DNA of 64,000 bases. Origin: Caenorhabditis remanei. Lineage: Eukaryota; Nematoda; Chromadorea; Rhabditida; Rhabditidae. Under the pieces are notes generated by a model. The model ran no database searches. It was given only the letters and a program-made list of their open reading frames with translations, and was not told where the DNA came from. Position 1 is the stretch's first letter. The number at the start of each line of letters is the position of its first letter. The position numbers and the translations under genes were made by a program. The stretch spans positions 21,202,587 to 21,266,586 of the forward strand of contig NC_071333.1 in NCBI RefSeq assembly GCF_010183535.1. Reading direction: 5' to 3'. This document shows, in pieces, positions 1 to 64,000 of this stretch.

Positions 1-1084
1 CATGTCCCATTATTGGAAAAGCGATGCTTCGTACTCCTGACTTGTCTGCCGTAAGAAGACATGATAAGATTGAAGCTCGTAAATGAGTTTCATTGGCAAG
101 GGTAAACTTTTTGTTTTTTATCTCGGGAGGTTTAACCAGAATAGTGTTCATTGGCAGACCGATGTCACGATTATAGCCCCAATAGTAGCTATGTGTCTCG
201 TAGTTGTCCAAATCCGCTTTCCATTCGTTTTGAAACTTCTCTTCAAACTCCTTGAAACTGTTGGGTGCATTATGGGAACAAAGACGGATCATCTTCTGGA
301 ATTCTGAATCAATATCAGAAGCGGAGTCCTCATAAAATGGGACAACAAGAGCACACGCTTCCACATCAAATAAATCGATGAATCCAATACGGAGTTTGCT
401 TGACTTATTGCCTCTTGGTTCGAACTGAGGTCCCGTTGTGCACGCCTGTTTCCTTGGAGTTCGAGGAATCGCAAAGTCGTCGCTGTCGGCCGCTTGGCGT
501 TTCTTTGACTTCCTCTCTTTGGGTTCCGGTTGCTCCATTGATTCTGAATCGATAGAATCGTACAGCACTGGAGTAGATGCAGACGTGGATGCAAGTTTTT
601 TCCTGTCACGATACTTCTTTTGTTTGATTCTATTATATTCTTTTCGCTCAGCATCGGTCATCAGATTCAATTCCTTTTTGTTTTTCTCTGTCTTCGGCGG
701 ATGGAATAATTCTCTGCCGTCATCAATTGCACACTGGGAAAACATTGTGTCAGAAGAAACACGATTCCCTTCAGAGCGTTGATCATCCGTTTGATCCACC
801 GACATAGAATCAGAAGTTGGTGTTTCCAGCTGATCCTCGGGTAGGTTGATGGACATTCCATCCAAGGAAACATCATTCATACTCATCACTGAAGCTGGCA
901 AAGACTCTTGCTCGGCGTCTCGAGAAGCTGTGGATGCAGAATCTGAAATACATTACGACACCTATCTAAGAACGCTAAGTGAAATCCAAAATTTACCCTC
1001 ATTCTTCTTTCTGCTACGCTCCCTTCGTTTTCTATCTCGAGCGACGGCTTTCTGCTCTTCGGTCGTTTCTTTCTTTCGAGCCAT
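1..1084 (-). CDS. unrecognised host gene, 5' two exons (runs off left edge)
   Basis: Exon 1 is 1084..997 (ATG at 1084) and exon 2 is 942 down to at least base 1; the 54-bp intron has a GT donor at 996-995 and a TATTTCAG acceptor. The joined frame is open for about 343 codons to the window edge. The N-terminus is short and basic (RDRKRRERSRKKN). A second basic stretch around residues 120-135 (KQKKYRDRKK) follows an acidic, Ser-rich segment, so a nuclear protein is plausible. Near the edge the frame reads LRASILSCLLTADKSG then VRSIAFPIMG, which resembles the helix plus SIAFPxxG strand of macro domains; that is inference from one motif. I do not recognise the gene. Shorter minus-strand frames here are in other phases and look like shadows. 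Confidence 0.6.
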
Positions 1085-1457
1085 AATTAATTACAATGAA
1101 TCGTGATCGAAATAAACTGAAATGAATTTCTCTTGGTCACGTGTCTTGGCCTTGGTCATTGAAAGGTCACGAATGTTTTTACTAAAAAATATCAAAACTT
1201 TTCAAGCTAAAAAAAGTGACTTTCACTCTACGGCTCATAGCTCGGCCACCAATGATGGTATCACACCCAAATTTTCCAGGAATGACGGGACAGCCTATTC
1301 CTAATTGTCGCAAAAAAGTTAGGTAAAAATGTGAAAAACGGACAAAGTTATTAACGGTCAACAAAGCGTGACATTTTGGCTAGTGAGAAATGAAAAAATT
1401 GCGCCTTTAAAATATTCACCCCCCATACCTAGTGGTTTTAAGAAGAAAAGGTTGCAG
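1085..1457. other. intergenic, no gene seen
   Basis: This AT-rich stretch lies between the divergent starts or fragments of the left-edge gene and the acetyltransferase fragment. It contains no convincing exon; short frames on both strands lack splice context. It should include the promoter of the minus-strand gene that starts at 1084. Confidence 0.4.
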
Positions 1458-1836
1458 ATGCGGCATCGGTTCGATTCTTTTGGAGCACGCAGTTCAACTT
1501 GCTGAAAAATTGAATAAGCCAATGTCGCTGCACGTTCGTGTAAGTTGCGAATAATTTAATTGAAACTTAAATCGGAACTCAATATTGCAGGCAGACAATG
1601 TGAACGCCAAATGTTTCTACCAAAAGAACGGTTTCATCGTGAACGATTTTGTGGAAAAATACTATAAACAAGAGCCAAAGGGAGCGTATTTTCTTGTGAA
1701 TAGTAACCATGCAGAAGGAGAAACATCGAATATTGTTCCAGACGGGGAACAACCTGGAACGAGTGCGCAAAGCAACTCTGTCATTTTTCGTGAAGTCACA
1801 AAAGAGACTGTTTCGGTTGGTACACGGACAACGTAA
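1458..1836 (+). pseudogene. GNAT N-acetyltransferase, C-terminal exons only (partial)
   Basis: Two coding blocks are visible: about 1458-1539 and 1591-1836, separated by a 51-bp intron (GTAAGT donor at 1540, TTGCAG acceptor ending at 1590). The reading continues in frame across the junction. The encoded segment has the GNAT acetyl-CoA loop (CGIGSILLEHA), then SLHVR, ADNVNAKCFYQKNGF and VEKYYKQEP. That is the motif A / motif B order of NAA50-like N-terminal acetyltransferases. The last 50 residues are a Ser/Thr/Glu-rich tail ending at TAA 1834-1836. Upstream catalytic-fold exons are not found in the preceding 370 bp, so the piece is either truncated or has exons separated by a large insertion. 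The block may start at the GTTGCAG acceptor (1451-1457). Confidence 0.65.
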
Positions 1837-1966
1837 ATAATACAGTGCTCCACATAGATAGTAATACGCCGCCCTTCAAAATTTCGAAAATCTGAAAAAT
1901 GTGAAAAGATGACAATTCATCCGTCACCGTTTTGAAAACAAGAGTCAGGAAGCTAGCTCAGTCAGC

Positions 1967-2850
1967 TTATGTGGGTAAGTCGCGCGAATACATTGCGGAT
2001 AAAGCGAAGGAAGCTTTCATCGACGGTCTCACTTTCACATGAAATTTCAAAAATTCGAAATTCTCGTGGGGCGCCCCGGAGAACGTAGGGATGTGGGCTG
2101 CCATCTTTCCATTCAGGACGTTGAAGTAATAGGCCTCGCTTTTCTTGGGTGCGGCTCTTGTAACCCTGGGCGTCGTTTCGGAGTTGTTCTGTTCGTTCGC
2201 TGGTGGTGCCGATCGAATTGTTGTTGGTGGGTATGGCGTGCCGTCGAGGTCGGAACGAGGTGGCGCGGCTGTAAGAACCAAAGGAAGCGGCCTAATGGGG
2301 ACTTCATGTTGTCCTTATTGTCCGTCTTCTGGGAGTCTTTTTCTGAGGCTGTGGTGATGTTGGATGTGGTAGAAAGTGCGCTCGAGCCTTCGGCGGTTTT
2401 CTCCGAACTTAAACCGACGAGTGTCTGCGTACTCGTTGGTTCGTTCGAAGGAGTGCCTCCAAGAAGACCGACCCGAGCCTCCAAATTCTCGAACCGCTCG
2501 ACCGAGAGTTCGGTAAGACGGCCTAGACGGAGGTGGATGGCTCGGAGATCCGTGGAGACACATTTGCGTAGCTCTATGAGAGTCTGCCCTGTAAGCTTGG
2601 CAATCCTGATGTGTTCCACGGCTGTCTCTGTGGCCAAGGTGATGTGTTCCGGCAAATCCGGCGAGGTTGGGGTGACAACCTGCTCGTTGGGAGGAGGATC
2701 GTCAGTGTTCACAAGAGAGTTCATCTGAAACGGTTTTGTTGGATATCCCACCTCGGGTAATAATAATAATTTATTACGATCGTGAAAGTATCGTGAAAGT
2801 ATAGAAGTATAGATTGGTGAATTCAATACATACAAATACAATAGGTTCAA
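1967..2850 (-). pseudogene. LTR-retrotransposon gag-like fragment (frame broken)
   Basis: Two overlapping minus-strand frames (2850..2113 and 2281..1967) read as one protein in pieces. The first carries a Pro/Thr-rich start and a helical stretch (RLGRLTELSVERFENLEARV). The second carries MAAHIPTFSGAPHENFEFL, resembling the 'PxFSGxxxxFxxF' opening of nematode gag proteins. A frame change is needed around 2230-2280 and another near 2040, after which the frame soon stops, so no gag domain is complete. No protease or polymerase follows. I take it as a relic of a gag N-terminus. Identification rests on one motif and composition. Confidence 0.4.
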
Positions 2851-3699
2851 TACATTATACTAGGAGGAATAAACATGAAACATGAACACATGAGATCATA
2901 CCAGAGAGAGTATTACAGAGGAACATGAAAAGAAGTAACCATAGAACATTCAGATTAAGAGTCACATGAACAGACGGATTGCTAAGACTACAGAACTGTG
3001 TCAGGATGGCCAACATTCTAGAGTTTCATAGTTGGAAGGGTTCTGTTAATAAGAAAATGGCTTCGTACTTTAGTTTTGGACTTTTCCCAGACGAACCTGG
3101 TTTTTGGGCGTGTTCTAGTGTACTCACTTAAAGAGAAGAAGTTTTTGGTTACCAATAAATAAGATCCGTGGTTCGGGTGGGATATAGGTTTATTAGGATA
3201 ATAGATATAGGCATCAGAAGAGAGATCATGGATATTGAGGATCGAGGGGATGCCTTGAGATAAGGATTTGACGGTATTTATAGTCCTGGTGGAATGTGGA
3301 GGCGGAGATGCCGAAGCAGCCGGGCGGCGAGGAAGTGTATCAGCCGCGGAGAGCATGGTGCGTGGGCTCCAGGAGGCGGGATGGAATGTCGGCTGGGTTC
3401 GAAGGGCATCCGGAGAGATCATGGGAGACGGAGAGACGAGGCGCATGAGAAGGGTCTGTAAGATGGAATGGTTAGAAATAGCATTGGTCTGTAAGAGGGT
3501 ACCAGAGATCTGTCCTGGACAGTCTCTGTGGAATCCTAATTCCTTCTAGCTTAGATGCCTTCTGGAAAGGAGGAGATAGTGTGCCCTTTCCGGAGAGGGA
3601 AAAGGCAATATCTGAGCCCTTCCCAAATGACGAATAGTTCCGGTTTTGATCCCGGGAATGGGTGACGTCATGAGACTAAGGTACAGGCAAAGCCAAAGG
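2851..3699. other. non-coding, possibly retroelement-derived
   Basis: No supported gene. A 142-codon minus-strand frame (3446..3018) has biased Pro/Ser composition and no recognisable domain. The motif AATTCCTTCTAGCTTA at about 3539-3554 recurs near 29804 inside the LTR element core, which suggests shared repeat ancestry. Confidence 0.3.
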
Positions 3700-5208
3700 A
3701 ATATGCATACTCATTACAATATGTTGGAAAGTTCAGATCCGCACTGATCGAGTAGCGTTGATACATTTGTTAACTCTGTATACCCGTACTTTTCCTTGGG
3801 ACACTTTGCAGATTTTTCACTTCCATACCACTGAAGGGGTACTGTAGCTACAGTAATCCTAAAATCGGAAAGCAGGTTCAAACTGAAAATATGGGGTCCA
3901 TACTTTGGTAGTGACATCCTTGGCACCTTACTACAATACTCCGAAAAATTTGCGCCAGTTTGGCCGAAAAATCCTGAATTTTCAAAGAGTTTGTAAAATG
4001 TTCCAGAAACTTCTAGAAATTTCTAGAAACTCCTAGAAACTTCCTGAAACTTTAAAGCTTCCGGAAACTTTGAAACTTCCAAAACCTCCCAAAAACTTCT
4101 AGAAACTTCTAGAAATTTTCAAAAGCTTCCAGAAACTTCAAAACTTCCAGAACCTTCCAGAAGCTTCCAGAATATCCCAGAAACTTCAAGTAACTCCTAA
4201 AAACCACCCAAAATTACAAAAATTTTCAGAACCTTCAGAACCAGGAGCATCCAGAAACTTCTAGAAGTTTCCACAAACTTCCGGGATTAAAAGAACCGTC
4301 CAGAAAATTCTCTTACATGGAATGTATTTTGACTGCTACCCCTAAATTACCGATATTTTCGCTTATTTGATAAGTTTTCCCAAGACAAAATGACCCATAA
4401 AGGGTTTTCCTATGACGTGACCTCGTTTTTGAAAAATTGAGAATTTTCGAAAATGCAATTTTTTCGAAAAAATTTTTATTCTGAATTCTAGAATTAGAAA
4501 TATTTCTGGTAGTTTCCGGCAGTTTCTAGAAAATTCTGGAAAAATCTAGAAACTTCCGAACCTTCTGGAATTTTTTGGAAGGTTCTGGAAAAGGCTGGAA
4601 TTTTCTGGACGGTTCTTTTAATCCCGGAAGTTTGTGGAAACTTCTAGAAGTTTCTGGATGCTCCTGGTTCTGAAGGTTCTGAAAATTTTTGTAATTTTGG
4701 GTGGTTTTTAGGAGTTACTTGAAGTTTCTGGGATATTCTGGAAGCTTCTGGAAGGTTCTGGAAGTTTTGAAGTTTCTGGAAGCTTTTGAAAATTTCTAGA
4801 AGTTTCTAGAAGTTTTTGGGAGGTTTTGGAAGTTTCAAAGTTTCCGGAAGCTTTAAAGTTTCAGGAAGTTTCTAGGAGTTTCTAGAAATTTCTAGAAGTT
4901 TCTGGAACATTTTACAAACTCTTTGAAAATTCAGGATTTTTCGGCCAAACTGGCGCAAATTTTTCGGAGTATTGTAGTAAGGTGCCAAGGGTGTCACTAC
5001 CAAAGTATGGACCCCATATTTTCAGTTTGAACCTGCTTTCCGATTTTAGGATTACTGTAGCTACAGTACCCCTTCAGTGGTATGGAAGTGAAAAATCTGC
5101 AAAGTGTCCCAAGGAAAAGTACGGGTATACAGAGTTAACAAATGTATCAACGCTACTCGATCAGTGCGGATCTGAACTTTCCAACATATTGTAATGAGTA
5201 TGCATATT
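3700..5208. repeat. 611-bp inverted repeat around a 287-bp spacer at the Maverick left end
   Basis: Bases 3700-4310 are the near-perfect reverse complement of 4598-5208. The arms are rich in short TTCYAGAAAC / GTTTCTRGAA-type repeats. The spacer 4311-4597 holds the outer tip of the transposon TIR (TCTTACATGGAATG...). The right TIR (27475-28374) contains one arm plus the spacer but not the second arm. The left end therefore has an extra inverted copy of the subterminal region outside the tip, which makes this end a foldback. The 70-codon frames in both arms are consequences of the repeat. Confidence 0.85.
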
Positions 5209-5891
5209 AGTAGTGTTAGGTTGATATTTTCGCCTTTTTACCACCCTGTCGGGACACACCCCCGTCGTCTGCGTCTCGTTCTCTCGTCAAAATGAGAGAC
5301 GCAGAGAAGCTGGATTCAGCGGGATGGGACAGCTGCATCCAATTAGTGCCGCGGCGCCCACTTGAGTGGCTCCCCGGCTCCCCCCCCCCCCCCCCCCTTT
5401 GTCTGACTGTCTGCGTCCCCTCTCTCCTTTCTCTGACTGTCTGCACCCTCCACTCTCTCTAAGCTCCGCCCCCTTTTGCGGGATGCGCCCCTTTTGCCCC
5501 CCTCTTATGCGGGAAGCAATTTCGCAATGGAAAAAACGAGTAATGCGCTTCCAGAGAGTGACAGATTTTGCGCCATACATATTCCAAAATTTGTTTCATT
5601 CGACAGTCAACATATTTAACCTTTTCTTTAACACATTTGTTCTCCATTCAAACGACCAAAGTTCAATTTTTCCCTCTTTTAACATTCTTTTGTGGGGAAT
5701 TTCAAACTTCCGCACATTTTTTTGTAAAATTTGTTTCATTCAACAGTAAAAATTTCAAAAGTCAATTGATTTAACGTTCAATTCAATCTTTCCCCTCTCT
5801 CTCAAAGACCCCCCCCCCCTTTTTTTATAAGAAGCCCATCTGAAATACAGTCTTCACAATGTATCATTTTACAAAAATTTATTATTGAAAA
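5209..5891. other. TIR non-coding GC-rich block
   Basis: This stretch lies between the outer repeat and the TIR genes. It includes a 13-C homopolymer near 5385-5397 and repeated GTCTCTCATTTTGACGAGAG / GACTGTCTGC motifs. The proline-rich or Arg/Glu-rich frames on both strands are not conserved in the other TIR copy (27000-27470), where lengths and frames change, so I do not call genes here. Confidence 0.5.
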
Positions 5892-6310
5892 TCAAATAAG
5901 ATCTCCTTCTGCAGCAATCATCAAACGGCCAAGGTCGACTTCCACCTCGTGTACAACATCCAGGATTGTGCGAAAGCTGAAAAAAAAGTGTTAAAACTTG
6001 CAAAATAAAATGGAATGTCTTACTTTGTTTCCAATTTTGCAACATTGAGTAAATGCTCTTCCAATTTTGCAATTTCTCCGCAGATATCTTCAATTTCAAA
6101 TGATGATTGATTGTATACTTGTACCATCTCCCGATCCGGAATTTTCTTCTCCTTGATAGACTTGTTGATCACATCACACACGCCTAGAAGTTTTGAAATC
6201 ACATCCTGTAGTTGACGATTTGCAATGTCCCGATTTCTCAACAAAAGATTCTTCACGTCGTGCATATTGTGAAAACCAACAATGCATCCATTGATTGAAA
6301 ATTCGATCAT
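5892..6310 (-). CDS. TIR-encoded helical protein, left copy (unrecognised)
   Basis: Exon 1 is 6310..6024 and exon 2 is 5976..5892, joined in phase 2 to give about 123 residues. The identical exon structure recurs in the right TIR (26513-26934). Residue differences between the copies, such as Q/Y and V/L changes in the middle, leave the frame and both splice sites intact. That argues for a real protein. The N-terminus is IEFSINGCIVGF; the remainder is mostly predicted alpha-helix (NLLLRNRDIANR; EIAKLEEHLLN). The last exon is acidic, ending AAEGDLI. I see no known domain. A TTTTTGTTCAG sequence directly precedes the ATG and could be a trans-splice acceptor. It lies beside the TIR zinc-ribbon gene on the same strand, so the pair may be co-transcribed. 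Confidence 0.65.
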
Positions 6311-6427
6311 CCTGAACAAAAATTAGAAAAGAGAAAATTTTGATCAGTAGGAATCAAAGTGACTCTGCACATTTAGTAACACAAAAAAACACATTCTTTT
6401 AATCAACACTGTTTTATTCAGAAACAC

Positions 6428-7006
6428 TTAGTCCTCAATATTATTTTCACGCTTGAAGACGAGAAGATCGTGATTGAAAAACTTGTTGCGTCGTTGAATG
6501 TTGAAGTTGGCACAGCAAATTTTGCACAATGAGAGCGCTGAATTTTTCCAAAATTGGCTGAACAAATAAGCGAGACAAATAGCAACTCACGAAATTGTTG
6601 ATATTCCTCATTGACTTGCACGACATCAATGTTGCGATTCAATTTTCTACACGTGAAACACATTTGGAGCACAAAAGTTGGATCATCGAACATGAAGAGT
6701 GGTTTCAATTGCGCAGCCTCATCGGTTGGCATGGTCACACCTTTTGCCTTTTCAGTCATGTACTTCTAAAAAAAATTACGTAAAATTAACACTAGATCGA
6801 AAAAATGAATACAAAGTTTCAGTCATGTACTTTTTTCAAAATTACACAATAAAAGATTACTAATTTTGGAATAGGAAATACTAGGTTGAAAAACAATAAT
6901 ATAAAAAACTGACCTGATGATTTTCCTTCCATGTTCCTTGTTGTATAGGCTTGAATGGGACAGTTTGGGACATTTTTGGCTTGAGAGCGTTTTGAATTTT
7001 GGGCAT
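6428..7006 (-). CDS. TIR-encoded zinc-ribbon protein, left copy
   Basis: The three exons are 7006..6914, 6765..6591 and 6537..6428, giving 125 residues. They are flanked by GT donors and TTCAG/TCTAG acceptors. The protein has a short basic N-terminus and two CxxC knuckles (CFTC around residue 64 and CKIC around residue 93), the layout of a four-cysteine zinc ribbon. A Lys/Arg/Asn-rich C-terminus ends in NNIED. The right TIR encodes the same protein with the same exons, and the third-exon boundary codon differs only synonymously. A related CxxC...CxxC end occurs in the gene at 7258-7880. A DNA-binding or regulatory role is inferred from the ribbon alone. Confidence 0.75.
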
Positions 7007-7257
7007 GCTTCTAGAGAAGAAAACGACAAGAATGGCAAAGAAAGGAGGGGACGAAAGAAGAGGCACTTGAGAGTTAATCCTATTAAAATCAGATCCGCGT
7101 CCCACCAAATGATGCAATAATAATTCAATTAGGCATATTCGTGTAGTCGTTGAAAAATCACGCTTTCACTTGATGATTTTATACGTGTCGAAAAAAAAAA
7201 CACGGGAATAATAAAATTCATTCAAAACACAATGGTAGTATTGATCAAATTTCAGAT

Positions 7258-7880
7258 TTAAAACTTATTGACACGTTGGCAGCATTGATCACACAGCTTT
7301 ATTGTAAGAGTTTTGCCGTCATAAGTCGTGTTTTCATGGCATTCCTTACAGAAATAAACGCACACAAATTTTTCCATTCCACGAAATGCCAATACTTCTG
7401 AAATAAAATTCGTAAAGACTTTCAATTGAAATAGGTAACAACCTCGTTCCTCAATCTTCTTCTTGCGAGGTGCTCGTTTTCGTTTCGGTTTTTCAGGCAA
7501 CTCATTCATTTTGATCATTTTCTTTCCACTGATTTCACGTTTTGGCTTGAGCACCTGAACTTCTGAAAAGAAGAGAACGCATAACATTTCGATTGAAAAG
7601 AACTCACTTTGAACACAATTTTCCGCACATTTTGTTGTTTCAGCATCTGGAATATTTCTTTTTTTTTAACAATTTATAAAGTAAAAAACAAACCTTGTCG
7701 ATTCAGTTGCTTTTGAGGTGTTTGAGTAATTAGATTTGATGGGAAAAAAATTTCATTGGCTAGCATTGTCGGAGAAGGAGACAGATGCAAATCTTGGAAT
7801 ACGGTTCCATAATCCGTTTCCGAAATTGGAGGATTTATGGCAAAGTCCGCCGGGGGTTGGAAAGATGGAGTAGAGTTCAT
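7258..7880 (-). CDS. zinc-ribbon protein with basic linker, four exons
   Basis: Exons 7880..7694, 7646..7608, 7562..7443 and 7397..7258 join in frame to 161 residues. The N-terminal 60 residues are Pro/Ser/Thr-rich. Residues about 80-115 are strongly basic (KPKRKRAPRKKK), a likely nuclear localisation or nucleic-acid-binding segment. The C-terminus has CKEC ... CDQCC, a zinc ribbon like that of the TIR gene. The start at 7880 is the first ATG in the frame; a TTTCTATAG sequence at about 7930-7922 could be a splice or trans-splice acceptor just upstream. It diverges from the helicase gene at 8049 across a 168-bp shared promoter region. Probably an early regulatory protein; the function is inferred. 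Confidence 0.7.
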
Positions 7881-8048
7881 TCGGGACAAAAAATATTGGT
7901 CACCACCTGGTGCGACGAAATTCTATAGAAATGAAGAGACGCTCAGGAGGTAAAAGGAAAAAAAGTGGGCGGAGTCTTGTACGGTACATTTTTCACATTT
8001 TCGCCAAACAATTGTGCTATTCTACTGTGCAACACTACAATTTTCATC
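7881..8048. promoter_or_regulatory. divergent promoter region, zinc-ribbon gene / helicase
   Basis: These 168 bp separate the start codons of two oppositely transcribed spliced genes. No TATAAAA-type box like those before the capsid genes is present on either strand. This is consistent with a different (early) promoter class. Confidence 0.4.
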
Positions 8049-9597
8049 ATGGCTACTCTCAATGACGACCAAGAATTTTACCTTCAAAAAATTCTAAAAA
8101 CCATCCAAGAAAAAGTGAGTGTTTTTAAAAAGTGTAGTTACTTTTGAATAATAGAACGCATGATCCATGTTTTGAAAATACATTTTCAGGGTCAAGCATT
8201 ATTTGCAATCATCTCCCCAGGAGGAACAGGAAAATCTTTTTTCATTAAAAAATTTGAATCTCTTCATGAGAAGGGGAATAATCTGGAAATTCTAACAGCG
8301 ACAAATCTCACAGCTCATGCTCTAGACGCCCAGACAATCTTCAAGTTTTGTAACTGGAAGTCAAAAAAAATCTCATGGAAAAAATATGATCATGATCCGA
8401 ATTTGCAAATTGTCATTGTGTATGAGGTTGAGTATATGAGTGCCCACATCCTCGAGGGATTAAACACTGTATTGAAAAGAAAAAAGCAAAATGATTCGTC
8501 ATTCGGTGGATGTTCTGTTATTCTTGTGGGAGACTTTTTTCAACTTTCCACAATAGATGACAGAAATAGAAAGTCAAACAAACGAGAGGCCCTCCAATTA
8601 TTTAAAGGTAAATTATTCCTTTTTCAAAAAGATTAACATTGTATTATTTCAGCCCCTTCGTGGAATCTGTTTGAACTCATCGAGTTCAAAACAAATTACC
8701 GTCAAAGAAATGATGTTCACCACCAAGAAAGACTTGATAGATGGAGAGTCGGGAGAGTCAACCAAGAGGATCTAAAATACCTCCGGGAACATACAATCAG
8801 TAAGCGAACCACCGATTATGGTCTCGTCGCTTCAAAAATGGCAGAATGGTGTAGAGTGGAGGACGGTCTTCAGTCTTTTATTGTGACACCAAATGCTACA
8901 AGTGTCACGACATTCAATAACTTGGTATGTAGGTTGAAAATAGTAAATGTAAAGATTGACCTATTTTTCAGGTTTGTGAACAATTGGGCTTTACAAAAAA
9001 AGTCAATTTCCTTTTAAAAGACGATACACCCCTGGAGAGTGGCAATACATTTTACGTTGGCAAAAACGCACGCGTGATCGTGTCCTCCAAATTTGAAGTC
9101 ACCGAAAAATCAACTTCGCGAACCGCCATACCAATTAACGTACACAACGGCGAAATTGGCACGGTGATAGCTTATAAAGTGGCTAATGAGCCCTCTGATT
9201 GGATCGAAGTGAAGTGAGTTTAGAATGAGAAAAAACGGTATATTAAATTCCAATTTTTAGGTTTCCTCGTACTGGAAGATCAGTGAGAATCACTCGTGGA
9301 AAGCGTCAGCAAGAATACGTATTCAACATGAATAATGCCTACGCATTGGCCATCCACGAGGTTCAAGGAAAAACACTGAAGAACGTCATCCTGGACACCA
9401 CTTTCAAACATGCTCCCACTGACACATCAGAATCAATGATTCCCGGAGGATTCTACACGGCTGCAAGCATGGTCTCGGAAGGAGCCAATTTCTACATAAC
9501 CGAACTATGTCATGTAGAAAACGTCGAACAGTTGCAATGTCTAATCTTACCACGCCAAGACGCCCTCGCCGCCTTGGCCTCAAAACGCGAATACTAA
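8049..9597 (+). CDS. Pif1-like SF1 DNA helicase of the Maverick
   Basis: Five exons (8049-8114, 8190-8607, 8653-8924, 8972-9213, 9261-9597) join in frame to 444 residues. Walker A is PGGTGKS (residues about 31-37). Motif III is GDFFQL, followed by an NYRQRND-type motif, then NGEIGTV and the Pif1-family IHEVQGKTL (motif V/VI) near residue 370. The family unwinds DNA 5' to 3' during replication, fitting its place beside the polymerase. In the Walker B position the sequence reads IVIVYEVEYMS, where IVxDE is expected, so the catalytic Asp appears to be Tyr. Either the helicase is weakened or this copy has a substitution. The stop at 9595-9597 is followed by a C12 run. Introns are 45-75 bp with TTTCAG-like acceptors. 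Confidence 0.88.
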
Positions 9598-9894
9598 AAA
9601 ATATCCCCCCCCCCCCTTTCAATCTATGCATATACTCCTATATTATTCTTTAAAATTATAATATCTCAATCTTTTTCGATATCCACTAATTCCAATCAAT
9701 GTAGTTACTTTTCTAACACTTGATGAAATAAATACATGAAATAAACCCCGTCTATGAAAAAGTGAAAGTGGGTCACTCCGCAGTAATGAGATTAAAAAGA
9801 GAGGGAGTGCGCGCCAAGTCCCCCCTTTTATACGCCCTCGTCTTTTCGAAAATTTTGAAAACCGCATCATTTGCGTCATCCCCCACCCTACAAA
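9598..9894. promoter_or_regulatory. helicase 3' region and polymerase promoter
   Basis: A poly-C run (about 9605-9616) directly follows the helicase stop. The rest is AT-rich with AATAAA-like signals at about 9727. The 100 bp before the polymerase ATG include a CCCCTTTTATACGCC element but no consensus TATAAAA on the plus strand. No gene is seen. Confidence 0.35.
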
Positions 9895-12800
9895 ATGGAC
9901 GTTCCTTCTCCTTCTTCTTCTTCTGTTCCTGGTGAGTATAATAGTTTTTTTTCGCAAAAAATAATTTTTTGAAGATGATGCAATTATTGCTCAACACTTT
10001 CCTACAAGGGAAGAAATGGAATTTCTCAAAAAGTTTGCCGACATTGTCGATGGCACACGAAAAGTGCAAATAACAAGTGACGTACTAAAAGTAGGGCCCA
10101 CTAGAATTGCATTAAAAAACGTGGACCAATTTCCAACAAATGTGCGCCTTGACCAAAACATTGGAAGACTTTTTGATATTTTTATTCGTGCCATGATAAA
10201 AGAGTGTGGAGGAGACTTGCACACTACTAAATTTTGGATAAACCTCCAACATCCTGGCTATCACGATGATGATGGATTTTATATCATGCATAAGACGTAT
10301 CAAATGGCAAACGGCCACACTCTAATAAACACAATAGCCCGTCATAGTCAATCAAAAAAAGAATTGGCAATGGATGAGGCGATGATCTTCACCATGCGCA
10401 TCTTTACGCGTCCTCCAAAAGCAAGACCGGGAAAAGGAGATCGTATTCCCGATCAAATCTTGGTATGTTCAAACTTTTGCAAGTTCTCTCCTAATATTCA
10501 TCTTTCAGCGTAAATTTGGACTAAAGAGTTGTAATGTTGTCGGAACTGGACACTGTCTCCCCAAGGCACTAATTATTGGAATGGCATGGAGTGATATGCA
10601 AAACAATAAATCCGATAGCACAAGCAATAATTACAGAAGACTGGTTAGACCAGAAGTGAGTCGATTTTATTCTAAAAAAAGTCCAAAAATTCTTTTTTTT
10701 TAGTATGAGAACACATCACGCCCAAAAACTCAATTAAGAGAAGCCAAGGCACTACTAAAAGCTGCAAAAATGAGGCAAAGGCAATCAGAGCACACTCTTG
10801 ATGATTTGAAAAAGCTTGCAAAGCACTTGAGCAATTACCGAATTCGTGTGTGGGCTCTAGAAGATGGAGTGGCTGTGCCTACGGTAGTTTTCGATGAGAA
10901 CCAGTCTGCCAAAGGCTTCATTCCAATCTTTTACGCCCAAGAACATTATGAATTCTTCCAACCCACTTGCCCAACAGTTGGTGTGAGATTTTGTTTCAAA
11001 TGTCATAAACTGGCCGATGACAAGCATTGGAAAAAGTGTTCGGAAGAATGTAAGAGATGTGGCAGAGATAATTGCATCCAAAAACTCGACTCGATGCAAA
11101 TCTACTGTGCAGAATGTAACATTAACTTTTACAGTCAAGAATGTTATGATGCTCACTTGATAAAGCCATCAACGAAATCACTCCCGTTTTGCAGTCGCTA
11201 TGAAAAGTGAGTTTTTTTCAAATTTTTTAATCAATTTTTTTCTTATAGATGCAAGGAATGCTACGTCATCCATCGCCGAGAAGAATATGCAAAAGACAAA
11301 CATGTGTGTTACAATTCAGACTTTTGCAACGTTTGTATGGAAAAGGTGTCTGGATATCATGATTGTGTGCATGCCGCCCCAACACAAGCCTCAAGAAACC
11401 GTGCCCTAGAACGACAATCAAAGTGGACTATTGTCATTTATGACATTGAAACAATTGTAGTAAAAAGTGGAGAGTATAGAGGTGAGTTGATATCATCAAA
11501 TGACAAAAACATTGTTTTCTTTTTTTCAGGAACCGACAACTTTGGAGTGAAACACGTGCCTAATCTAATTTGTTATAAACTGGTTTGCGAAACGTGTAAA
11601 GGAGGCGAGTGCGAAAGATGCGGTAAAATAGAGACGATATCGTACAAGGATAAAGAAAGTGGGTCGGTCATTGAAAGATTTGCATCATTCCTAAAAGAAG
11701 ATCCAAGACTTGTGAATGCGTACGTCATTGCTCATAATGGTGGCCGGTAAGCTCCCTCCAATAATTTCTAAACAAATTTTCCCCTTTTCAGCTATGATCA
11801 CGTATTCACATTGGAGGAATTGATGAGAAAGGAGCCGTATGAACCCGATTTTACAATGTCTGGCTCGGCATTCATCTCTGCAAATGTAAAGCTGACAAAG
11901 AAAAACACACTTCATTTTCGCGACTCTGTACGATACATGGCAATGAAATTGGATCAACTCCCCAGTGCTTTTGGGCTTCCTACAAAATCAAAAGGACACT
12001 TTCCATATCTATTCAATCATCCCGACAATTATGGAGCACTCTTGCCAACACTTCCTCCAATCGACTACTATGAGCCAAAACTTATGGGTGTCAAGGCGAG
12101 GGCAGAGTTTGAAGAATGGTATGAGAGCGCAAAGGATCATCCATTTGATTTTGACCAAGAAATTGTCGACTATTGCAAAAATGATGTCAAAATTCTAACG
12201 GAGGCAGTGGTGAATTTTATAAAGGTGCGTCTTTTCTCTTTCTCTTGTCAATTTGATCAGTTTTATTTTTAGTTATGCGAACCCCACTGTAATGGTTGGA
12301 ACCCCATCATCCAGAGTCCAACGCTTGCTTCGTACATTTTGTTTGTGCTAAAATATCAGCACATCAAGACGGGAGACATTGGATACATCCCCGAAAATGG
12401 ATGGCCTGGCCGAAACAATTCAAAGTATGCCCTCAAGTATTTGCTATGGTTGGAACACGAGACGCCGGGGCTGGAACTTGTCCATAAGCTTCGAAAAGAT
12501 GGAGAGCATTATGTACAGTGTGGCGGACCCGGATTCTTTGTCGATGGATTCGATCCCAAAACTCTAGATGTCTACGAGGTTCACGGATGCATGTGGCATG
12601 GCTGTCCAAAATGCTACCTCGATCGAGAAGCCAAATGCCCACGAAACAAAAATGTCACATTTGAGCAATTGTGGGACAAAACAGTGGAAAGGGAGCAGGT
12701 TATTCGAGAGGCCGGCTACAATCTTCATACAATTTGGGAGTGTGAAATCAAAGAAATGCTTCAGAAAAATGAAAAAATGGCAAAATTCTTCAAAAATGCA

Positions 12801-14379
12801 AGTTTTTTCACTCATGTAGTAGAGATCAATAATTTTTTCAGTGCAGCTACACTTCTCACCTCAATCCAAGAATGGGAATGAATGGAGGAAGGACTCAACA
12901 GTTTCAAAGTTTGGTCACTGCAAATGATGAATTTTCAATCGAATTTCTCGATTTTTGCTCACTCTACCCCTATATCAACATCAAGGGCACCGTCTACCCA
13001 CGCGGAGCGCCTCGTCGAATTACGGAAAATTTCGCACCAACTGATGAACCAATTGCCTATAATGGACTTGTCTATTGTGATTTGCTGCCACCTCCACAAT
13101 GCCCAATACCCGTCGCTCCGGTTCGAACCGACTCGAAACTCTTGTTCCCATTGTGTAAGTCTTGTGCCTTCTCAAAACAAAGCGGCCCGTGTACGCATAC
13201 CAAAATATCAGAGAGATATTTTACTGGTGTGTGGTGTACCGATGAGCTAAAATTGGCCCAACAAGAGGGATACCAAATTTTGAAATATCACGAGGCCTGG
13301 CATTGGGAACCGAAAGCATGGTTCCGTGGAGGATTCTTTGAGAGCTTTATGAAACCACTCCTCAAGATGAAACACGAAGCTTCTGGATGGCCACGAGCGG
13401 ACATGACTCTACAGGAAAAACTCGCTTATGCTCAAGACATTTTCGACAAGGACAGTGTATGGATAGAGCTGGACAAGGTCGAACATAACCCTGGACTTCG
13501 TAGTTTTGCAAAGCTCTTCTTGAATAGTGTTTGGGGAAAATTTGCTCAAAATCCACTCAAAACTGAAACACGCCTAATTCCAATTTCAAAAGCGGTCGAA
13601 ATTTGGCAATTTTTCGAAGAACCAGGCTATGAACCAAAATGTTTCAAAGAATGGGGAGAGCATCATGTGCTGGTGGCGCGGCGCCCTCTAAAGGAGAATG
13701 TGAAGACTGCAAAGTTTACGAGTATCGTGTATGGAGCCCTCACAACATCGGCAGCGCGAATCAAATTGTTCAAGGCGATGCAACTGGTCGGAGCCGAGAA
13801 TCTGATTTATTGTGGTATGTATTTCACAGAATAGTCTCGTCTCAAGCGATTTTTTTCAGATACCGACTCTATAATCTTCAAACAAAAGCGAGGAACAGAT
13901 CCGCTAAAGTCACTAAAAGGAGATGCACTCGGGCAGTTGACTAGTGAAGTGCCATCCGGATGGAAAATTGAAGAGATTGTTGCAATGGCACCAAAAGTCT
14001 ATGCGCTGAAAATGGTGGACGCGCAAGGCAATCATCGCTATGTGACAAAGGCAAAAGGAATCACGCTAAACTCTGAGACTATGGATAAGATCAATTTTGA
14101 GACAATGCGCAAAATGGTGAGGATTTCTGACTAGTGTATTTATAATTTGTCAAGATTTAGGTCACTGCAAAGCTGGATGGTGTTGGCAATCAGGAAACAA
14201 TTGTGCGAAGAATGCGAATGAAGAGAGGCTCAAACATTTTGGATGGACTTCGAACCGTCATAGAGCCGAAAAGAGTACGCCCAATGATGGATAAAGGTCA
14301 TTTTGATGAGACTGGAGTGTTAAAACCATTTGGAACTCGATGTGAAAATGTTGAATTTGATGATGATTACATGTTTTGA
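9895..14379 (+). CDS. protein-primed family B DNA polymerase (Maverick PolB)
   Basis: Eleven exons (9895-9931, 9975-10462, 10509-10655, 10704-11206, 11249-11481, 11530-11746, 11792-12224, 12273-12797, 12842-13814, 13860-14116, 14161-14379) join without a frame error to 1343 residues. The N-terminal third has the GTGHCLPKA segment typical of Maverick polymerases and a Cys/His-rich zinc-binding region (CFKCHKL, CKRCGRDNC, CAEC, CKEC, CNVC). The 3'-5' exonuclease motifs are YDIET (about 456), AHNGGRYD and YCKNDV (about 669). The polymerase motifs are DFCSLYP (about 898), KLFLNSVWGKF and YCDTDS (about 1186), all present. The intron after exon 8 has a GC donor (GCAAGT at 12798). It replicates the element, presumably primed by a terminal protein. 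It converges with the integrase, 45 bp apart. Confidence 0.95.
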
Positions 14380-14424
14380 AAAAAAACGGGTCTTATTTCT
14401 AGTTTATTTGCTTTTTACAATAAA

Positions 14425-15480
14425 TTATAATGTTAATAGTCCATTCGCATCTACCCAAGAATCAAATTCAGGTCCATATCCTTCCCAGCGAACAAGATGT
14501 TGAGTCTTTCCACGCACAGTTCGAGTTTTTAGAATTTGCTCAATTCTATAGTTTCCGTCTGGATCATATGTACACTTTGTCAATTCTCGAGTGTAGAAAA
14601 TACCAACAACCTTCTCTCCATTAGTATCGACAATTCTGTAGGTTACAGGTCTTCCAGCAATCACTTCACTAATAACATAGACTTCTGTCGTCCATCCTTG
14701 CTCGTATCCCTTGTCAAAATGTCCTCTCTTTGAGGCGATACGTACATGATCACCCTTATTGAATTTGATTTTGGCAGTTTCTGGTTTTGGAAATGGCACA
14801 CTAAAATCTCCATGTTGCACATCTACCGGCTTCATCCCAATTCCTCGATTTATAGTGTTGTTTATTCCCGTCACGACCTTTTGCAAAACGTCAATATATT
14901 TGTGTCCATATTTTTGAGTCATGTACTTTGCCAAACGAGTTTTCAGAGTCCGATTTGCGCGCTCCACGACCGCACACTTTATTTCACTTTTAGGAGATGC
15001 CAAATTGACATGATTTTCCTTGAGCCAAGCACTCACATTTGAATTGTAAAATTCTTTTCCGTCATCACTATAAATCGTTATTGGCGTATCGACAAAGTCT
15101 TTGAAAATTGATTCAAGGGCATCTGCCACCTCCTCGCCTCTCTTTGACTTTAGGGGCCTCACAAAAAGCTTTCGCGAGTACAAATCGACGAGAACAAGCA
15201 AAAACACTACACCATCATTGTGGTTTTTATATTTCGACACATCGGCCAAGTCCATTTGGAAATCAGTGTACAATCCCGAAGCTTGAGTCTTTAATCGAGG
15301 AAACCGCGACTGATTTGGACGATGGAGTGTAAAAGATTCGAGATCTTCCAAAACCTTCTCAACTTGGTCATATTTGAGAGTTTTAAATCGGGGTTTCAGA
15401 TATTTGTGAACATTTGAAACACTAGTGAATGCACAGGGATGTTTTTCGTTTGTATACGCATCTTTTATTGCCTTTTCCAT
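14425..15480 (-). CDS. retroviral-type integrase with C-terminal chromodomain
   Basis: A single uninterrupted exon of 351 residues. The rve core carries D in TDFQMDLAD (about residue 76), D in YSDDGKEFYN (about 137) and E in CAVVERANRTLK (about 172), the D,D-35-E triad. An SH3-like segment with KFNKGDHVRIAS follows. The last 45 residues (YRIEQILKTRTV ... HLVRWEGYGPEFDSW) form a chromodomain, as in Polinton and chromovirus integrases, where it can bias insertion through histone binding. It inserts the element DNA and generates short target duplications. A TATATAAAG box (15532-15524) lies 44-52 bp before the ATG, immediately beyond the stop of the upstream gene. Confidence 0.95.
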   Translation of the reverse strand: MEKAIKDAYTNEKHPCAFTSVSNVHKYLKPRFKTLKYDQVEKVLEDLESFTLHRPNQSRFPRLKTQASGLYTDFQMDLADVSKYKNHNDGVVFLLVLVDLYSRKLFVRPLKSKRGEEVADALESIFKDFVDTPITIYSDDGKEFYNSNVSAWLKENHVNLASPKSEIKCAVVERANRTLKTRLAKYMTQKYGHKYIDVLQKVVTGINNTINRGIGMKPVDVQHGDFSVPFPKPETAKIKFNKGDHVRIASKRGHFDKGYEQGWTTEVYVISEVIAGRPVTYRIVDTNGEKVVGIFYTRELTKCTYDPDGNYRIEQILKTRTVRGKTQHLVRWEGYGPEFDSWVDANGLLTL

Positions 15481-15522
15481 TTACAAAACAAGAGAAATAA
15501 TAGTAGAGATAATCACATACAC

Positions 15523-15532
15523 ACTTTATATA
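15523..15532 (-). promoter_or_regulatory. TATA box of the integrase gene
   Basis: The minus strand reads TATATAAAG 44-52 bp upstream of the integrase ATG. The spacing equals that of the TATA boxes before the capsid and membrane-protein genes. It begins within 10 bp of the stop codon of the neighbouring lysine-rich gene. Confidence 0.55.
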
Positions 15533-15536
15533 GGTT

Positions 15537-16949
15537 TTAAAATTTCCAGAGCCTGCAATAAATTCGGGAACCAGGAGGAGCCGCACCCGAGCCTCGAATA
15601 ACACGACGTTTGGAAGGAGGTTCCGTGCTGGTGGAATCGGGTATCGTAGAGTCTAATTTACGTTTTCGTGCATTCATAACACCTTGCTTTTTCTTTGGCA
15701 CCCTTCTCTTCTTTTCCAATTTCATGTACTTTTTTTTTGGCTCACCACGGACGTTTTTTTTTGGCTCACCACGGACGGGGTCGCTTGTCACATGGTCAGG
15801 TTCCTTCTTTATTTTTTGCCAAATGGTTCCATTGTCTTTGATTTCGCGTTTTTTGGACTTTTGGGGTAGTTGAATATTGCTTCTATTGTTAGCCTCACGT
15901 CTTGATGTGGATTTTTCGTCTTGCCGTTTCGGATATTTTTTAATCTTACGTCTAACAATAGGTTTAATAAAGGTCTCAGCCTTAACTGTAGGTTTGTCCT
16001 CTTCATACTTGATCTCGCTCTTCACTTGTTTGAAGTCTTCTGACTTAATCTCCTTCTTGACCGGTTTGACGTCTTCTGACTTAATCTCCTTCTTGATTAT
16101 ACGGTAGTCCTCCCCTTTATGCTCCACCCCCCTTTTCTTGGGTTTCATGTCTCCATCTTCTTTCTTTACTCCATTCTTCTTCTTATTTTTTTTTCTCGAC
16201 GACGCCGAGGCTTTTACGTTCTCCTTTTTTAAACCATTTATCGTTGAAATACCCCACTTTCCTCGTTTCCTTCCCTCTTCTGGACCATCATCTTCAGCCT
16301 TTCTCTTCACTCCTCTATTTGGTGTTTGTTGTGAAATACGTCTTTTCTTCATGGGAGCCTTGTAGGGTAGATAACGATAGTCGGGAAAGCCACGATAGTT
16401 GTGCATTGGTCCAACATTGTGTGAATCTGGCACAGTTTGAGCAATTTTCGGGGATTGTGGGGTATCTTGAATGACTTTTGGTGGCAAGATTTCCTTCTTT
16501 ACGGGAACTGTAGTCGTATATGGCAAAAATTTTTCATCTTTCAGTTCCTTTTTTAGTGCCTTTGGGTTAATCTCATGCTGCTCGTACTTGCCAAACGTTT
16601 CTTCGATAGTAGGCTCTGTCTTTGTTGAATCCACTTCTTCTTCTTCCTTTTTCACAACCTCTTGCTCCATTCCTTCTTCCCTTTTCACCTCATCCTTCAT
16701 GATTTCATTTGCTGTAGTTAGTGCAGAGTGTAGATTATAGTTTTCGCGCACAATCGACATCATTTCGTCATTAACAATAGGCATATCACTATGATTACGT
16801 ATACGATAAAGCATGTCTTGATAGAATCGGCATTTCGTACTGGCATCCAGGCTAGCGTCCGATAGGATAGTTTCTAGGAACCGCTTCGCAGACTCTAGGG
16901 CAAATCCGTTTTCATAGGGAATAACATGATACTTGCGTATCAACTTCAT
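15537..16949 (-). CDS. lysine/glutamate-rich protein with a dozen SUMO-acceptor motifs
   Basis: An intronless 470-codon frame. The N-terminal 90 residues look folded and helical. The rest is low-complexity, highly charged and basic overall, with nuclear-localisation-like runs (KKRR, KRKRK, RKKNKKKN). Within residues about 100-400 the consensus [VIL]K-x-E occurs at least twelve times (VKRE, VKKE, IKKE, IKSE, IKYE, VKAE and others), several in tandem such as IKKEIKSED. I do not recognise a homologue. In position it could be a core or DNA-condensing protein, or a host-nucleus-interacting factor; this is inference. Its ATG overlaps the stop of the upstream gene as TAATG, so translation may be coupled. 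Confidence 0.75.
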   Translation of the reverse strand: MKLIRKYHVIPYENGFALESAKRFLETILSDASLDASTKCRFYQDMLYRIRNHSDMPIVNDEMMSIVRENYNLHSALTTANEIMKDEVKREEGMEQEVVKKEEEEVDSTKTEPTIEETFGKYEQHEINPKALKKELKDEKFLPYTTTVPVKKEILPPKVIQDTPQSPKIAQTVPDSHNVGPMHNYRGFPDYRYLPYKAPMKKRRISQQTPNRGVKRKAEDDGPEEGRKRGKWGISTINGLKKENVKASASSRKKNKKKNGVKKEDGDMKPKKRGVEHKGEDYRIIKKEIKSEDVKPVKKEIKSEDFKQVKSEIKYEEDKPTVKAETFIKPIVRRKIKKYPKRQDEKSTSRREANNRSNIQLPQKSKKREIKDNGTIWQKIKKEPDHVTSDPVRGEPKKNVRGEPKKKYMKLEKKRRVPKKKQGVMNARKRKLDSTIPDSTSTEPPSKRRVIRGSGAAPPGSRIYCRLWKF

Positions 16950-17434
16950 TAGTGTAGCTTTGCAGCGACGAGTGAGGGAATAATGAAAGAAGACAACTGA
17001 GTTTTCGATAGCTTAAATAGTATTTTTCGTGCACTCTCAACATTGTTTGTCCTCGAAAGTTGCACCAATGTAGAGTGAATTGGGCGCAAATTGTTGACCT
17101 CTTTCGTACTTAGTGGAATATTTTTAGAATTTAACATGTTGAAAACAATCTCAACTAGAATATTGATTTGCTTTGATGTTGCCGTCCGTATAGTAGCGCG
17201 ATTCTGTTTCATGACTTTATTCAAAAAATCAGTGTGAATGATTAACTGAGCCGCCATGATTGAAATGAAATGATTGTACATTTGATGCACATTTATATAG
17301 GCACCCCCTACCACATACACTTCTTCATATTTTTTTCCTAGTCCTTTCTCGAAATCGTCTATTATACGCTTGAATCTTTTATAAATTTCTTGGTTTTCTA
17401 CGAGTAGTGTAACGTTTTTCAGTGTTGTAGACAT
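16949..17434 (-). CDS. unrecognised Maverick protein, about 161 residues
   Basis: Intronless minus-strand frame. I choose the ATG at 17434 (MSTTLKNVTLL). A longer in-frame ATG at 17497 would run through the first exon of the divergent gene at 17433. The protein is predicted mostly alpha-helical, with a hydrophobic middle (YNHFISIMAAQLII) that is too short and polar-flanked to be a clear membrane span, and a C-terminal helix (ARKILFKLSKTQLSSFII). No known domain is visible. It ends with TAA overlapping the ATG of the SUMO-motif gene. Its start codon and that of the divergent gene share two bases in the tetramer CATG (17432-17435). Confidence 0.65.
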   Translation of the reverse strand: MSTTLKNVTLLVENQEIYKRFKRIIDDFEKGLGKKYEEVYVVGGAYINVHQMYNHFISIMAAQLIIHTDFLNKVMKQNRATIRTATSKQINILVEIVFNMLNSKNIPLSTKEVNNLRPIHSTLVQLSRTNNVESARKILFKLSKTQLSSFIIPSLVAAKLH

Positions 17435-17827
17435 GCCTTCTGAAGCAACTTTCGGAGAATATATCCGTGAAATCCTGCGAGGAGTGAGTTTTTTCATAGT
17501 CTATATCATTTGAAAGCTAAATTTCAGAATCAATGGAACGGCGAGGTCCTTCATCAACTTGATGAAGTCATAACAGATTTGTGGCCCCTCTCTGTCAACT
17601 ATCCCATCCCCAATGAGCTTCGTGAACTAATCGAAATCACGATCGGAACGCTGCAGATGATAGCCGCTGATGCGGAAGCATTCAATGACTGGAGAATGGT
17701 GGTGTATGACCTTGGTCAAGAGCTTTTTGAAGCATTCGAATCGAACATTTTGGATGACTTCCCGAGAGGAGTTCTCGAGAGGGCCTATAAGGCCCTACGG
17801 CGCCTAGCCTTTGTTAATTTAGAGTAA
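17433..17827 (+). CDS. unrecognised small helical protein, two exons
   Basis: Exon 1 is 17433-17483 and exon 2 is 17528-17827, with a 44-bp intron (GTGAGT ... TTTCAG). The product is 116 residues, acidic and predicted all-helical, starting MPSEATFGEYIREILRG and ending RLAFVNLE. No domain is recognised. It may be a divergent paralogue of the next gene: both begin with a short exon encoding a YxxxLL-type helix split after about 10-17 codons, and both end in an amphipathic helix (ERAYKALRRLAF; KDAAKELRAIVF). Its ATG overlaps the divergent ATG of the minus-strand gene. Confidence 0.6.
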
Positions 17828-18005
17828 ACAACATTTGTCTTATTTTTTTAAAAATAATACGATTTTATTTTTTAGAACCCGTCTTGTTCACTGTTTGTAA
17901 CAAATGGTCTGATACCTTGTTGATATCTTTTTTCTGTCTAAATTTTAAATTTCCAAATAGCTACGAAATGTCAAGTATTTAATTTCAGAATTCAATCAAC
18001 GAACA

Positions 18006-18382
18006 ATGGACTACTTAGATGGACTACTGAACCAGGTTTGTTTATTGTACTTTCTTTATTGAAAACCAAAAGCTATTTTATTTTCAGCTCTGCCCCTTCC
18101 CTTCGGAGGAACAAAGAGTAAGAATCGTAAATCTCGGGAATCAACTCCGTGATGCACGCCGAGAAACTGGTGGTTTCCTAGATGAGTGGATCTTCGACCA
18201 AGCTCTTTTTGAAATAATGGTGGCCCTACAGGGATCACGACGAGGAACGCGTACATGGAGACATCAACTACTCCAGGCAGGGTTTTTCCTGGAGCGTGTG
18301 CCGCTACCACTACAACAGGCGGCTTTCAAAGATGCTGCCAAAGAGCTGAGGGCTATCGTTTTCAGCACAATAAGATTTTGGT
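18006..18382 (+). CDS. unrecognised small helical protein, second of a possible tandem pair
   Basis: Exon 1 (18006-18035) encodes MDYLDGLLNQ; exon 2 begins at about 18089 after TTTTCAG. The frame runs to a GTAAGT donor at about 18383. Splicing to the TTTTGCAG acceptor at about 18432 would create a stop codon exactly at the junction. Without splicing the frame continues to 18522. Either way the core is about 108 residues, Arg/Gln/Leu-rich and helical (FDQALFEIMVALQGSRRG). No known domain. A weak resemblance to the preceding gene suggests tandem duplication. Early expression is inferred from the spliced structure. Confidence 0.5.
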
Positions 18383-18956
18383 GTAAGTTTTTTCAAACAA
18401 TTTCTTCGCTAGTTACAATCTTTTTTTTGCAGAGTCTTCCCACCTCCAGACCCAAAAATCTCCATCACAACAGCCTCAGCGACATTTTCCCTCAAACCCT
18501 TTTCTCTTTTACACCTTTTTAATTACTTTTTTATTGACAATTTTTCATCTTTTACAATGTTTGCTTCTCTTTTGCAATATCCTTTTACATCTTTTCAAAA
18601 TAAATTACAAGGTGGAGAACGTCTTTTTCTATTTAGGTACTGTTCTGGTGGTGGCTGGGGGACTCGAAATGCAAATGCGCTCCACAGTAGACTAGGCCAT
18701 GTACACACACATTGAGGAAAAAGGGAGGGAAGACACATTTGAATTCTTGTGGTGGCTGGGGGGACTCGAAAACAAGTGCGCTCCGCTGTAGACTCGGCCA
18801 CGGTGACTCGGCCATGTACACATAGAGAGGAAAGGGGAAAGAGATGTGATGAAATCATTTTCTTGGGCACTTGTTTGAATAATACGAGTGAAATTGACAA
18901 GATTTTTTATTTAAATTCAATCATTTTTGGTGAAAATACACAATTGAAACTAAATT
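18383..18956. other. non-coding spacer with an imperfect tandem duplication
   Basis: Between the small helical gene and the ATPase 3' end lies AT-rich DNA. Two diverged copies of a roughly 100-bp unit starting GTGGTGGCTGGGG.GACTCGAA occur at about 18648 and 18750. Each includes GTGCGCTCC...GTAGACT.GGCCA and a GGCCATGTACACA motif. Frames across this unit on either strand are artefacts of the duplication. Confidence 0.5.
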
Positions 18957-19628
18957 TTATACAGGCACATGTGCTATGGGATAAGACATTGTGAAATTTG
19001 AAAGGATTCGCATACTCGAGTGTGCCAAGGGGTCATTGTTTATTAGCATTGCTTGGTAGGGTTCTGACATTATATCTTGATATGCCTCGAAAGCTCCACG
19101 CCATTTCTGACCAAATTGTTGTACAAGTAAGTTTTTGATTTGTGCCGCATCAGACAGGTTTCGCATCAAAATCAAATATGTACTATTGTTTCGAGTGGTG
19201 GGTGGTAGTGCAAATGCAGATTGTACCAAATTAAAGATTGCACAATTCATGTGGTGAGCATACAAACAAAACAGGTCATTCAAAAGGTGCATTGATTTTT
19301 TGTCCCTGGCGAAAAAATTCATCAAGTCATCACATACAACAATGTTTCTTTCTTCCTTGTGCCTTTTTAGTAGATCAATGTCTGGTATTCCCTCAATTGC
19401 TCGAAGATTTGGTAAATGTCTTGGGATTCCAGGCGTGTCAACACCATAAAACCAAAAAATGTTGTCAATTGGTTCTTCAAATGTACGGCTCGAATTTTCA
19501 ATAATACTGCGTAATAGAGTAGTTTTGCCAGATTGCGTAGCACCGATAATTGTAGTCTGTGAGGGGAAGCGAAAGCGAAAGCCAGGAGTTAGGCGTGTTG
19601 TCTGACCAAATGATGTAGACATGGGCAT
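18957..19628 (-). CDS. FtsK/HerA-type DNA packaging ATPase
   Basis: Intronless; I start at MPMSTSFG (19628), since the longer frame overlaps the 3' end of the upstream gene; 223 residues. Walker A is GATQSGKTT (about residues 29-37) and Walker B is NIVVCDDLMN (about 96-105). A conserved Gln/Asn sensor segment (NLVQSAF) follows, as in the A32-like packaging ATPases of Polintons, adenovirus-like and NCLDV-like viruses. It pumps genome DNA into the capsid. A TATAAAT box lies at 19667-19661 on the minus strand, 33-45 bp before the candidate ATGs and inside the end of the upstream gene. Confidence 0.92.
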   Translation of the reverse strand: MPMSTSFGQTTRLTPGFRFRFPSQTTIIGATQSGKTTLLRSIIENSSRTFEEPIDNIFWFYGVDTPGIPRHLPNLRAIEGIPDIDLLKRHKEERNIVVCDDLMNFFARDKKSMHLLNDLFCLYAHHMNCAIFNLVQSAFALPPTTRNNSTYLILMRNLSDAAQIKNLLVQQFGQKWRGAFEAYQDIMSEPYQAMLINNDPLAHSSMRILSNFTMSYPIAHVPV

Positions 19629-19660
19629 AGAATTAGTGTTATTGTAACACAAAAGAAGAT

Positions 19661-19667
19661 ATTTATA
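19661..19667 (-). promoter_or_regulatory. TATA-like box of the ATPase gene
   Basis: The minus strand reads TATAAAT 33-45 bp before the two candidate start codons. It overlaps the stop region of the membrane-protein gene, which shows how compact the late cluster is. Confidence 0.4.
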
Positions 19668-20415
19668 GTGAGAGTTGACGGACAAGTGTCGGCTTCTTTT
19701 CAAAGTTCAGACCACCAGCACCACGAAGTTGAGCTATTTGCTGTCCACATGTTTCCATAATCAGTGTGGATAATGAGCCGATTAAGAAATAGACGAGGCA
19801 ATATATACTAGTTTCTAGGGGTTGTGGAGTTTCGTTTGGTGCAGCGAAAATTGGTAATCTACTATATGAAGCAGGATCGACTTGGCCCAGAATTGTTCCA
19901 AGAATGGTGCCATTTGAATGAAGAGTTGTCAAAAGACCAGAAACTACATTAAAATCTCGAATTTCCTTTACATTATTCCAAACTGGTACGATCTTTTCAT
20001 TCAGATGGGGTTGGAGGCGTACAATTTGACCGTGAGCATATACGTAAATGTGCCTCAATACATGATCGAAAGCAAAATGTTCTGAAACTTGAGCGACGAC
20101 GTGAATATGTTTGTTTTCCACTCGATAAAGACGCCCTTGGCATTGCATCAGCATATCATTTGGGGCAATAATTTCACAAACACACGCACGGTTTGAAACG
20201 TGTAGATTCAAGTCGGTATCCATTAGCATATCTTCAAATTCCCAAAAGGCTGTCATTATGGGTTGACCCTCGGGGTCGTAGCCTTGAAAATGAGCACGCA
20301 TATTAGTCTCGAGGGGTATATTTTGCAAATTATAGGGCTGGGCAGGCATGGTCTTTGTGAAAATCTTCACACTCGCAGTCATTGGTATGAAAAGGACGAG
20401 AAAGAAGGGTGTCAT
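19663..20415 (-). CDS. predicted type I membrane protein of the Maverick
   Basis: A single exon of 250 residues. The first 15-20 residues (MTPFFLVLFIPMTASV) look like a signal peptide. A hydrophobic segment near residues 215-235 (IYCLVYFLIGSLSTLI) looks like a transmembrane anchor, followed by a short basic tail. The roughly 190-residue ectodomain has N-glycosylation sequons (NGT, NET) and few cysteines (CVC, CQG). Worm Mavericks have been reported to encode a herpesvirus-gB-like fusogen. This protein is much shorter than a gB ectodomain and I see no fusion loop, so I call it only a membrane glycoprotein candidate for virion surface or budding. It sits in the late cluster with a TATAAAAGG box 42-50 bp upstream. 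Confidence 0.7.
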   Translation of the reverse strand: MTPFFLVLFIPMTASVKIFTKTMPAQPYNLQNIPLETNMRAHFQGYDPEGQPIMTAFWEFEDMLMDTDLNLHVSNRACVCEIIAPNDMLMQCQGRLYRVENKHIHVVAQVSEHFAFDHVLRHIYVYAHGQIVRLQPHLNEKIVPVWNNVKEIRDFNVVSGLLTTLHSNGTILGTILGQVDPASYSRLPIFAAPNETPQPLETSIYCLVYFLIGSLSTLIMETCGQQIAQLRGAGGLNFEKKPTLVRQLSL

Positions 20416-20521
20416 TTTTTGCGGTGAAGTAATGAAAGAGATTTCAAAATACCAGTCCTTTTATAGGAGGAAAATGGTATAAAAGGAGTCGAGTTTTCCC
20501 CTCCATTTCATAGATTGTGTC
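20416..20521. promoter_or_regulatory. divergent late promoter with two TATAAAAGG boxes
   Basis: The 106-bp spacer holds TATAAAAGG on the plus strand (20478-20486) and the same nonamer on the minus strand (20465-20457). Each lies about 42-50 bp before its own ATG. The two boxes are 12 bp apart and point in opposite directions. Confidence 0.7.
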
Positions 20522-22816
20522 ATGACTGATTTTTATTTGACACTCCCTTCGTCTGTAAAAAATCCCCAGTTTGAAAACACTTCTTCTCGATATGTTACTC
20601 ATCTTCCTGAAGTTTTGCATTTGGAACGATACAAATATGTGGTTGCGGCAACTGATGTGATTTATCCATATTCTTTTGTGAATGTCGGACGTCCTCTGAG
20701 TTATTGGATTCATATGAAAAATGGTCCCCCTCTACATGTAACTTTTCCCGCTGCACAATACTCTGCATTGGATCAGATTATTGATTCGTTGAATTATGAG
20801 CCACCTCGTCGCCGAAAGAGTAGACTAAAGAGAAAGGCACCAATGAATCCAGACGATATCGACATTGTTAGTACGATTGAATGGTCACAGCCTCACAAAC
20901 GGGCTAAACGAGAAACCGACAGTGAACGCGAGGAGAGACTGAGGCAAGAATATATTGATGAGAATATAGCTGCTTTTCAAGCTGCGCAAGATGATGAGGA
21001 ACAAGAGGCTAAAGATATTCAGGCTGAAATTGATGAAAATATTGATGCTGAACGAAAAGCAAGGGAGGAGGAGGAGAGAGAAGAAAAGTTGAGACGGGAG
21101 GAGATTGCCAAGATTAAAGAGGGGCAGGAGGCGGCGGAACAGGAAGAGGCAGAATTTGAAAGGGAAGAAGCAGAAAGGAACGCGGCATATATTGCGGAAA
21201 ATGAGAAAGCATTCGCCAATGCTGCTACTGGTCAAGATGATGGAGATTCACCGAAAAGTGAGACTGAAAGTGTTGAAGAGGAAGAAATTAGTGAAGGAGA
21301 TGCAGCATATATTGCGGAAAATGAGAAAGCATTCCAAGATGCTGCTACCGGTCAAGAGGATGGAGATTCACCAAAAAATGGGGGTCAGGAGGTGAAAAGT
21401 GATGAAAAAGAGGTGAAAAGTGATGAAAAGGATGTTGAAGAAGCAGTCGTCGGCCAGGATGACGGAGATTCACCAAAAAATGAGGGTCAAGAAGTAGAAA
21501 ATGATAATGAAAGTGTTGAAGAGGAAGAAGTTAGTGAAGGAGATGCAGCATATATTGCGGAAAATGAGAAAGCATTCCAAGATGCTGCTGCCGGTCAAAA
21601 TGGTGGAGATTCACCAAAAACTGATGATGAAGAGGTAAAAAGTGATGGAAAGGATGTCGAAGAGGAAGAAGTTAGTGAAGGAGATGCAGCATATATTGCG
21701 GAAAATGAGAAAGCATTCCAAGATGCTGCTGCCGGTCAAAATGGTGGAGATTCACCAAAAACTGATGATGAAGAGGTAAAAAGTGATGGAAAGGATGTCG
21801 AAGAGGAAGAAGTTAGTGAAGGAGATGCAGCATATATTGCGGAAAATGAGAAAGCATTCCAAGATGCTGCTGCCGGTCAAAATGGTGGAGATTCACCAAA
21901 AACTGATGATGAAGAGGTAAAAAGTGATGGAAAGGATGTCGAAGAGGAAGAAGTTAGTGAAGGAGATGCAGCGTATATTGCGGAAAATGAGAAAGCATTC
22001 CAAGATGCTGCTGCCGGTCAAAATGGTGGAGATTCACCAAAAACTGATGATGAAGAGGTAAAAAGTGATGGAAAGGATGTCGAAGAGGAAGAAGTTAGTG
22101 AAGGAGATGCAGCATATATTGCGGAAAATGAGAAAGCACATCAAAATGCCCTAGATGCCATAAAGGAGGACCTTGAAAGCGCAGAAAGGGATGAACAAGA
22201 AATGATTGAGACAAATGAGAAAATGATGAGTGATGCAAAAACGATTGCAAATTTGATGGATGAGTATTATGTGGCGGCGGCAAGGGTTGCGATCAAGCCA
22301 ATGGATGAGACGACATATAACTTTGAAAAGCAAAAGTTTGAAATGATTCGAAAAAGGATGCCCACCACAGACATTAGGAACGCAAACGAGTTTTTGTATT
22401 TCATGGAAAGGGATGGACGTATACACATTGATTTTCTTGACCCTGATATAATGTTTATAGAATTTGAAACTGCTTGTGCCTACTTTTTGGGCTTTCATGA
22501 CCCAATTGTACGTAAATCTGGTGTGGCGCCCAGTAAAGTTGATCTTTTTGGAAACGTTAGCACAATTTATCTATACTGTGACATTGTTGACCCTGTTATT
22601 GTTGGAGATCAAAAGAATCAGCTTTTATCTGTTATCCCCTGTAGAGGAAAATATGGTGAAATGATACATCACACTATATCTCACCCCCGATATTTGCCCA
22701 TTATGAGTAATACTATAGATAGTATTCGTGTTGAAATGTTATCTGAATTCGCTGAACCGATTCAATTTAATTGGGGTAGCACTATTGTTGTATTGCACTT
22801 TAAAAAGATTAAATAA
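20522..22816 (+). CDS. minor capsid (penton-like) protein with internal repeat expansion
   Basis: An intronless frame of 764 residues. The N-terminal 95 residues (FYLTLPSSV, YVTHLPEVLHLERYKYVVAATDVIYP) and the C-terminal 170 (IHIDFLDPDIMFIEFE, VSTIYLYCDIVDPVIVGD, PIQFNWGSTIVVLHF) form the conserved Polinton minor capsid, a single jelly roll at capsid vertices. A roughly 480-residue Glu/Lys/Asp-rich coiled insert separates the two halves. It includes near-identical 47-residue repeats (GDAAYIAENEKAFQDAAAGQ...) encoded by 141-bp units. This order implies the low-complexity segment loops out between jelly-roll strands, possibly as a spike. Usual homologues lack such a long insert. A TATAAAAGG box lies 36-44 bp upstream. 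Confidence 0.85.
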   Translation: MTDFYLTLPSSVKNPQFENTSSRYVTHLPEVLHLERYKYVVAATDVIYPYSFVNVGRPLSYWIHMKNGPPLHVTFPAAQYSALDQIIDSLNYEPPRRRKSRLKRKAPMNPDDIDIVSTIEWSQPHKRAKRETDSEREERLRQEYIDENIAAFQAAQDDEEQEAKDIQAEIDENIDAERKAREEEEREEKLRREEIAKIKEGQEAAEQEEAEFEREEAERNAAYIAENEKAFANAATGQDDGDSPKSETESVEEEEISEGDAAYIAENEKAFQDAATGQEDGDSPKNGGQEVKSDEKEVKSDEKDVEEAVVGQDDGDSPKNEGQEVENDNESVEEEEVSEGDAAYIAENEKAFQDAAAGQNGGDSPKTDDEEVKSDGKDVEEEEVSEGDAAYIAENEKAFQDAAAGQNGGDSPKTDDEEVKSDGKDVEEEEVSEGDAAYIAENEKAFQDAAAGQNGGDSPKTDDEEVKSDGKDVEEEEVSEGDAAYIAENEKAFQDAAAGQNGGDSPKTDDEEVKSDGKDVEEEEVSEGDAAYIAENEKAHQNALDAIKEDLESAERDEQEMIETNEKMMSDAKTIANLMDEYYVAAARVAIKPMDETTYNFEKQKFEMIRKRMPTTDIRNANEFLYFMERDGRIHIDFLDPDIMFIEFETACAYFLGFHDPIVRKSGVAPSKVDLFGNVSTIYLYCDIVDPVIVGDQKNQLLSVIPCRGKYGEMIHHTISHPRYLPIMSNTIDSIRVEMLSEFAEPIQFNWGSTIVVLHFKKIK
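21541..22104 (+). repeat. 141-bp in-frame tandem repeats in the minor capsid gene
   Basis: Four consecutive 141-bp units (starts about 21541, 21682, 21823 and 21964) are almost identical. They are preceded by two diverged partial units (about 21180 and 21300) and followed by a truncated one. The length is a multiple of three, so copy number can vary without breaking the protein. The near-identity indicates recent amplification. Confidence 0.9.
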
Positions 22817-22835
22817 ACACTTTTTATTATCAATC

Positions 22836-23394
22836 TTAGTATTCATCAGATTCGTCGTCAGTGTCAATGAAAATTTTGTCATTTTCCATCGAATCGTCGT
22901 CGTCGCCTTTTTTTTTCTCCTTTTCCTTCTTTTCACACTCTGTGCAGTTCCAAGTGTTTGAAAAATCATCGTTGGTACATCTCTCTCGGTTGATGCGCCA
23001 ATTTTTTCTCAACTGTAAAAACGAGTAATGTGTATGTAAATGTACTTCATCTTACCAAAGCAAATGTCCCAGGATAAATCACCTCGACGAGACGCTCCCA
23101 TTCGTAAATAACAGCCTCTTTAGTTGGGCGGAAAAGAGAGCATGATTGTTGGCTTGGATGGCAAGTATCCACGTGAAAGACGCACGCACTAAGCGAGCTA
23201 AAATGAATGAGACAGACTGGACATGTTTTCACTCGGACTTGTGGAACATGGGAATTGATTGCATAAAATGTATCCTCGGAAATTTCTGGGTCTGGAGGTG
23301 GTACTCCGTAATGAACAATGTTAACGTGTTGTCCCTTGGTGAATGGATCAGCAAAGTGTGTAGCACATTCACGACAATATGCGTTGAAAGACAT
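22836..23394 (-). CDS. C2H2-type zinc-finger protein with acidic tail
   Basis: Exon 1 is 23394..23056 (start MSFNAYC; a longer in-frame ATG exists at 23421) and exon 2 is 23012..22836, joined in frame to 171 residues. Exon 1 holds two Cys/His units: CREC...H...H (about residues 7-28) and CPVC...H...H (about 58-79). Exon 2 has CTEC-like cysteines, a Lys-rich run and an acidic tail (DDDDS, DTDDESDEY). The stop lies 20 bp from the convergent end of the minor capsid gene. It is the one gene in the late half with an intron, and no TATA box is evident before it. A regulatory or DNA-binding role is inferred. Confidence 0.7.
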
Positions 23395-23459
23395 TTTTGA
23401 GAGAGAAAGACAAGGGGTCACCGTTCGGTACGACGAAAAAAATAGGAATGAGAGGGAAA

Positions 23460-23909
23460 TTAGAAACTGTATGTATCTTTTAGGAAGCCCCGGACGAATT
23501 CATCATCGTTATTTATAGTCTCGAAAATGTTGCATAATGTTTCAAAACTGTATCCTCGTGCCATCATAGCTTGTATAAAGATGCAATAGCCTCCACATGT
23601 GACCTGATTCTGTTTCTGCTGACTGTTTTTGTTGCAGTAGACTTGTTTGAATCGTGATAGAAATTTGAGAATATGTGAGTTTGGCTTCTCCCCCAGTGAA
23701 CAAAAAAAGTTACAAGAGTCCTTTTCGATAAAAATACTTTGCCAATGACGTCCGGGTTTGTTGAGAGGATCGGTATTCACAATCAATCCGTACCGCTTCT
23801 TTCTACACTTTGGCAACGAATTGAGCTCATCTGCACTGTAGACACCAATAAACGTACGTTTTGAAAATGCATCTTCTGTCAAAATACGTGAAATGTCGTC
23901 AGAGAACAT
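23460..23909 (-). CDS. adenovirus-type cysteine protease (maturation protease)
   Basis: Intronless, 149 residues. His55 lies in GRHWQSIFI, Gln102 in QNQVTCGGYC, and the nucleophile is Cys105 of TCGGYC, matching the His...Gln...Cys order of adenain and Ulp1-like C5/C48 proteases. The third catalytic position, usually Asp or Glu before SxG, reads FFCSLG here. The acidic residue therefore appears to be Cys70, or is supplied by a neighbour. The role is processing of capsid or core precursors. Its ATG faces the core-protein gene across a 50-bp divergent promoter. Confidence 0.88.
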   Translation of the reverse strand: MFSDDISRILTEDAFSKRTFIGVYSADELNSLPKCRKKRYGLIVNTDPLNKPGRHWQSIFIEKDSCNFFCSLGEKPNSHILKFLSRFKQVYCNKNSQQKQNQVTCGGYCIFIQAMMARGYSFETLCNIFETINNDDEFVRGFLKDTYSF

Positions 23910-23959
23910 GGCTATAAATAGACGTGACGATTCACATTTGCACTCTAAACGTTTTTATA
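23910..23959. promoter_or_regulatory. 50-bp divergent promoter with crossed TATA boxes
   Basis: TATAAATA on the plus strand (23913-23920) lies about 40-47 bp before the core-protein ATG at 23960. TATAAAAA on the minus strand (23959-23952) lies 43-50 bp before the protease ATG at 23909. Each box abuts the other gene's start codon, so the two transcription units must overlap at their 5' ends. Confidence 0.65.
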
Positions 23960-24382
23960 ATGGCTCCTGTACTGGTCGATCTCTCGAAAATTGACTATTA
24001 TAGTCTATTGCGAAGACATGTGCCAGGAAATGGACATTTTATGGGAATGCGCCATCAGAGGGGTGGAGGCCAGCGTGGTGCAGGACTAGGTGGAATACTT
24101 GGAGTAGCACTAAGTCTTTTGCCAAAACTGATCAATTCGAGTGCTGGTCAACAACTTGTGAGTGTCGGAAAGGATCTGACAGCAGAGTTGGCACAAGGAA
24201 AGGATTTCAAGTCTAGTTTGAAAAGCGTGGCTGCGCAAAAAATGCGTCAACTAACTGGAGCTGGAAAAAGACGTCGTGGTGGTGGCGGAGCCTCAAAAAG
24301 GATAAAAGGAAACAGTGTAACCGTTTTGAAACCTCATTTTGTCTCAAAAAGCAGTCGTCGAACCAATTTTCTCTCGCCATGA
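23960..24382 (+). CDS. basic Gly/Arg-rich core-like protein
   Basis: Intronless, 140 residues. Features in order: a short N-terminal segment (LVDLSKIDYYSLLRRH), a Gly/Arg-rich stretch (RGGGQRGAGLGGILG), a hydrophobic or amphipathic segment (VALSLLPKLI), a helix, and a basic tail (GKRRRGGGGASKRIK). Composition and position just before the major capsid resemble the adenovirus pX/pVI-like small virion proteins of Polintons, which bind DNA or disrupt membranes. That is inference by analogy, not a motif match. The stop TGA (24380-24382) overlaps the upstream-most ATG of the capsid gene as ATGA. Confidence 0.65.
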   Translation: MAPVLVDLSKIDYYSLLRRHVPGNGHFMGMRHQRGGGQRGAGLGGILGVALSLLPKLINSSAGQQLVSVGKDLTAELAQGKDFKSSLKSVAAQKMRQLTGAGKRRRGGGGASKRIKGNSVTVLKPHFVSKSSRRTNFLSP

Positions 24383-25701
24383 TTAGCCGTATGGATCCAA
24401 AGTCTCGCGACACTATTGTCGATGCGTTGGACTTTACAACTATGCCTGGTACCCAAACATGTATACGAAATTCAAGATGGACGGTGGTGAACTTGAAAAA
24501 TGCGTTTCAACCCGAAGGACCCTGGGAATTTGTATTGACAAACAATTCGCGGTCCTATCTAGACTTGAGAAGAACATATCTTGTTTATACGTTTGAAATC
24601 ACCGATACGGCTGGTAATGCTGTTGAAATGCCCAGTCCTGTAACAGAGACCACTCTACTTTATGCCCCAATCAACAATATAGCCCATTCCATTGTGAAGA
24701 ATTTTACTGTACACTTGAATTCACAACAAGTCTATCACAACCCATCAAACTATGCCTACAAGGCGTATTTTGAAAATTTGCTAATGTATGGACGCGAAAT
24801 CAAAGATTCCACTCTTACGGCTGCTGGTTTCTATTTTGACGATGAGATTGACTCGAGTACGAGCCCCGGCTTTTTGAAAAGATGTGGAACTGGAAAAGCA
24901 CAAGTGGCTGCACACGTTTCGGCAGATTTGTTTAATCAGGAGCGGTGTTTGCTGAATGCATGTACTCTAAAATTGACGGCATATCCAAACAGTAGTGAAT
25001 TTCTGATTGAGTCGTTTAATCGCAAGAAACAATTGTTCAAGTTTAAAATACACGATGTCTACGCGCTTGTTCACGAGTATGACCTCACTGATGGACTTGC
25101 TAATGCTCTTGAAACTTCTATTCGTGAGCACAAAATAATACAATACCCAATGATCTCCTCGGAAGTTCGAACCTTTTACATTGAACCGAATCGTTATGAT
25201 GCGCCAGCAAATACATTGTTTACTAGCAAGATGCCACGTCGTATTTTCATGGGTCTTGTTTCCGCGGAAGCGTTTAATGGTTCTTTCGACACGTCACCAT
25301 TTAATTTCAAGCCGTATGGTGTCACTGATGTACACATTGACTATTGTGGATTGACACTTCCCGGTCGCCCAATGAATTTGGACTTTGAGAGAAACAAGTT
25401 TGTCGAGGCGTATATTCAACTCCAAGAGACTCTAGGACACTCTAGAAGCAATGTCAGTTGCAATTCGATAGACATGGACATGTTTAGATCCAGAGGATTC
25501 ACAATTTTTGGATTTGAATTGAGCCCTGTCGCCCTCGATAATTCGCTTTTCGAGCTGGTTCGTCAAACCAATGTCAGTGTTCGTCTCAACTTTAAAGATT
25601 TGACTCCGGCTGGTGGATTGGTGTGTGTTGTGTATGCAGAGTTTGATCAAATCCTCAATGTTGATGAATTGCGAAATCCCCTAATGGACACTATTATTTG
25701 A
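24379..25701 (+). CDS. major capsid protein (double jelly roll)
   Basis: Intronless, 440 residues from the ATG at 24379, or 436 from MDPKSRD at 24391. Conserved Polinton capsid features include APINNIAHSIVKNFTVHLNS, YKAYFENLLMYG, a long beta-rich C-terminal half (FTIFGFELSPVALDN, NVSVRLNFKDLTPAGG) and VCVVYAEFDQ at the end. The family forms trimeric hexons of an icosahedral shell. Length is slightly below the roughly 500-600 residues seen in some Polintons, but both jelly rolls appear represented. It is the last gene before the right TIR, whose inner edge begins about 20 bp downstream. Confidence 0.92.
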   Translation: MISRMDPKSRDTIVDALDFTTMPGTQTCIRNSRWTVVNLKNAFQPEGPWEFVLTNNSRSYLDLRRTYLVYTFEITDTAGNAVEMPSPVTETTLLYAPINNIAHSIVKNFTVHLNSQQVYHNPSNYAYKAYFENLLMYGREIKDSTLTAAGFYFDDEIDSSTSPGFLKRCGTGKAQVAAHVSADLFNQERCLLNACTLKLTAYPNSSEFLIESFNRKKQLFKFKIHDVYALVHEYDLTDGLANALETSIREHKIIQYPMISSEVRTFYIEPNRYDAPANTLFTSKMPRRIFMGLVSAEAFNGSFDTSPFNFKPYGVTDVHIDYCGLTLPGRPMNLDFERNKFVEAYIQLQETLGHSRSNVSCNSIDMDMFRSRGFTIFGFELSPVALDNSLFELVRQTNVSVRLNFKDLTPAGGLVCVVYAEFDQILNVDELRNPLMDTII

Positions 25702-25851
25702 TTTTTCGACGACTCCTCGTGTATGCCTAATTGAATTATTATTGCATCATTCAGTGGGGCGCGCATCTGATTTTAATAGGATTAATTCTCAAGTGTCTCT
25801 TCTTTCACCCCTCCTTTCTTTGCCATTCTTGTCGTTTTCTTCTCTAGAAGC

Positions 25852-26398
25852 ATGCCCAAAATTCAAAACGCTCTCAAACCAAAAATGTCCCAAACTACCC
25901 CATTCAAGCCTATACAACAAGGAACATGGAAGGAGAATCATCAGGTCAGTTTTTTATATTATTGTTTTTCTAACCTAGTATTTCCTATTCCAAAATTAGT
26001 AATCTTTTTGTGTAATTTTTAAAAAAGTACATGACTGAAAATTAGTATTATTTTTTTTAGAAGTACATGACTGAAAAGGCAAAAGGTGTGACCATGCCAA
26101 CCGACGAGGCTGCGCAATTGAAACCACTCTTCATGTTTGATGATCCAACTTTTGTGCTCCAAATGTGTTTCACGTGTAGAAAATTGAATCGCAACATTGA
26201 TGTCGTGCAAGTCAATGAGGAATATCAACAATTTCGTGAGTTGCTTTTTGTTGCGCTTATTTGTTTAGCCAATTTTGAAAAAATTCAGCTCTCTCATTGT
26301 GCAAAATTTGCTGTGCCAACTTCAACATTCAACGGCGCAACAAGTTTTTCAATCACGATCTTCTCGTCTTCAAGCGTGAAAATAATATTGAGGACTAA
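25852..26398 (+). CDS. TIR-encoded zinc-ribbon protein, right copy
   Basis: Exons 25852-25944, 26061-26235 and 26289-26398 give 125 residues, the same length and splice phases as the left-TIR copy at 6428-7006. The CFTC and CKIC knuckles are conserved. Differences from the left copy are few and mostly conservative or silent in exons. Having one copy in each TIR doubles gene dosage, and recombination or replication through the TIRs should homogenise the pair. Confidence 0.75.
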
Positions 26399-26512
26399 AT
26401 GTTTCTAATAAACCCTTGTTAATTAAAAAAATTGTGTTTTTTGTTACTAAATGTGCAGAGTCACTTTGATTCCTACTGATCAAAATTTTCTCTTTTCTAA
26501 TTTTTGTTCAGG

Positions 26513-26934
26513 ATGATCGAATTTTCAATCAATGGATGCATTGTTGGTTTTCACAATATGCACGACGTGAAGAATCTTTTGTTGAGAAATCGGGACATTG
26601 CGAATCGGTATCTACAGGATGTGCTTTCAAAACTTTTATGCGTGTGCGATTTAATCAACAAGTCTATCGAGGGGAAGAAGATTGTGGATCGGGAGATGGT
26701 ACAAGTATACAATCAATCATCATTAGAAATTGGAGATCTCTGCTTAGAAATTGCAAAATTGGAAGAGCATTTACTCAACATTTCAAAATTGGAAACAAAG
26801 TAGGGAATTCCATTATATTTTTTGTGAATCAAAACTTTTTATTTTTCAGCTTTCGCACAATCCTGGATGGTGTACACGAGGTGGAAGTCGATCTTGGTCG
26901 TATGATGGTCGCTGCAGAAGGAGATCTTATTTGA
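26513..26934 (+). CDS. TIR-encoded helical protein, right copy
   Basis: Exons 26513-26799 and 26850-26934 (123 residues) match the exon structure of the left copy at 5892-6310. The protein starts IEFSINGCIVGF and ends MMVAAEGDLI. Around a dozen residue differences from the left copy occur without any frame damage. A TTTTTGTTCAG acceptor-like sequence again precedes the ATG. The function is unknown. Confidence 0.65.
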
Positions 26935-28374
26935 TTTTTTCAATAATAAATTGTTGTAAAAAAGATACATTGTGAAGACTGTATTTCAGATGCGCCAAAA
27001 AAAAAAGAGACTTTGCAGTTATAGAATACGCATGACGCGCAATCACTTACTAGAAACGCGTCAGCCTGTGCCTTTGCGCATTACTCGTTTTTCCATTGCG
27101 AAATTGCTTCCCGCATAAAAGGGGCGCTTCCCACAAAAGGTGACGAGAGAGAGGAGGGCACAGACAGTTAGAGAAAAGAGAGAGTGGACGCAGACAGTGA
27201 GACAAAGGGGCGCGGGGACGCTTCCCGCAAAAGGGGGGGGGGTAAAAGGGGCGGAGCTTAGAGAGCGAGAGAGTGCAGACAGTCAGACGAAGGGGGAGCG
27301 GCGCCCACTCAAGTACTCAAGTGGGGAGCCGCGGCACTAATTGGATGCAGCTGTCCCATCCCGCTGAATCCAGCTTCTCTGCGTCTCTCATTTTGACGAG
27401 AGAACGAGACGCAGACGACGGGGGTGTGTCCCGACAGGGTGGTAAAAAGGCGAAAATATCAACCTAACACTACTAATATGCATACTCATTACAATATGTT
27501 GGAAAGTTCAGATCCGCACTGATCGAGTAGCGTTGATACATTTGTTAACTCTGTATACCCGTACTTTTCCTTGGGACACTTTGCAGATTTTTCACTTCCA
27601 TACCACTGAAGGGGTACTGTAGCTACAGTAATCCTAAAATCGGAAAGCAGGTTCAAACTGAAAATATGGGGTCCATACTTTGGTAGTGACACCCTTGGCA
27701 CCTTACTACAATACTCCGAAAAATTTGCGCCAGTTTGGCCGAAAAATCCTGAATTTTCAAAGAGTTTGTAAAATGTTCCAGAAACTTCTAGAAATTTCTA
27801 GAAACTCCTAGAAACTTCCTGAAACTTTAAAGCTTCCGGAAACTTTGAAACTTCCAAAACCTCCCAAAAACTTCTAGAAACTTCTAGAAATTTTCAAAAG
27901 CTTCCAGAAACTTCAAAACTTCCAGAACCTTCCAGAAGCTTCCAGAATATCCCAGAAACTTCAAGTAACTCCTAAAAACCACCCAAAATTACAAAAATTT
28001 TCAGAACCTTCAGAACCAGGAGCATCCAGAAACTTCTAGAAGTTTCCACAAACTTCCGGGATTAAAAGAACCGTCCAGAAAATTCCAGCCTTTTCCAGAA
28101 CCTTCCAAAAAATTCCAGAAGGTTCGGAAGTTTCTAGATTTTTCCAGAATTTTCTAGAAACTGCCGGAAACTACCAGAAATATTTCTAATTCTAGAATTC
28201 AGAATAAAAATTTTTTCGAAAAAATTGCATTTTCGAAAATTCTCAATTTTTCAAAAACGAGGTCACGTCATAGGAAAACCCTTTATGGGTCATTTTGTCT
28301 TGGGAAAACTTATCAAATAAGCGAAAATATCGGTAATTTAGGGGTAGCAGTCAAAATACATTCCATGTAAGAGA

Positions 28375-28776
28375 CAATACACGATACATCACGCGATATT
28401 CAGATAACCGTAGAAGAACATTCGTTATCAACCATAAAACCCGCACATTCCCCGCAAAACACTAATTAATCCAATAACAAAGAAAGAAATAAATAAATAA
28501 ATAAATAATTTTTTATTACACCTCAACCACTTTCGTTTGATGACCGTAAACAAAGAGTAGCCCTCGAGCTCCACAACAAGAGAAAAATGATAAAAACATT
28601 ACACAATAAAATTAGAACAAGGACAACGAAAATCCAAAAATCCACCAGCTATCGGGCGAACAAGCATGGCACACAGCACTAGCATCAAAGCCCATAGATT
28701 CAGCATTCGAAGTACCATTAGAAGTCGAATCCACGACATCATCAGGATCACTGTCCAGAACCACCTCAGTGGGTGC
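28375..28776. other. host flank right of the Maverick
   Basis: AT-rich DNA with an AAAT microsatellite (about 28485-28505). From 28612 it contains the 3' part of a minus-strand open frame that continues beyond the LTR element. Confidence 0.4.
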
Positions 28777-29086
28777 TGTTATCGGTTAGATATTTTGCCC
28801 ATATCTTTCCCATAAGATATAGAAAACATGATTAAAGATCGATCCATGTTTATTGAGTAAGCGGAGAGAGGTCCAGATGGACCGACCTCTCTCCGGCCAG
28901 ATGTTAAGTCTTACTGATGAAATAAAATAGAATACTCGTGGGTGTGGCTCCGCGTGCCTTTTCCTCCCTCGTCCCTCTCACTCATGTGACCACCCGCAAG
29001 ACGGAAGAGCCACAAGAGTGACGGAGACTCGGGCGATAGAATAAGAAAGGGACCAACGACCAGAAGAGGTCGAATGGCCTTTCACA
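28777..29086. repeat. LTR 1 of the TRIM-like element
   Basis: 310 bp, TGTTATCGG...TTTCACA. Differs from LTR 2 at only a few positions, for example GACCGACC versus GACCAACC around 28895/30045. Confidence 0.85.
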
Positions 29087-29759
29087 TCCTACCCCTTTTA
29101 GAAAGCAGCGAGGTCCTCCGAGCTTATATATACATATATACATATATGTGTATATATATAATTAGAGCCCGAGTACGTCACAACTTCCCAAAAGATTTGC
29201 AAAATTTACCCCTTTAAAAAATTGCTTCGTCCTCGGAGCACCGGAAGTTGGTGTTAGTGCTCGAGGTTGAAACCGTTTTTTAAGAGGAATAAACAATCAA
29301 GAAAAACTATCAAACATTCTATCTGGGTCTTACTTCTCAAAAGAAAGAAAAATAAAATTTAGTCGTTGAGATTAGTTAACTGCGATTAAAATATGGTATG
29401 GGTGGAGAGGGGGATGTCTGAATCGAGGCGGAATTATCAACGCTCTTATACAAATCACTACGGAATAGCTCACTCAATGGCTTAAAATCAAACGTAGGAA
29501 CAAAATCACTCAATATAGAGGAACAATTATCATCCAATTAAATACCATATATGACCATCACGGGTTCATCTGGATACGCAGTTGTTTGCCATTTCAGCAT
29601 TGATGTCGAAATCCAACGATACATGACGATTGACGTCCAAAATCCGCACTGAAGCAAGTGACATGACCGCAACTGATTGAGGAATATAATAGCTAGACCA
29701 GAGTAAAATAGAAGTGAGGGAGTGGGTGGTGTAGGGGATTGGAAAATAGGAATAATAGG

Positions 29760-29930
29760 TGGGCCATGGTGTAGCGGTAGGGCACACTCAGAATTCCTTC
29801 TAGCTTACGGAATTTTATCTACTGCGGTGGGATCATGTGCAGTGGCAAAAAGATAAACTTTCGGGCTAGACGACCAGGAACTCATATATGAAGATAAGAG
29901 TTCGAGTTCAATCTCGAGGTGGGAATCTCC
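29760..29930 (+). other. tRNA-derived/Pol III-promoter-like segment
   Basis: TGGTGTAGCGGTAGGGC (about 29768) matches an A box and GAGTTCGAGTTC (about 29899) resembles a B box. They are about 130 bp apart, too far for a functional tRNA. A SINE-like or tRNA-derived piece inside the LTR element is the likeliest reading. Confidence 0.35.
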
Positions 29931-29931
29931 A

Positions 29932-30241
29932 TGTTATCGGTTAGATATTTTGCCCATATCTTTCCCATAAGATATAGAAAACATGATTAAAGATCGATCC
30001 ATGTTTATTGAGTAAGCGGAGAGAGGTCCAGATGGACCAACCTCTCTCCGGCCAGATGTTAAGTCTTACTGATGAAATAGAATAGAATACTCGTGGGTGT
30101 GGCTCCGCGTGCCTTTTCCTCCCTCGTCCCTCTCACTCATGTGACCACCCGCAAGACGGAAGAGCCACAAGAGTGACGGGGACTCGGGCGATAGAATAAG
30201 AAAGGGACCAACGACCAGAAGAGGTCGAATGGCCTTTCACA
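29932..30241. repeat. LTR 2 of the TRIM-like element
   Basis: 310 bp, the direct copy of 28777-29086. Followed by the GTGC target copy. Confidence 0.85.
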
Positions 30242-30293
30242 GTGCCATTGATGAATTATAGGAAGAAGACTCCACAAAATCGGTAACAAAATT

Positions 30294-30979
30294 TCAATAC
30301 ACTTTCGAAGAAATCAAATATCAAGAAATAATGAAAAACGCCACACTTAACTTCAAGCAATTTTATCTGATTGTCTACCGTATTCTTGGATTGACAACTG
30401 GAGAGGAGACCTGGAAGATTTCATTATTTTCATTCATAAAGAGGATGGGATTACTGAAGCTGGAAGCAAAGGGGTATCAAGTGATTAATAATCTCAAGTT
30501 TAGAATGTCTTCGTGCGGTTGACAGAAATGAGCAATGTTTGGAAGTCAACATAAGAGTGGCGGAAAGAATCCAGAAGTTTGTAAGCTAAGCATTCTCTTG
30601 ATTGTAAAACTACTTATTTGTTGTATTTGTTACTTTTGTTTAAAAAAACGTAATAATTTTATTTAATATAAAAAGTTGTTAGTTTTGAAAAATGATACAA
30701 AGAAGAGAAACACTATAATGTGCAAATACACTGCATTCCAGAACTTTGCCAAGGTAGCATTTTTGAAAACGGAAGTCGGGAGTCTAGTCACATAAAAAAC
30801 AAAAAAAAGTAGAAAAAATGGAAAACTTTTCCATCATGCAAATTTGTTAAAGTTTACACGGTTTCGTATTCAGAATGATTATATACTGACTTAATTAAAT
30901 CATTAAGCATATGCTAACTCTCTTCAGTAGCTACTCCAAATTTTATTTCCTCATCCGCAATCTATTTTAATTTTTACTG
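30294..30979. other. AT-rich intergenic DNA
   Basis: A 63-codon plus-strand frame (30331-30522) has no domain or splice support. No gene or repeat structure is otherwise seen before the palindrome. Confidence 0.35.
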
Positions 30980-32579
30980 ACATGGAATGTACTCCGACTG
31001 CTCCCCCACAACTTGCGAGTTTATTGGCTCATTTGATAGATTCTGCGAAAAAAATGACCAATCCAGGAGCTTTTCCGGTGACTGGACCTAATTTTCAAGA
31101 TATTGAGATTTTTAGAAAAAACGATTTTTGGAAAAAAAAATTTCAAATTTTTTTTCATTAATTTTTTGTCCACAGCGCAGCATGGAGATCAAATAGGAAA
31201 TACATGTAGTAGATACATAATGTCTTCAGCTACAAAAAACTAAAATTTAAACTTAAAAAATTATTTCGAAAATGTTTGAATTTTTCTAAAAACTAAAGGC
31301 CTCCAAAAAAAACTTTTTTTTTAAACCATGAAGGTGTGAGTTTTCAACTTAAAAAAAAAGAACAACTCATTTTGTGTATTTTTTTCAAAAAAAATTAGGG
31401 GGTACCCGCGATGAAAAAATAAATACATTTTGTTGAAAATTTCGGTTTTTCAATATTTTGATGGGTATAGAAAATATGTCAGTTGATCTGTTTTAGCTCT
31501 GAAAATTATGTTCAATTCAAAAAAAACTAACAACCACGGACTTGTAAAACTTGTATCAAAAAGTTTGATTGTTTTTTGATCAGTTTCCAATTCGAGGAAG
31601 AGACTCATAAATTACATTTTTTTCAAGTAGTGAAAACTTCAAACGTTTGCCACGTGCTTCAAACTTCAAATAAACGGTTGTTGTTTTTCAAATATACTTA
31701 AAATAGCTTAATTAACAAATTTGGTCACTTTAAACAAAAATTTTGAATTTTACGTTTTTATGAAAATTTCATGTGGTCCCCCCTTATGACATTTTCGAAA
31801 AATGTTAAAATTTAAATTGTTGTTTAAAGTGACCGAATTTGTTAATTCATCTATTTTAAGTATATTTGTAAAACAACAACCGTTTATTTGAAGTTTGAAG
31901 CACGTGGCAAACGTTTGAAATTTTCACTACCTGAAATAAATGTAATTTATGAGTCTCTGCCTCGAATTGGAAACTGATCAAAAAACATTCAAACTTTTTG
32001 ATACAGGTTTTACAAGTCCGTGGTTGTTAGTTTTTTTTTTGAATTGAACATAATTTTCAGAGCTAAAATAGATCAACTGACATATTTTCTATACCCATCA
32101 AAATATTGAAAAACCGAAATTTTCAACAAAATGTATTTATTTTTTCATCGCGGGTACCCCCTAATTTTTTTCGAAAAAAATACACAAAATGAGTTGTTCT
32201 TTTTTTTTAAGTTGAAAACTCACACCTTCATGGTTTAAAAAAAAAGTTTTTTTTGGAGGCCTTTAGTTTTTAGAAAAATTCAAACATTTTCGAAATAATT
32301 TTTTAAGTTTAAATTTTAGTTTTTTGTAGCTGAAGACATTATGTATCTACTACATGTATTTCCTATTTGATCTCCATGCTGCGCTGTGGACAAAAAATTA
32401 ATGAAAAAAAAATTGAAATTTTTTTTTCCAAAAATCGTTTTTTCTAAAAATCTCAATATCTTGAAAATTAGGTCCAGTCACCGGAAAAGCTCCTGGATTG
32501 GTCATTTTTTTCGCAGAATCTATCAAATGAGCCAATAAACTCGCAAGTTGTGGGGGAGCAGTCGGAGTACATTCCATGT
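30980..32579. repeat. 1600-bp palindromic foldback element with Maverick-like tips
   Basis: The left arm from 30980 and the right arm ending at 32579 are near-perfect reverse complements of about 0.8 kb meeting at about 31760-31800. No coding capacity. The tips read ACATGGAATGTACTCCGACTGCT, then ...ATGACC... and GACTGGACCT. These align with the Maverick tip (ACATGGAATGTATTTTGACTGCT ... ATGACC ... GACGTGACCT), so the two elements share terminal ancestry. Confidence 0.85.
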
Positions 32580-32682
32580 GAATTAAACGACGATGTTTTC
32601 AATAGATTTTTTGCACGTTTTTCTTTAATAACCACATCTTTTACATTTTTTTTTCCTTTATCAAAAGTCTAATTTTTTCTAT

Positions 32683-34876
32683 CATGGCTAAAATTGACAA
32701 ATCGTATTCTCAGTAAGAAAGATGTAAAATAATTTAAAACTCCTCTCAATCATGGGCTTTAGCATTGGATCATTATATGTGGTATCAAAAGACACTAAAA
32801 ATGTTCTGAACAGCACCATAAACAACTTTAGAGAAATGAAAGATGAACATAATTGACAAGACATGCAACATCTCATCCGGGGTTTTTGTTAAACATTTTA
32901 CGCGCATTTTCAATCACTAATATTCTGAAAGCCACGGTTACCGGTTGTTTTTTTCCTCTGTATCAGCATTCTCATACGATATAATCACTGAAAAACGGAA
33001 AGAAAAAAGTAGCAGTAACCCATTTTTAGATGTTTAATATTCGTGTTCTCAAATTTGGCCTTGTGGAGAACAACTGTGGCTGGGGTGCGAACGACCGGGA
33101 GTTCATCGCCCGCCCTCCAACGAGGGCCCTACCTTAAACGGAAGTTTAAGATGGCCGTGGCGGCTTCAATTTTTTGTTGAATTCGAAATGTTTTGATTAT
33201 TTAATGGAAGGTTTTTTGATTAAAACTTCGTTCTAATTTTTGTTGTTTTTATTCCTTAATAGCGATTGGCAAAAAAACCATGGCAAATTATTGGATTGGA
33301 AACATTTTGTTTTGAATTGTTGCTCAAACTACGCTTTTTTGTTTGAAATGATTCCTTGGGTTATGTTGAATTCGACTCAAAACAAAATAGGGAATCTTTA
33401 GTGATTATAGCGTATACATGAAGGTAGTAAAAATTTTGGAAAAAAGTCTCGTAACTTAGTGGATCTATATTCGTATGTGAATACTCGAATCAATAGTCAA
33501 AAAAACTTGAAGGAGCACAGCTTCAAACACAGCTTCTCGTTGTTTTTCAAAAATTGGCATTTTCTGTACAATTTCAGGATTCCCGCATTTCCTCGATTAT
33601 CTCTTTCCGTATAAGTAGTAAAATATTAACAGATGTAGAAATAATAAAATGTTGTTACCGATCAAAAAAAAATCTTGTGAAAATAAAAAAGTAATATAAA
33701 AATTAAAAAAATTTATGATGATTCGAAGTGAACAATGTTTTCGGAGAAACAGTGATCCTAAATTTATCAGCGATTTCAGTGAGAGGGCTGCTATGCTTTG
33801 AATTTTTTTGAGTTACGTTTAATATAGTGTTGTACCAAATAACCTTCTCGCGCGGGTCATTCTCATGTGTAATTGAAAAGAGTAATTTTGTATTGAAGTA
33901 TCGCTATTAAGGAATAAAAACAACAAAAATTAGAATGAAGTTTTAATCAAAAAAACTTTCATTAAATAATCAAAACATTTCGAATTCGATAAAAAAAACT
34001 AAAGCCGCCACGGCCCTCTCAAACTTCCGCTTAAGGTAGGGCCCCTCGCTGGAGGGCGGGTGTTGAACCCCCGGTCGTTCGCACCCCAGCCACAGTTGTT
34101 CTCCACAAGGCCAACCGTGACGGCCTGTCACGCACAGTCTGAGATGCGTAGACATGTTTGGGCAAAACGGCAGTACTCACCTGATGGGAGAAAACACTTG
34201 CCACGTATAAGAGCTCTTTCATTGACTGAACGACAACATTTGGTTCTTCAAAAGCTGTTATTACAAAAATCTTTGGTATTATTCGGGAATGAAGTAAAGT
34301 AATGGAACTATCTAAAGTGTTCTTTATTGGAAAGTAGATTACATTTTTAATCATAGGTACGAGAACAGTATTGACTGTTCGTTTATTGAAACTCACAATG
34401 GACTTCACATCATTGTTTCATATTCATCATTGATAGCGAATTGATAAAAACGACAGAGTGGCGCATAATGGCCCAGTAGTAAATTTGAGAACTCGAATGT
34501 TAACCTTCTGAAAATGGGGTACTGCTACTTTTTTCTTTTTTTCGTTTTTGAGTGATTATATCATATGAGAATGCTGATACAGAGGAAAAATGCAACCGGT
34601 AACCGTGGTTTTTCAGAAAATTAGTGATTGAAAATGTGCATAAAGTGTTTAACAAAAACCTCTGGTGAGATGTTGCATGTCTTGTCAATTATGTTCATCT
34701 TTCATTTCCATAAAGTCGTTTATGGTGCTGTTCAGAACATTTTTAGTGTCTTTTGATACCACACTATTATCTAATGATCCAATGCTACAGCCTACGGTCC
34801 GATTTGAGAGGAGTTTCAACATATTTTACATCTTTCTAACTGAGAATACGATTTGTCAAGTTTAGCCATGATAGAA
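32683..34876. repeat. second large inverted-repeat element
   Basis: Left arm 32683-33270 and right arm 33899-34876 are inverted copies, with ends reading TTCTATCATGGCTAAA / TTTAGCCATGATAGAAA. The loop is 33271-33898. The right arm contains 368 extra bases (34113-34480) absent from the left arm. The 62-66 codon frames at 32688-32876 and 34665-34865 are the same arm sequence on opposite strands. A GC-rich block near 33060-33150 (mirrored at 34020-34110) stands out from the AT-rich remainder. Confidence 0.8.
34113..34480 (-). other. exon-like sequence inserted in one repeat arm
   Basis: On the minus strand, about 34280-34190 reads as an exon (KIFVITAFEEPNVVVQSMKE, continuing to SHQ) ending exactly at a CAG/GTGAGT donor at about 34182. 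It is absent from the other arm. It may be a captured host gene fragment. The protein is not recognised. Confidence 0.3.
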
Positions 34877-35424
34877 ACATTTTTTCGAGTTCTTCATAGT
34901 TGTTTTGTTAGTTCACCTTTTTTGCTGAGGTTTTCCCTTTACATGGTTTTTGTTTCTCCCCTTTTAAAATAAGAATAAATATTCTTCATTCGAGTCAGAA
35001 ATCGTAAAAAAAAGAAGGAGGTTTCGTATATTCAACAGGCAGATGGTGTGATGGATGAGATGGCTAGAGAGGATGGCTTTTTAAATTGGAAAATGACGTC
35101 TTACTTTTTTCAAAAAATATTCATCCTTCTGGTCGCTGTTTCGAGTCAAAAAATACGGAGGCAGGTTTCGTTTTCGATTTCGATCGAGGGCCCTCCCTGA
35201 TTGATAAAGGGAAGAGGAGGGTGGACTTTTTAATTAACGAACACGCTCTTTCAGGAACCTAATCTACATAATCGACCTGCTCCTGAAACGACCCATGACT
35301 TTAATTTGTGTTAGGCCTGACGTTAATGACTTCTTCTCTACTACAATCCCATATGGAATTCTATCATATGTAATACCCATGACTTCCTCCTTCGCCCTCC
35401 TACCAGGTCTATAGCCTCGTGAGT
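34877..35424. other. unassigned DNA before the Gypsy fragment
   Basis: No LTR, gag or protease of the following Gypsy element is recognisable here. A 64-codon minus-strand frame (35458-35264) has no support. Confidence 0.35.
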
Positions 35425-37496
35425 ACCGGTTAAGTATCAAGCCGAGCTTGAAAAACACATTAATGCACTGATCAGATCAGGTAGAATCACAGAAAGTAAT
35501 ACCCCATGGAATAGTCCCATTGTCTTAGTCAAAAAGAAAAACGGTTCTCTTCGAGTATGTCTCGATTTCAGAAAACTGAACGAAGTCACCATCCCTGACA
35601 ACTTTCCACTCCCTAGAATTGACGCTATTTTGGAAAGAGTCGGAGGCTCTCACTACTTCACCTCTATGGATATGGCTAATGGATACCTTCAACTCCGCTT
35701 GGACCCATCATCTTCAAACAAGTGTGGATTTATTACCGAGACGAAGGTATACGCTTACACACATTTACCTTTTGGTCTAAAATCAGCCGCCTCTTACTTC
35801 CAAAGAGCTCTAAAAACCGTCCTAGCCGGGTTAGAAGACAACGCTCTAGTTTACATTGACGATATCTTAGTTTTCTCCAAAACTTTTGAGGACCACGTTC
35901 ATTCTCTACGAAAAGTTATCGATTCCGAAGTTTCAATTTGAAAGCATCTCCAAAGAAATGCGAGTTTGCAAAAAAGTCCATTACCTTTTTGGGACATGAA
36001 ATATCAAAGAACTCGTACGCCCCAAACAAGGCGAATATTGACAGTATTGCAGCCTTTCCGATACCAGCAAACATCAATGAAGTCCGCCGATTCGTCGGAA
36101 TGGCTGGATTCTTTCGTAAGTTTATTTCCAATTTTTCAGAAATCGCGGAACCACTTACTCGCCTCACTAGAAAGAGCAACAAGTTCTCGTGGAATACCGA
36201 ACAACAAGAAGCATTTGAAACACTTCGAACAGCTCTCATTAGCGAACCAATCCTTGGATTTCCGGATTACGAGAAATCGTTCCACATCTTCTGCGATGCC
36301 AGCGCGGTTGCCCAAGGAGCGGCGTTAATGCAGACACGTCCAGACAATGAAAAAGAATTCACTGCAATCGCTTATGCAAGCCGGACCTTGTCCGATCCAG
36401 AAACTAGATGGCCAGCCATTCAAGTTGAGATGGGAGCTATCATTTTCGCTCTACGTCAGTTTAAAGCATACATCTGCATGTCAAAAATCATTCTGCACTC
36501 TGACCATAAACCGCTAACCTTCCTCTTAAAGAAGTCCAAGACACACGACAACCTTGCTCGTTGGCTTATCGAACTTCAGTGCTACGATATCTCAATCGTT
36601 CATATCGACGGGAAGAAGAACACAGTTGCCGATTGTCTTTCCCGAGCCAAAGACAGCGAGGATCCCACAGAGCACGCAGAACTCAAGGACATCGTCAACT
36701 TCCCTGTCTGCATGGCAGCCAGTTTTGCCCCGTGGAATTTTGCGTCACCAGGATCTATTGCACTCGTTCGTCGGGACAAGGAAACCAAACCTCTGGATAT
36801 TGCCGCCGAACAGGAAAAGGACACTGAAATCCAGGCGATCAAGCGATTCTTAGAAGGAAAGGTAACGATTGGATCTCTACCGAAACACGTGCAAAACCTT
36901 TCGCCGCACTACTACTTAACTCCAAACGGGACCGTGATGATCAGGTTCAGTCCCGGTTGAAGAAAATGCATGCTGATCGTCCCCAAACAACTGCGAAACC
37001 TAGTTTTCGAAGCATTTCACGAAAGCTATCTTTCTGGAGGGCACTTTAATTGGAAGAAGACCAAAGCAAAGATTGAAAGAAAGTACTACTGGCAAGGCTT
37101 GGCAAAAGACGTCTACGAATGGTGTCAATCTTGTGACAAGTGTCAGAAGAAAAACTCTCCAGTCCCAGCATACCGAGAACGTCTCCTTACAGTCACAACA
37201 ACTGGCGTTTTTCAGAAGGTAGGTCTTGACCTCACGGGTCCCCTCCGAACTACCGAACGCAATAACAAGTACATTTTGAACATAATTTGTTGGTTTTCAA
37301 AGTTTGTCGTTTCGGTCTCCATACCAGATGCCCGCGCTGAAACCGTAGCTCGAGCACTATTTGTAGAATGTCTTTTGAAATACGGAGCCAAGACCGAGAT
37401 CGTGACAGACAATGCTAAAACATTTGACAGTCATGCGTTCCGAGATTTTTGCGATCTCCTTACGATTTCACATCATAAAGCCATTCCCTACCATTC

Positions 37497-39676
37497 GGCT
37501 CTTTATGATTTAACGGGGGTTTTAAGAATTAACGGGGGTTTTAAAAATAGACGGGGGTTTTAAGAATAGACGGGGGTTTTAAGAATAGACGGGGGTTTTG
37601 AGAATAAACGGGGGTTTTCGACAAGTTCTATTTACTTATACTAAGAAAACCCCAAAATGGTCAGAAATGACTACACTCCCTCCAGAATACATTTTTTTCA
37701 TAGACTTTTCCAATTTTTTTGGTTTTTTTTTGTTTTTTCTGCATTTTCTCATTTACTTATCTATTTTGTACTTCGCATTGTTTTTCGATCAGAGAAGTGT
37801 AATTATTGTCCTCCTTCTTCTTTTGCTCTACATTTGAAATCGACGAAACGGCAATGCTTCGGGCGAAATATAATCGGGATCATATGGTAGATCGTCCAAC
37901 TGTTTGGATTTTTGGATTGCTGGAAAGGAAGACAAATAAGGTAGATTCGATAATCCTGCTGCCCATAATCAGACGTAATCTGAAACCTGGTATGATCTCT
38001 GAAAAAAGTACATTTAAAAAAAGATTTTTGCAAGAACAACGATTATCAGCGATGGCTGGGCTTTGTTCAAGGAGGGAATGAAGAGCGCCAACATTGAAAA
38101 ACGTCTTGACATTCCATCAGCATCAGTACGATGTTGGTTACCTTCAAAAAGGATGGAAGTCTCTAAGAAAGGAAAAAAATCCGGCCGACCAGCTACAGGC
38201 AACACTTGTAGGACTCGAGGAATAATCAAAAGAAAAATCTCCCGCAATTATGATATCAGCATAAACAAGATCACTATGGTTCTAAAAATCAATCGTGGGA
38301 GTGTCCAAATTATCGTCAAAAGGCACTTCGACCCCAAGTCCGACAAACTATGTCAAAGACAGTCCCTTTTCGTCCAATTCCAAGCTTCACAACTTGAAAA
38401 ATCGAAAAAGTTGCTTTTCAATCTGCAGGTCCACGCTCCCCGTATCGCAGAATCCCTTCAAAGACATCTGCTAGAAATCGGTGAGCTTCCAGATTTACTA
38501 GGAAAAAAGGTTAATAGAGCTAAGCCTAAAGCTTCTGAGTCGGGCACCGACTCAGAAGAAGTCGAGTCACTAGGGAGAGCTCTAGTCCAAAGCTATGTTC
38601 CGATTATCGACGAAAAGAAAGGTATCATAGCCGACTTACTTCGTATTAAAACGGACTATACTGTATTTCATGAATTGAACGTGAGCGTTCCAGCTTCTCC
38701 AGAAGAAAATTTGGACTAACTTCCGAAACCCAAGAGTACAACAACTCTTCGATAACACACATAACACCAACAACTATAGTAATCAACAAGCACGAAACAC
38801 GCCAAGATATCCAACTAACACCGAATACTCTAAACAACCTGAACATTCGGCATACAGAGGAAACTCTCAAGATGACCGTAATGCGCAGAGATACTGTGCC
38901 ACGACAGGGAGATGTATGGAATGTACGTCCCTCCTATACGCAATCCACAACTGTCCTCTACGTCTGATGAAAAAGGTAGACGCCGGATGACAGCTACGAG
39001 AAAAAGAGATGGAGCTGAGACTACTCAAAAATTCTAACTCAGCAGAATGCCTGGTTTTGTGTTACTAAAGGAAGCCCTTTCTTTAGTATTCACAACATAC
39101 TAGGAATCTGGGATATTCTTCTGTATGCGGCCCAGCCATCGCTGATAATCGTTGTTCTTGCAAAAATCTTTTTTTAAATGTACTTTTTTCAGAGATCATA
39201 CCAGGTTTCAGATTACGTCTGATTATGGGCAGCAGGATTATCGAATCTACCTTATTTGTCTTCCTTTCCAGCAATCCAAAAACCCAAACAGTTGGACGAT
39301 CTACCATATGATCCCGATTATATTTCGCCCGAAGCATTGCCGTTTCGTCGATTTCAAATGTAGAGCAAAAGAAGAAGGAGGACAATAATTACACTTCTCT
39401 GATCGAAAAACAATGCGAAGTACAAAATAGATAAGTAAATGAGAAAATGCAGAAACAACAAAAAAAAAACCAAAAAAATTGGAAAAGTCTATGAAAAAAA
39501 TGTATTCTGGAGGGAGTGTAGTCATTTCTGACCATTTTGGGGTTTTCTTAGTATAAGTAAATAGAACTTGTCGAAAACCCCCGTTTATTCTCAAAACCCC
39601 CGTCTATTCTTAAAACCCCCGTCTATTTTTAAAACCCCCGTTAATTCTTAAAACCCCCGTTAAGTCATAAAGAGCC
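37497..39676. mobile_element. Merlin-like DNA transposon, non-autonomous, in the Gypsy integrase
   Basis: The 2180-bp insert is flanked by an 8-bp direct repeat TACCATTC (37489-37496 and 39677-39684). Termini are GGCTCTTTATGA(T/C)TTAACGGGGG, and the TIRs are about 560 bp long (to about 38058 and from about 39131). Each TIR has about six subterminal copies of an ACGGGGGTTTTAAGAATAG-like repeat. Both TIRs also encode the same transposase fragment (FEIDETAMLRAKYNRDH ... VWIFGLLERKTNK), resembling the ISXO2/IS1016-type domain of Merlin transposases with its first catalytic Asp. The rest of the DDE domain is absent, so it needs an outside transposase. The 8-bp duplication also fits Merlin (8-9 bp); hAT was considered. 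Confidence 0.8.
38063..38980 (+). pseudogene. composite cargo: Tc1-like HTH joined to a gag-like segment
   Basis: The interior of the Merlin-like element carries one frame (38063-38719). It starts with a paired-type helix-turn-helix as in Tc1/mariner transposases (MFKEGMKSANIEKRLDIPSA, later SGRPATGN). After about residue 95 it becomes a Gypsy gag-like helical segment (SLQRHLLEIGELPDLLGKK). After the stop, the same frame continues with a basic Asn/Arg-rich stretch and Cys residues (CATTGRCMEC) reminiscent of a gag zinc knuckle. No catalytic domain of either type is present. It is best read as captured pieces rather than a working gene. Confidence 0.5.
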
Positions 39677-40432
39677 TACCATTCCAAGGGCAACGGCGCA
39701 ACAGAACGCACATTTAGAACCTTTCACCAGTTAACGTCCAAGTACGTGAATAAAACCCATACCGACTGGGATCTAATCCTGCCAGCTCTTACGTTTTGTT
39801 ACAATACGAGCATTCACAGTACTACCGGAGAAACACCTTTCTTCTTAATGCATGGACGTGATCCAATTTTCAGCATCGACAAAACACTGGATTCAACTCC
39901 GGCGGACGAACCTTCATCTACAGAAGAAGATACAGAAAGTTACAAAGAAGAACTCACCCGAAACGTCAGAGAAGCCTGGTTTCACGCTAAGGAACAATCC
40001 GACAAAGCACGTGAGCAATTTTCTAGTAGCTACAACACCCATGCCAAGCCGACTAACATTAGAGTTGGGGACCGCGTCCTGATCAAAAATTATAAATCAA
40101 AAGTAGGTCTTTCTAGAAAATTAGTCCTTCCATGGATCGGACAGTTCCGAGTCATAAAAATAGAACACCCAGAAGCGGAAATCCAGGACATTTCAAACCC
40201 CAGCTCGAAACCGAAGCGCGTTCATCTTGATCAAATCAAGAAATAATTCGAAATTTCAGGACCGGCCGCCACTAATGCACCCACACAGAATGAAAACGGT
40301 AAGGACCCAGAGCCAGATACCGAACCAGCGCCGCAGCCTCAAAACACTGACCCTGCGGAACAACCAGCGACCGAGCCTCGTTATTCTCTTCGAAAATCTA
40401 TTAAACAACCCGAGCGTTTCCAAGCTCATTGA

Positions 40433-40770
40433 GCAGGAGTTCGTCGACTCTAGCGGTTTCCAAATTCACGGTCGCGGGTATTTCACCCAGATTTTTTTTT
40501 CTAAATCATCCTTCATTACGCCCATCCATTAACTCTCATTGAAACCATTTGCTGAATACTTCCAGTCCGTTCAAATATTTGACCCAACACCTCTCCCTTT
40601 ACCATCCTTTTCTCTCTCTTCCTCTCCCTCGCCCTTCTCTTGACGTTTGCAAATCGTTCCGTAATTTCCGTTCAAATCTCCGCGTCCTCTCCCACCATGT
40701 TATAAACGAGAAACTATTTTTCAGTTAAGTATTCGCAACGAGCCTACCAAAGACAACTTGGTTGTGACAA
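40433..40770 (+). other. pol-helicase spacer with a splice-acceptor-like site
   Basis: Pyrimidine-rich DNA between the pol tail and the helicase ATG. CTATTTTTCAG ends at about 40724, 47 bp before the ATG. This is a good nematode 3' splice site that could serve a spliced subgenomic mRNA, as for env genes. Confidence 0.4.
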
Positions 40771-43700
40771 ATGGAAGAACCGCCTAATAAGCGAATGCGT
40801 TCTCTATCAGAAGAAATTCTGTTTCCCGCACCAAGTCCTGAGCCCATGGAACACGGACAAGACTACCATGCTGAAATAGTCAACTTCTCAGGACCATGTC
40901 CCGTTGAAGAAGATTCGATCTTGGAAAATCTCGAGAATATCAGTTCCCAAAGTACAGTTTCGAACAAAGATGATTACATAGATTTCATTGATCCGATCAT
41001 TCCAGAAGAACCTAGTTCTGTCAAATATGGACCAACTGTACTCGTGCAACGCTCCCACAATTCCGTGGTGCCGGAAGTCGAACAAGAGAGTATGGAAATA
41101 GACGAAGACGACACCATCGCAAAGCCTATTCCCATCGGGCTAACCCCACAAGCCGAACATCCGTTCACCGGCAACTACAAAGAGAGAAACGAAGAACTTC
41201 CCCAGAAACCAGCCAAAAAGATTGCAGCTTCAGAATCTCTCGCCGGAATTCAGAAGTTCCGAGAGGAAACACTTCGTCAGATGCTGATCCCAACCGAGAA
41301 AACCAAAGGAACGAATGGAGCCCCAAAAGATGTTCTCAAAACCGTCAATACACCAAATCCAAATGGAGTTCTCTATGCCCTCCTTGAGTCTGCAGGAAGC
41401 GGGACCCACATGATACCTCTTCACAAAGAAGTCGTAGTCAATGACCGTCCCGATCTCTTCATGATCCAGATGACCCAGAAGTCCACGGATACATTGAACG
41501 AAGGACCACCATGTATGCGAGATTTCTATCCTGGAGACCTCGTTTACGTCTTCTCACTTCAACGCCGCCCAGACGCCACACTGGAAAACTTGAAAAAGGA
41601 TTTCACAGCCCTTCTGGATCCAAAAGAGCACACGTTCTGGAACGTCAAAGAGTTCTGTTTGATTCACAGAAGCATTACTCCCAACCGACTTCTTTTGATA
41701 CAAGATGCCAACACCCACATGCGATCAGCAAGTTGCGTAGCCGCAGGGGTTAACCAACTGGTCCGAGCACCAGCTAACCTCCTGAAACGAACTAATGTAC
41801 CACGGAAAAACGGAATCTTAACATGGGCAACCATCTTCCATCCACCTTTCAACGCCGGACAATTGTTAAGAGGAATCCGGCCTGGGGACGGAAAACATTT
41901 TGTAACCCAGGAAACCGATTGTCAGCCAGTGGTAGCTCCATTCCCACCAGTCGTCACCGACTTGAGGACAGTCAACTCGGACGATGTTGACATAATCCGG
42001 GCCTGCCCCGAAATCTGTACTAAGATGGAATTGAGCGACCCAGTCGCGTCAGAAGTCTTGGTAACCACAGCCCACTTTGGCCTTTCTGCCGCCCTCGCCC
42101 TCGAGAACAAGGATCGCGACTACCGGACGTACGCGACCAAAATCGACGCATCCAGAGAGACCAGAAGAGGAACAGTCGTCACCTTCGCTATCAAGAAGCC
42201 AAGTGGCCCACCGTCACTCACGTCGTGGTCCAGAAATGTATCGTTCAAGATGGAACTATCGGACGGAGTTCGCCTCGACATGGAAGTCGACAATGCCACA
42301 GAGGAGAGCAGCACCGTCGTCGTGACCGCCAAACCAGCTCACTCCAGCAGGAACCGAGTTCCGCGCTGCAACGAGCTCACCGGTCAAAACATTGTTGTTT
42401 TCCAACCTGTTGAAAACAACCTTCACCAGCTTCGAGCCATGCCCAAGTTCAAACAGTTCCAAAGCATAGATCAGAACTCTCCAGCAATGCTCCTGGTACG
42501 TGCACTAGCCGGCGGATCTAAAATCCAGTCCGGGAACCACACATACCAAAAGATTAAGCGGGGGAACCTAGTTCTTTCCGACAAGCAATCTAACTATGCG
42601 TGCCTCCTGGTTAATCCTGAAGTCCCAGCAGTGCTCGCCAACTCACCCTTCGGAGTAGGTAAAACACTCATGATCGTAGCAGCAGCTCGACTCGCCGTGG
42701 AGAAGTCTCGTCAGTAAATGTCTCTCCAAGTCCTTACCGGAACTACCAACGCATCCGTCGTTGCCATGGTTCAAACCTACTTGAACCAAGACAAAGAAAA
42801 CTCGGCCCGAGCTGTTCGCCTCATCACCGAACCCAATCGTGCTCGACAGATGGATCCACTCCACACGGAAATTGACTTCTCCGTCCTCTGGCCCAACGCG
42901 TTCCTGAACTTCCTGATCAAGACGGATAAGGAACTCTTGTCTGCCGAACAAGTTCCCAACACTCAGCTGGTCGTAGCCGCAGCAACCTTCCTGAAAAAGC
43001 ACGGATTCCTCGAAGGAGTCACCTTCAAGCATCCCCAGCTAGGACAAATTGCAAGGAAACCCATCATTGAAGCAGACAACGAGGAATCTCCAGACCTCTT
43101 CTCAACCGTCCTGAGAATATACCGCCCTCGCATCGTCCTGGCCACTTCGGCAACGTTAGTCGAGCAATTCAAGAACGGGTCCTGGTCCCCGCTGGTGGAA
43201 AATGTCGAAACTGTGCAAATCGACGAAGCTTCTCAAACTCCATGGTACTCCCTCCTCACCCTGGCCTCAACATTCCCCCAGGCAAGATTCGGACTCATCG
43301 GAGACCACCATCAACTGGCCCCACACGCCCACGTCGATCTTCCACCACTGTGCAAGAATGTTGCAATTGGAAATCTGCTCCAAAGTGCTGCAGAACGGAA
43401 CCTGGTTCCGGCAGTAAATGTAACATCGGTCTACCGCTGCACAAGAGAACTTACGCTTCTCATCTCAAAGTTAGCGTACAACAACACTATCAAGCCGAAG
43501 AGAGAGTCCGAGCCGGAGCATCACCTCATTCAAGGCCTTCACTTACCAAGTAAGTACCCCGTACAGGTCCTAGACCTGCGTTCCCAATCTACCAAAGCGG
43601 GAACCTCCCAATTCAATAAAGAAGAAGCCGACCTAGTCGCAAAACTCGTCAAGAACATCGGAGCACTAGAACAAGGAAGAACAACCAAATCGACAATTGG

Positions 43701-44009
43701 AGTGCTCTGCTTCTACAAAGCACAAGCTGGACTTGTCGGAACCCTCCTCGAGGATGAACCGGTCTTCGTCAACACGATCGACGCGAGCCAAGGTCAAGAA
43801 TTCGATGTCACCTTTGTACTGACATCGTCCTCAACTCCCTTCTCCTAATCTCCCTTCCTCGGAGACGTCAACCGCTTCGTCGTGGCAACCACCCGTGCCA
43901 AGCACCTCTGCGTCGTCTTGGCCAGCCGACAAAATGCCGAGAAGTCCACCATCTGGAGGAGATTCATCGACCACCTCCCAAGGGGCGCCGTCAACGAGCA
44001 CCGAAATTG
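40771..44009 (+). pseudogene. UPF1-like SF1 helicase frame in env position of the Gypsy element (two in-frame stops)
   Basis: One continuous frame of about 1079 codons starts at ATG 40771. It is broken only by TAA codons at 42715-42717 and 43846-43848, and ends at TGA 44007-44009. The first 640 codons are an unrecognised acidic N-terminus followed by a mixed region (GDLVYVFSL; NIVVFQPVENN). The C-terminal part has the full SF1B UPF1-like set: Walker A FGVGKT, motif Ia VLTGTTNAS, DEAS (VQIDEASQTP), GDHHQL, TIDASQGQEFDV and VATTRAKH. Such helicases remodel RNA or RNP. It lies on the same strand as pol and before a polypurine tract, so it appears to be part of the element. The alternative is a captured or neighbouring host gene. 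Confidence 0.75.
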
Positions 44010-44157
44010 ATCTCAAGGTAACTTTGAATCTTCTTAAAGTGGTCTAGTTACTAAAACCAGTATAGCCCCCAGAAACATTTGCTTTTAAATAATACCTTAC
44101 TTAGGATCCTAGATCTAGTTAAAAATGCCCACAATTCATATTAACTTGCCACGGACC

Positions 44158-44954
44158 AGGGACGGTCCTATGCAAAGGGGGGAGGTGTAAGGGATCAGTT
44201 TTCGGGTAGCAAAGATATCAGTAGACAAGGAAGAAAAAGAAGCAGAATAATTGTAAAAAAAGTGAAGCACTCGGATGAAGAAGGAAAACGGATCGAATAA
44301 ATCCTGTCAAAAAGAAAAAGGAAACATCAGAAGAAGCAGAAGAAAACAATGAATAACAGTTCGGAAAAGATCAAGAAGAATATCACGAAAGAAAACCGAA
44401 GAGGACAAATTGGGGAAAAAGAAAGAAATATGGAAATGTGGAAAAGTGATTTTGAAGAGCAGAAAGAAAAGGAAGTGGAAACCCCTAAATCAAGCACCAG
44501 GGACGGTGCTAATTTTTGAAGGGGTGGGATGTCATACGAATCATGCGAGGCGTAAACAAAAACAGCTCCAGCTGTTAAGTGCAACATCTGAGGAGAGAGA
44601 GATAAGAGATAGAAAAAGAAGAGGCACCAATCAGTCTTGCCTCCGGCAAGTCACCTGGCTGGTCGCAGAGAGAACACCTCCTCTGCTCAGCCTTTTCGAC
44701 ATTCTTTCTTTTAGCTTTCTTTTAGTTTTCTTTAACACTTAATCCCCAAGCGAACGATAACATAATTATGTAATATTTATCCCTTAGTTAGACCAATTAT
44801 CTATGTCTCCTTTACTAACCTTTTATAAATAAACTCCATTATGCTAAATGTGTACTGTTGTGAATGTATGAAAAAGAAACTGCCTCCTAGACCCCACCAG
44901 AGGTCTAGGCCGCAGTAAAAGACAGACTGGAAGACATGACCCAACTAAGGGACA
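44158..44954 (+). repeat. polypurine tracts and 3' LTR-like region
   Basis: AAAGGGGGGAGG followed by TGTAAGGGATC (TG at 44186) looks like a polypurine tract and LTR start. A second similar context, GGACGGTGCT...GAAGGGGTGGGA/TGTCATACG, places another candidate LTR start at 44530. TATAAATAAA at about 44826 and a possible CA end near 44954 complete the LTR. The GGACGGT.CT lead-in appears before both tracts, suggesting a local duplication. No matching 5' LTR lies in the window. Confidence 0.5.
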
Positions 44955-44964
44955 TAAGTAATTA

Positions 44965-45240
44965 GAATGTCGATTCAACATTATTTTTTGTTTATTTAAA
45001 TGGTTTTGAACATTTTGACATTAAAAATTCAAAAACTCCAAGAGGAAAAAAAGAAGTTTTTTTTTGAAATTTCAAATCAAGATCAGGAAAAATCGATTAT
45101 CGAAAAAAAATCAAAGATGGAAGTTTTTAAAAAAACATATTTTCTGATTGCTGAATACTTTGGCTTCGTTTAAAAAAAATTTATGCAAAATGGACTTGTT
45201 TCAGCAGAGTTGCATATGAAAGTATGCAGGGGTACTCACT
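44965..45240. repeat. single arm of a foldback repeat family
   Basis: This segment is similar, inverted, to 62889-63170 and, direct, to 63740-64000 (shared GATTCAACAT.ATTTTTTGTTTATTT and CATATGAAAGTA motifs). Here only one arm is present, abutting the 20-bp satellite. Confidence 0.7.
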
Positions 45241-45282
45241 TATGCTCGCTACTGTAACTCTAAAACTGTTAGAAGTTTCCGA

Positions 45283-46954
45283 TTGCGCTATTCGGAAACA
45301 TCCTGATTCTCTCTAACGCATCCCGATCTATTCTAACGCATCCTGATCTGTTCTGACGCATCCTGATCTGTTTTAACGCATTCTGCACCAATCTCAATTG
45401 TCCTGCGCCATTCTGGAGCATCCAGCACAATTATAAAGCATCCTGCCTCATCCTGAAGCATCCTGATTTAGTCAAACGCATCCTAGTCTGTTCTAACGCA
45501 CCCTAATCTGTTCTAACGCATTCTGCACCAATCTCAATTGTCCTGCGTTATTCTGGAGCATCTTGCGCTATTCGGAAACATCCTGATTTTTTCAAACGCA
45601 TGCTGATTTATTCTAACGCATCCTGATCTATTCTAATGCATCCTGACCTGTTCTAACGCATTCTGCACTAATCTCAATTGTCCTGCGCCATTCTGGAGCA
45701 TCCTGCGCTATTCGGAAACATCCTGATTCTCTCTAACGCATCCTGATCTATTCTAACGCATCCTAGTCTGTTCTAACGCACCCTGATCTGTTCTAACGCA
45801 TTCTGCACCAATCTCAATTGTCCTGCGTTATTCTGGAGCATCTTGCGCTATTCGGAAACATCCTGATTCTTTCAAACGCATGCTGATTTAGTCAAGCGCA
45901 TCCTAGTCTGTTCTAACGCACCCTGATCTGTTCTAACGCACCCTAATCTGTTTTAACGCATTCTGCACCAATCTCAATTGTCCTGCGTTATTCTAGAGCA
46001 TCCTGCGCCACTATAATGCATCCTGCCTCATTCTGAAACATCCTGATCTATTCTAACGCATCCTAGTCTGTTCTAACGCAACTTGATCTGTTCTAACGCA
46101 TTCTGCACTAATCTCAATTGTCCTGCGCCATTCTGGAGCATCCTGCGCTATTCGGAAACATCCTGATTCTCTCTAACGCATCCTGATCTATTCTAACGCA
46201 TCCTGATCTGTTCTGACGCATCCTGATCTGTTCTAACGCATTCTGCACCAATTTCAATTGTCCTGCGCCATTCTGGAGCATCCAGCACAATTATAAAGCA
46301 TCCTGCCTCATCCTGAAGCATCCTGATTTAGTCAAACGCATCCTAGTCTGTTCTAACGCACCATGATCTGTTCTAACGCATCCTGCATCAATCTCAATTG
46401 TCCAGCGCCATTCCGGAGCATCCTGCGCCATTATAATGCATCCTGCCTCATTCTGAAACATCTTGATTTATTCTAACGCATCCTGATCTACTCTAACGCA
46501 CCCTGACCTGTTCTAACGCATTCTGCACTAATCTCAATTGTCCTGCGTCATTCTGGAGCATCTTGCGCAATTCGGAAACATCCTGATTCTCTCTAACGCA
46601 TCCTGATCTATTCTAACGCATCCTGATCTGTTCTGACGCATCCTGATCTGTTCTAACGCATTCTGCACCAATTTCAATTGTCCTGCGCCATTCTGGAGCA
46701 TCCAGCACAATTATAAAGCATCCTGCCTCATCCTGAAGCATCCTGATTCAGTCAAACGCATCCTAGTCTGTTCTAACGCACCCTGACCTGTTCTAACGCA
46801 TTCTGCACTAATCTCAATTGTCCTGCGTTATTCTAGAGCATCTTGCGCTATTCGGAAACATCCTAATTCTCTCTAACGCATCCTGATCTATTCTAACGCA
46901 TCCTGATCTGTTCTGACGCATCCTGATCTGTTCTAACGCATCCTGATCTGTTCC
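45283..46954 (+). repeat. 20-bp satellite array 1 (140-bp higher-order repeat)
   Basis: About 83 consecutive 20-bp monomers with consensus near TCCTGATCTGTTCTAACGCA keep perfect 20-bp phase over 1.67 kb without a single-base indel. A diverged monomer TTCTGCACCAATCTCAATTG recurs at 45381, 45521, 45661, 45801, 45961, 46101 and on to 46801. Spacing is 140 bp apart from one of 160, defining a seven-monomer higher-order unit. Confidence 0.93.
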
Positions 46955-48600
46955 TTGTTTTGCTGGCAGACGGCGCATCTTTCGACGACTTTCTGAATGG
47001 ATTGATGCATTCCCTTCCATGTGGCAATTGATTTGACACGTTGCAATGTTTTCTCGAATTCTAGATGGGCACTCTCGAAGAGAGATTCGTGAATCATCTT
47101 GGTGAGTTCTTTTCCATATTGCGATTTGGGTGGAAGAAGAATAATCCATTCTTTTTCTGGTGTTCTCAGGAATACAACGTCGTCATGAATGGTGAATTTC
47201 TTCAAATTGTTTGCCATATCCAAGATCCTCTCATCTTTGGATTGTTCATCTCGAACTTTGGCAAAATCGATGTTGTGATTACTAGTTAAGGCATTGATTG
47301 CAGGTGGTACATCTGCGGTGGCAATCTCTCCTTTCTTCTTGGTGTTCTGCTTGTCTGGCGTTGATTCGGTGTCTTCTTTCTTCTCTGGATGATATCTCGA
47401 AAGAGTATCACAAACGATGTTCTGCTTGCCTGGTCGATACTGGATGTTGATATTCATGTCGTGGATGGTGAGTTGATATTTTCCAAGACGTCCAGCTAAC
47501 TCCTTTCGGTACATCAAAGACTTCAATGGTGAATGGTCCGTTATGATAGTAGTATGAGCGCCATCAATATACGGGCGAAAAGTCTTGGCAGCGAACACTA
47601 ATCCCAGAGTTTCCAATTCGATAGCAGGGTAGTTCTTCTCGAATCGATTGTAGACACGGCTAGCGTAGGCAACAACTCTCAAATCTTTCTCATCATCACC
47701 TTGTTGTTGATACAATACAGCTCCAACTCCTTTTCCAGAAGCATCAACTTCGATGACGAATGGTTTTCCAAGACGAGGAGCTACCAAAATTGGTTCGGTA
47801 GTCAAAGCATCCTTGAGTTGTTGAAATGCTTGTTGTCGCTCAGAAGTCCATTCGAATTTTTCATCTTTCTTGGTGAGTTCGATAATTGGAGCAGCAATCT
47901 TTGAGAAGTTGTTCACAAAACGTCGATAAAATGGTGAAATCCCGATTGAAAATCCAAACTGGTATATAGTTCTTGTCCACCACACAAGTCCAATATTTCT
48001 TGAATATTCGGTATAACTGACTGCACCGGCTTCGTAACCGCATTGAGTCCTCGAAAATCCACTGTAAACCGCCATGCTATACCATCCGCTTTTCGAACCA
48101 AAACGATTGGGGCGAGAAATGGAGAATTTGAGGGTCTGATGATCCTCTGTTCCAGCATTAATCTGATTTGCTTTCCAATTTCTTCTCGTTTTTCTAGCGG
48201 AATTCTATAAATCTTTGTCTGGGGAATGTTGCATCCTTCTTCCAAATCGATTCGATGTTTGATTGGACCGGTGTATTCTCCTAATATACCGTCTGGACCA
48301 ACGAATGCTTCAGCATCCGCGTCGATGATCACTCTCAGGACTTCCTTTTGATTTTCGGTGAGTTTTGATTTTGAAAGATCCACCCAATCTGATATCCGAA
48401 AGTTTTTAGGTGTCTCCTGGGGAAGTTTCGGTAGTTTCGATTCCCAGTCTGCTTCCGGTGATCCTCTGACTTCATTCATCGTTTTCACTTGTCCAATCTT
48501 CGATCCGATGGCAATAGGTTTGTTTTTCTCAAGACGAACACTGGTAGATGAAGGGTTGAAAACTTGAACCATGGTTTTTCCTTTCGGTCCGACTCTGAGC
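46955..48600 (-). pseudogene. Gypsy pol fragment with RT core deleted, between two satellite arrays
   Basis: Minus strand. The 5' part (48600 to about 47940) has a pre-RT region and the RT start (SPFLAPIVLVRKADG, WRFTVDFRGLNAV, LYTSLDFQSGFHHF). It then jumps, with a frame change at about 47940, to the RT thumb (FYRRFVNNFSKIAAP), RNase H (FVIEVDASGKGVGAVLY, TDHSPLKSL) and the integrase zinc-binding region (CAVCQQNK). The RT palm with its catalytic Asp pair is missing. From the thumb onward it is nearly identical to the copy at 60.9-61.97 kb. Both ends pass abruptly into the 20-bp satellite. Confidence 0.85.
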
Positions 48601-49754
48601 TCCAGAATGGCGCAGGACAATTGAGATTGATGCAGGATGCGTTAGAACAGATTAGGGTGCGTTAGAACAGACTAGGATGCGTTAGAATAGATCAGGATGC
48701 GTTAGAGAGAATCAGGATGTTTCCGAATAGCGCAAGATGCTCCAGAATGACGCAGGACATTTGAGATTAGTGCAGAATGCGTTAGAACAGATCAGGGTGC
48801 GTTAGAGTAGATCAGGATGCGTTTGAATAAATCAGGATGTTACAGAATGAGGCAGGATGCATCATAATGGCGCAGGATGCTCCAGAATGGCGCAGGACAA
48901 TTGAGATTGATGCAGAATGCGTTAGAACAGATCAGGGTGCGTTAGAATAGATCAGGATACGTTAGAGAGAATCAGGATGTTTCCGAACAGCGCAAGATGC
49001 TCCAGATTGACGCAGGACATTTGAGATTAGTGCAGAATGCGTTAGAACAGGTCAGGGTGCGTTAGAGTAGATCAGGATGCGTTAGAATAAATCAAGATGT
49101 TTCAGAATGAGGCAGGATGCATTATAATGGCGCAGGATGCTCCAGAATGGGGCAGGACAATTGAGATTGATGCAGGAGACGTTAGAACAGATCAGGGTGC
49201 GTTAGAGTAGATCAGTATGCGTTAGAATAAATCAGGATGTTTCAGAATAAGGCAGGATGCATTATAGTGGCGCAGGATGCTCTAGAATGGCGCAGGACAA
49301 TTGAGATTGGTGCAGAATGCGTTAGAACAGCTCAGGATGTTTCCGAATAGCGCAAGATGCTCCAGATTGACGCAGGACATTTGAGATTAGTGCAGAATGC
49401 GTTAGAACAGGTCAGGGTGCGTTAGAGTAGATCAGGATGCGTTAGAATAGATCAGGATGTTTCAGAATGAGGCAGGATGCATTATAATGGCGCAGGATGC
49501 TCCAGAATGGCGCAGGACATTTGAGATTAATGCAAGATGCATTAGAACAGATCAGGGTGCGTTAGAACAGACTAGGATGCGTTAGAATAGATCAGGATGC
49601 GTTAGAGAGAATCAGGATGTTTCTGAATAGCGCAAGATGCTCCAGAATGGCGCAGGACAATTGAGATTGGTGCAGAATGCGTTAGAACAAGTCAGGGTGC
49701 GTTAGAGTAGATCAGGATGCGTTTGACTAAATCAGGATGCGTTAGAGAGAATCC
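48601..49754 (-). repeat. 20-bp satellite array 2, inverted relative to array 1
   Basis: About 57 monomers of the same 20-bp satellite in reverse complement (GTTAGAACAGATCAGGATGC type), again with perfect 20-bp phase. The marker monomer TTGAGATT..TGCA recurs at 48621, 48761, 48901, 49021, 49161, 49301, 49381, 49521 and 49661. Spacings are 140, 120 or 80 bp, so length changes are whole monomers only. Confidence 0.93.
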
Positions 49755-49756
49755 TC

Positions 49757-50038
49757 TCAACCTCTCAACCAGACGTTTTCTTCAACACAAGAAATCGCCC
49801 TTTCCAAGTCAGCAACCATCACAATCGGTTTTGTTCTAGATGTGAACATGATACCAAGGATAGATTTCAGTATGGATGGTCTGACGTGGATGCAGTCGTT
49901 GAGTGATATCTCATTCTTCCTGTGCGAGGAAGCGTTGAACACAACACGAAGTTTTTTTCTCTGAAAATCGGCGTTTTTATTGACTTCCCCCCACCATTCT
50001 CTTTTGTGTCTTAAATCTACAGTGATCTGAATGTTCAC
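49757..50038 (-). pseudogene. BEL/Pao reverse transcriptase fragment
   Basis: Minus-strand frame of 93 codons with KLRVVFNASSHRKNEISLND, HVRPSILKSILGIM and PIVMVADLERA, the start of a BEL/Pao RT (the VADxExAF palm motif region). It is cut by the satellite immediately after this. The last 14 residues (ISCVEENVWLRG) are encoded by a segment also found next to a single satellite monomer at about 51490. Confidence 0.75.
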
Positions 50039-50189
50039 ATGAGCTCATTTTCAGGTAATTAGTTCACCATCTAGTGTCCAAAACCGGAAATTTTGTCGGT
50101 GTATTTGACAAGTTTGTCAGTGTAACTAACAGTTTGGTCAGAGTAACAGACAATTTGGGGTGTGAAACAGACGAAACGTCAACCATAAA

Positions 50190-50498
50190 GTGAAAACAGT
50201 ATTCCTTGGAGCGGCTGATATTCATGGTTCAACTCGTGTATACAAATCTGTAAATATCAATGACAAACCCATAAAAATGCTACTGGACACTGGAGCAGAC
50301 GTTACTCTCGTGAGCTTGGCAGTCTGGAACCGTCTTGGACGACCGAAGTTGGAACCACCGTCAATCAGAGTGCGAACAGCCAACAATCAAGCCATCTCCG
50401 TGAAAGGATCATTAAGTTGCAACTTCGAGTTGAATGGAGTGAGAGCCGCTGGTACCGCCCACGTCACCGAAACTAATACATTACTTGGAACTTGTTGA
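50190..50498 (+). pseudogene. retroelement aspartic protease fragment
   Basis: A 103-codon frame with MLLDTGADVTLVSLAVWNRL (catalytic DTGA), IRVRTANNQAISVKG and a TETNTLLG end, i.e. a retropepsin-like fold of a Gypsy element. It is isolated on the plus strand without gag or RT in phase. Confidence 0.75.
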
Positions 50499-51221
50499 CA
50501 ATGCCTGTAGGTCCAGTCGAAGACCAGGACACAGTCATAACCCAGGGAGACCCCCTGTATGCGCCGTATGAGACCCGGTTCCGCAGAACCTTCGGATAAG
50601 CTATGCAGACGACAAAACAGTACACATTTTCTCATTGACCCGTTTATTAGGAGAAGAATTAGGGACAAGAGAAAGGGAAAAGGCCATCGACAGGAGTTGC
50701 GGAGCAAAATGTGTAGGAGAAAAACCTCGTTCCCTTGTGGGATGCGAGGAAACCTTACGGTTCTCCTTCCTGTCAGGTAAAACCTGTTACGTAGAGTTTC
50801 GTAGAGTTTTGTGGAGTTTTGTAGAGGTTTTGTAGATGGTTTAGAGGGGAAAAACGAGGGGAAGGAGAACAGATAAAGGGGAATAAAATAAAGTGAAAAA
50901 TAGGGGAAAAATCCGTCACCAACGGACCGCAACGTGGCGTGAAAGTAGTAGAAGTGCGGTGGCGAGGAGACTCGGCAGGCAACGCGCGTTGGCCTAAAAA
51001 GGATGTGGGTTGCCTGCACATCTAAGTCTCGCGACGAACGGGATACTGTAGACAAATGCGCGCGCCGTTTAAATAATGAGGCGCGGCAATAATTTAGTAG
51101 AAATTGGTAGAATTGACCGATTTCGATGGAATAAATCGGGGAAAGGCGATCATAAATAAAGAGGAATAACTGTGTGAGAGTTCGGCTCATAATTTCGGGG
51201 GATTTTGCGGGGAAAATCAAT
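50499..51221. other. non-coding, possible LTR-derived DNA
   Basis: No gene seen. A 277-codon minus-strand frame here overlaps the protease antisense and has no domain. A short tandem GTAGAGTTTTGT-like repeat lies at about 50789-50838. Confidence 0.3.
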
Positions 51222-51545
51222 GTGACCCGGAATTATCGAGTCGTAAAGTTGGCAATTTTATCCAGAGGCGTTAAACTGACAACAGAACTTATTGGATTGC
51301 CCAGGATGAAACGTTTTGGAATTTGTTACATGATGCACCAAAAGTCAATCGGTGTTGAATCTTACTTTTCGTATACCTCGTATTCGACCTGTGGTTCACA
51401 CCACGCCTCTAGTACATTCTGAGCAGCGACTTCGATTTCGTTGCGAAAGAGTGTTTGTATTGCTGAAAAGGGCGATTTCTTGTGTTGAAGAAAACGTCGG
51501 GTTGAGAGGAGAATGTGTCCTGCGCCATTCTGGAGCAAAAATATT
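51222..51545 (+). repeat. retroelement junction fragment ending in one satellite monomer
   Basis: Includes GGGCGATTTCTTGTGTTGAA...GGTTGAGAGG, the same sequence that borders array 2 at 49755-49795 (inverted). It is followed by a single 20-bp monomer TCCTGCGCCATTCTGGAGCA at about 51516-51535. Confidence 0.6.
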
Positions 51546-54050
51546 CTAAAAACACATGTTCTTTGGTAAGTCTTTAGACGGGAATAGCTCTGGGGCGTAT
51601 TTCATGTTTGGATCGAACAGGACCGCGGGTGCTGGTAGTTCTCGTGGACTGGAGTCCTGTGTGTCTTCTGTCTCTTCCTCTGTCGCAATATTAGGGCGGT
51701 TCAGTGGATTTAATTCAAGAGGAATCAACTGAGAGACTGCTCGAGAGTATAGTTTGCCTCTGCACTTTACAATTGCGGATCGAATTTGTCTGTCGTCTCT
51801 CTAAGATGGAGTAAATATCCATTGGACCAAGTTTCCCACAGTCTGTCAGTGGCTGCTTCCATTCTGTTGATATGAGCTCGTACAGTAGCCTCTGTGCTCC
51901 TTGGGAGCGCATCCGACTTCTCTGAGTCTGCTGGAATTTCAGTCATGACGCCTGGGGCTATAAAGTCCATGGGTCTGAGAGCAATCATGTCACGTGGACT
52001 TCTTGAGTGTGGAATTAGTGGTCTATTGTTGACCATAGCTTGTGCACCTGATACAATGTATTGGAGATCGTAGAAGTCATACGTTCGCATTCCGCACTCT
52101 TTTATCAGTTGATGTTTGACAAGTTTCACAATTATTTCGTAGATTCCCCCTTGCCATGGGGCAAGGGGTGTGATATACTTGAAATCGATAGTTTCAGTGG
52201 CTAGGAATGATACGAGGGAATGACTGTATACTGAATCTTCGATGTCTTTGTTTATCATGGAACCGCCTATTTTGAATGTGGAAGCATTGTCTGAGAAGAT
52301 GACTTTGGGTACACCAACTTCTCTGAAAATCATTTTCAGTGTGAGGATGTATCTTTGTGATGTTCCATCTGGAACAACTCTCAGCACTGCTCCACGTGTT
52401 ATCAAGCAGGTGTATACCAAGACATAGGCTTTTTTGTTGGTTTGACCATCGTCACCGCGGTACATGATTGGACCAAGATAGTCTAGTCCGACTTTCGAGA
52501 ATGGTTTGGACGGAGTGGTCCGGCATAGTGGGAGATCTTTGGTGTATGGGTAATCGAAGGGAAAGTTGTTTACTTTCTGGCATTTTACACAACCGCGGAT
52601 CACGTTCTTTAGAATGCCTCCCAATTTTGGGATCCAGTATCTCGTTTTAATGGCTGAAGTTGTATAGACTTCTGGCATGTGACCATTGATTTCATGTGTT
52701 TCGCGAGCGATGAGTTTCGCCAATGGATGCCGCGGGTGGATGAGAATTGGCTCACTGGCTTCCTGTGGAAGTACTGGAGATGTGATTCTTCTGTGTACCC
52801 GACGAACTCCATAAGTATCAGTGAAGTGCTCAATATCGGAAGGGAATGTATAGTCTAGATGATCACAGTCTTTGTAGTGCTCGGTGATGATGAGCAATCT
52901 GGCGACTTTCGCTTGATGTAGCGGACAGTCGGAACTTAAGAACTGAGTCATTACTGGACTTTCCCAAGACTTGTTTTTGATTGTGCTGACTGTTTTTAAT
53001 ATTAGTACAACAATTTTTGTCAATTTTTGAAGAGAGTTTGTTGCTGTATATGGGATGAATGATCCCGGTCTCGTAGTTTGGCTGTGTAGAACCATGACTG
53101 TTTCGTCGGTATTCTGTTCAACCGCGGATTGCTGGACCTGCTCGGCTACTTTTTTCTCCATGAGCGGTTTATTTTTCTTTTTGGTGTCCGGATCGATGAT
53201 CTCGGAGTACACCAGTTCTCGGAACTCAGCTGGACAGGTAACTTTTCCTACAATCATACATGGCCATGTTGATGGATCAGCTTTCAGGAAGCTTGGGCCT
53301 TCGAACCACATTTTACTGTTCTGTACTTCTCTGGTACTCATTCCGCGAGTTGCGTAGTCAGCTGGGTTTTGTTTAGTGGGACAATGATGGATGGTGGTAG
53401 GAATTCCACATTCTTCCATCTTTTTCATATTGTCATTGATCGTTGTTTTCCGATTGGCCACCCATTGACGGGGGTTATTTTCAGAAAGAACCCAGTAAAT
53501 ACTGCAAGAAGAGTCGGTGAACAGTTTGATAGAATTGATAGTGATTCTTAGCTCTGCGACGATGGCACATGCAAGATTTGAGGCTAGTTGGATTGCAAGT
53601 AGCTCGAGTTTTGGAATAGTCCAGCTCTCGTGTTTTGACGGACGGATTTTGTTTTTACTTGTGAGCAGAGTTACAACCGGTGTTTCACCTTTCACGATGT
53701 AGCAAGCATAGCAACATGCCGCATACATATCCTGGGACGCATCGCTGAACATTAGCAGATGGACTTCAGAATACTCGTAGTTTGACGTGAGTTGTCTCGC
53801 GACTGTGAGTTCTCTGTCAATGAAGGTGTTCCGCAGGGCTCTCCAATCTGGTAGTAACTCCTTTGGAATGCGATCTTTCCAGTTGACACTCTTGCCATTT
53901 TCCCATATTCTTTGCATGAGCCTTTTGAATGGAACCATGATAGGTGACACAAGTCCAAGGGGATCAAAGGTCTCAGCAAGTTTGGAAGCAACATCTCTTT
54001 TTGTGGGGTGGTCAATATCCAACCAACCAAATTTTACTTGACCTACTCGT
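51546..54050 (-). pseudogene. BEL/Pao pol (RT end, RNase H, integrase), 5'-truncated
   Basis: Minus strand. The frame opens in the RT connection (VKFGWLDIDHPTKRDVASKL, FDPLGLVSPI), so the catalytic palm is missing. RNase H follows (SDASQDMYAACCYACY, LFTDSSCSIYW). Then come the integrase zinc region (HEINGH, CVKCQK) and core (GLDYLGPI, SDNASTF, WQGGIYE), giving the D, D, E triad. A frame change near 51780 leads into the C-terminal tail (KCRGKLYSRAVSQLIPLEL), ending by 51546. The 751-codon main frame (54022..51767) is otherwise open. It lies opposite in orientation to the gag-protease at 55-58.5 kb. Confidence 0.88.
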
Positions 54051-55072
54051 GTATTATTGATTTCAAGAATAAATTTGAATTCATATAAACTGTGTTCGTC
54101 TTACTGCTCTATAAATACAAAACCAAATAAAAATTTCAATATAAACAAGCTAGAGATTTCTTCAAAGAAAAAGACCTCGTGAAAAAAATGCATAACTACC
54201 TGACGCAGATTCACTGCTGATGAATTGCTGTTTCTAACCGCAAAAGACCAATGCTGTCAAGCCAGCGTCGCTAGTGTCACCCACCTTTGAGTCGCTGACA
54301 TGAAAAGGGGACAAGAAATAGGGCTCCCTTATAAGCCCTAGTCGACCACGTCCCCGCGATCGTAACTGGCGGGCAAAGGTCCGGAACAGTTATACCAGAC
54401 TGCTCAAATCAGTTTGAGTCACAATCCTCGCGAACGATGGATACAATTTTCCAGTTTCGAAATCATGGACACATGATTAGATGTAACTCAGGAAGAAGCT
54501 AACACCCTTCTCCCCCGTTGTAAAGGTACTGAGGAGTATAAATCAACAACGCTAACCGAGACCGATTACCATTTATTGGTCGACCAAACCTCACATGCAC
54601 TCTTGCATCTTTAAACACTAACACTCTGAACCCGATCACATAGACCAACGGCTAGGGATGCCTGCCGTATGGACCTGATTCACATCCCGCGCATACCACT
54701 GGTGAAGTCGTGGGCACACGATTAGGTGTAGGTCAGGTCCTGCGAGTCTACGGGCAAAGAAAAGCACGCATACCATGAGTGCTCAAAGAAATCAGAACTG
54801 TGACCCACCCAAGCACACAATTCTGGGGTCGTGGGCACACGACTCGGTGCAAGCAGTCCTGTAAGCCAAAGTGGGGAAGAAACGGAACATGACCGAAGAC
54901 GGACCCGCGGAGGCCCATCTAAGAGCTACTCGTGATATAAAAGTCAACACCAAACTCGCGACTTCCATCATCTCAAGTCGCTCCACCACCGAGGCTGACA
55001 CCCCTCATTCTCATTAACTTTATTTCTTCTTACAGTTATCTGAACTCCCTTGTCTCTGACAAATCTCCAAAG
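54051..55072 (+). other. BEL/Pao leader region with three related hairpins
   Basis: No gene. Three copies of a 14-nt motif TC(A/G)TGG(A/G)CACA(T/C)GA form stems at 54461-54478, 54706-54723 and 54827-54844, each followed by a related 25-nt sequence (TTAGGTGTA..TCAGG). It precedes the gag start, where packaging or dimerisation signals would be expected. Confidence 0.5.
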
Positions 55073-57095
55073 ATGCTTAGCCGTCTTAGCCGCCGTACCC
55101 CTAGACCTCTCCTGAGTCGCAAAGAGCGCTCTCTTCCAGTTGAAAGAGAGCAGACCCGCGGCAAAATCCGGTCGAAATCGCAACCGAAGTCCGTAATGAC
55201 CTCGATTGTCGGTCCGACCAAAACGGCGATCACGAAAACTGTGACCAAAGCGAAAGCTCTTACTACAGAAGCTGAAGCCGCGGTTCAATTTCTCCAAGAT
55301 CCCAACAACAAATACCCTGATGATATTAGTCAAGAGACCATTCAAGCAGCCACATCCCTTGTCATCAACATGAAGACAATGTTGGCGAGAATTGAGGGTT
55401 TCGACGCATTCATCTATGACCAGTTCCAAAAGCCCGCGATCAAAAAGTTACCGGACAGGGAAACCCGTCTCCGCGACGTCACGGACGCACTCCGCAGAAG
55501 CGGAGCAGACGGGTTGCATAAACAACTCACTGCTCAAATCGCTGAAATGGAGCAAATCCTAACGGCTTTTGGAACACCACTGAGCAGCCTCCAACCAAGC
55601 AATCAGCCACAAGGTCCACAATCTTGTGAAGCGATTACTGAAATGGAAAACTACATCAACGAAGCAAATCTCAGCCAAAATACAATACAATTGGTTGATG
55701 AGTTGCCACACTCTATCGATTCTAGAGACGAGTCTGCTTCCAGCTCAAATCCTATCACCTCGTCTCAAGATCGCGAGCTATCTATGATGTATTCCGACAG
55801 TGCGTTTCCAGACCGGACAAGAGAAATTCAGCAAAGACTGTTGGCTGAAAACCGCCAGTTGAAAGAGGAAAATGCTCAGCACATTCGTGCTCAATATGAA
55901 GAAGAAAAGAGAAGATATGCTGCCAACATGCACGATCTCCAATGCAGAGAATCTCTTGCAGCGGAACTTGCGAAGGCTCAAGCCAAAGAGGAAAACTGGA
56001 TAGCACGGCTCACTCAACACGTTGAGGAAAGAGAAGTACAAGAGAATGCTAACCAGAGATCCGCGGTTGCTATTACCACCAGCTCGCCATTACCACCGTT
56101 CGAGCCACCAACCGTCAGAACAATTGCTGATCCGGTGATAGAGTCTTTCGAACCGGTGACCGACAACAGAGTTGTACCGTCCCCAGCTCAAAGCCAAAGC
56201 AATCCAGCTGCATTTATTGTTCGTCAAGAGGAATATGTACAGGAGACTCCTATCCTGCGCACAGCACATCAGATCTATCAACAGAACATTGAGCCGAGAA
56301 CCGCGGAAACACCGCATGCCACCCACAATCCTGTTCTAAACGATCTAATGAATGTTCTCTCAAACATTGCCCAAAACCAAAGAGCATCAGAGAGAAACAT
56401 TCTGCAACAAACGACCCATATGGTCCAAGATATGGAACAGAGACTCGGTGCACAAATCAATGAAAGAGCTGAGTCTATCAGATCCAGAACAATCCAACCG
56501 ACACCACCTCGTACCGCGCCGACCCGCCGATTCCGATCACGCAGCCCAACGCCGATACCTCGTAACAGAGGTCTGAAGCTGGAAGTCAGACTAAAACTTC
56601 TGCAAAAGTTCGATGGATCGAATGACTTGGATCATTTCCAAACACTATTCTCAAAATTTCGTCAAGCTAGCATACGATCCAAAAGCATTCGAATCGGAAT
56701 ACATCGACCCGATTACAAAAGCTAAATTGGAGGGTATCTACGCTCCAGGAGCAAAAGGTGTCAATCTCAGAGTCATTTACCGCACATTCCCTTTCCACGA
56801 AAAGGAAGAAGCAAAATGCAATGTATACCGCGGAGATCACCACGAGATCCGCTGCACCCTCTCAAGCAAAGCATTCAGAGACACGTGCAAGTCCAAAGGG
56901 TTGTGCCCAATCTGTACTCGAAAGCATGACATCGCAGCTTGCACTACCACCTTCCGTTGTGGATATTGCAGCGGACTACACCACCTCGGTGGCTGCCCAA
57001 AGAAAGAGTTCTATAGAGACATGAAGAACTACCCAAAGGACGCTCCAGAAGTGGCCACGTTTTTTCGTTCCCCACGCACCAACAAGTCACAGTAA
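55073..57095 (+). pseudogene. BEL/Pao gag with internal frame break
   Basis: The first 550-codon frame has a basic N-terminus (LSRLSRRTPRP), helical segments, a coiled coil (ENRQLKEENAQHIRAQYEEE) and a Pro/Arg-rich stretch leading to LKLLQKFDGSNDLDHFQTLF, the start of the conserved gag core. Near 56650 the frame is lost. It resumes in another phase (YDPKAFESEYIDPITKAKLE) with the zinc-knuckle region (CNVYRGDHHEIRC, CPICTRKHDIAAC, CGYCSGLHHLGGC), ending at 57093-57095. The gag core between the two parts looks shortened, so an internal deletion with a frame change is likely. Confidence 0.82.
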
Positions 57096-58461
57096 AGGCA
57101 TTTCGGCAGACACAGAGTCAAAAGTACCGAACTCTGTGTCAACCGCTGACTTGCCAACAGCATCTATCACTAATACTTGCTCTATTACTTCCGTTCCTTG
57201 TTCTACTAATATTGTCTCTCAAAACCATAGTTCTCAATCCGCGGTTCAATCCGTTACAAATCCCAAAACCTTATCTTATTTTAAAAATCTTGTTAAAACT
57301 AATTACGCCGAAAAAGGTGATCCAGAAAAATTGGCCTTACAGCTGTTCACTCAGTTTCTCAAAAGATCAGACCACCATGTCCACACGACATTTGTTCCCA
57401 ATGATACAACACGTCTCACTTTCCTTTACTTGGAAACACCCGACGAACAGCCACTTCTCTGTTTAGTCGACTCAGGCGCTTCGTTGTCACTCATTCTGGA
57501 ATCAACAGCTAATAATTATCAGCTACCGGTCTTGAAACGAACTAGATTGTCAGTCCAAGGTTTCGGGTCCACCACATTCGCAAACTCAAATATTTACGCA
57601 TTACAAATTATGTTACAAGAGTCCAAACACGACCTATCAATCATGATTGTAGGATCACCTACCCTACCAAAAACTCCATATCAAGCACCAATACTATCTC
57701 ATGAAGATGCAAGGTTCTTACAAAGACAGAACATTGACATGAGTACAGCTATCAGTAGCGGCGATTATAATGTACACAATATTCATATGATCATCGGTAA
57801 CGACATACTGTCGTACATCACAGCACAACCAAACTATTGCAAATATATACTCCCATCAGGCAGAGCATTGGAAAGAACTATAATCGGAAAAATCGTGCAC
57901 CCGATACCAAAGCTAGCCTTATGGAACAAAGCTGTTGATCCGCCGTTGTCAGATGAATACCAAATCGCTATGAATGTAGCCAACACTCTGTTGAGTAGCT
58001 GTGAACCAGAAGACGCTATGACAAAACTGACTCTCCAAATTGCCGAGATGTACAGGTTAGAAAACCTGGGCATTGAAAATCCTTCCGTTCTTGACAACTT
58101 CAAAAAATTCACACTGGATCTCCTACAGGAGTTCTTCGATACTGTCAAATTCAACGAGGAAGGCAAACCAGAAGTTGCTCTTCCATACAATGGCAATGAG
58201 TCACGTCTAGCTGATAATTACAACGTGTGCTTCAAGAGACTAGTCAGCTTGGTCATAACTCTGAAAAAAGGCGTAGACCTACTATCAAAATACGATACCA
58301 TCATTACTGGTCAAGAATCCGCCGGCTTCATTGAGAAAATAACCGCGGAAATGCTGAAAGCTAAGGGTCCCAAATACACTATTCCCCACCGAGGAGTGGT
58401 GAAGTTTAATAAGGTTGACGTCCATGGTGTGAACTTGGACCTTATCCTTCCACTTACTTAA
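57066..58461 (+). pseudogene. BEL/Pao aspartic protease region
   Basis: An open frame without an early ATG, in a different phase from the gag end, which it overlaps by about 30 bp. It holds a Ser/Thr-rich linker, then LLCLVDSGASLSLILESTAN with the DSGA active site, VQGFGSTT and MIIGNDILSYI, typical of BEL retropepsins. A long helical region follows and the frame ends at TAA 58459-58461, where RT should begin. The phase shift from gag could be a decay mutation or a programmed frameshift. RT does not follow on this strand. Confidence 0.8.
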
Positions 58462-58860
58462 ATCCAACACTTACGAACACGGTCGTCGATTACATAAATA
58501 TTTATTAGAGAAGACTAAAGAATAAGAAAGATAAAGTTAACTTAAAGAGGGAGACTAATACTACAGGGGCTTAATAAGAATAAACATGTAAAATTATAAA
58601 AGAGATAATTAAAGATTAAATAATAGACCGCAAGATGGTTGGTGTATCTTGGGACCTAGCACTCCGCTACTACTGACCCTCGGGTGTCGACCACCCCGCG
58701 CGGGAGAAAGGGAGAGAGACACAGAGTAAAGGGAACGCCCCTCAAAATGAGAGAACGTTCAAAGTACCATGTGACATCCCCCCTTCTTCCGGAAGAGCAT
58801 CGACGTCCTCGGAGACTTATACATAATATTGGGGAACCTACAGTTAAACTGATATTTACA
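58462..58860. repeat. LTR-like segment
   Basis: After the protease frame the sequence changes character. ATGTGACA/TCCCCCC at about 58769-58785, followed by GTCCTCGGAGACTTATACATA, parallels the LTR end of the TRIM-like element (TTTCACA/TCCTACCCC ... GTCCTCCGAGCTTATATA at 29081-29130). It may be the 3' end of an LTR and the start of an interior region of a related element. Confidence 0.35.
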
Positions 58861-59457
58861 AGTAAATTCCTAAATGACTACGGGGTGAAATAATGGGAAA
58901 TATAATAAAACATAATACACTCAATATACAATGAAAATTACAATAATAAATACAATACAATTAATACAACCTAAACAACAATGCCGCTACACCCGGGAAC
59001 CACGACTGTCCAAATTGAAGAAGCATGAAGAACACGATTGAACTCGAGTAGACACGCAGTTGGCCAATGACTCGAACTCGCAGATGGAATTGACTGGCAT
59101 TTCGCAAATAGCAATTTATCCCGTTTAAACCATCCAAACGACCAAATTTCCCATGAAAACCATCCTTTTCCAGCTCTGACCCGCAACATCCACCACAAAC
59201 GCTCCAAATGAACCGGAAACTTTTAAATTTGGATTACGGTAGGCGCGGCGCCATCGAAATGTTCCCTCGCTTTTAACCTGAGCAATTCCCAAGCTTACCG
59301 TACCACAAGTTACGAGAAACATTCATTTTCATTCGATTTTCTTCCATTTTCCATCCTTTTTCCTCGTTTTCCTTCGAATTTTCTTCTTTCTTCAACGATT
59401 TTCGTGCCAAATTCCATGTTTCGCAGCAAATTCTCAACCAAAATTGTGAATTTTCAG
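58861..59457. other. intergenic/intronic DNA upstream of the EGF-TM exons
   Basis: No gene supported; short minus-strand frames are unsupported. TTTTCAG at 59451-59457 is the acceptor for the next exon, so at least part of this stretch may be intron. Confidence 0.35.
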
Positions 59458-59801
59458 CGAAAACATGTCTCGTGTCGCTGCCTTCCTCTGTGACGCTGAT
59501 GTTGGAGTCCTTCCGATGTGTTTGCGATGATGGATGGGTCGGAGAGATGTGTGAGAAGGTGGCCGAAACTGCGGCGTCCCCTCCTCGTCAACACGACTGT
59601 CTCGGCTCCTGCCGTGACCACTGTCGCCAGCAGCTCCGGAGGTAAATGAAAGAGATTTTCAAATAAAATAACTCAACATTTTCAGCCTGGACCATCTTCC
59701 TCGTTGTCGGCTTCGGCTTCGTCGTTCTCGTCCTCCTTCTTCTTCTCTGTCTTTTCTTGACTCGTCGTCAGGATCAGCTGTTGGATGACAGTCTCTGCTG
59801 A
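59458..59801 (+). pseudogene. EGF-like/transmembrane protein, 3' exons, with an apparent frame change
   Basis: The first block (59458-59641) encodes the second half of an EGF-like domain (FRCVCDDGWVGEMCEK). In a different phase of the same block it encodes a Thr/Ser-rich stalk (NTTVSAPAVTTVASSSG). This stalk joins across a 44-bp intron (59642-59685) to a clear transmembrane segment (IFLVVGFGFVVLVLLLLLCL) with a short cytoplasmic tail ending QLLDDSLC. EGF and stalk/TM need a one-base phase change near 59585, meaning a mutation, an assembly error or an unseen splice choice. Upstream exons are not visible. It looks like the end of a host cell-surface protein. Confidence 0.5.
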
Positions 59802-60053
59802 GCTTTTTGTTCTTCTTTTCTTGTTGTTTTTGTTGTTGTTGTTGTTCTTCTTTTGTAATACACGTTGTTTTTTTTTTCTTGGTTGATGTGGCAGCAAACA
59901 GACATAATTGGAGGGTAGATGATGAAATGACCCGATGACATACGATAGATTTGACCCGAAGATAAGCGATTGTAAACAGACAGACCATTATTCTTCTGCG
60001 GGGTCCTCCGGTATTGTGGGGACTTCTTTCTCCTCCGATTTGTACACTTTGCA

Positions 60054-62735
60054 TCAATTCTTGTGCACTGTCCGTGTCTTCTCGGTCTTCGATCTCGTAT
60101 TCGGTCCTGAGTGTTGAACTGTGACGTTTGGATCCTGGACATCTGTTACCAGATATGGTCCCAGAAACTGTTTTCCAATCTTGTTGTATCGAGCTTCTCG
60201 AATCCAAACTTTATCACCAATCTTGATTTCCACGTCATTCAGGTTATTCTTGTTGTCATGAATTTCCTCTTGCTTGCGTGTTTTCTTCTCAATATTTGCG
60301 TGACACTCTTTTTGTAGAACTTCGTGGGTCTCCTTTAATGTTTGCACATGGTCATTCACATTTTCCGCGTGGTCCTTCGGTGGAAGGGCGTTCCGTAGTG
60401 GTGACCTTGCCTCCTGTCCGTGCATTACGACGTGTGGACTCACCCCGGTGGTCGTATTGATCGCATTGTTGTACGCGTGGACGAGCGTTTGCAATTCCTT
60501 ATCCCATTCTTCTTTGTCTTCGATTTGGCGGATCATCACTTCAATCGTCTGGTTGGCACGTTCAACTTGTCCATTGGCTTCATGATGGTAAGGTGTACTC
60601 ATCTTGTGCTCCACTTTCAGCGATTTCAGTAGATCACGAAAAACGTGTGAAGTGTAGTTCGTTCCTTGATCCGTAACCAATAATTTCGGTGTTCCAAATC
60701 TTGCAACCACTCGGTCCTTGAAGACTGAACATAGTACTTCGGCCGTTTGATCTTGAACTGGTTCCGCAATGATAAATTTGCTGAACGCATCAACAAATAC
60801 CGCAATATATCGATTCCGTTGAGTTGTTTCCGGTAGCGGACCAATATAATCCGAATGTACTCTTTCGAATGGCGATGTCGTCTTTTCGAATCTTCCCAGC
60901 TTGGCTCTTATTCTCAGTTTTGCAGAGTCCTTGTTTTGCTGGCAGACGGCGCATCTTTCGACGACTTTCTGAATGGATTGATGCATTCCCTTCCATGTGG
61001 CAATTGATTTGACACGTTGCAATGTTTTCTCGAATCCTAGATGGGCACTCTCGAAGAGAGATTCGTGAATCATCTTGGTGAGTTCTTTTCCATATTGCGA
61101 TTTGGGTGGAAGAAGAATAATCCATTCTTTTTCTGGTGTTCTAAGGAATACAACGTCGTCATGAATGGTGAATTTCTTCAAATTGTTTGCCATATCCAAG
61201 ATCCTCTCATCTTTGGATTGTTCCTCTCGAACTTTGGCAAAATCGATGTTGTGATTACTGGTTAAGGCATTGATTGCAGGTAGTACATCTGCGGTCGCAA
61301 TCTCTCCTTTCTTCTTGGTGTCCTGCTTGTCTGGCGTTGATTCGGTGTCTTCTTTCTTCTCTGGATGATATCTCGAAAGAGTATCACAAACGATGTTCTG
61401 CTTGCCTGGTCGATACTGGATGTTGATATTCATGTCCTGGATGGTGAGTTGATATTTTCCAAGACGTCCAGCTAACTCCTTTCGGTACATCAAAGACTTC
61501 AATGGTGAATGGTCCGTTATGATAGTGGTATGAGCACCATCAATATACGGGCGAAAAGTCTTGGCAGCGAACACTAATCCCAGAGCTTCCAATTCGATAG
61601 CAGGGTAGTTCTTCTCGAATCGATTGTAGACACGGCTAGCGTAGGCAACAACTCTCAAATCTTTCTCATCATCACCTTGTTGTTGATACAATACAGCTCC
61701 AACTCCTTTTCCAGAGGCATCCACTTCGATGACGAATGGTTTTCCAAGACGGGGAGCTACCAAAATTGGTTCGGTAGTCAAAGCATCCTTAAGTTGTTGA
61801 AATGCTTGTTGTCGCTCAGAAGTCCATTCGAACTTTTCATCTTTCTTGGTGAGTTCGATAATTGGAGCAGCAATCTTTGAGAAGTTGTTCACAAAACGCC
61901 GATAGAATGAGGCCATTCCAATGAAAGCACGAACATCTTTCACAGTTTTCGGTCTCGGAAAGTCGGNNNNNNNNNNNNNNNNNNNNNNNNNNNNNNNNNN
62001 NNNNNNNNNNNNNNNNNNNNNNNNNNNNNNNNNNNNNNNNNNNNNNNNNNNNNNNNNNNNNNNNNNCAGCGGTGCCGCAATCGCTGCGATATTCAGAACG
62101 AAATTCCTGTAATACGCACACAACCCCAAGAATGAATGAAGTTCTTTCCGATCATTCGGCACAGGAAACTTGTCCATCTTTTCCACTTTTTTCTCATCAG
62201 TTCTGACCCCCTTCTCGTCAATGCGATGCCCCAAGTACTCCACCGAGCCTTGCGCAATCTTGCACTTCTGAGCCTTCAACTTCAATCCGAATTTCCTCAT
62301 CCGGGCGAAGACCCTCCTCAGATCCTTCTCATGATCCTTTTCTGTCTCACTGGCAATGAGGATGTCATCGATGTACACGAACACCGACTCCCCAATCCAC
62401 TCTCCTAGCACTTGCTCCATCGCCTCCTGGAAAATCGCCGGACTCGTCGCCAGTCCAAACGGCATCACCTCAAACTGGTATTGTTCATTCAGGACCACAA
62501 ACGCAGTCTTCTCTTTAGACTCCTCCTCCATGGGAATCTGCCAATATCCGGTCATCAGATCCAAGGTCGTGAACACTTTCTTGTTCCCCAAAGCCTGCAA
62601 CGTAGACTCAATATGCGGCAACGGGTGCGCATTCAACTTGATCACAGTATTCAACTTCCTGTAATCCACACACATCCTGATGCTCCCATCCTTTTTCTTC
62701 ACAAGCACCACCGGACTCGCCCAGGGCGACCTACA
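60054..62735 (-). pseudogene. Ty3/Gypsy pol, second copy, across an assembly gap
   Basis: Minus strand. From 62735 to the gap: RT with VLVKKKDGSIRMCVDYRKLN, FGLATSPAIFQEAM, the catalytic YIDDIL (about 62370) and a thumb ending FLGLCAYYRNFV. After the 100-N gap a second thumb-like segment (FIGMASFYRRFVNNFSKIAAP) begins. RNase H, an integrase zinc region (CAVCQQNK), SDYIGPLP, TDQGTNYTS and NGQVERANQT (intact D, D, E) and a C-terminal SH3-like segment (IKIGDKVWIREARY) follow, ending RTVHKN at 60054. No stop codons are seen outside the gap. The 5' end is truncated at the RT start and no LTR is visible. Confidence 0.85.
61967..62066. other. assembly gap (100 N)
   Basis: Exactly 100 N, the conventional placeholder for a gap of unknown size. 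Homologous thumb-domain sequence occurs on both sides, so the join is suspect. Confidence 0.97.
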
Positions 62736-62888
62736 CTTCTATATATCGGCGATATTATCGACGGAAATTTCGTATATGACGTCATATATGTATTGGGAAG
62801 AAACGTCATATATGTATTGGGATGAATCGTCAAATGTATTGGGATGAATCAACGTAATATGTTTTGGTTGAATAACGTATATACAGTA
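62736..62888. repeat. short tandem repeats
   Basis: Three to four degenerate copies of ACGTCATATATGTATTGGGA-like units (about 62775-62850) beside the truncated Gypsy end. No gene. Confidence 0.5.
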
Positions 62889-64000
62889 GCGATCATAGGG
62901 GAGTACACCTGCATACTTTCATATGTATCTCAGCTGAAATAAGTCCGTTTTGCATAAACTTTTTTTTCAAAGATAGCTGAAACATTCAGCAATACGAAAA
63001 TCAATTTTTTTAAATAGTTCCAATTTTGATTTTTTTGATAATCGATTTTTCCTGATCGTGATTTAAAAATTCAAAAAAAAACTTTTTATTTTTCTCTTGG
63101 AGTTATTGAGTTTTTAATGTCAAAACGTTGGAAAACACTCAAAAAAACAAAAAATTATGTTGAATCGGCATTCTACTTTCTGAGCATCGTGCCACAGCTC
63201 CAGAAGTCAAAAGTAGTGCTCTCGGGAAAACTTTCATAACTCATCAAAAAATGCTCAAAATTACTCGAAACATGTACCAAAAAATGTGTCTTGAGCTTTT
63301 CTACAAACAAATATCAAAAAGTTACATTTTTAGAAAAAACATTTTTTCAAATTTTTTTCACTCAAAGATTTTTTTATTTCCATTTTTTCCTAATTTCCGA
63401 TATTTTCTGGCTGTAAAACAAAAAAAGAATGCAGAAATGTGTTTGATTACGTGTGGAGAAACACTTTGAATCCAGTTTGTGAGAGGTATTCTCGTTTTAT
63501 AGCCAGAAAATATCGAAACTTAGGAAAAAAATGGGAACCAAAAATTTTTGAGTGAAAAAAATTAGAACAATTATTTTTTCTAAAATTGTAATTTTTTGAT
63601 GTTTGCTTGTAGAAAACTCAAGACACACCTTTTGGTACATGTTTCGACTAATTTTGAGCATTTTTTGATGAGTTATGATGATTTTCCCGATAGCGCCACT
63701 TTTGACTTCTGGAGCTGTGGCACGATGCTCAGAAAGTAGAATGCCGATTCAACATAATTTTTTGTTTATTTGAGTGTTTTCCAACATTTTGACAGCACAA
63801 ACTCAATAACTCCAATAGAAAAATAAAAAGTTTTTTTTTGAATTTTCAAATCACGATCAGGAAAAATCGATTATCAAAAAAATCAAAATTGGAGTTATTT
63901 TAAAAAAAACTGATTTTCGTATTACTGAATGTTTCAGCTATCTTTGAAAAAAAAGAATATGCAAAACGGACTCATTTCAGCTGAGATACATATGAAAGTA
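62889..64000. repeat. palindromic foldback repeat, continuing past the window
   Basis: The left arm from about 62910 to 63418 is the reverse complement of about 63500 to the window end, around a loop near 63420-63500. One arm of the same family sits alone at 44965-45240. No coding capacity; the 72-codon frame at 63251-63469 is incidental. Confidence 0.8.

Follow-up and report, generated by a model that had tools for sequence, protein, structure and literature searches.

A predicted UPF1-like helicase gene between pol and the 3' LTR in Ty3/Gypsy retrotransposons of Caenorhabditis remanei

In the C. remanei genome, a Ty3/Gypsy family (family A) was found to carry, separate from pol and approximately 300 bp downstream of it, a third open reading frame (ORF3) encoding a predicted UPF1-like SF1 helicase. 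Two full insertions were identified, C161:19186-31333 (12,148 bp, LTRs of 381 bp, TSD ATTG) and C6:21082423-21094560 (12,138 bp, LTRs of 380 bp, TSD ATTC). In both, the LTR pair is 100% identical and encloses ORF1, pol and an ORF3 of 1079 amino acids with no stops. The occurrence of pol and helicase within one identical LTR pair, seen in each of two independent insertions, is more than chance; an accidental neighbourhood was rejected on the basis of the LTR pairs, the TSDs and selection. A first-pass annotation of the window, the whole stretch of 64,000 nucleotides analysed here, had proposed that the helicase belongs to a Gypsy element, and these insertions bear this out.

Organization of family A and its copy in the window

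The C161 insertion contains Retrotrans_gag (1.3e-9), Asp_protease_2 (6e-7), RVT_1 (3e-29), RNase H (9e-29), H2C2 (5e-20) and rve (9e-11) domains in Pfam. This order of gag, protease, RT, RNase H and integrase is that of Ty3/Gypsy elements, as are an LTR starting with TG, 4-bp TSDs, the tract AAAGGGGGGAGG before the 3' LTR and a primer site starting with TGG at the end of the 5' LTR. The LTR ends in ATT rather than CA. Primer sites were read in family A, where the sequence after the LTR is TGGTACCAGCG, and in one B copy.

The Gypsy copy in the window (35421-44199) is dead and 5'-truncated, with a nested DNA transposon inside, as judged by alignment to other copies (Table 1). Its first pol segment shows 97–98% identity to three other copies (C161, C102 and C6:21.08 Mb). 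The Gypsy pol noted upstream of the helicase in the first-pass annotation was recovered as this segment and an integrase tail, split by the insert, whose inverted arms (37706-38061 and 39130-39485) are 98% identical and which is missing from the other family A copies aligned. The pol frame of intact copies stops at the place equivalent to 40432, and the window spacer holds 45 bp (40440-40484) that are extra relative to other copies. The annotated splice acceptor was found in this spacer and is kept in both full copies, as TTTTTCAG in C161 and TTTTTACAG in C6. The 1079-codon, same-strand SF1 helicase frame with two stops was likewise recovered, with its motifs and an AAA_12 domain; it aligns over the whole length of the unbroken copies at 97.6%, and the stops are in-frame TAA codons at 649 (42715-42717) and 1026 (43846-43848). 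As for the downstream sequence annotated as polypurine tract and LTR, the tract is present; the copy lacks a full 3' LTR, since only 14 bp precede the element end and the window matches another repeat from approximately 44200 onward.

Table 1. Features of the family A copy in the window and of its helicase ORF
Feature	Position in window	Strand	Remarks
5'-truncated pol of family A with part of RT, RNase H and integrase (H2C2, core), in a broken frame	35421..37496	+	RT_RNaseH 1e-28
Nested TIR DNA transposon, ~2.2 kb, splitting the integrase	37497..39674	.	Gap versus other copies aligned
Family A integrase tail / pol end	39675..40432	+	94–98% identity in three copies
Spacer between pol and ORF3	40433..40770	+	Splice-acceptor-like TTTTTCAG ending at 40724
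ORF3, predicted UPF1-like SF1 helicase, 1079 codons	40771..44010	+	Open in the C161 and C6:21.08 copies
Motif I / Walker A, GVGKT	42652..42666	+	G630, K631 and T632 invariant in 10 aligned helicases
Motif II, DEAS	43222..43233	+	D818 invariant in 10 aligned helicases
Motif III, GDHHQL	43300..43317	+	G844 and D845 invariant in 10 aligned helicases
Motif V, DASQGQEFD	43780..43806	+	S1006, Q1007 and D1012 invariant in 10 aligned helicases
Motif VI, TTRAK	43888..43902	+	R1042 invariant in 10 aligned helicases; placed via the codon number of the unbroken copies
Polypurine tract (PPT) AAAGGGGGGAGG	44174..44185	+	Identical PPT directly 5' of the 3' LTR in C161 and C6; pattern match
3' LTR, first 14 bp only, TGTAAGGGATCAGT; remainder lost	44186..44199	+	

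Helicase identity and selection

Motifs I, II, III and V were read in the window frames and motif VI in the unbroken copies. The Pfam AAA_12 domain is present in all 10 aligned helicases, and was detected at 2.9e-17 with the second open piece of the window and at 1.3e-24 with the unbroken C161 copy. When a helicase profile was compared with PDB, UPF1 was the best match (2.3e-27), followed by NAM7, SEN1, ZNFX1 and DNA2. UPF1 ranks first only with the profile; a single helicase sequence matched DNA2 best (7e-8), with UPF1 behind (2.8e-6). On these domain and profile matches, ORF3 is classified as a UPF1-like SF1 helicase. It was not assigned to UPF1 proper: the Pfam sequence scan at E up to 0.1 detected neither the N-terminal zinc/CH domain of UPF1 nor any family outside the helicase core, residues 1-619 included. 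A viral origin, as described for insect retrotransposon helicases, was also rejected. Viral_helicase1 reached only 1.9e-4 against the far stronger AAA_12 match of the C161 helicase, the PDB profile ranking favours cellular proteins, and among viral contigs scanned with the helicase profile, 38 stretches matched by pattern and none was confirmed as a relative.

The first-pass annotation placed the helicase where an envelope is usual. The gene after pol is indeed a predicted helicase, and its helicase identity and the lack of a strongly hydrophobic segment rule it out as an envelope; an envelope-like stretch, however, may sit within ORF1, outside the env position. This stretch resembles PF24664 in two copies (1e-5 and 2.2e-5; 24 and 23 bits, under the 27-bit cut-off; 9.3e-5 with the whole ORF1 as query) and gave no PDB match.

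ORF3 of family A is under purifying selection similar in strength to that on pol. Between C161 and C6, the single pair of unbroken copies that defines this figure, dN/dS is 0.077 for the helicase (86 synonymous and 23 nonsynonymous changes), 0.067 for pol and 0.084 for ORF1. For the broken helicase of the window, values of 0.31 versus C161 and 0.099 versus C6 were obtained. The B-type helicases gave 0.054–0.235 across 10 pairs from five of the six B copies.

Helicase elements without detected RT and their pol-bearing relatives

Twelve helicase copies lie inside LTR pairs, so that the possibility of all other copies falling outside LTR-bounded elements, raised in the first-pass annotation, proved false. 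Two of them contain RT and ten have no detected RT; none of 104 RT places falls inside the latter. These ten belong to two related LTR types and their helicases are divergent (25–33% identity). At 15 of the 37 PPT-3'LTR junctions of family A's LTR lineage, a same-strand helicase match was observed, the nearest 162–566 bp upstream, while no opposite-strand match occurred within 1300 bp of the 37 junctions. In the genome listing, 27 of 44 helicase matches do not adjoin the PPT-LTR junction pattern, and the genome also contains SF1 helicases (L032, L034, L038 and a cluster at C2:15.7 Mb) at which no LTR signature was detected.

Passage directly from pol to the LTR, also considered in the first-pass annotation, is seen in neither LTR-paired family A copy (0 of 2), but six pol-bearing relatives of related LTR types, two D copies and four E copies, lack the helicase. 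The one D copy read has a small ORF downstream of pol. In the four E copies the PPT-LTR junction follows the RT match by 1.85–1.93 kb and therefore leaves no space for a helicase. Because D and E manage without it, the helicase is not required across the whole pol lineage. RT identity between A and D is 83%, whereas the A and B helicases share approximately 32% identity. Helicase divergence therefore does not track pol, despite equal helicase and pol rates within family A, which suggests exchange between families or separate captures.

Possible role of ORF3 and comparison with known systems

Taken together, the helicase is very probably a working part of the element. The best overall explanation, which we consider reasonably probable, is that it works in the element, on the element's own RNA and partly in cis; action on that RNA, taken by itself, is proposed more tentatively. 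ORF3 is predicted to be expressed from a cis- or trans-spliced message, via the acceptor 5' of ORF3, and its protein would bind the RNA of its own element and then remodel or protect it. Such protection might counter UPF1-type decay by the host or silencing by small RNAs; alternatively, ORF3 may serve export or packaging. Action at least partly in cis is inferred because elements that would have to borrow copying proteins in trans retain the helicase, which is an argument rather than a measurement.

Caenorhabditis has strong small-RNA silencing, and this counts towards a rather unlikely alternative, in which ORF3 suppresses that silencing or competes with the host helicases of the pathway; carriers would then escape piRNA/siRNA control, and ORF3 would have no replication role in RNA remodelling. 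The available text of two reports fits this proposal, describing weak silencing-suppressor activity of insect transposon helicases in a plant test (PMC6338049) and the SF1 helicase ERI-6/7 as a small-RNA factor of C. elegans (PMC3213143). Against it, a trans-acting suppressor would also benefit non-carrier copies; selection on each element would therefore require cis-preference or local action.

A divided system appears less probable still. Here, D and E, as carriers of pol, and the B and E-type elements, as carriers of the helicase, would depend on each other and move together like a segmented genome, with the helicase as an essential RNA-handling partner and family A as the fused form. D has pol without helicase and B has helicase without detected pol, and the two have LTRs approximately 90% alike and a related ORF of ~180 amino acids (32–37% identity, E 5e-15 to 9e-31). 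The PPT and LTR start are common to the E-type helicase elements and E, but the LTR of the E-type element taken as query and that of E are only ~68–72% alike over most of the match; moreover, B may merely parasitise D, and nothing points to a need for the helicase in D or E. It is very improbable, and already disfavoured, that host helicase genes were caught by chance and drift with LTR elements, or that the host keeps the helicase copies. The SF1 helicases with no detected LTR signature would fit such passengers, but the dN/dS of close to 0.08 for a pair of insertions whose LTRs are identical, the helicases located between LTR pairs in several divergent families and the open frames of 1073–1124 codons in 5/5 near-identical B copies argue against them.

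Action on the element's own RNA, the preferred reading, has a parallel in Cer1, a C. elegans Gypsy element in which pol is likewise followed, ahead of the 3' LTR, by a large ORF that does not encode an envelope. In the available text of PMC10309623, its protein CERV is partly encoded by an ORF in an ORF3-like position, is made from spliced RNA, is nuclear and acts on element RNA, being needed for genomic RNA export; for family A ORF3 the same is a proposal. CERV (517 aa) is described there as having no obvious homology outside nematodes, and Cer1 has a tRNA-Pro primer site, TGGGGGCCG, which sets it apart from family A. The first-pass annotation knew of no LTR element described with an RNA helicase, but SF1 helicases of viral origin have been published for retrotransposons of insects, namely TRAS and Jockey LINEs and Ty1/Copia fusions. 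As far as the accessible text of these studies extends (PMC5563155, PMC6338049), these also show a full SF1 motif set conserved over time on retroelements, and RNA quality control and silencing suppression were proposed there as well; they are, however, akin to helicases of virga-like plus-strand RNA viruses and form domains inside LINE/Copia proteins. Family A differs in its separate ORF3, its Gypsy LTR context, its profile similarity to cellular UPF1-type proteins and the accompanying helicase elements with no detected RT. Bdelloid rotifer LTR retrotransposons offer another likeness, with non-envelope enzyme genes 3' of pol common to different retroelements. Those ORF3s encode other enzymes (GDSL esterase, DEDDy exonuclease), and the text available from PMC5408684 reports intragenomic evolution without significant departure from neutrality, in contrast to the low dN/dS observed here. 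With UPF1/SEN1/ZNFX1/DNA2-type SF1 helicases, ORF3 shares AAA_12 and motifs I to VI, and it differs from UPF1 in its N-terminal part in the sequence scan. Our literature searches listed no element combining a Gypsy LTR structure, a UPF1-like helicase ORF3 and helicase siblings with no detected RT.

Gain of a gene after pol by LTR elements is usually discussed as envelope gain. Here, the gene after pol is a predicted helicase of the UPF1 type, which a single genome carries in three or more LTR types; it is kept by selection in both LTR types where changes were counted, and is present also in elements with no detected RT. UPF1 is a host RNA-surveillance helicase, and these elements would thus offer a testable case of a retroelement that has acquired a counterpart of such a host enzyme for itself, and perhaps of a retroelement whose genome is divided.

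Family A elements and their third reading frame

The helicase frame (ORF3) that the first-pass annotation had described on the same strand as a Gypsy pol, with its SF1 motifs, was recovered in the window, as was the polypurine tract (PPT) downstream; the LTR-like sequence reported there is limited to a remnant, beyond which a different repeat begins. This copy of family A, a Gypsy LTR element type with ORF1, pol and ORF3, is a dead element, since it begins part-way through the reverse transcriptase (RT), whose frame is interrupted, and has lost its LTRs. A nested TIR DNA transposon of roughly 2.2 kb interrupts its pol between the two pieces. Elsewhere in the window, two long, mutually inverted tandem arrays (45141–46950 and 48579–49750) lie on either side of another Gypsy pol (46933–48641, minus strand), and a 555-bp inverted repeat (30972–32587) has 99% complementary arms 506 bp apart.

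Searching the same genome with window DNA 41000–44500 returned 11 places, 2 of which match an unrelated 3' repeat only. The annotation had also asked whether pol and helicase occur together between intact LTR pairs, and two complete elements show this arrangement: in both, ORF1, pol and ORF3 are bounded by 100% identical LTRs, and ORF3 is 1079 aa without breaks. A copy truncated at its 3' end, C102:32867–43093, represents the same insertion as the one on contig C161 (common flank; 99.9% over 9.8 kb).

Read from the copies as they stand, family A has an ORF1 of 1396–1398 codons (stop-to-stop frame) containing, in order, Retrotrans_gag, a zinc knuckle (below cut-off), an envelope-like stretch and an aspartic protease. 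Pol spans 1031 codons, overlaps ORF1 in a different frame and encodes RT and RNase H together with H2C2 and the integrase core. ORF3 starts ~300 bp beyond pol and is preceded by the acceptor TTTTTCAG, while the C6 copy has TTTTTACAG. In the C161 copy, the middle stretch of ORF1 is hydrophobic at its start and contains cysteines, an RSKR site and a single strong transmembrane-like segment; its match to Pfam Monjiviricetes_fusion is weak (2.2e-5/23 bits in C161 and 1e-5/24 bits in C6; cut-off 27 bits), and a PDB search with the C161 stretch at E up to 1 gave no match. Family A may thus include an envelope-like part at an atypical position, between the gag zinc knuckle and the protease. Outward-facing family A LTR fragments (288–305 bp) were also observed ~13 kb apart in two other elements (stretches L043–L046; C2:19210365–19223548 and C4:10564165–10577342), with one fragment per inverted arm and arms of at least 2.0–3.5 kb, 100% identical within each element. 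Judged by the appearance of their ORFs, these two elements may be Polinton-like.

Coordinates of family A copies, other helicase carriers and pol-bearing relatives
Feature	Location	Strand	Remarks
Window	G000:C6:21202587-21266586		in 130.5-Mb assembly of 186 contigs
Window ORF3	40771-44010	+	1079 codons; TAA at codons 649 and 1026
Window pol pieces	35421-37496 and 39675-40432		upstream of ORF3; 94-98% identity to three other copies
Window PPT	44174-44185		downstream of ORF3
Window LTR remnant	44186-44199		14 bp; another repeat begins beyond
Complete family A element	C161:19186-31333		12,148 bp; LTR 381 bp; TSD ATTG
Complete family A element	C6:21082423-21094560		12,138 bp; LTR 380 bp; TSD ATTC
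Deleted family A copy	C40:2396-4939		with LTR piece
Family A fragments	C40:168.6-169.4 kb; C122:304.7-305.6 kb
Envelope-like stretch in ORF1, two family A copies	L010:5046-7118 and L012:5280-7352	-
B-type helicases, near-identical	C3:1.896, C3:2.343, C4:6.469, C1:15.582, C1:2.701 Mb
Further B-type helicase	C3:15.255 Mb		81-83% DNA identity to the five near-identical B copies
E-type helicases	C4:1.892, C3:1.866, C3:11.846 Mb		inside LTR pairs of another type
D elements	C4:16.77 and 16.81 Mb		RT 83% identical to A; LTRs ~90% like B
E elements	C4:9.32, C4:17.20, C2:16.67, C5:2.29 Mb		RT 70% identical to A

Identity and selection of the helicase

Ten aligned helicases, including three without LTR evidence (L032, L034 and L038), share the invariant residues G630, K631, T632, D818, G844, D845, S1006, Q1007, D1012, R1035 and R1042, and all ten match AAA_12. 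A helicase profile retrieved UPF1 first from PDB (2.3e-27), followed by NAM7, SEN1, ZNFX1, DNA2, SMUBP-2 and coronavirus nsp13; the single-sequence search with ORF3 ranked DNA2 first (7e-8) and UPF1 second (2.8e-6). On these matches, ORF3 is classified as UPF1-like. A Pfam scan at E up to 0.1 left ORF3 residues 1–619 without a match and gave no support for assigning ORF3 to UPF1 proper.

Selection was estimated by pairwise Nei-Gojobori counting, without a tree, for family A and for the helicases of B-type elements, LTR-paired carriers without detected RT. Between the C161 and C6 copies, the helicase has a dN/dS of 0.077, from 86 synonymous and 23 nonsynonymous changes; the ratios of pol and ORF1 are 0.067 and 0.084, respectively. 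The B-type helicases ranged from 0.054 to 0.235 (10 pairs; five of six copies, L033 excluded). The ORF3 helicase is under purifying selection. The window helicase gave 0.099 against C6 and 0.31 against C161, the latter as expected for a decaying copy.

Helicase carriers and pol-bearing relatives

A translated genome search with ORF3 returned 44 rows. Searching with a 607-bp piece of the B 3' end revealed helicases flanked by LTR pairs, and seven LTR-paired B-type elements were counted, including C3:13.853 Mb with a partial helicase. The element at C1:15.58 Mb probably holds something else inside, given its span of 27.8 kb. One B copy has the target duplication ATTT in its flanks, and its 5' region yielded nothing pol-like (best E 2.2). 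That region and a neighbouring stretch together contain three ORFs related to one another, two of 180 and 181 aa and a third of 154 aa that runs off the end of the stretch. Three further helicases, termed E-type, sit within LTR pairs of another type, those at C3:1.866 and C3:11.846 Mb having edges taken from partial LTR matches. None of 104 RT places falls within the ten spans of LTR-paired helicase elements (seven B-type, three E-type), a set obtained with one RT as query and 103 of 127 candidates scored, so that missed or unlike RTs are possible. Five LTR pairs 5.6–6.0 kb apart, with E-type-related LTRs, have no RT or helicase row inside; the one read (L047, C1:8553800–8559260) has a gag-like ORF of 424 aa that includes a zinc knuckle.

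The PPT-LTR junction pattern occurs at 37 places in the genome, 27 of them exact matches and 10 differing at one position, against a control count of 0. A same-strand helicase match was observed at 15 of these, the nearest 162–566 bp upstream; the opposite strand gave no match within 1300 bp. Six junctions have a 70–83% related RT and no helicase, and 16 have neither. Among the helicase rows, 17 of 44 are linked to a junction. Fragments of family A are among the remaining 27, as are C3:11.846 Mb (itself within an LTR pair), family C (contigs C16, C122 and C183), which has its own PPT/LTR start, L032, L034 and L038, whose flanks as read show no such start, and distant helicases, such as the C2:15.7 Mb cluster, that may be host genes. 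Window 3269–3718 is a fragment with an 83% match to the family C LTR region, the type found beside the C16, C122 and C183 helicases.

The first-pass annotation had proposed that other copies of this Gypsy passing straight from pol to the 3' LTR would speak against the helicase belonging to the element. Complete family A copies have ORF3, whereas the pol-bearing relatives D and E show no helicase match within their spans, which argues against the helicase being required across the whole lineage. The junction lies 1.85–1.93 kb beyond the RT match in all four E copies, leaving no room for a post-pol helicase; this distance is 5.3 kb in A and 3.1 kb in D. For E, one copy was read; there, the frame still open at the end of pol, which has no match of its own and is assigned to pol by its place, terminates ~175 bp upstream of the LTR. 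The D copy read has a 182-aa ORF after pol, 32–37% identical to the small B ORFs. Such ~180-aa Cys/His-containing ORFs were observed in L041 (rc 2911–3456), L040 (8186–8725) and L027 (2–463 and 620–1162); the D member lies downstream of pol, and those of one B copy are arranged in tandem. The L040 ORF, the sole member scanned, had no Pfam match.

Origin and putative role of ORF3

Within family A, helicase and pol evolve equally fast (dN 0.0094 and 0.0086, respectively), yet A and B helicases are only ~32% identical, while the pol of D, the LTR partner of B, shares 83% identity with A in RT (66% over residues 225–1029). Simple co-descent of helicase and pol fails to account for this; more likely, the helicase was exchanged or was captured separately from a family of helicase genes.

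The helicase lies between LTRs with conserved motifs, is under purifying selection, and is kept in elements without detected RT; that it is a mere passenger appears highly improbable. A two-part system, with pol and helicase on separate elements, is unlikely, and a role as suppressor of silencing is somewhat less so, though still doubtful. Our preferred reading is that ORF3 would be translated from a spliced message and would act on the element's own RNA, perhaps partly in cis. For its function, the closest guide is CERV of Cer1, which PMC10309623 describes as needed for genomic RNA export, its C-terminal half being encoded at the gene position matching ORF3. The same paper states that retroviruses with a gag-pol stop require mechanisms preventing nonsense-mediated decay; in family A, ORF1 and pol are in different frames.

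Among the open-licence papers listed, we recognised no UPF1-like helicase ORF3 in a Gypsy element. SF1 helicases of viral origin are known within LINE or Copia proteins of insect retroelements (PMC5563155, PMC6338049), and enzymes are known as ORF3 in rotifer LTR elements (PMC5408684).
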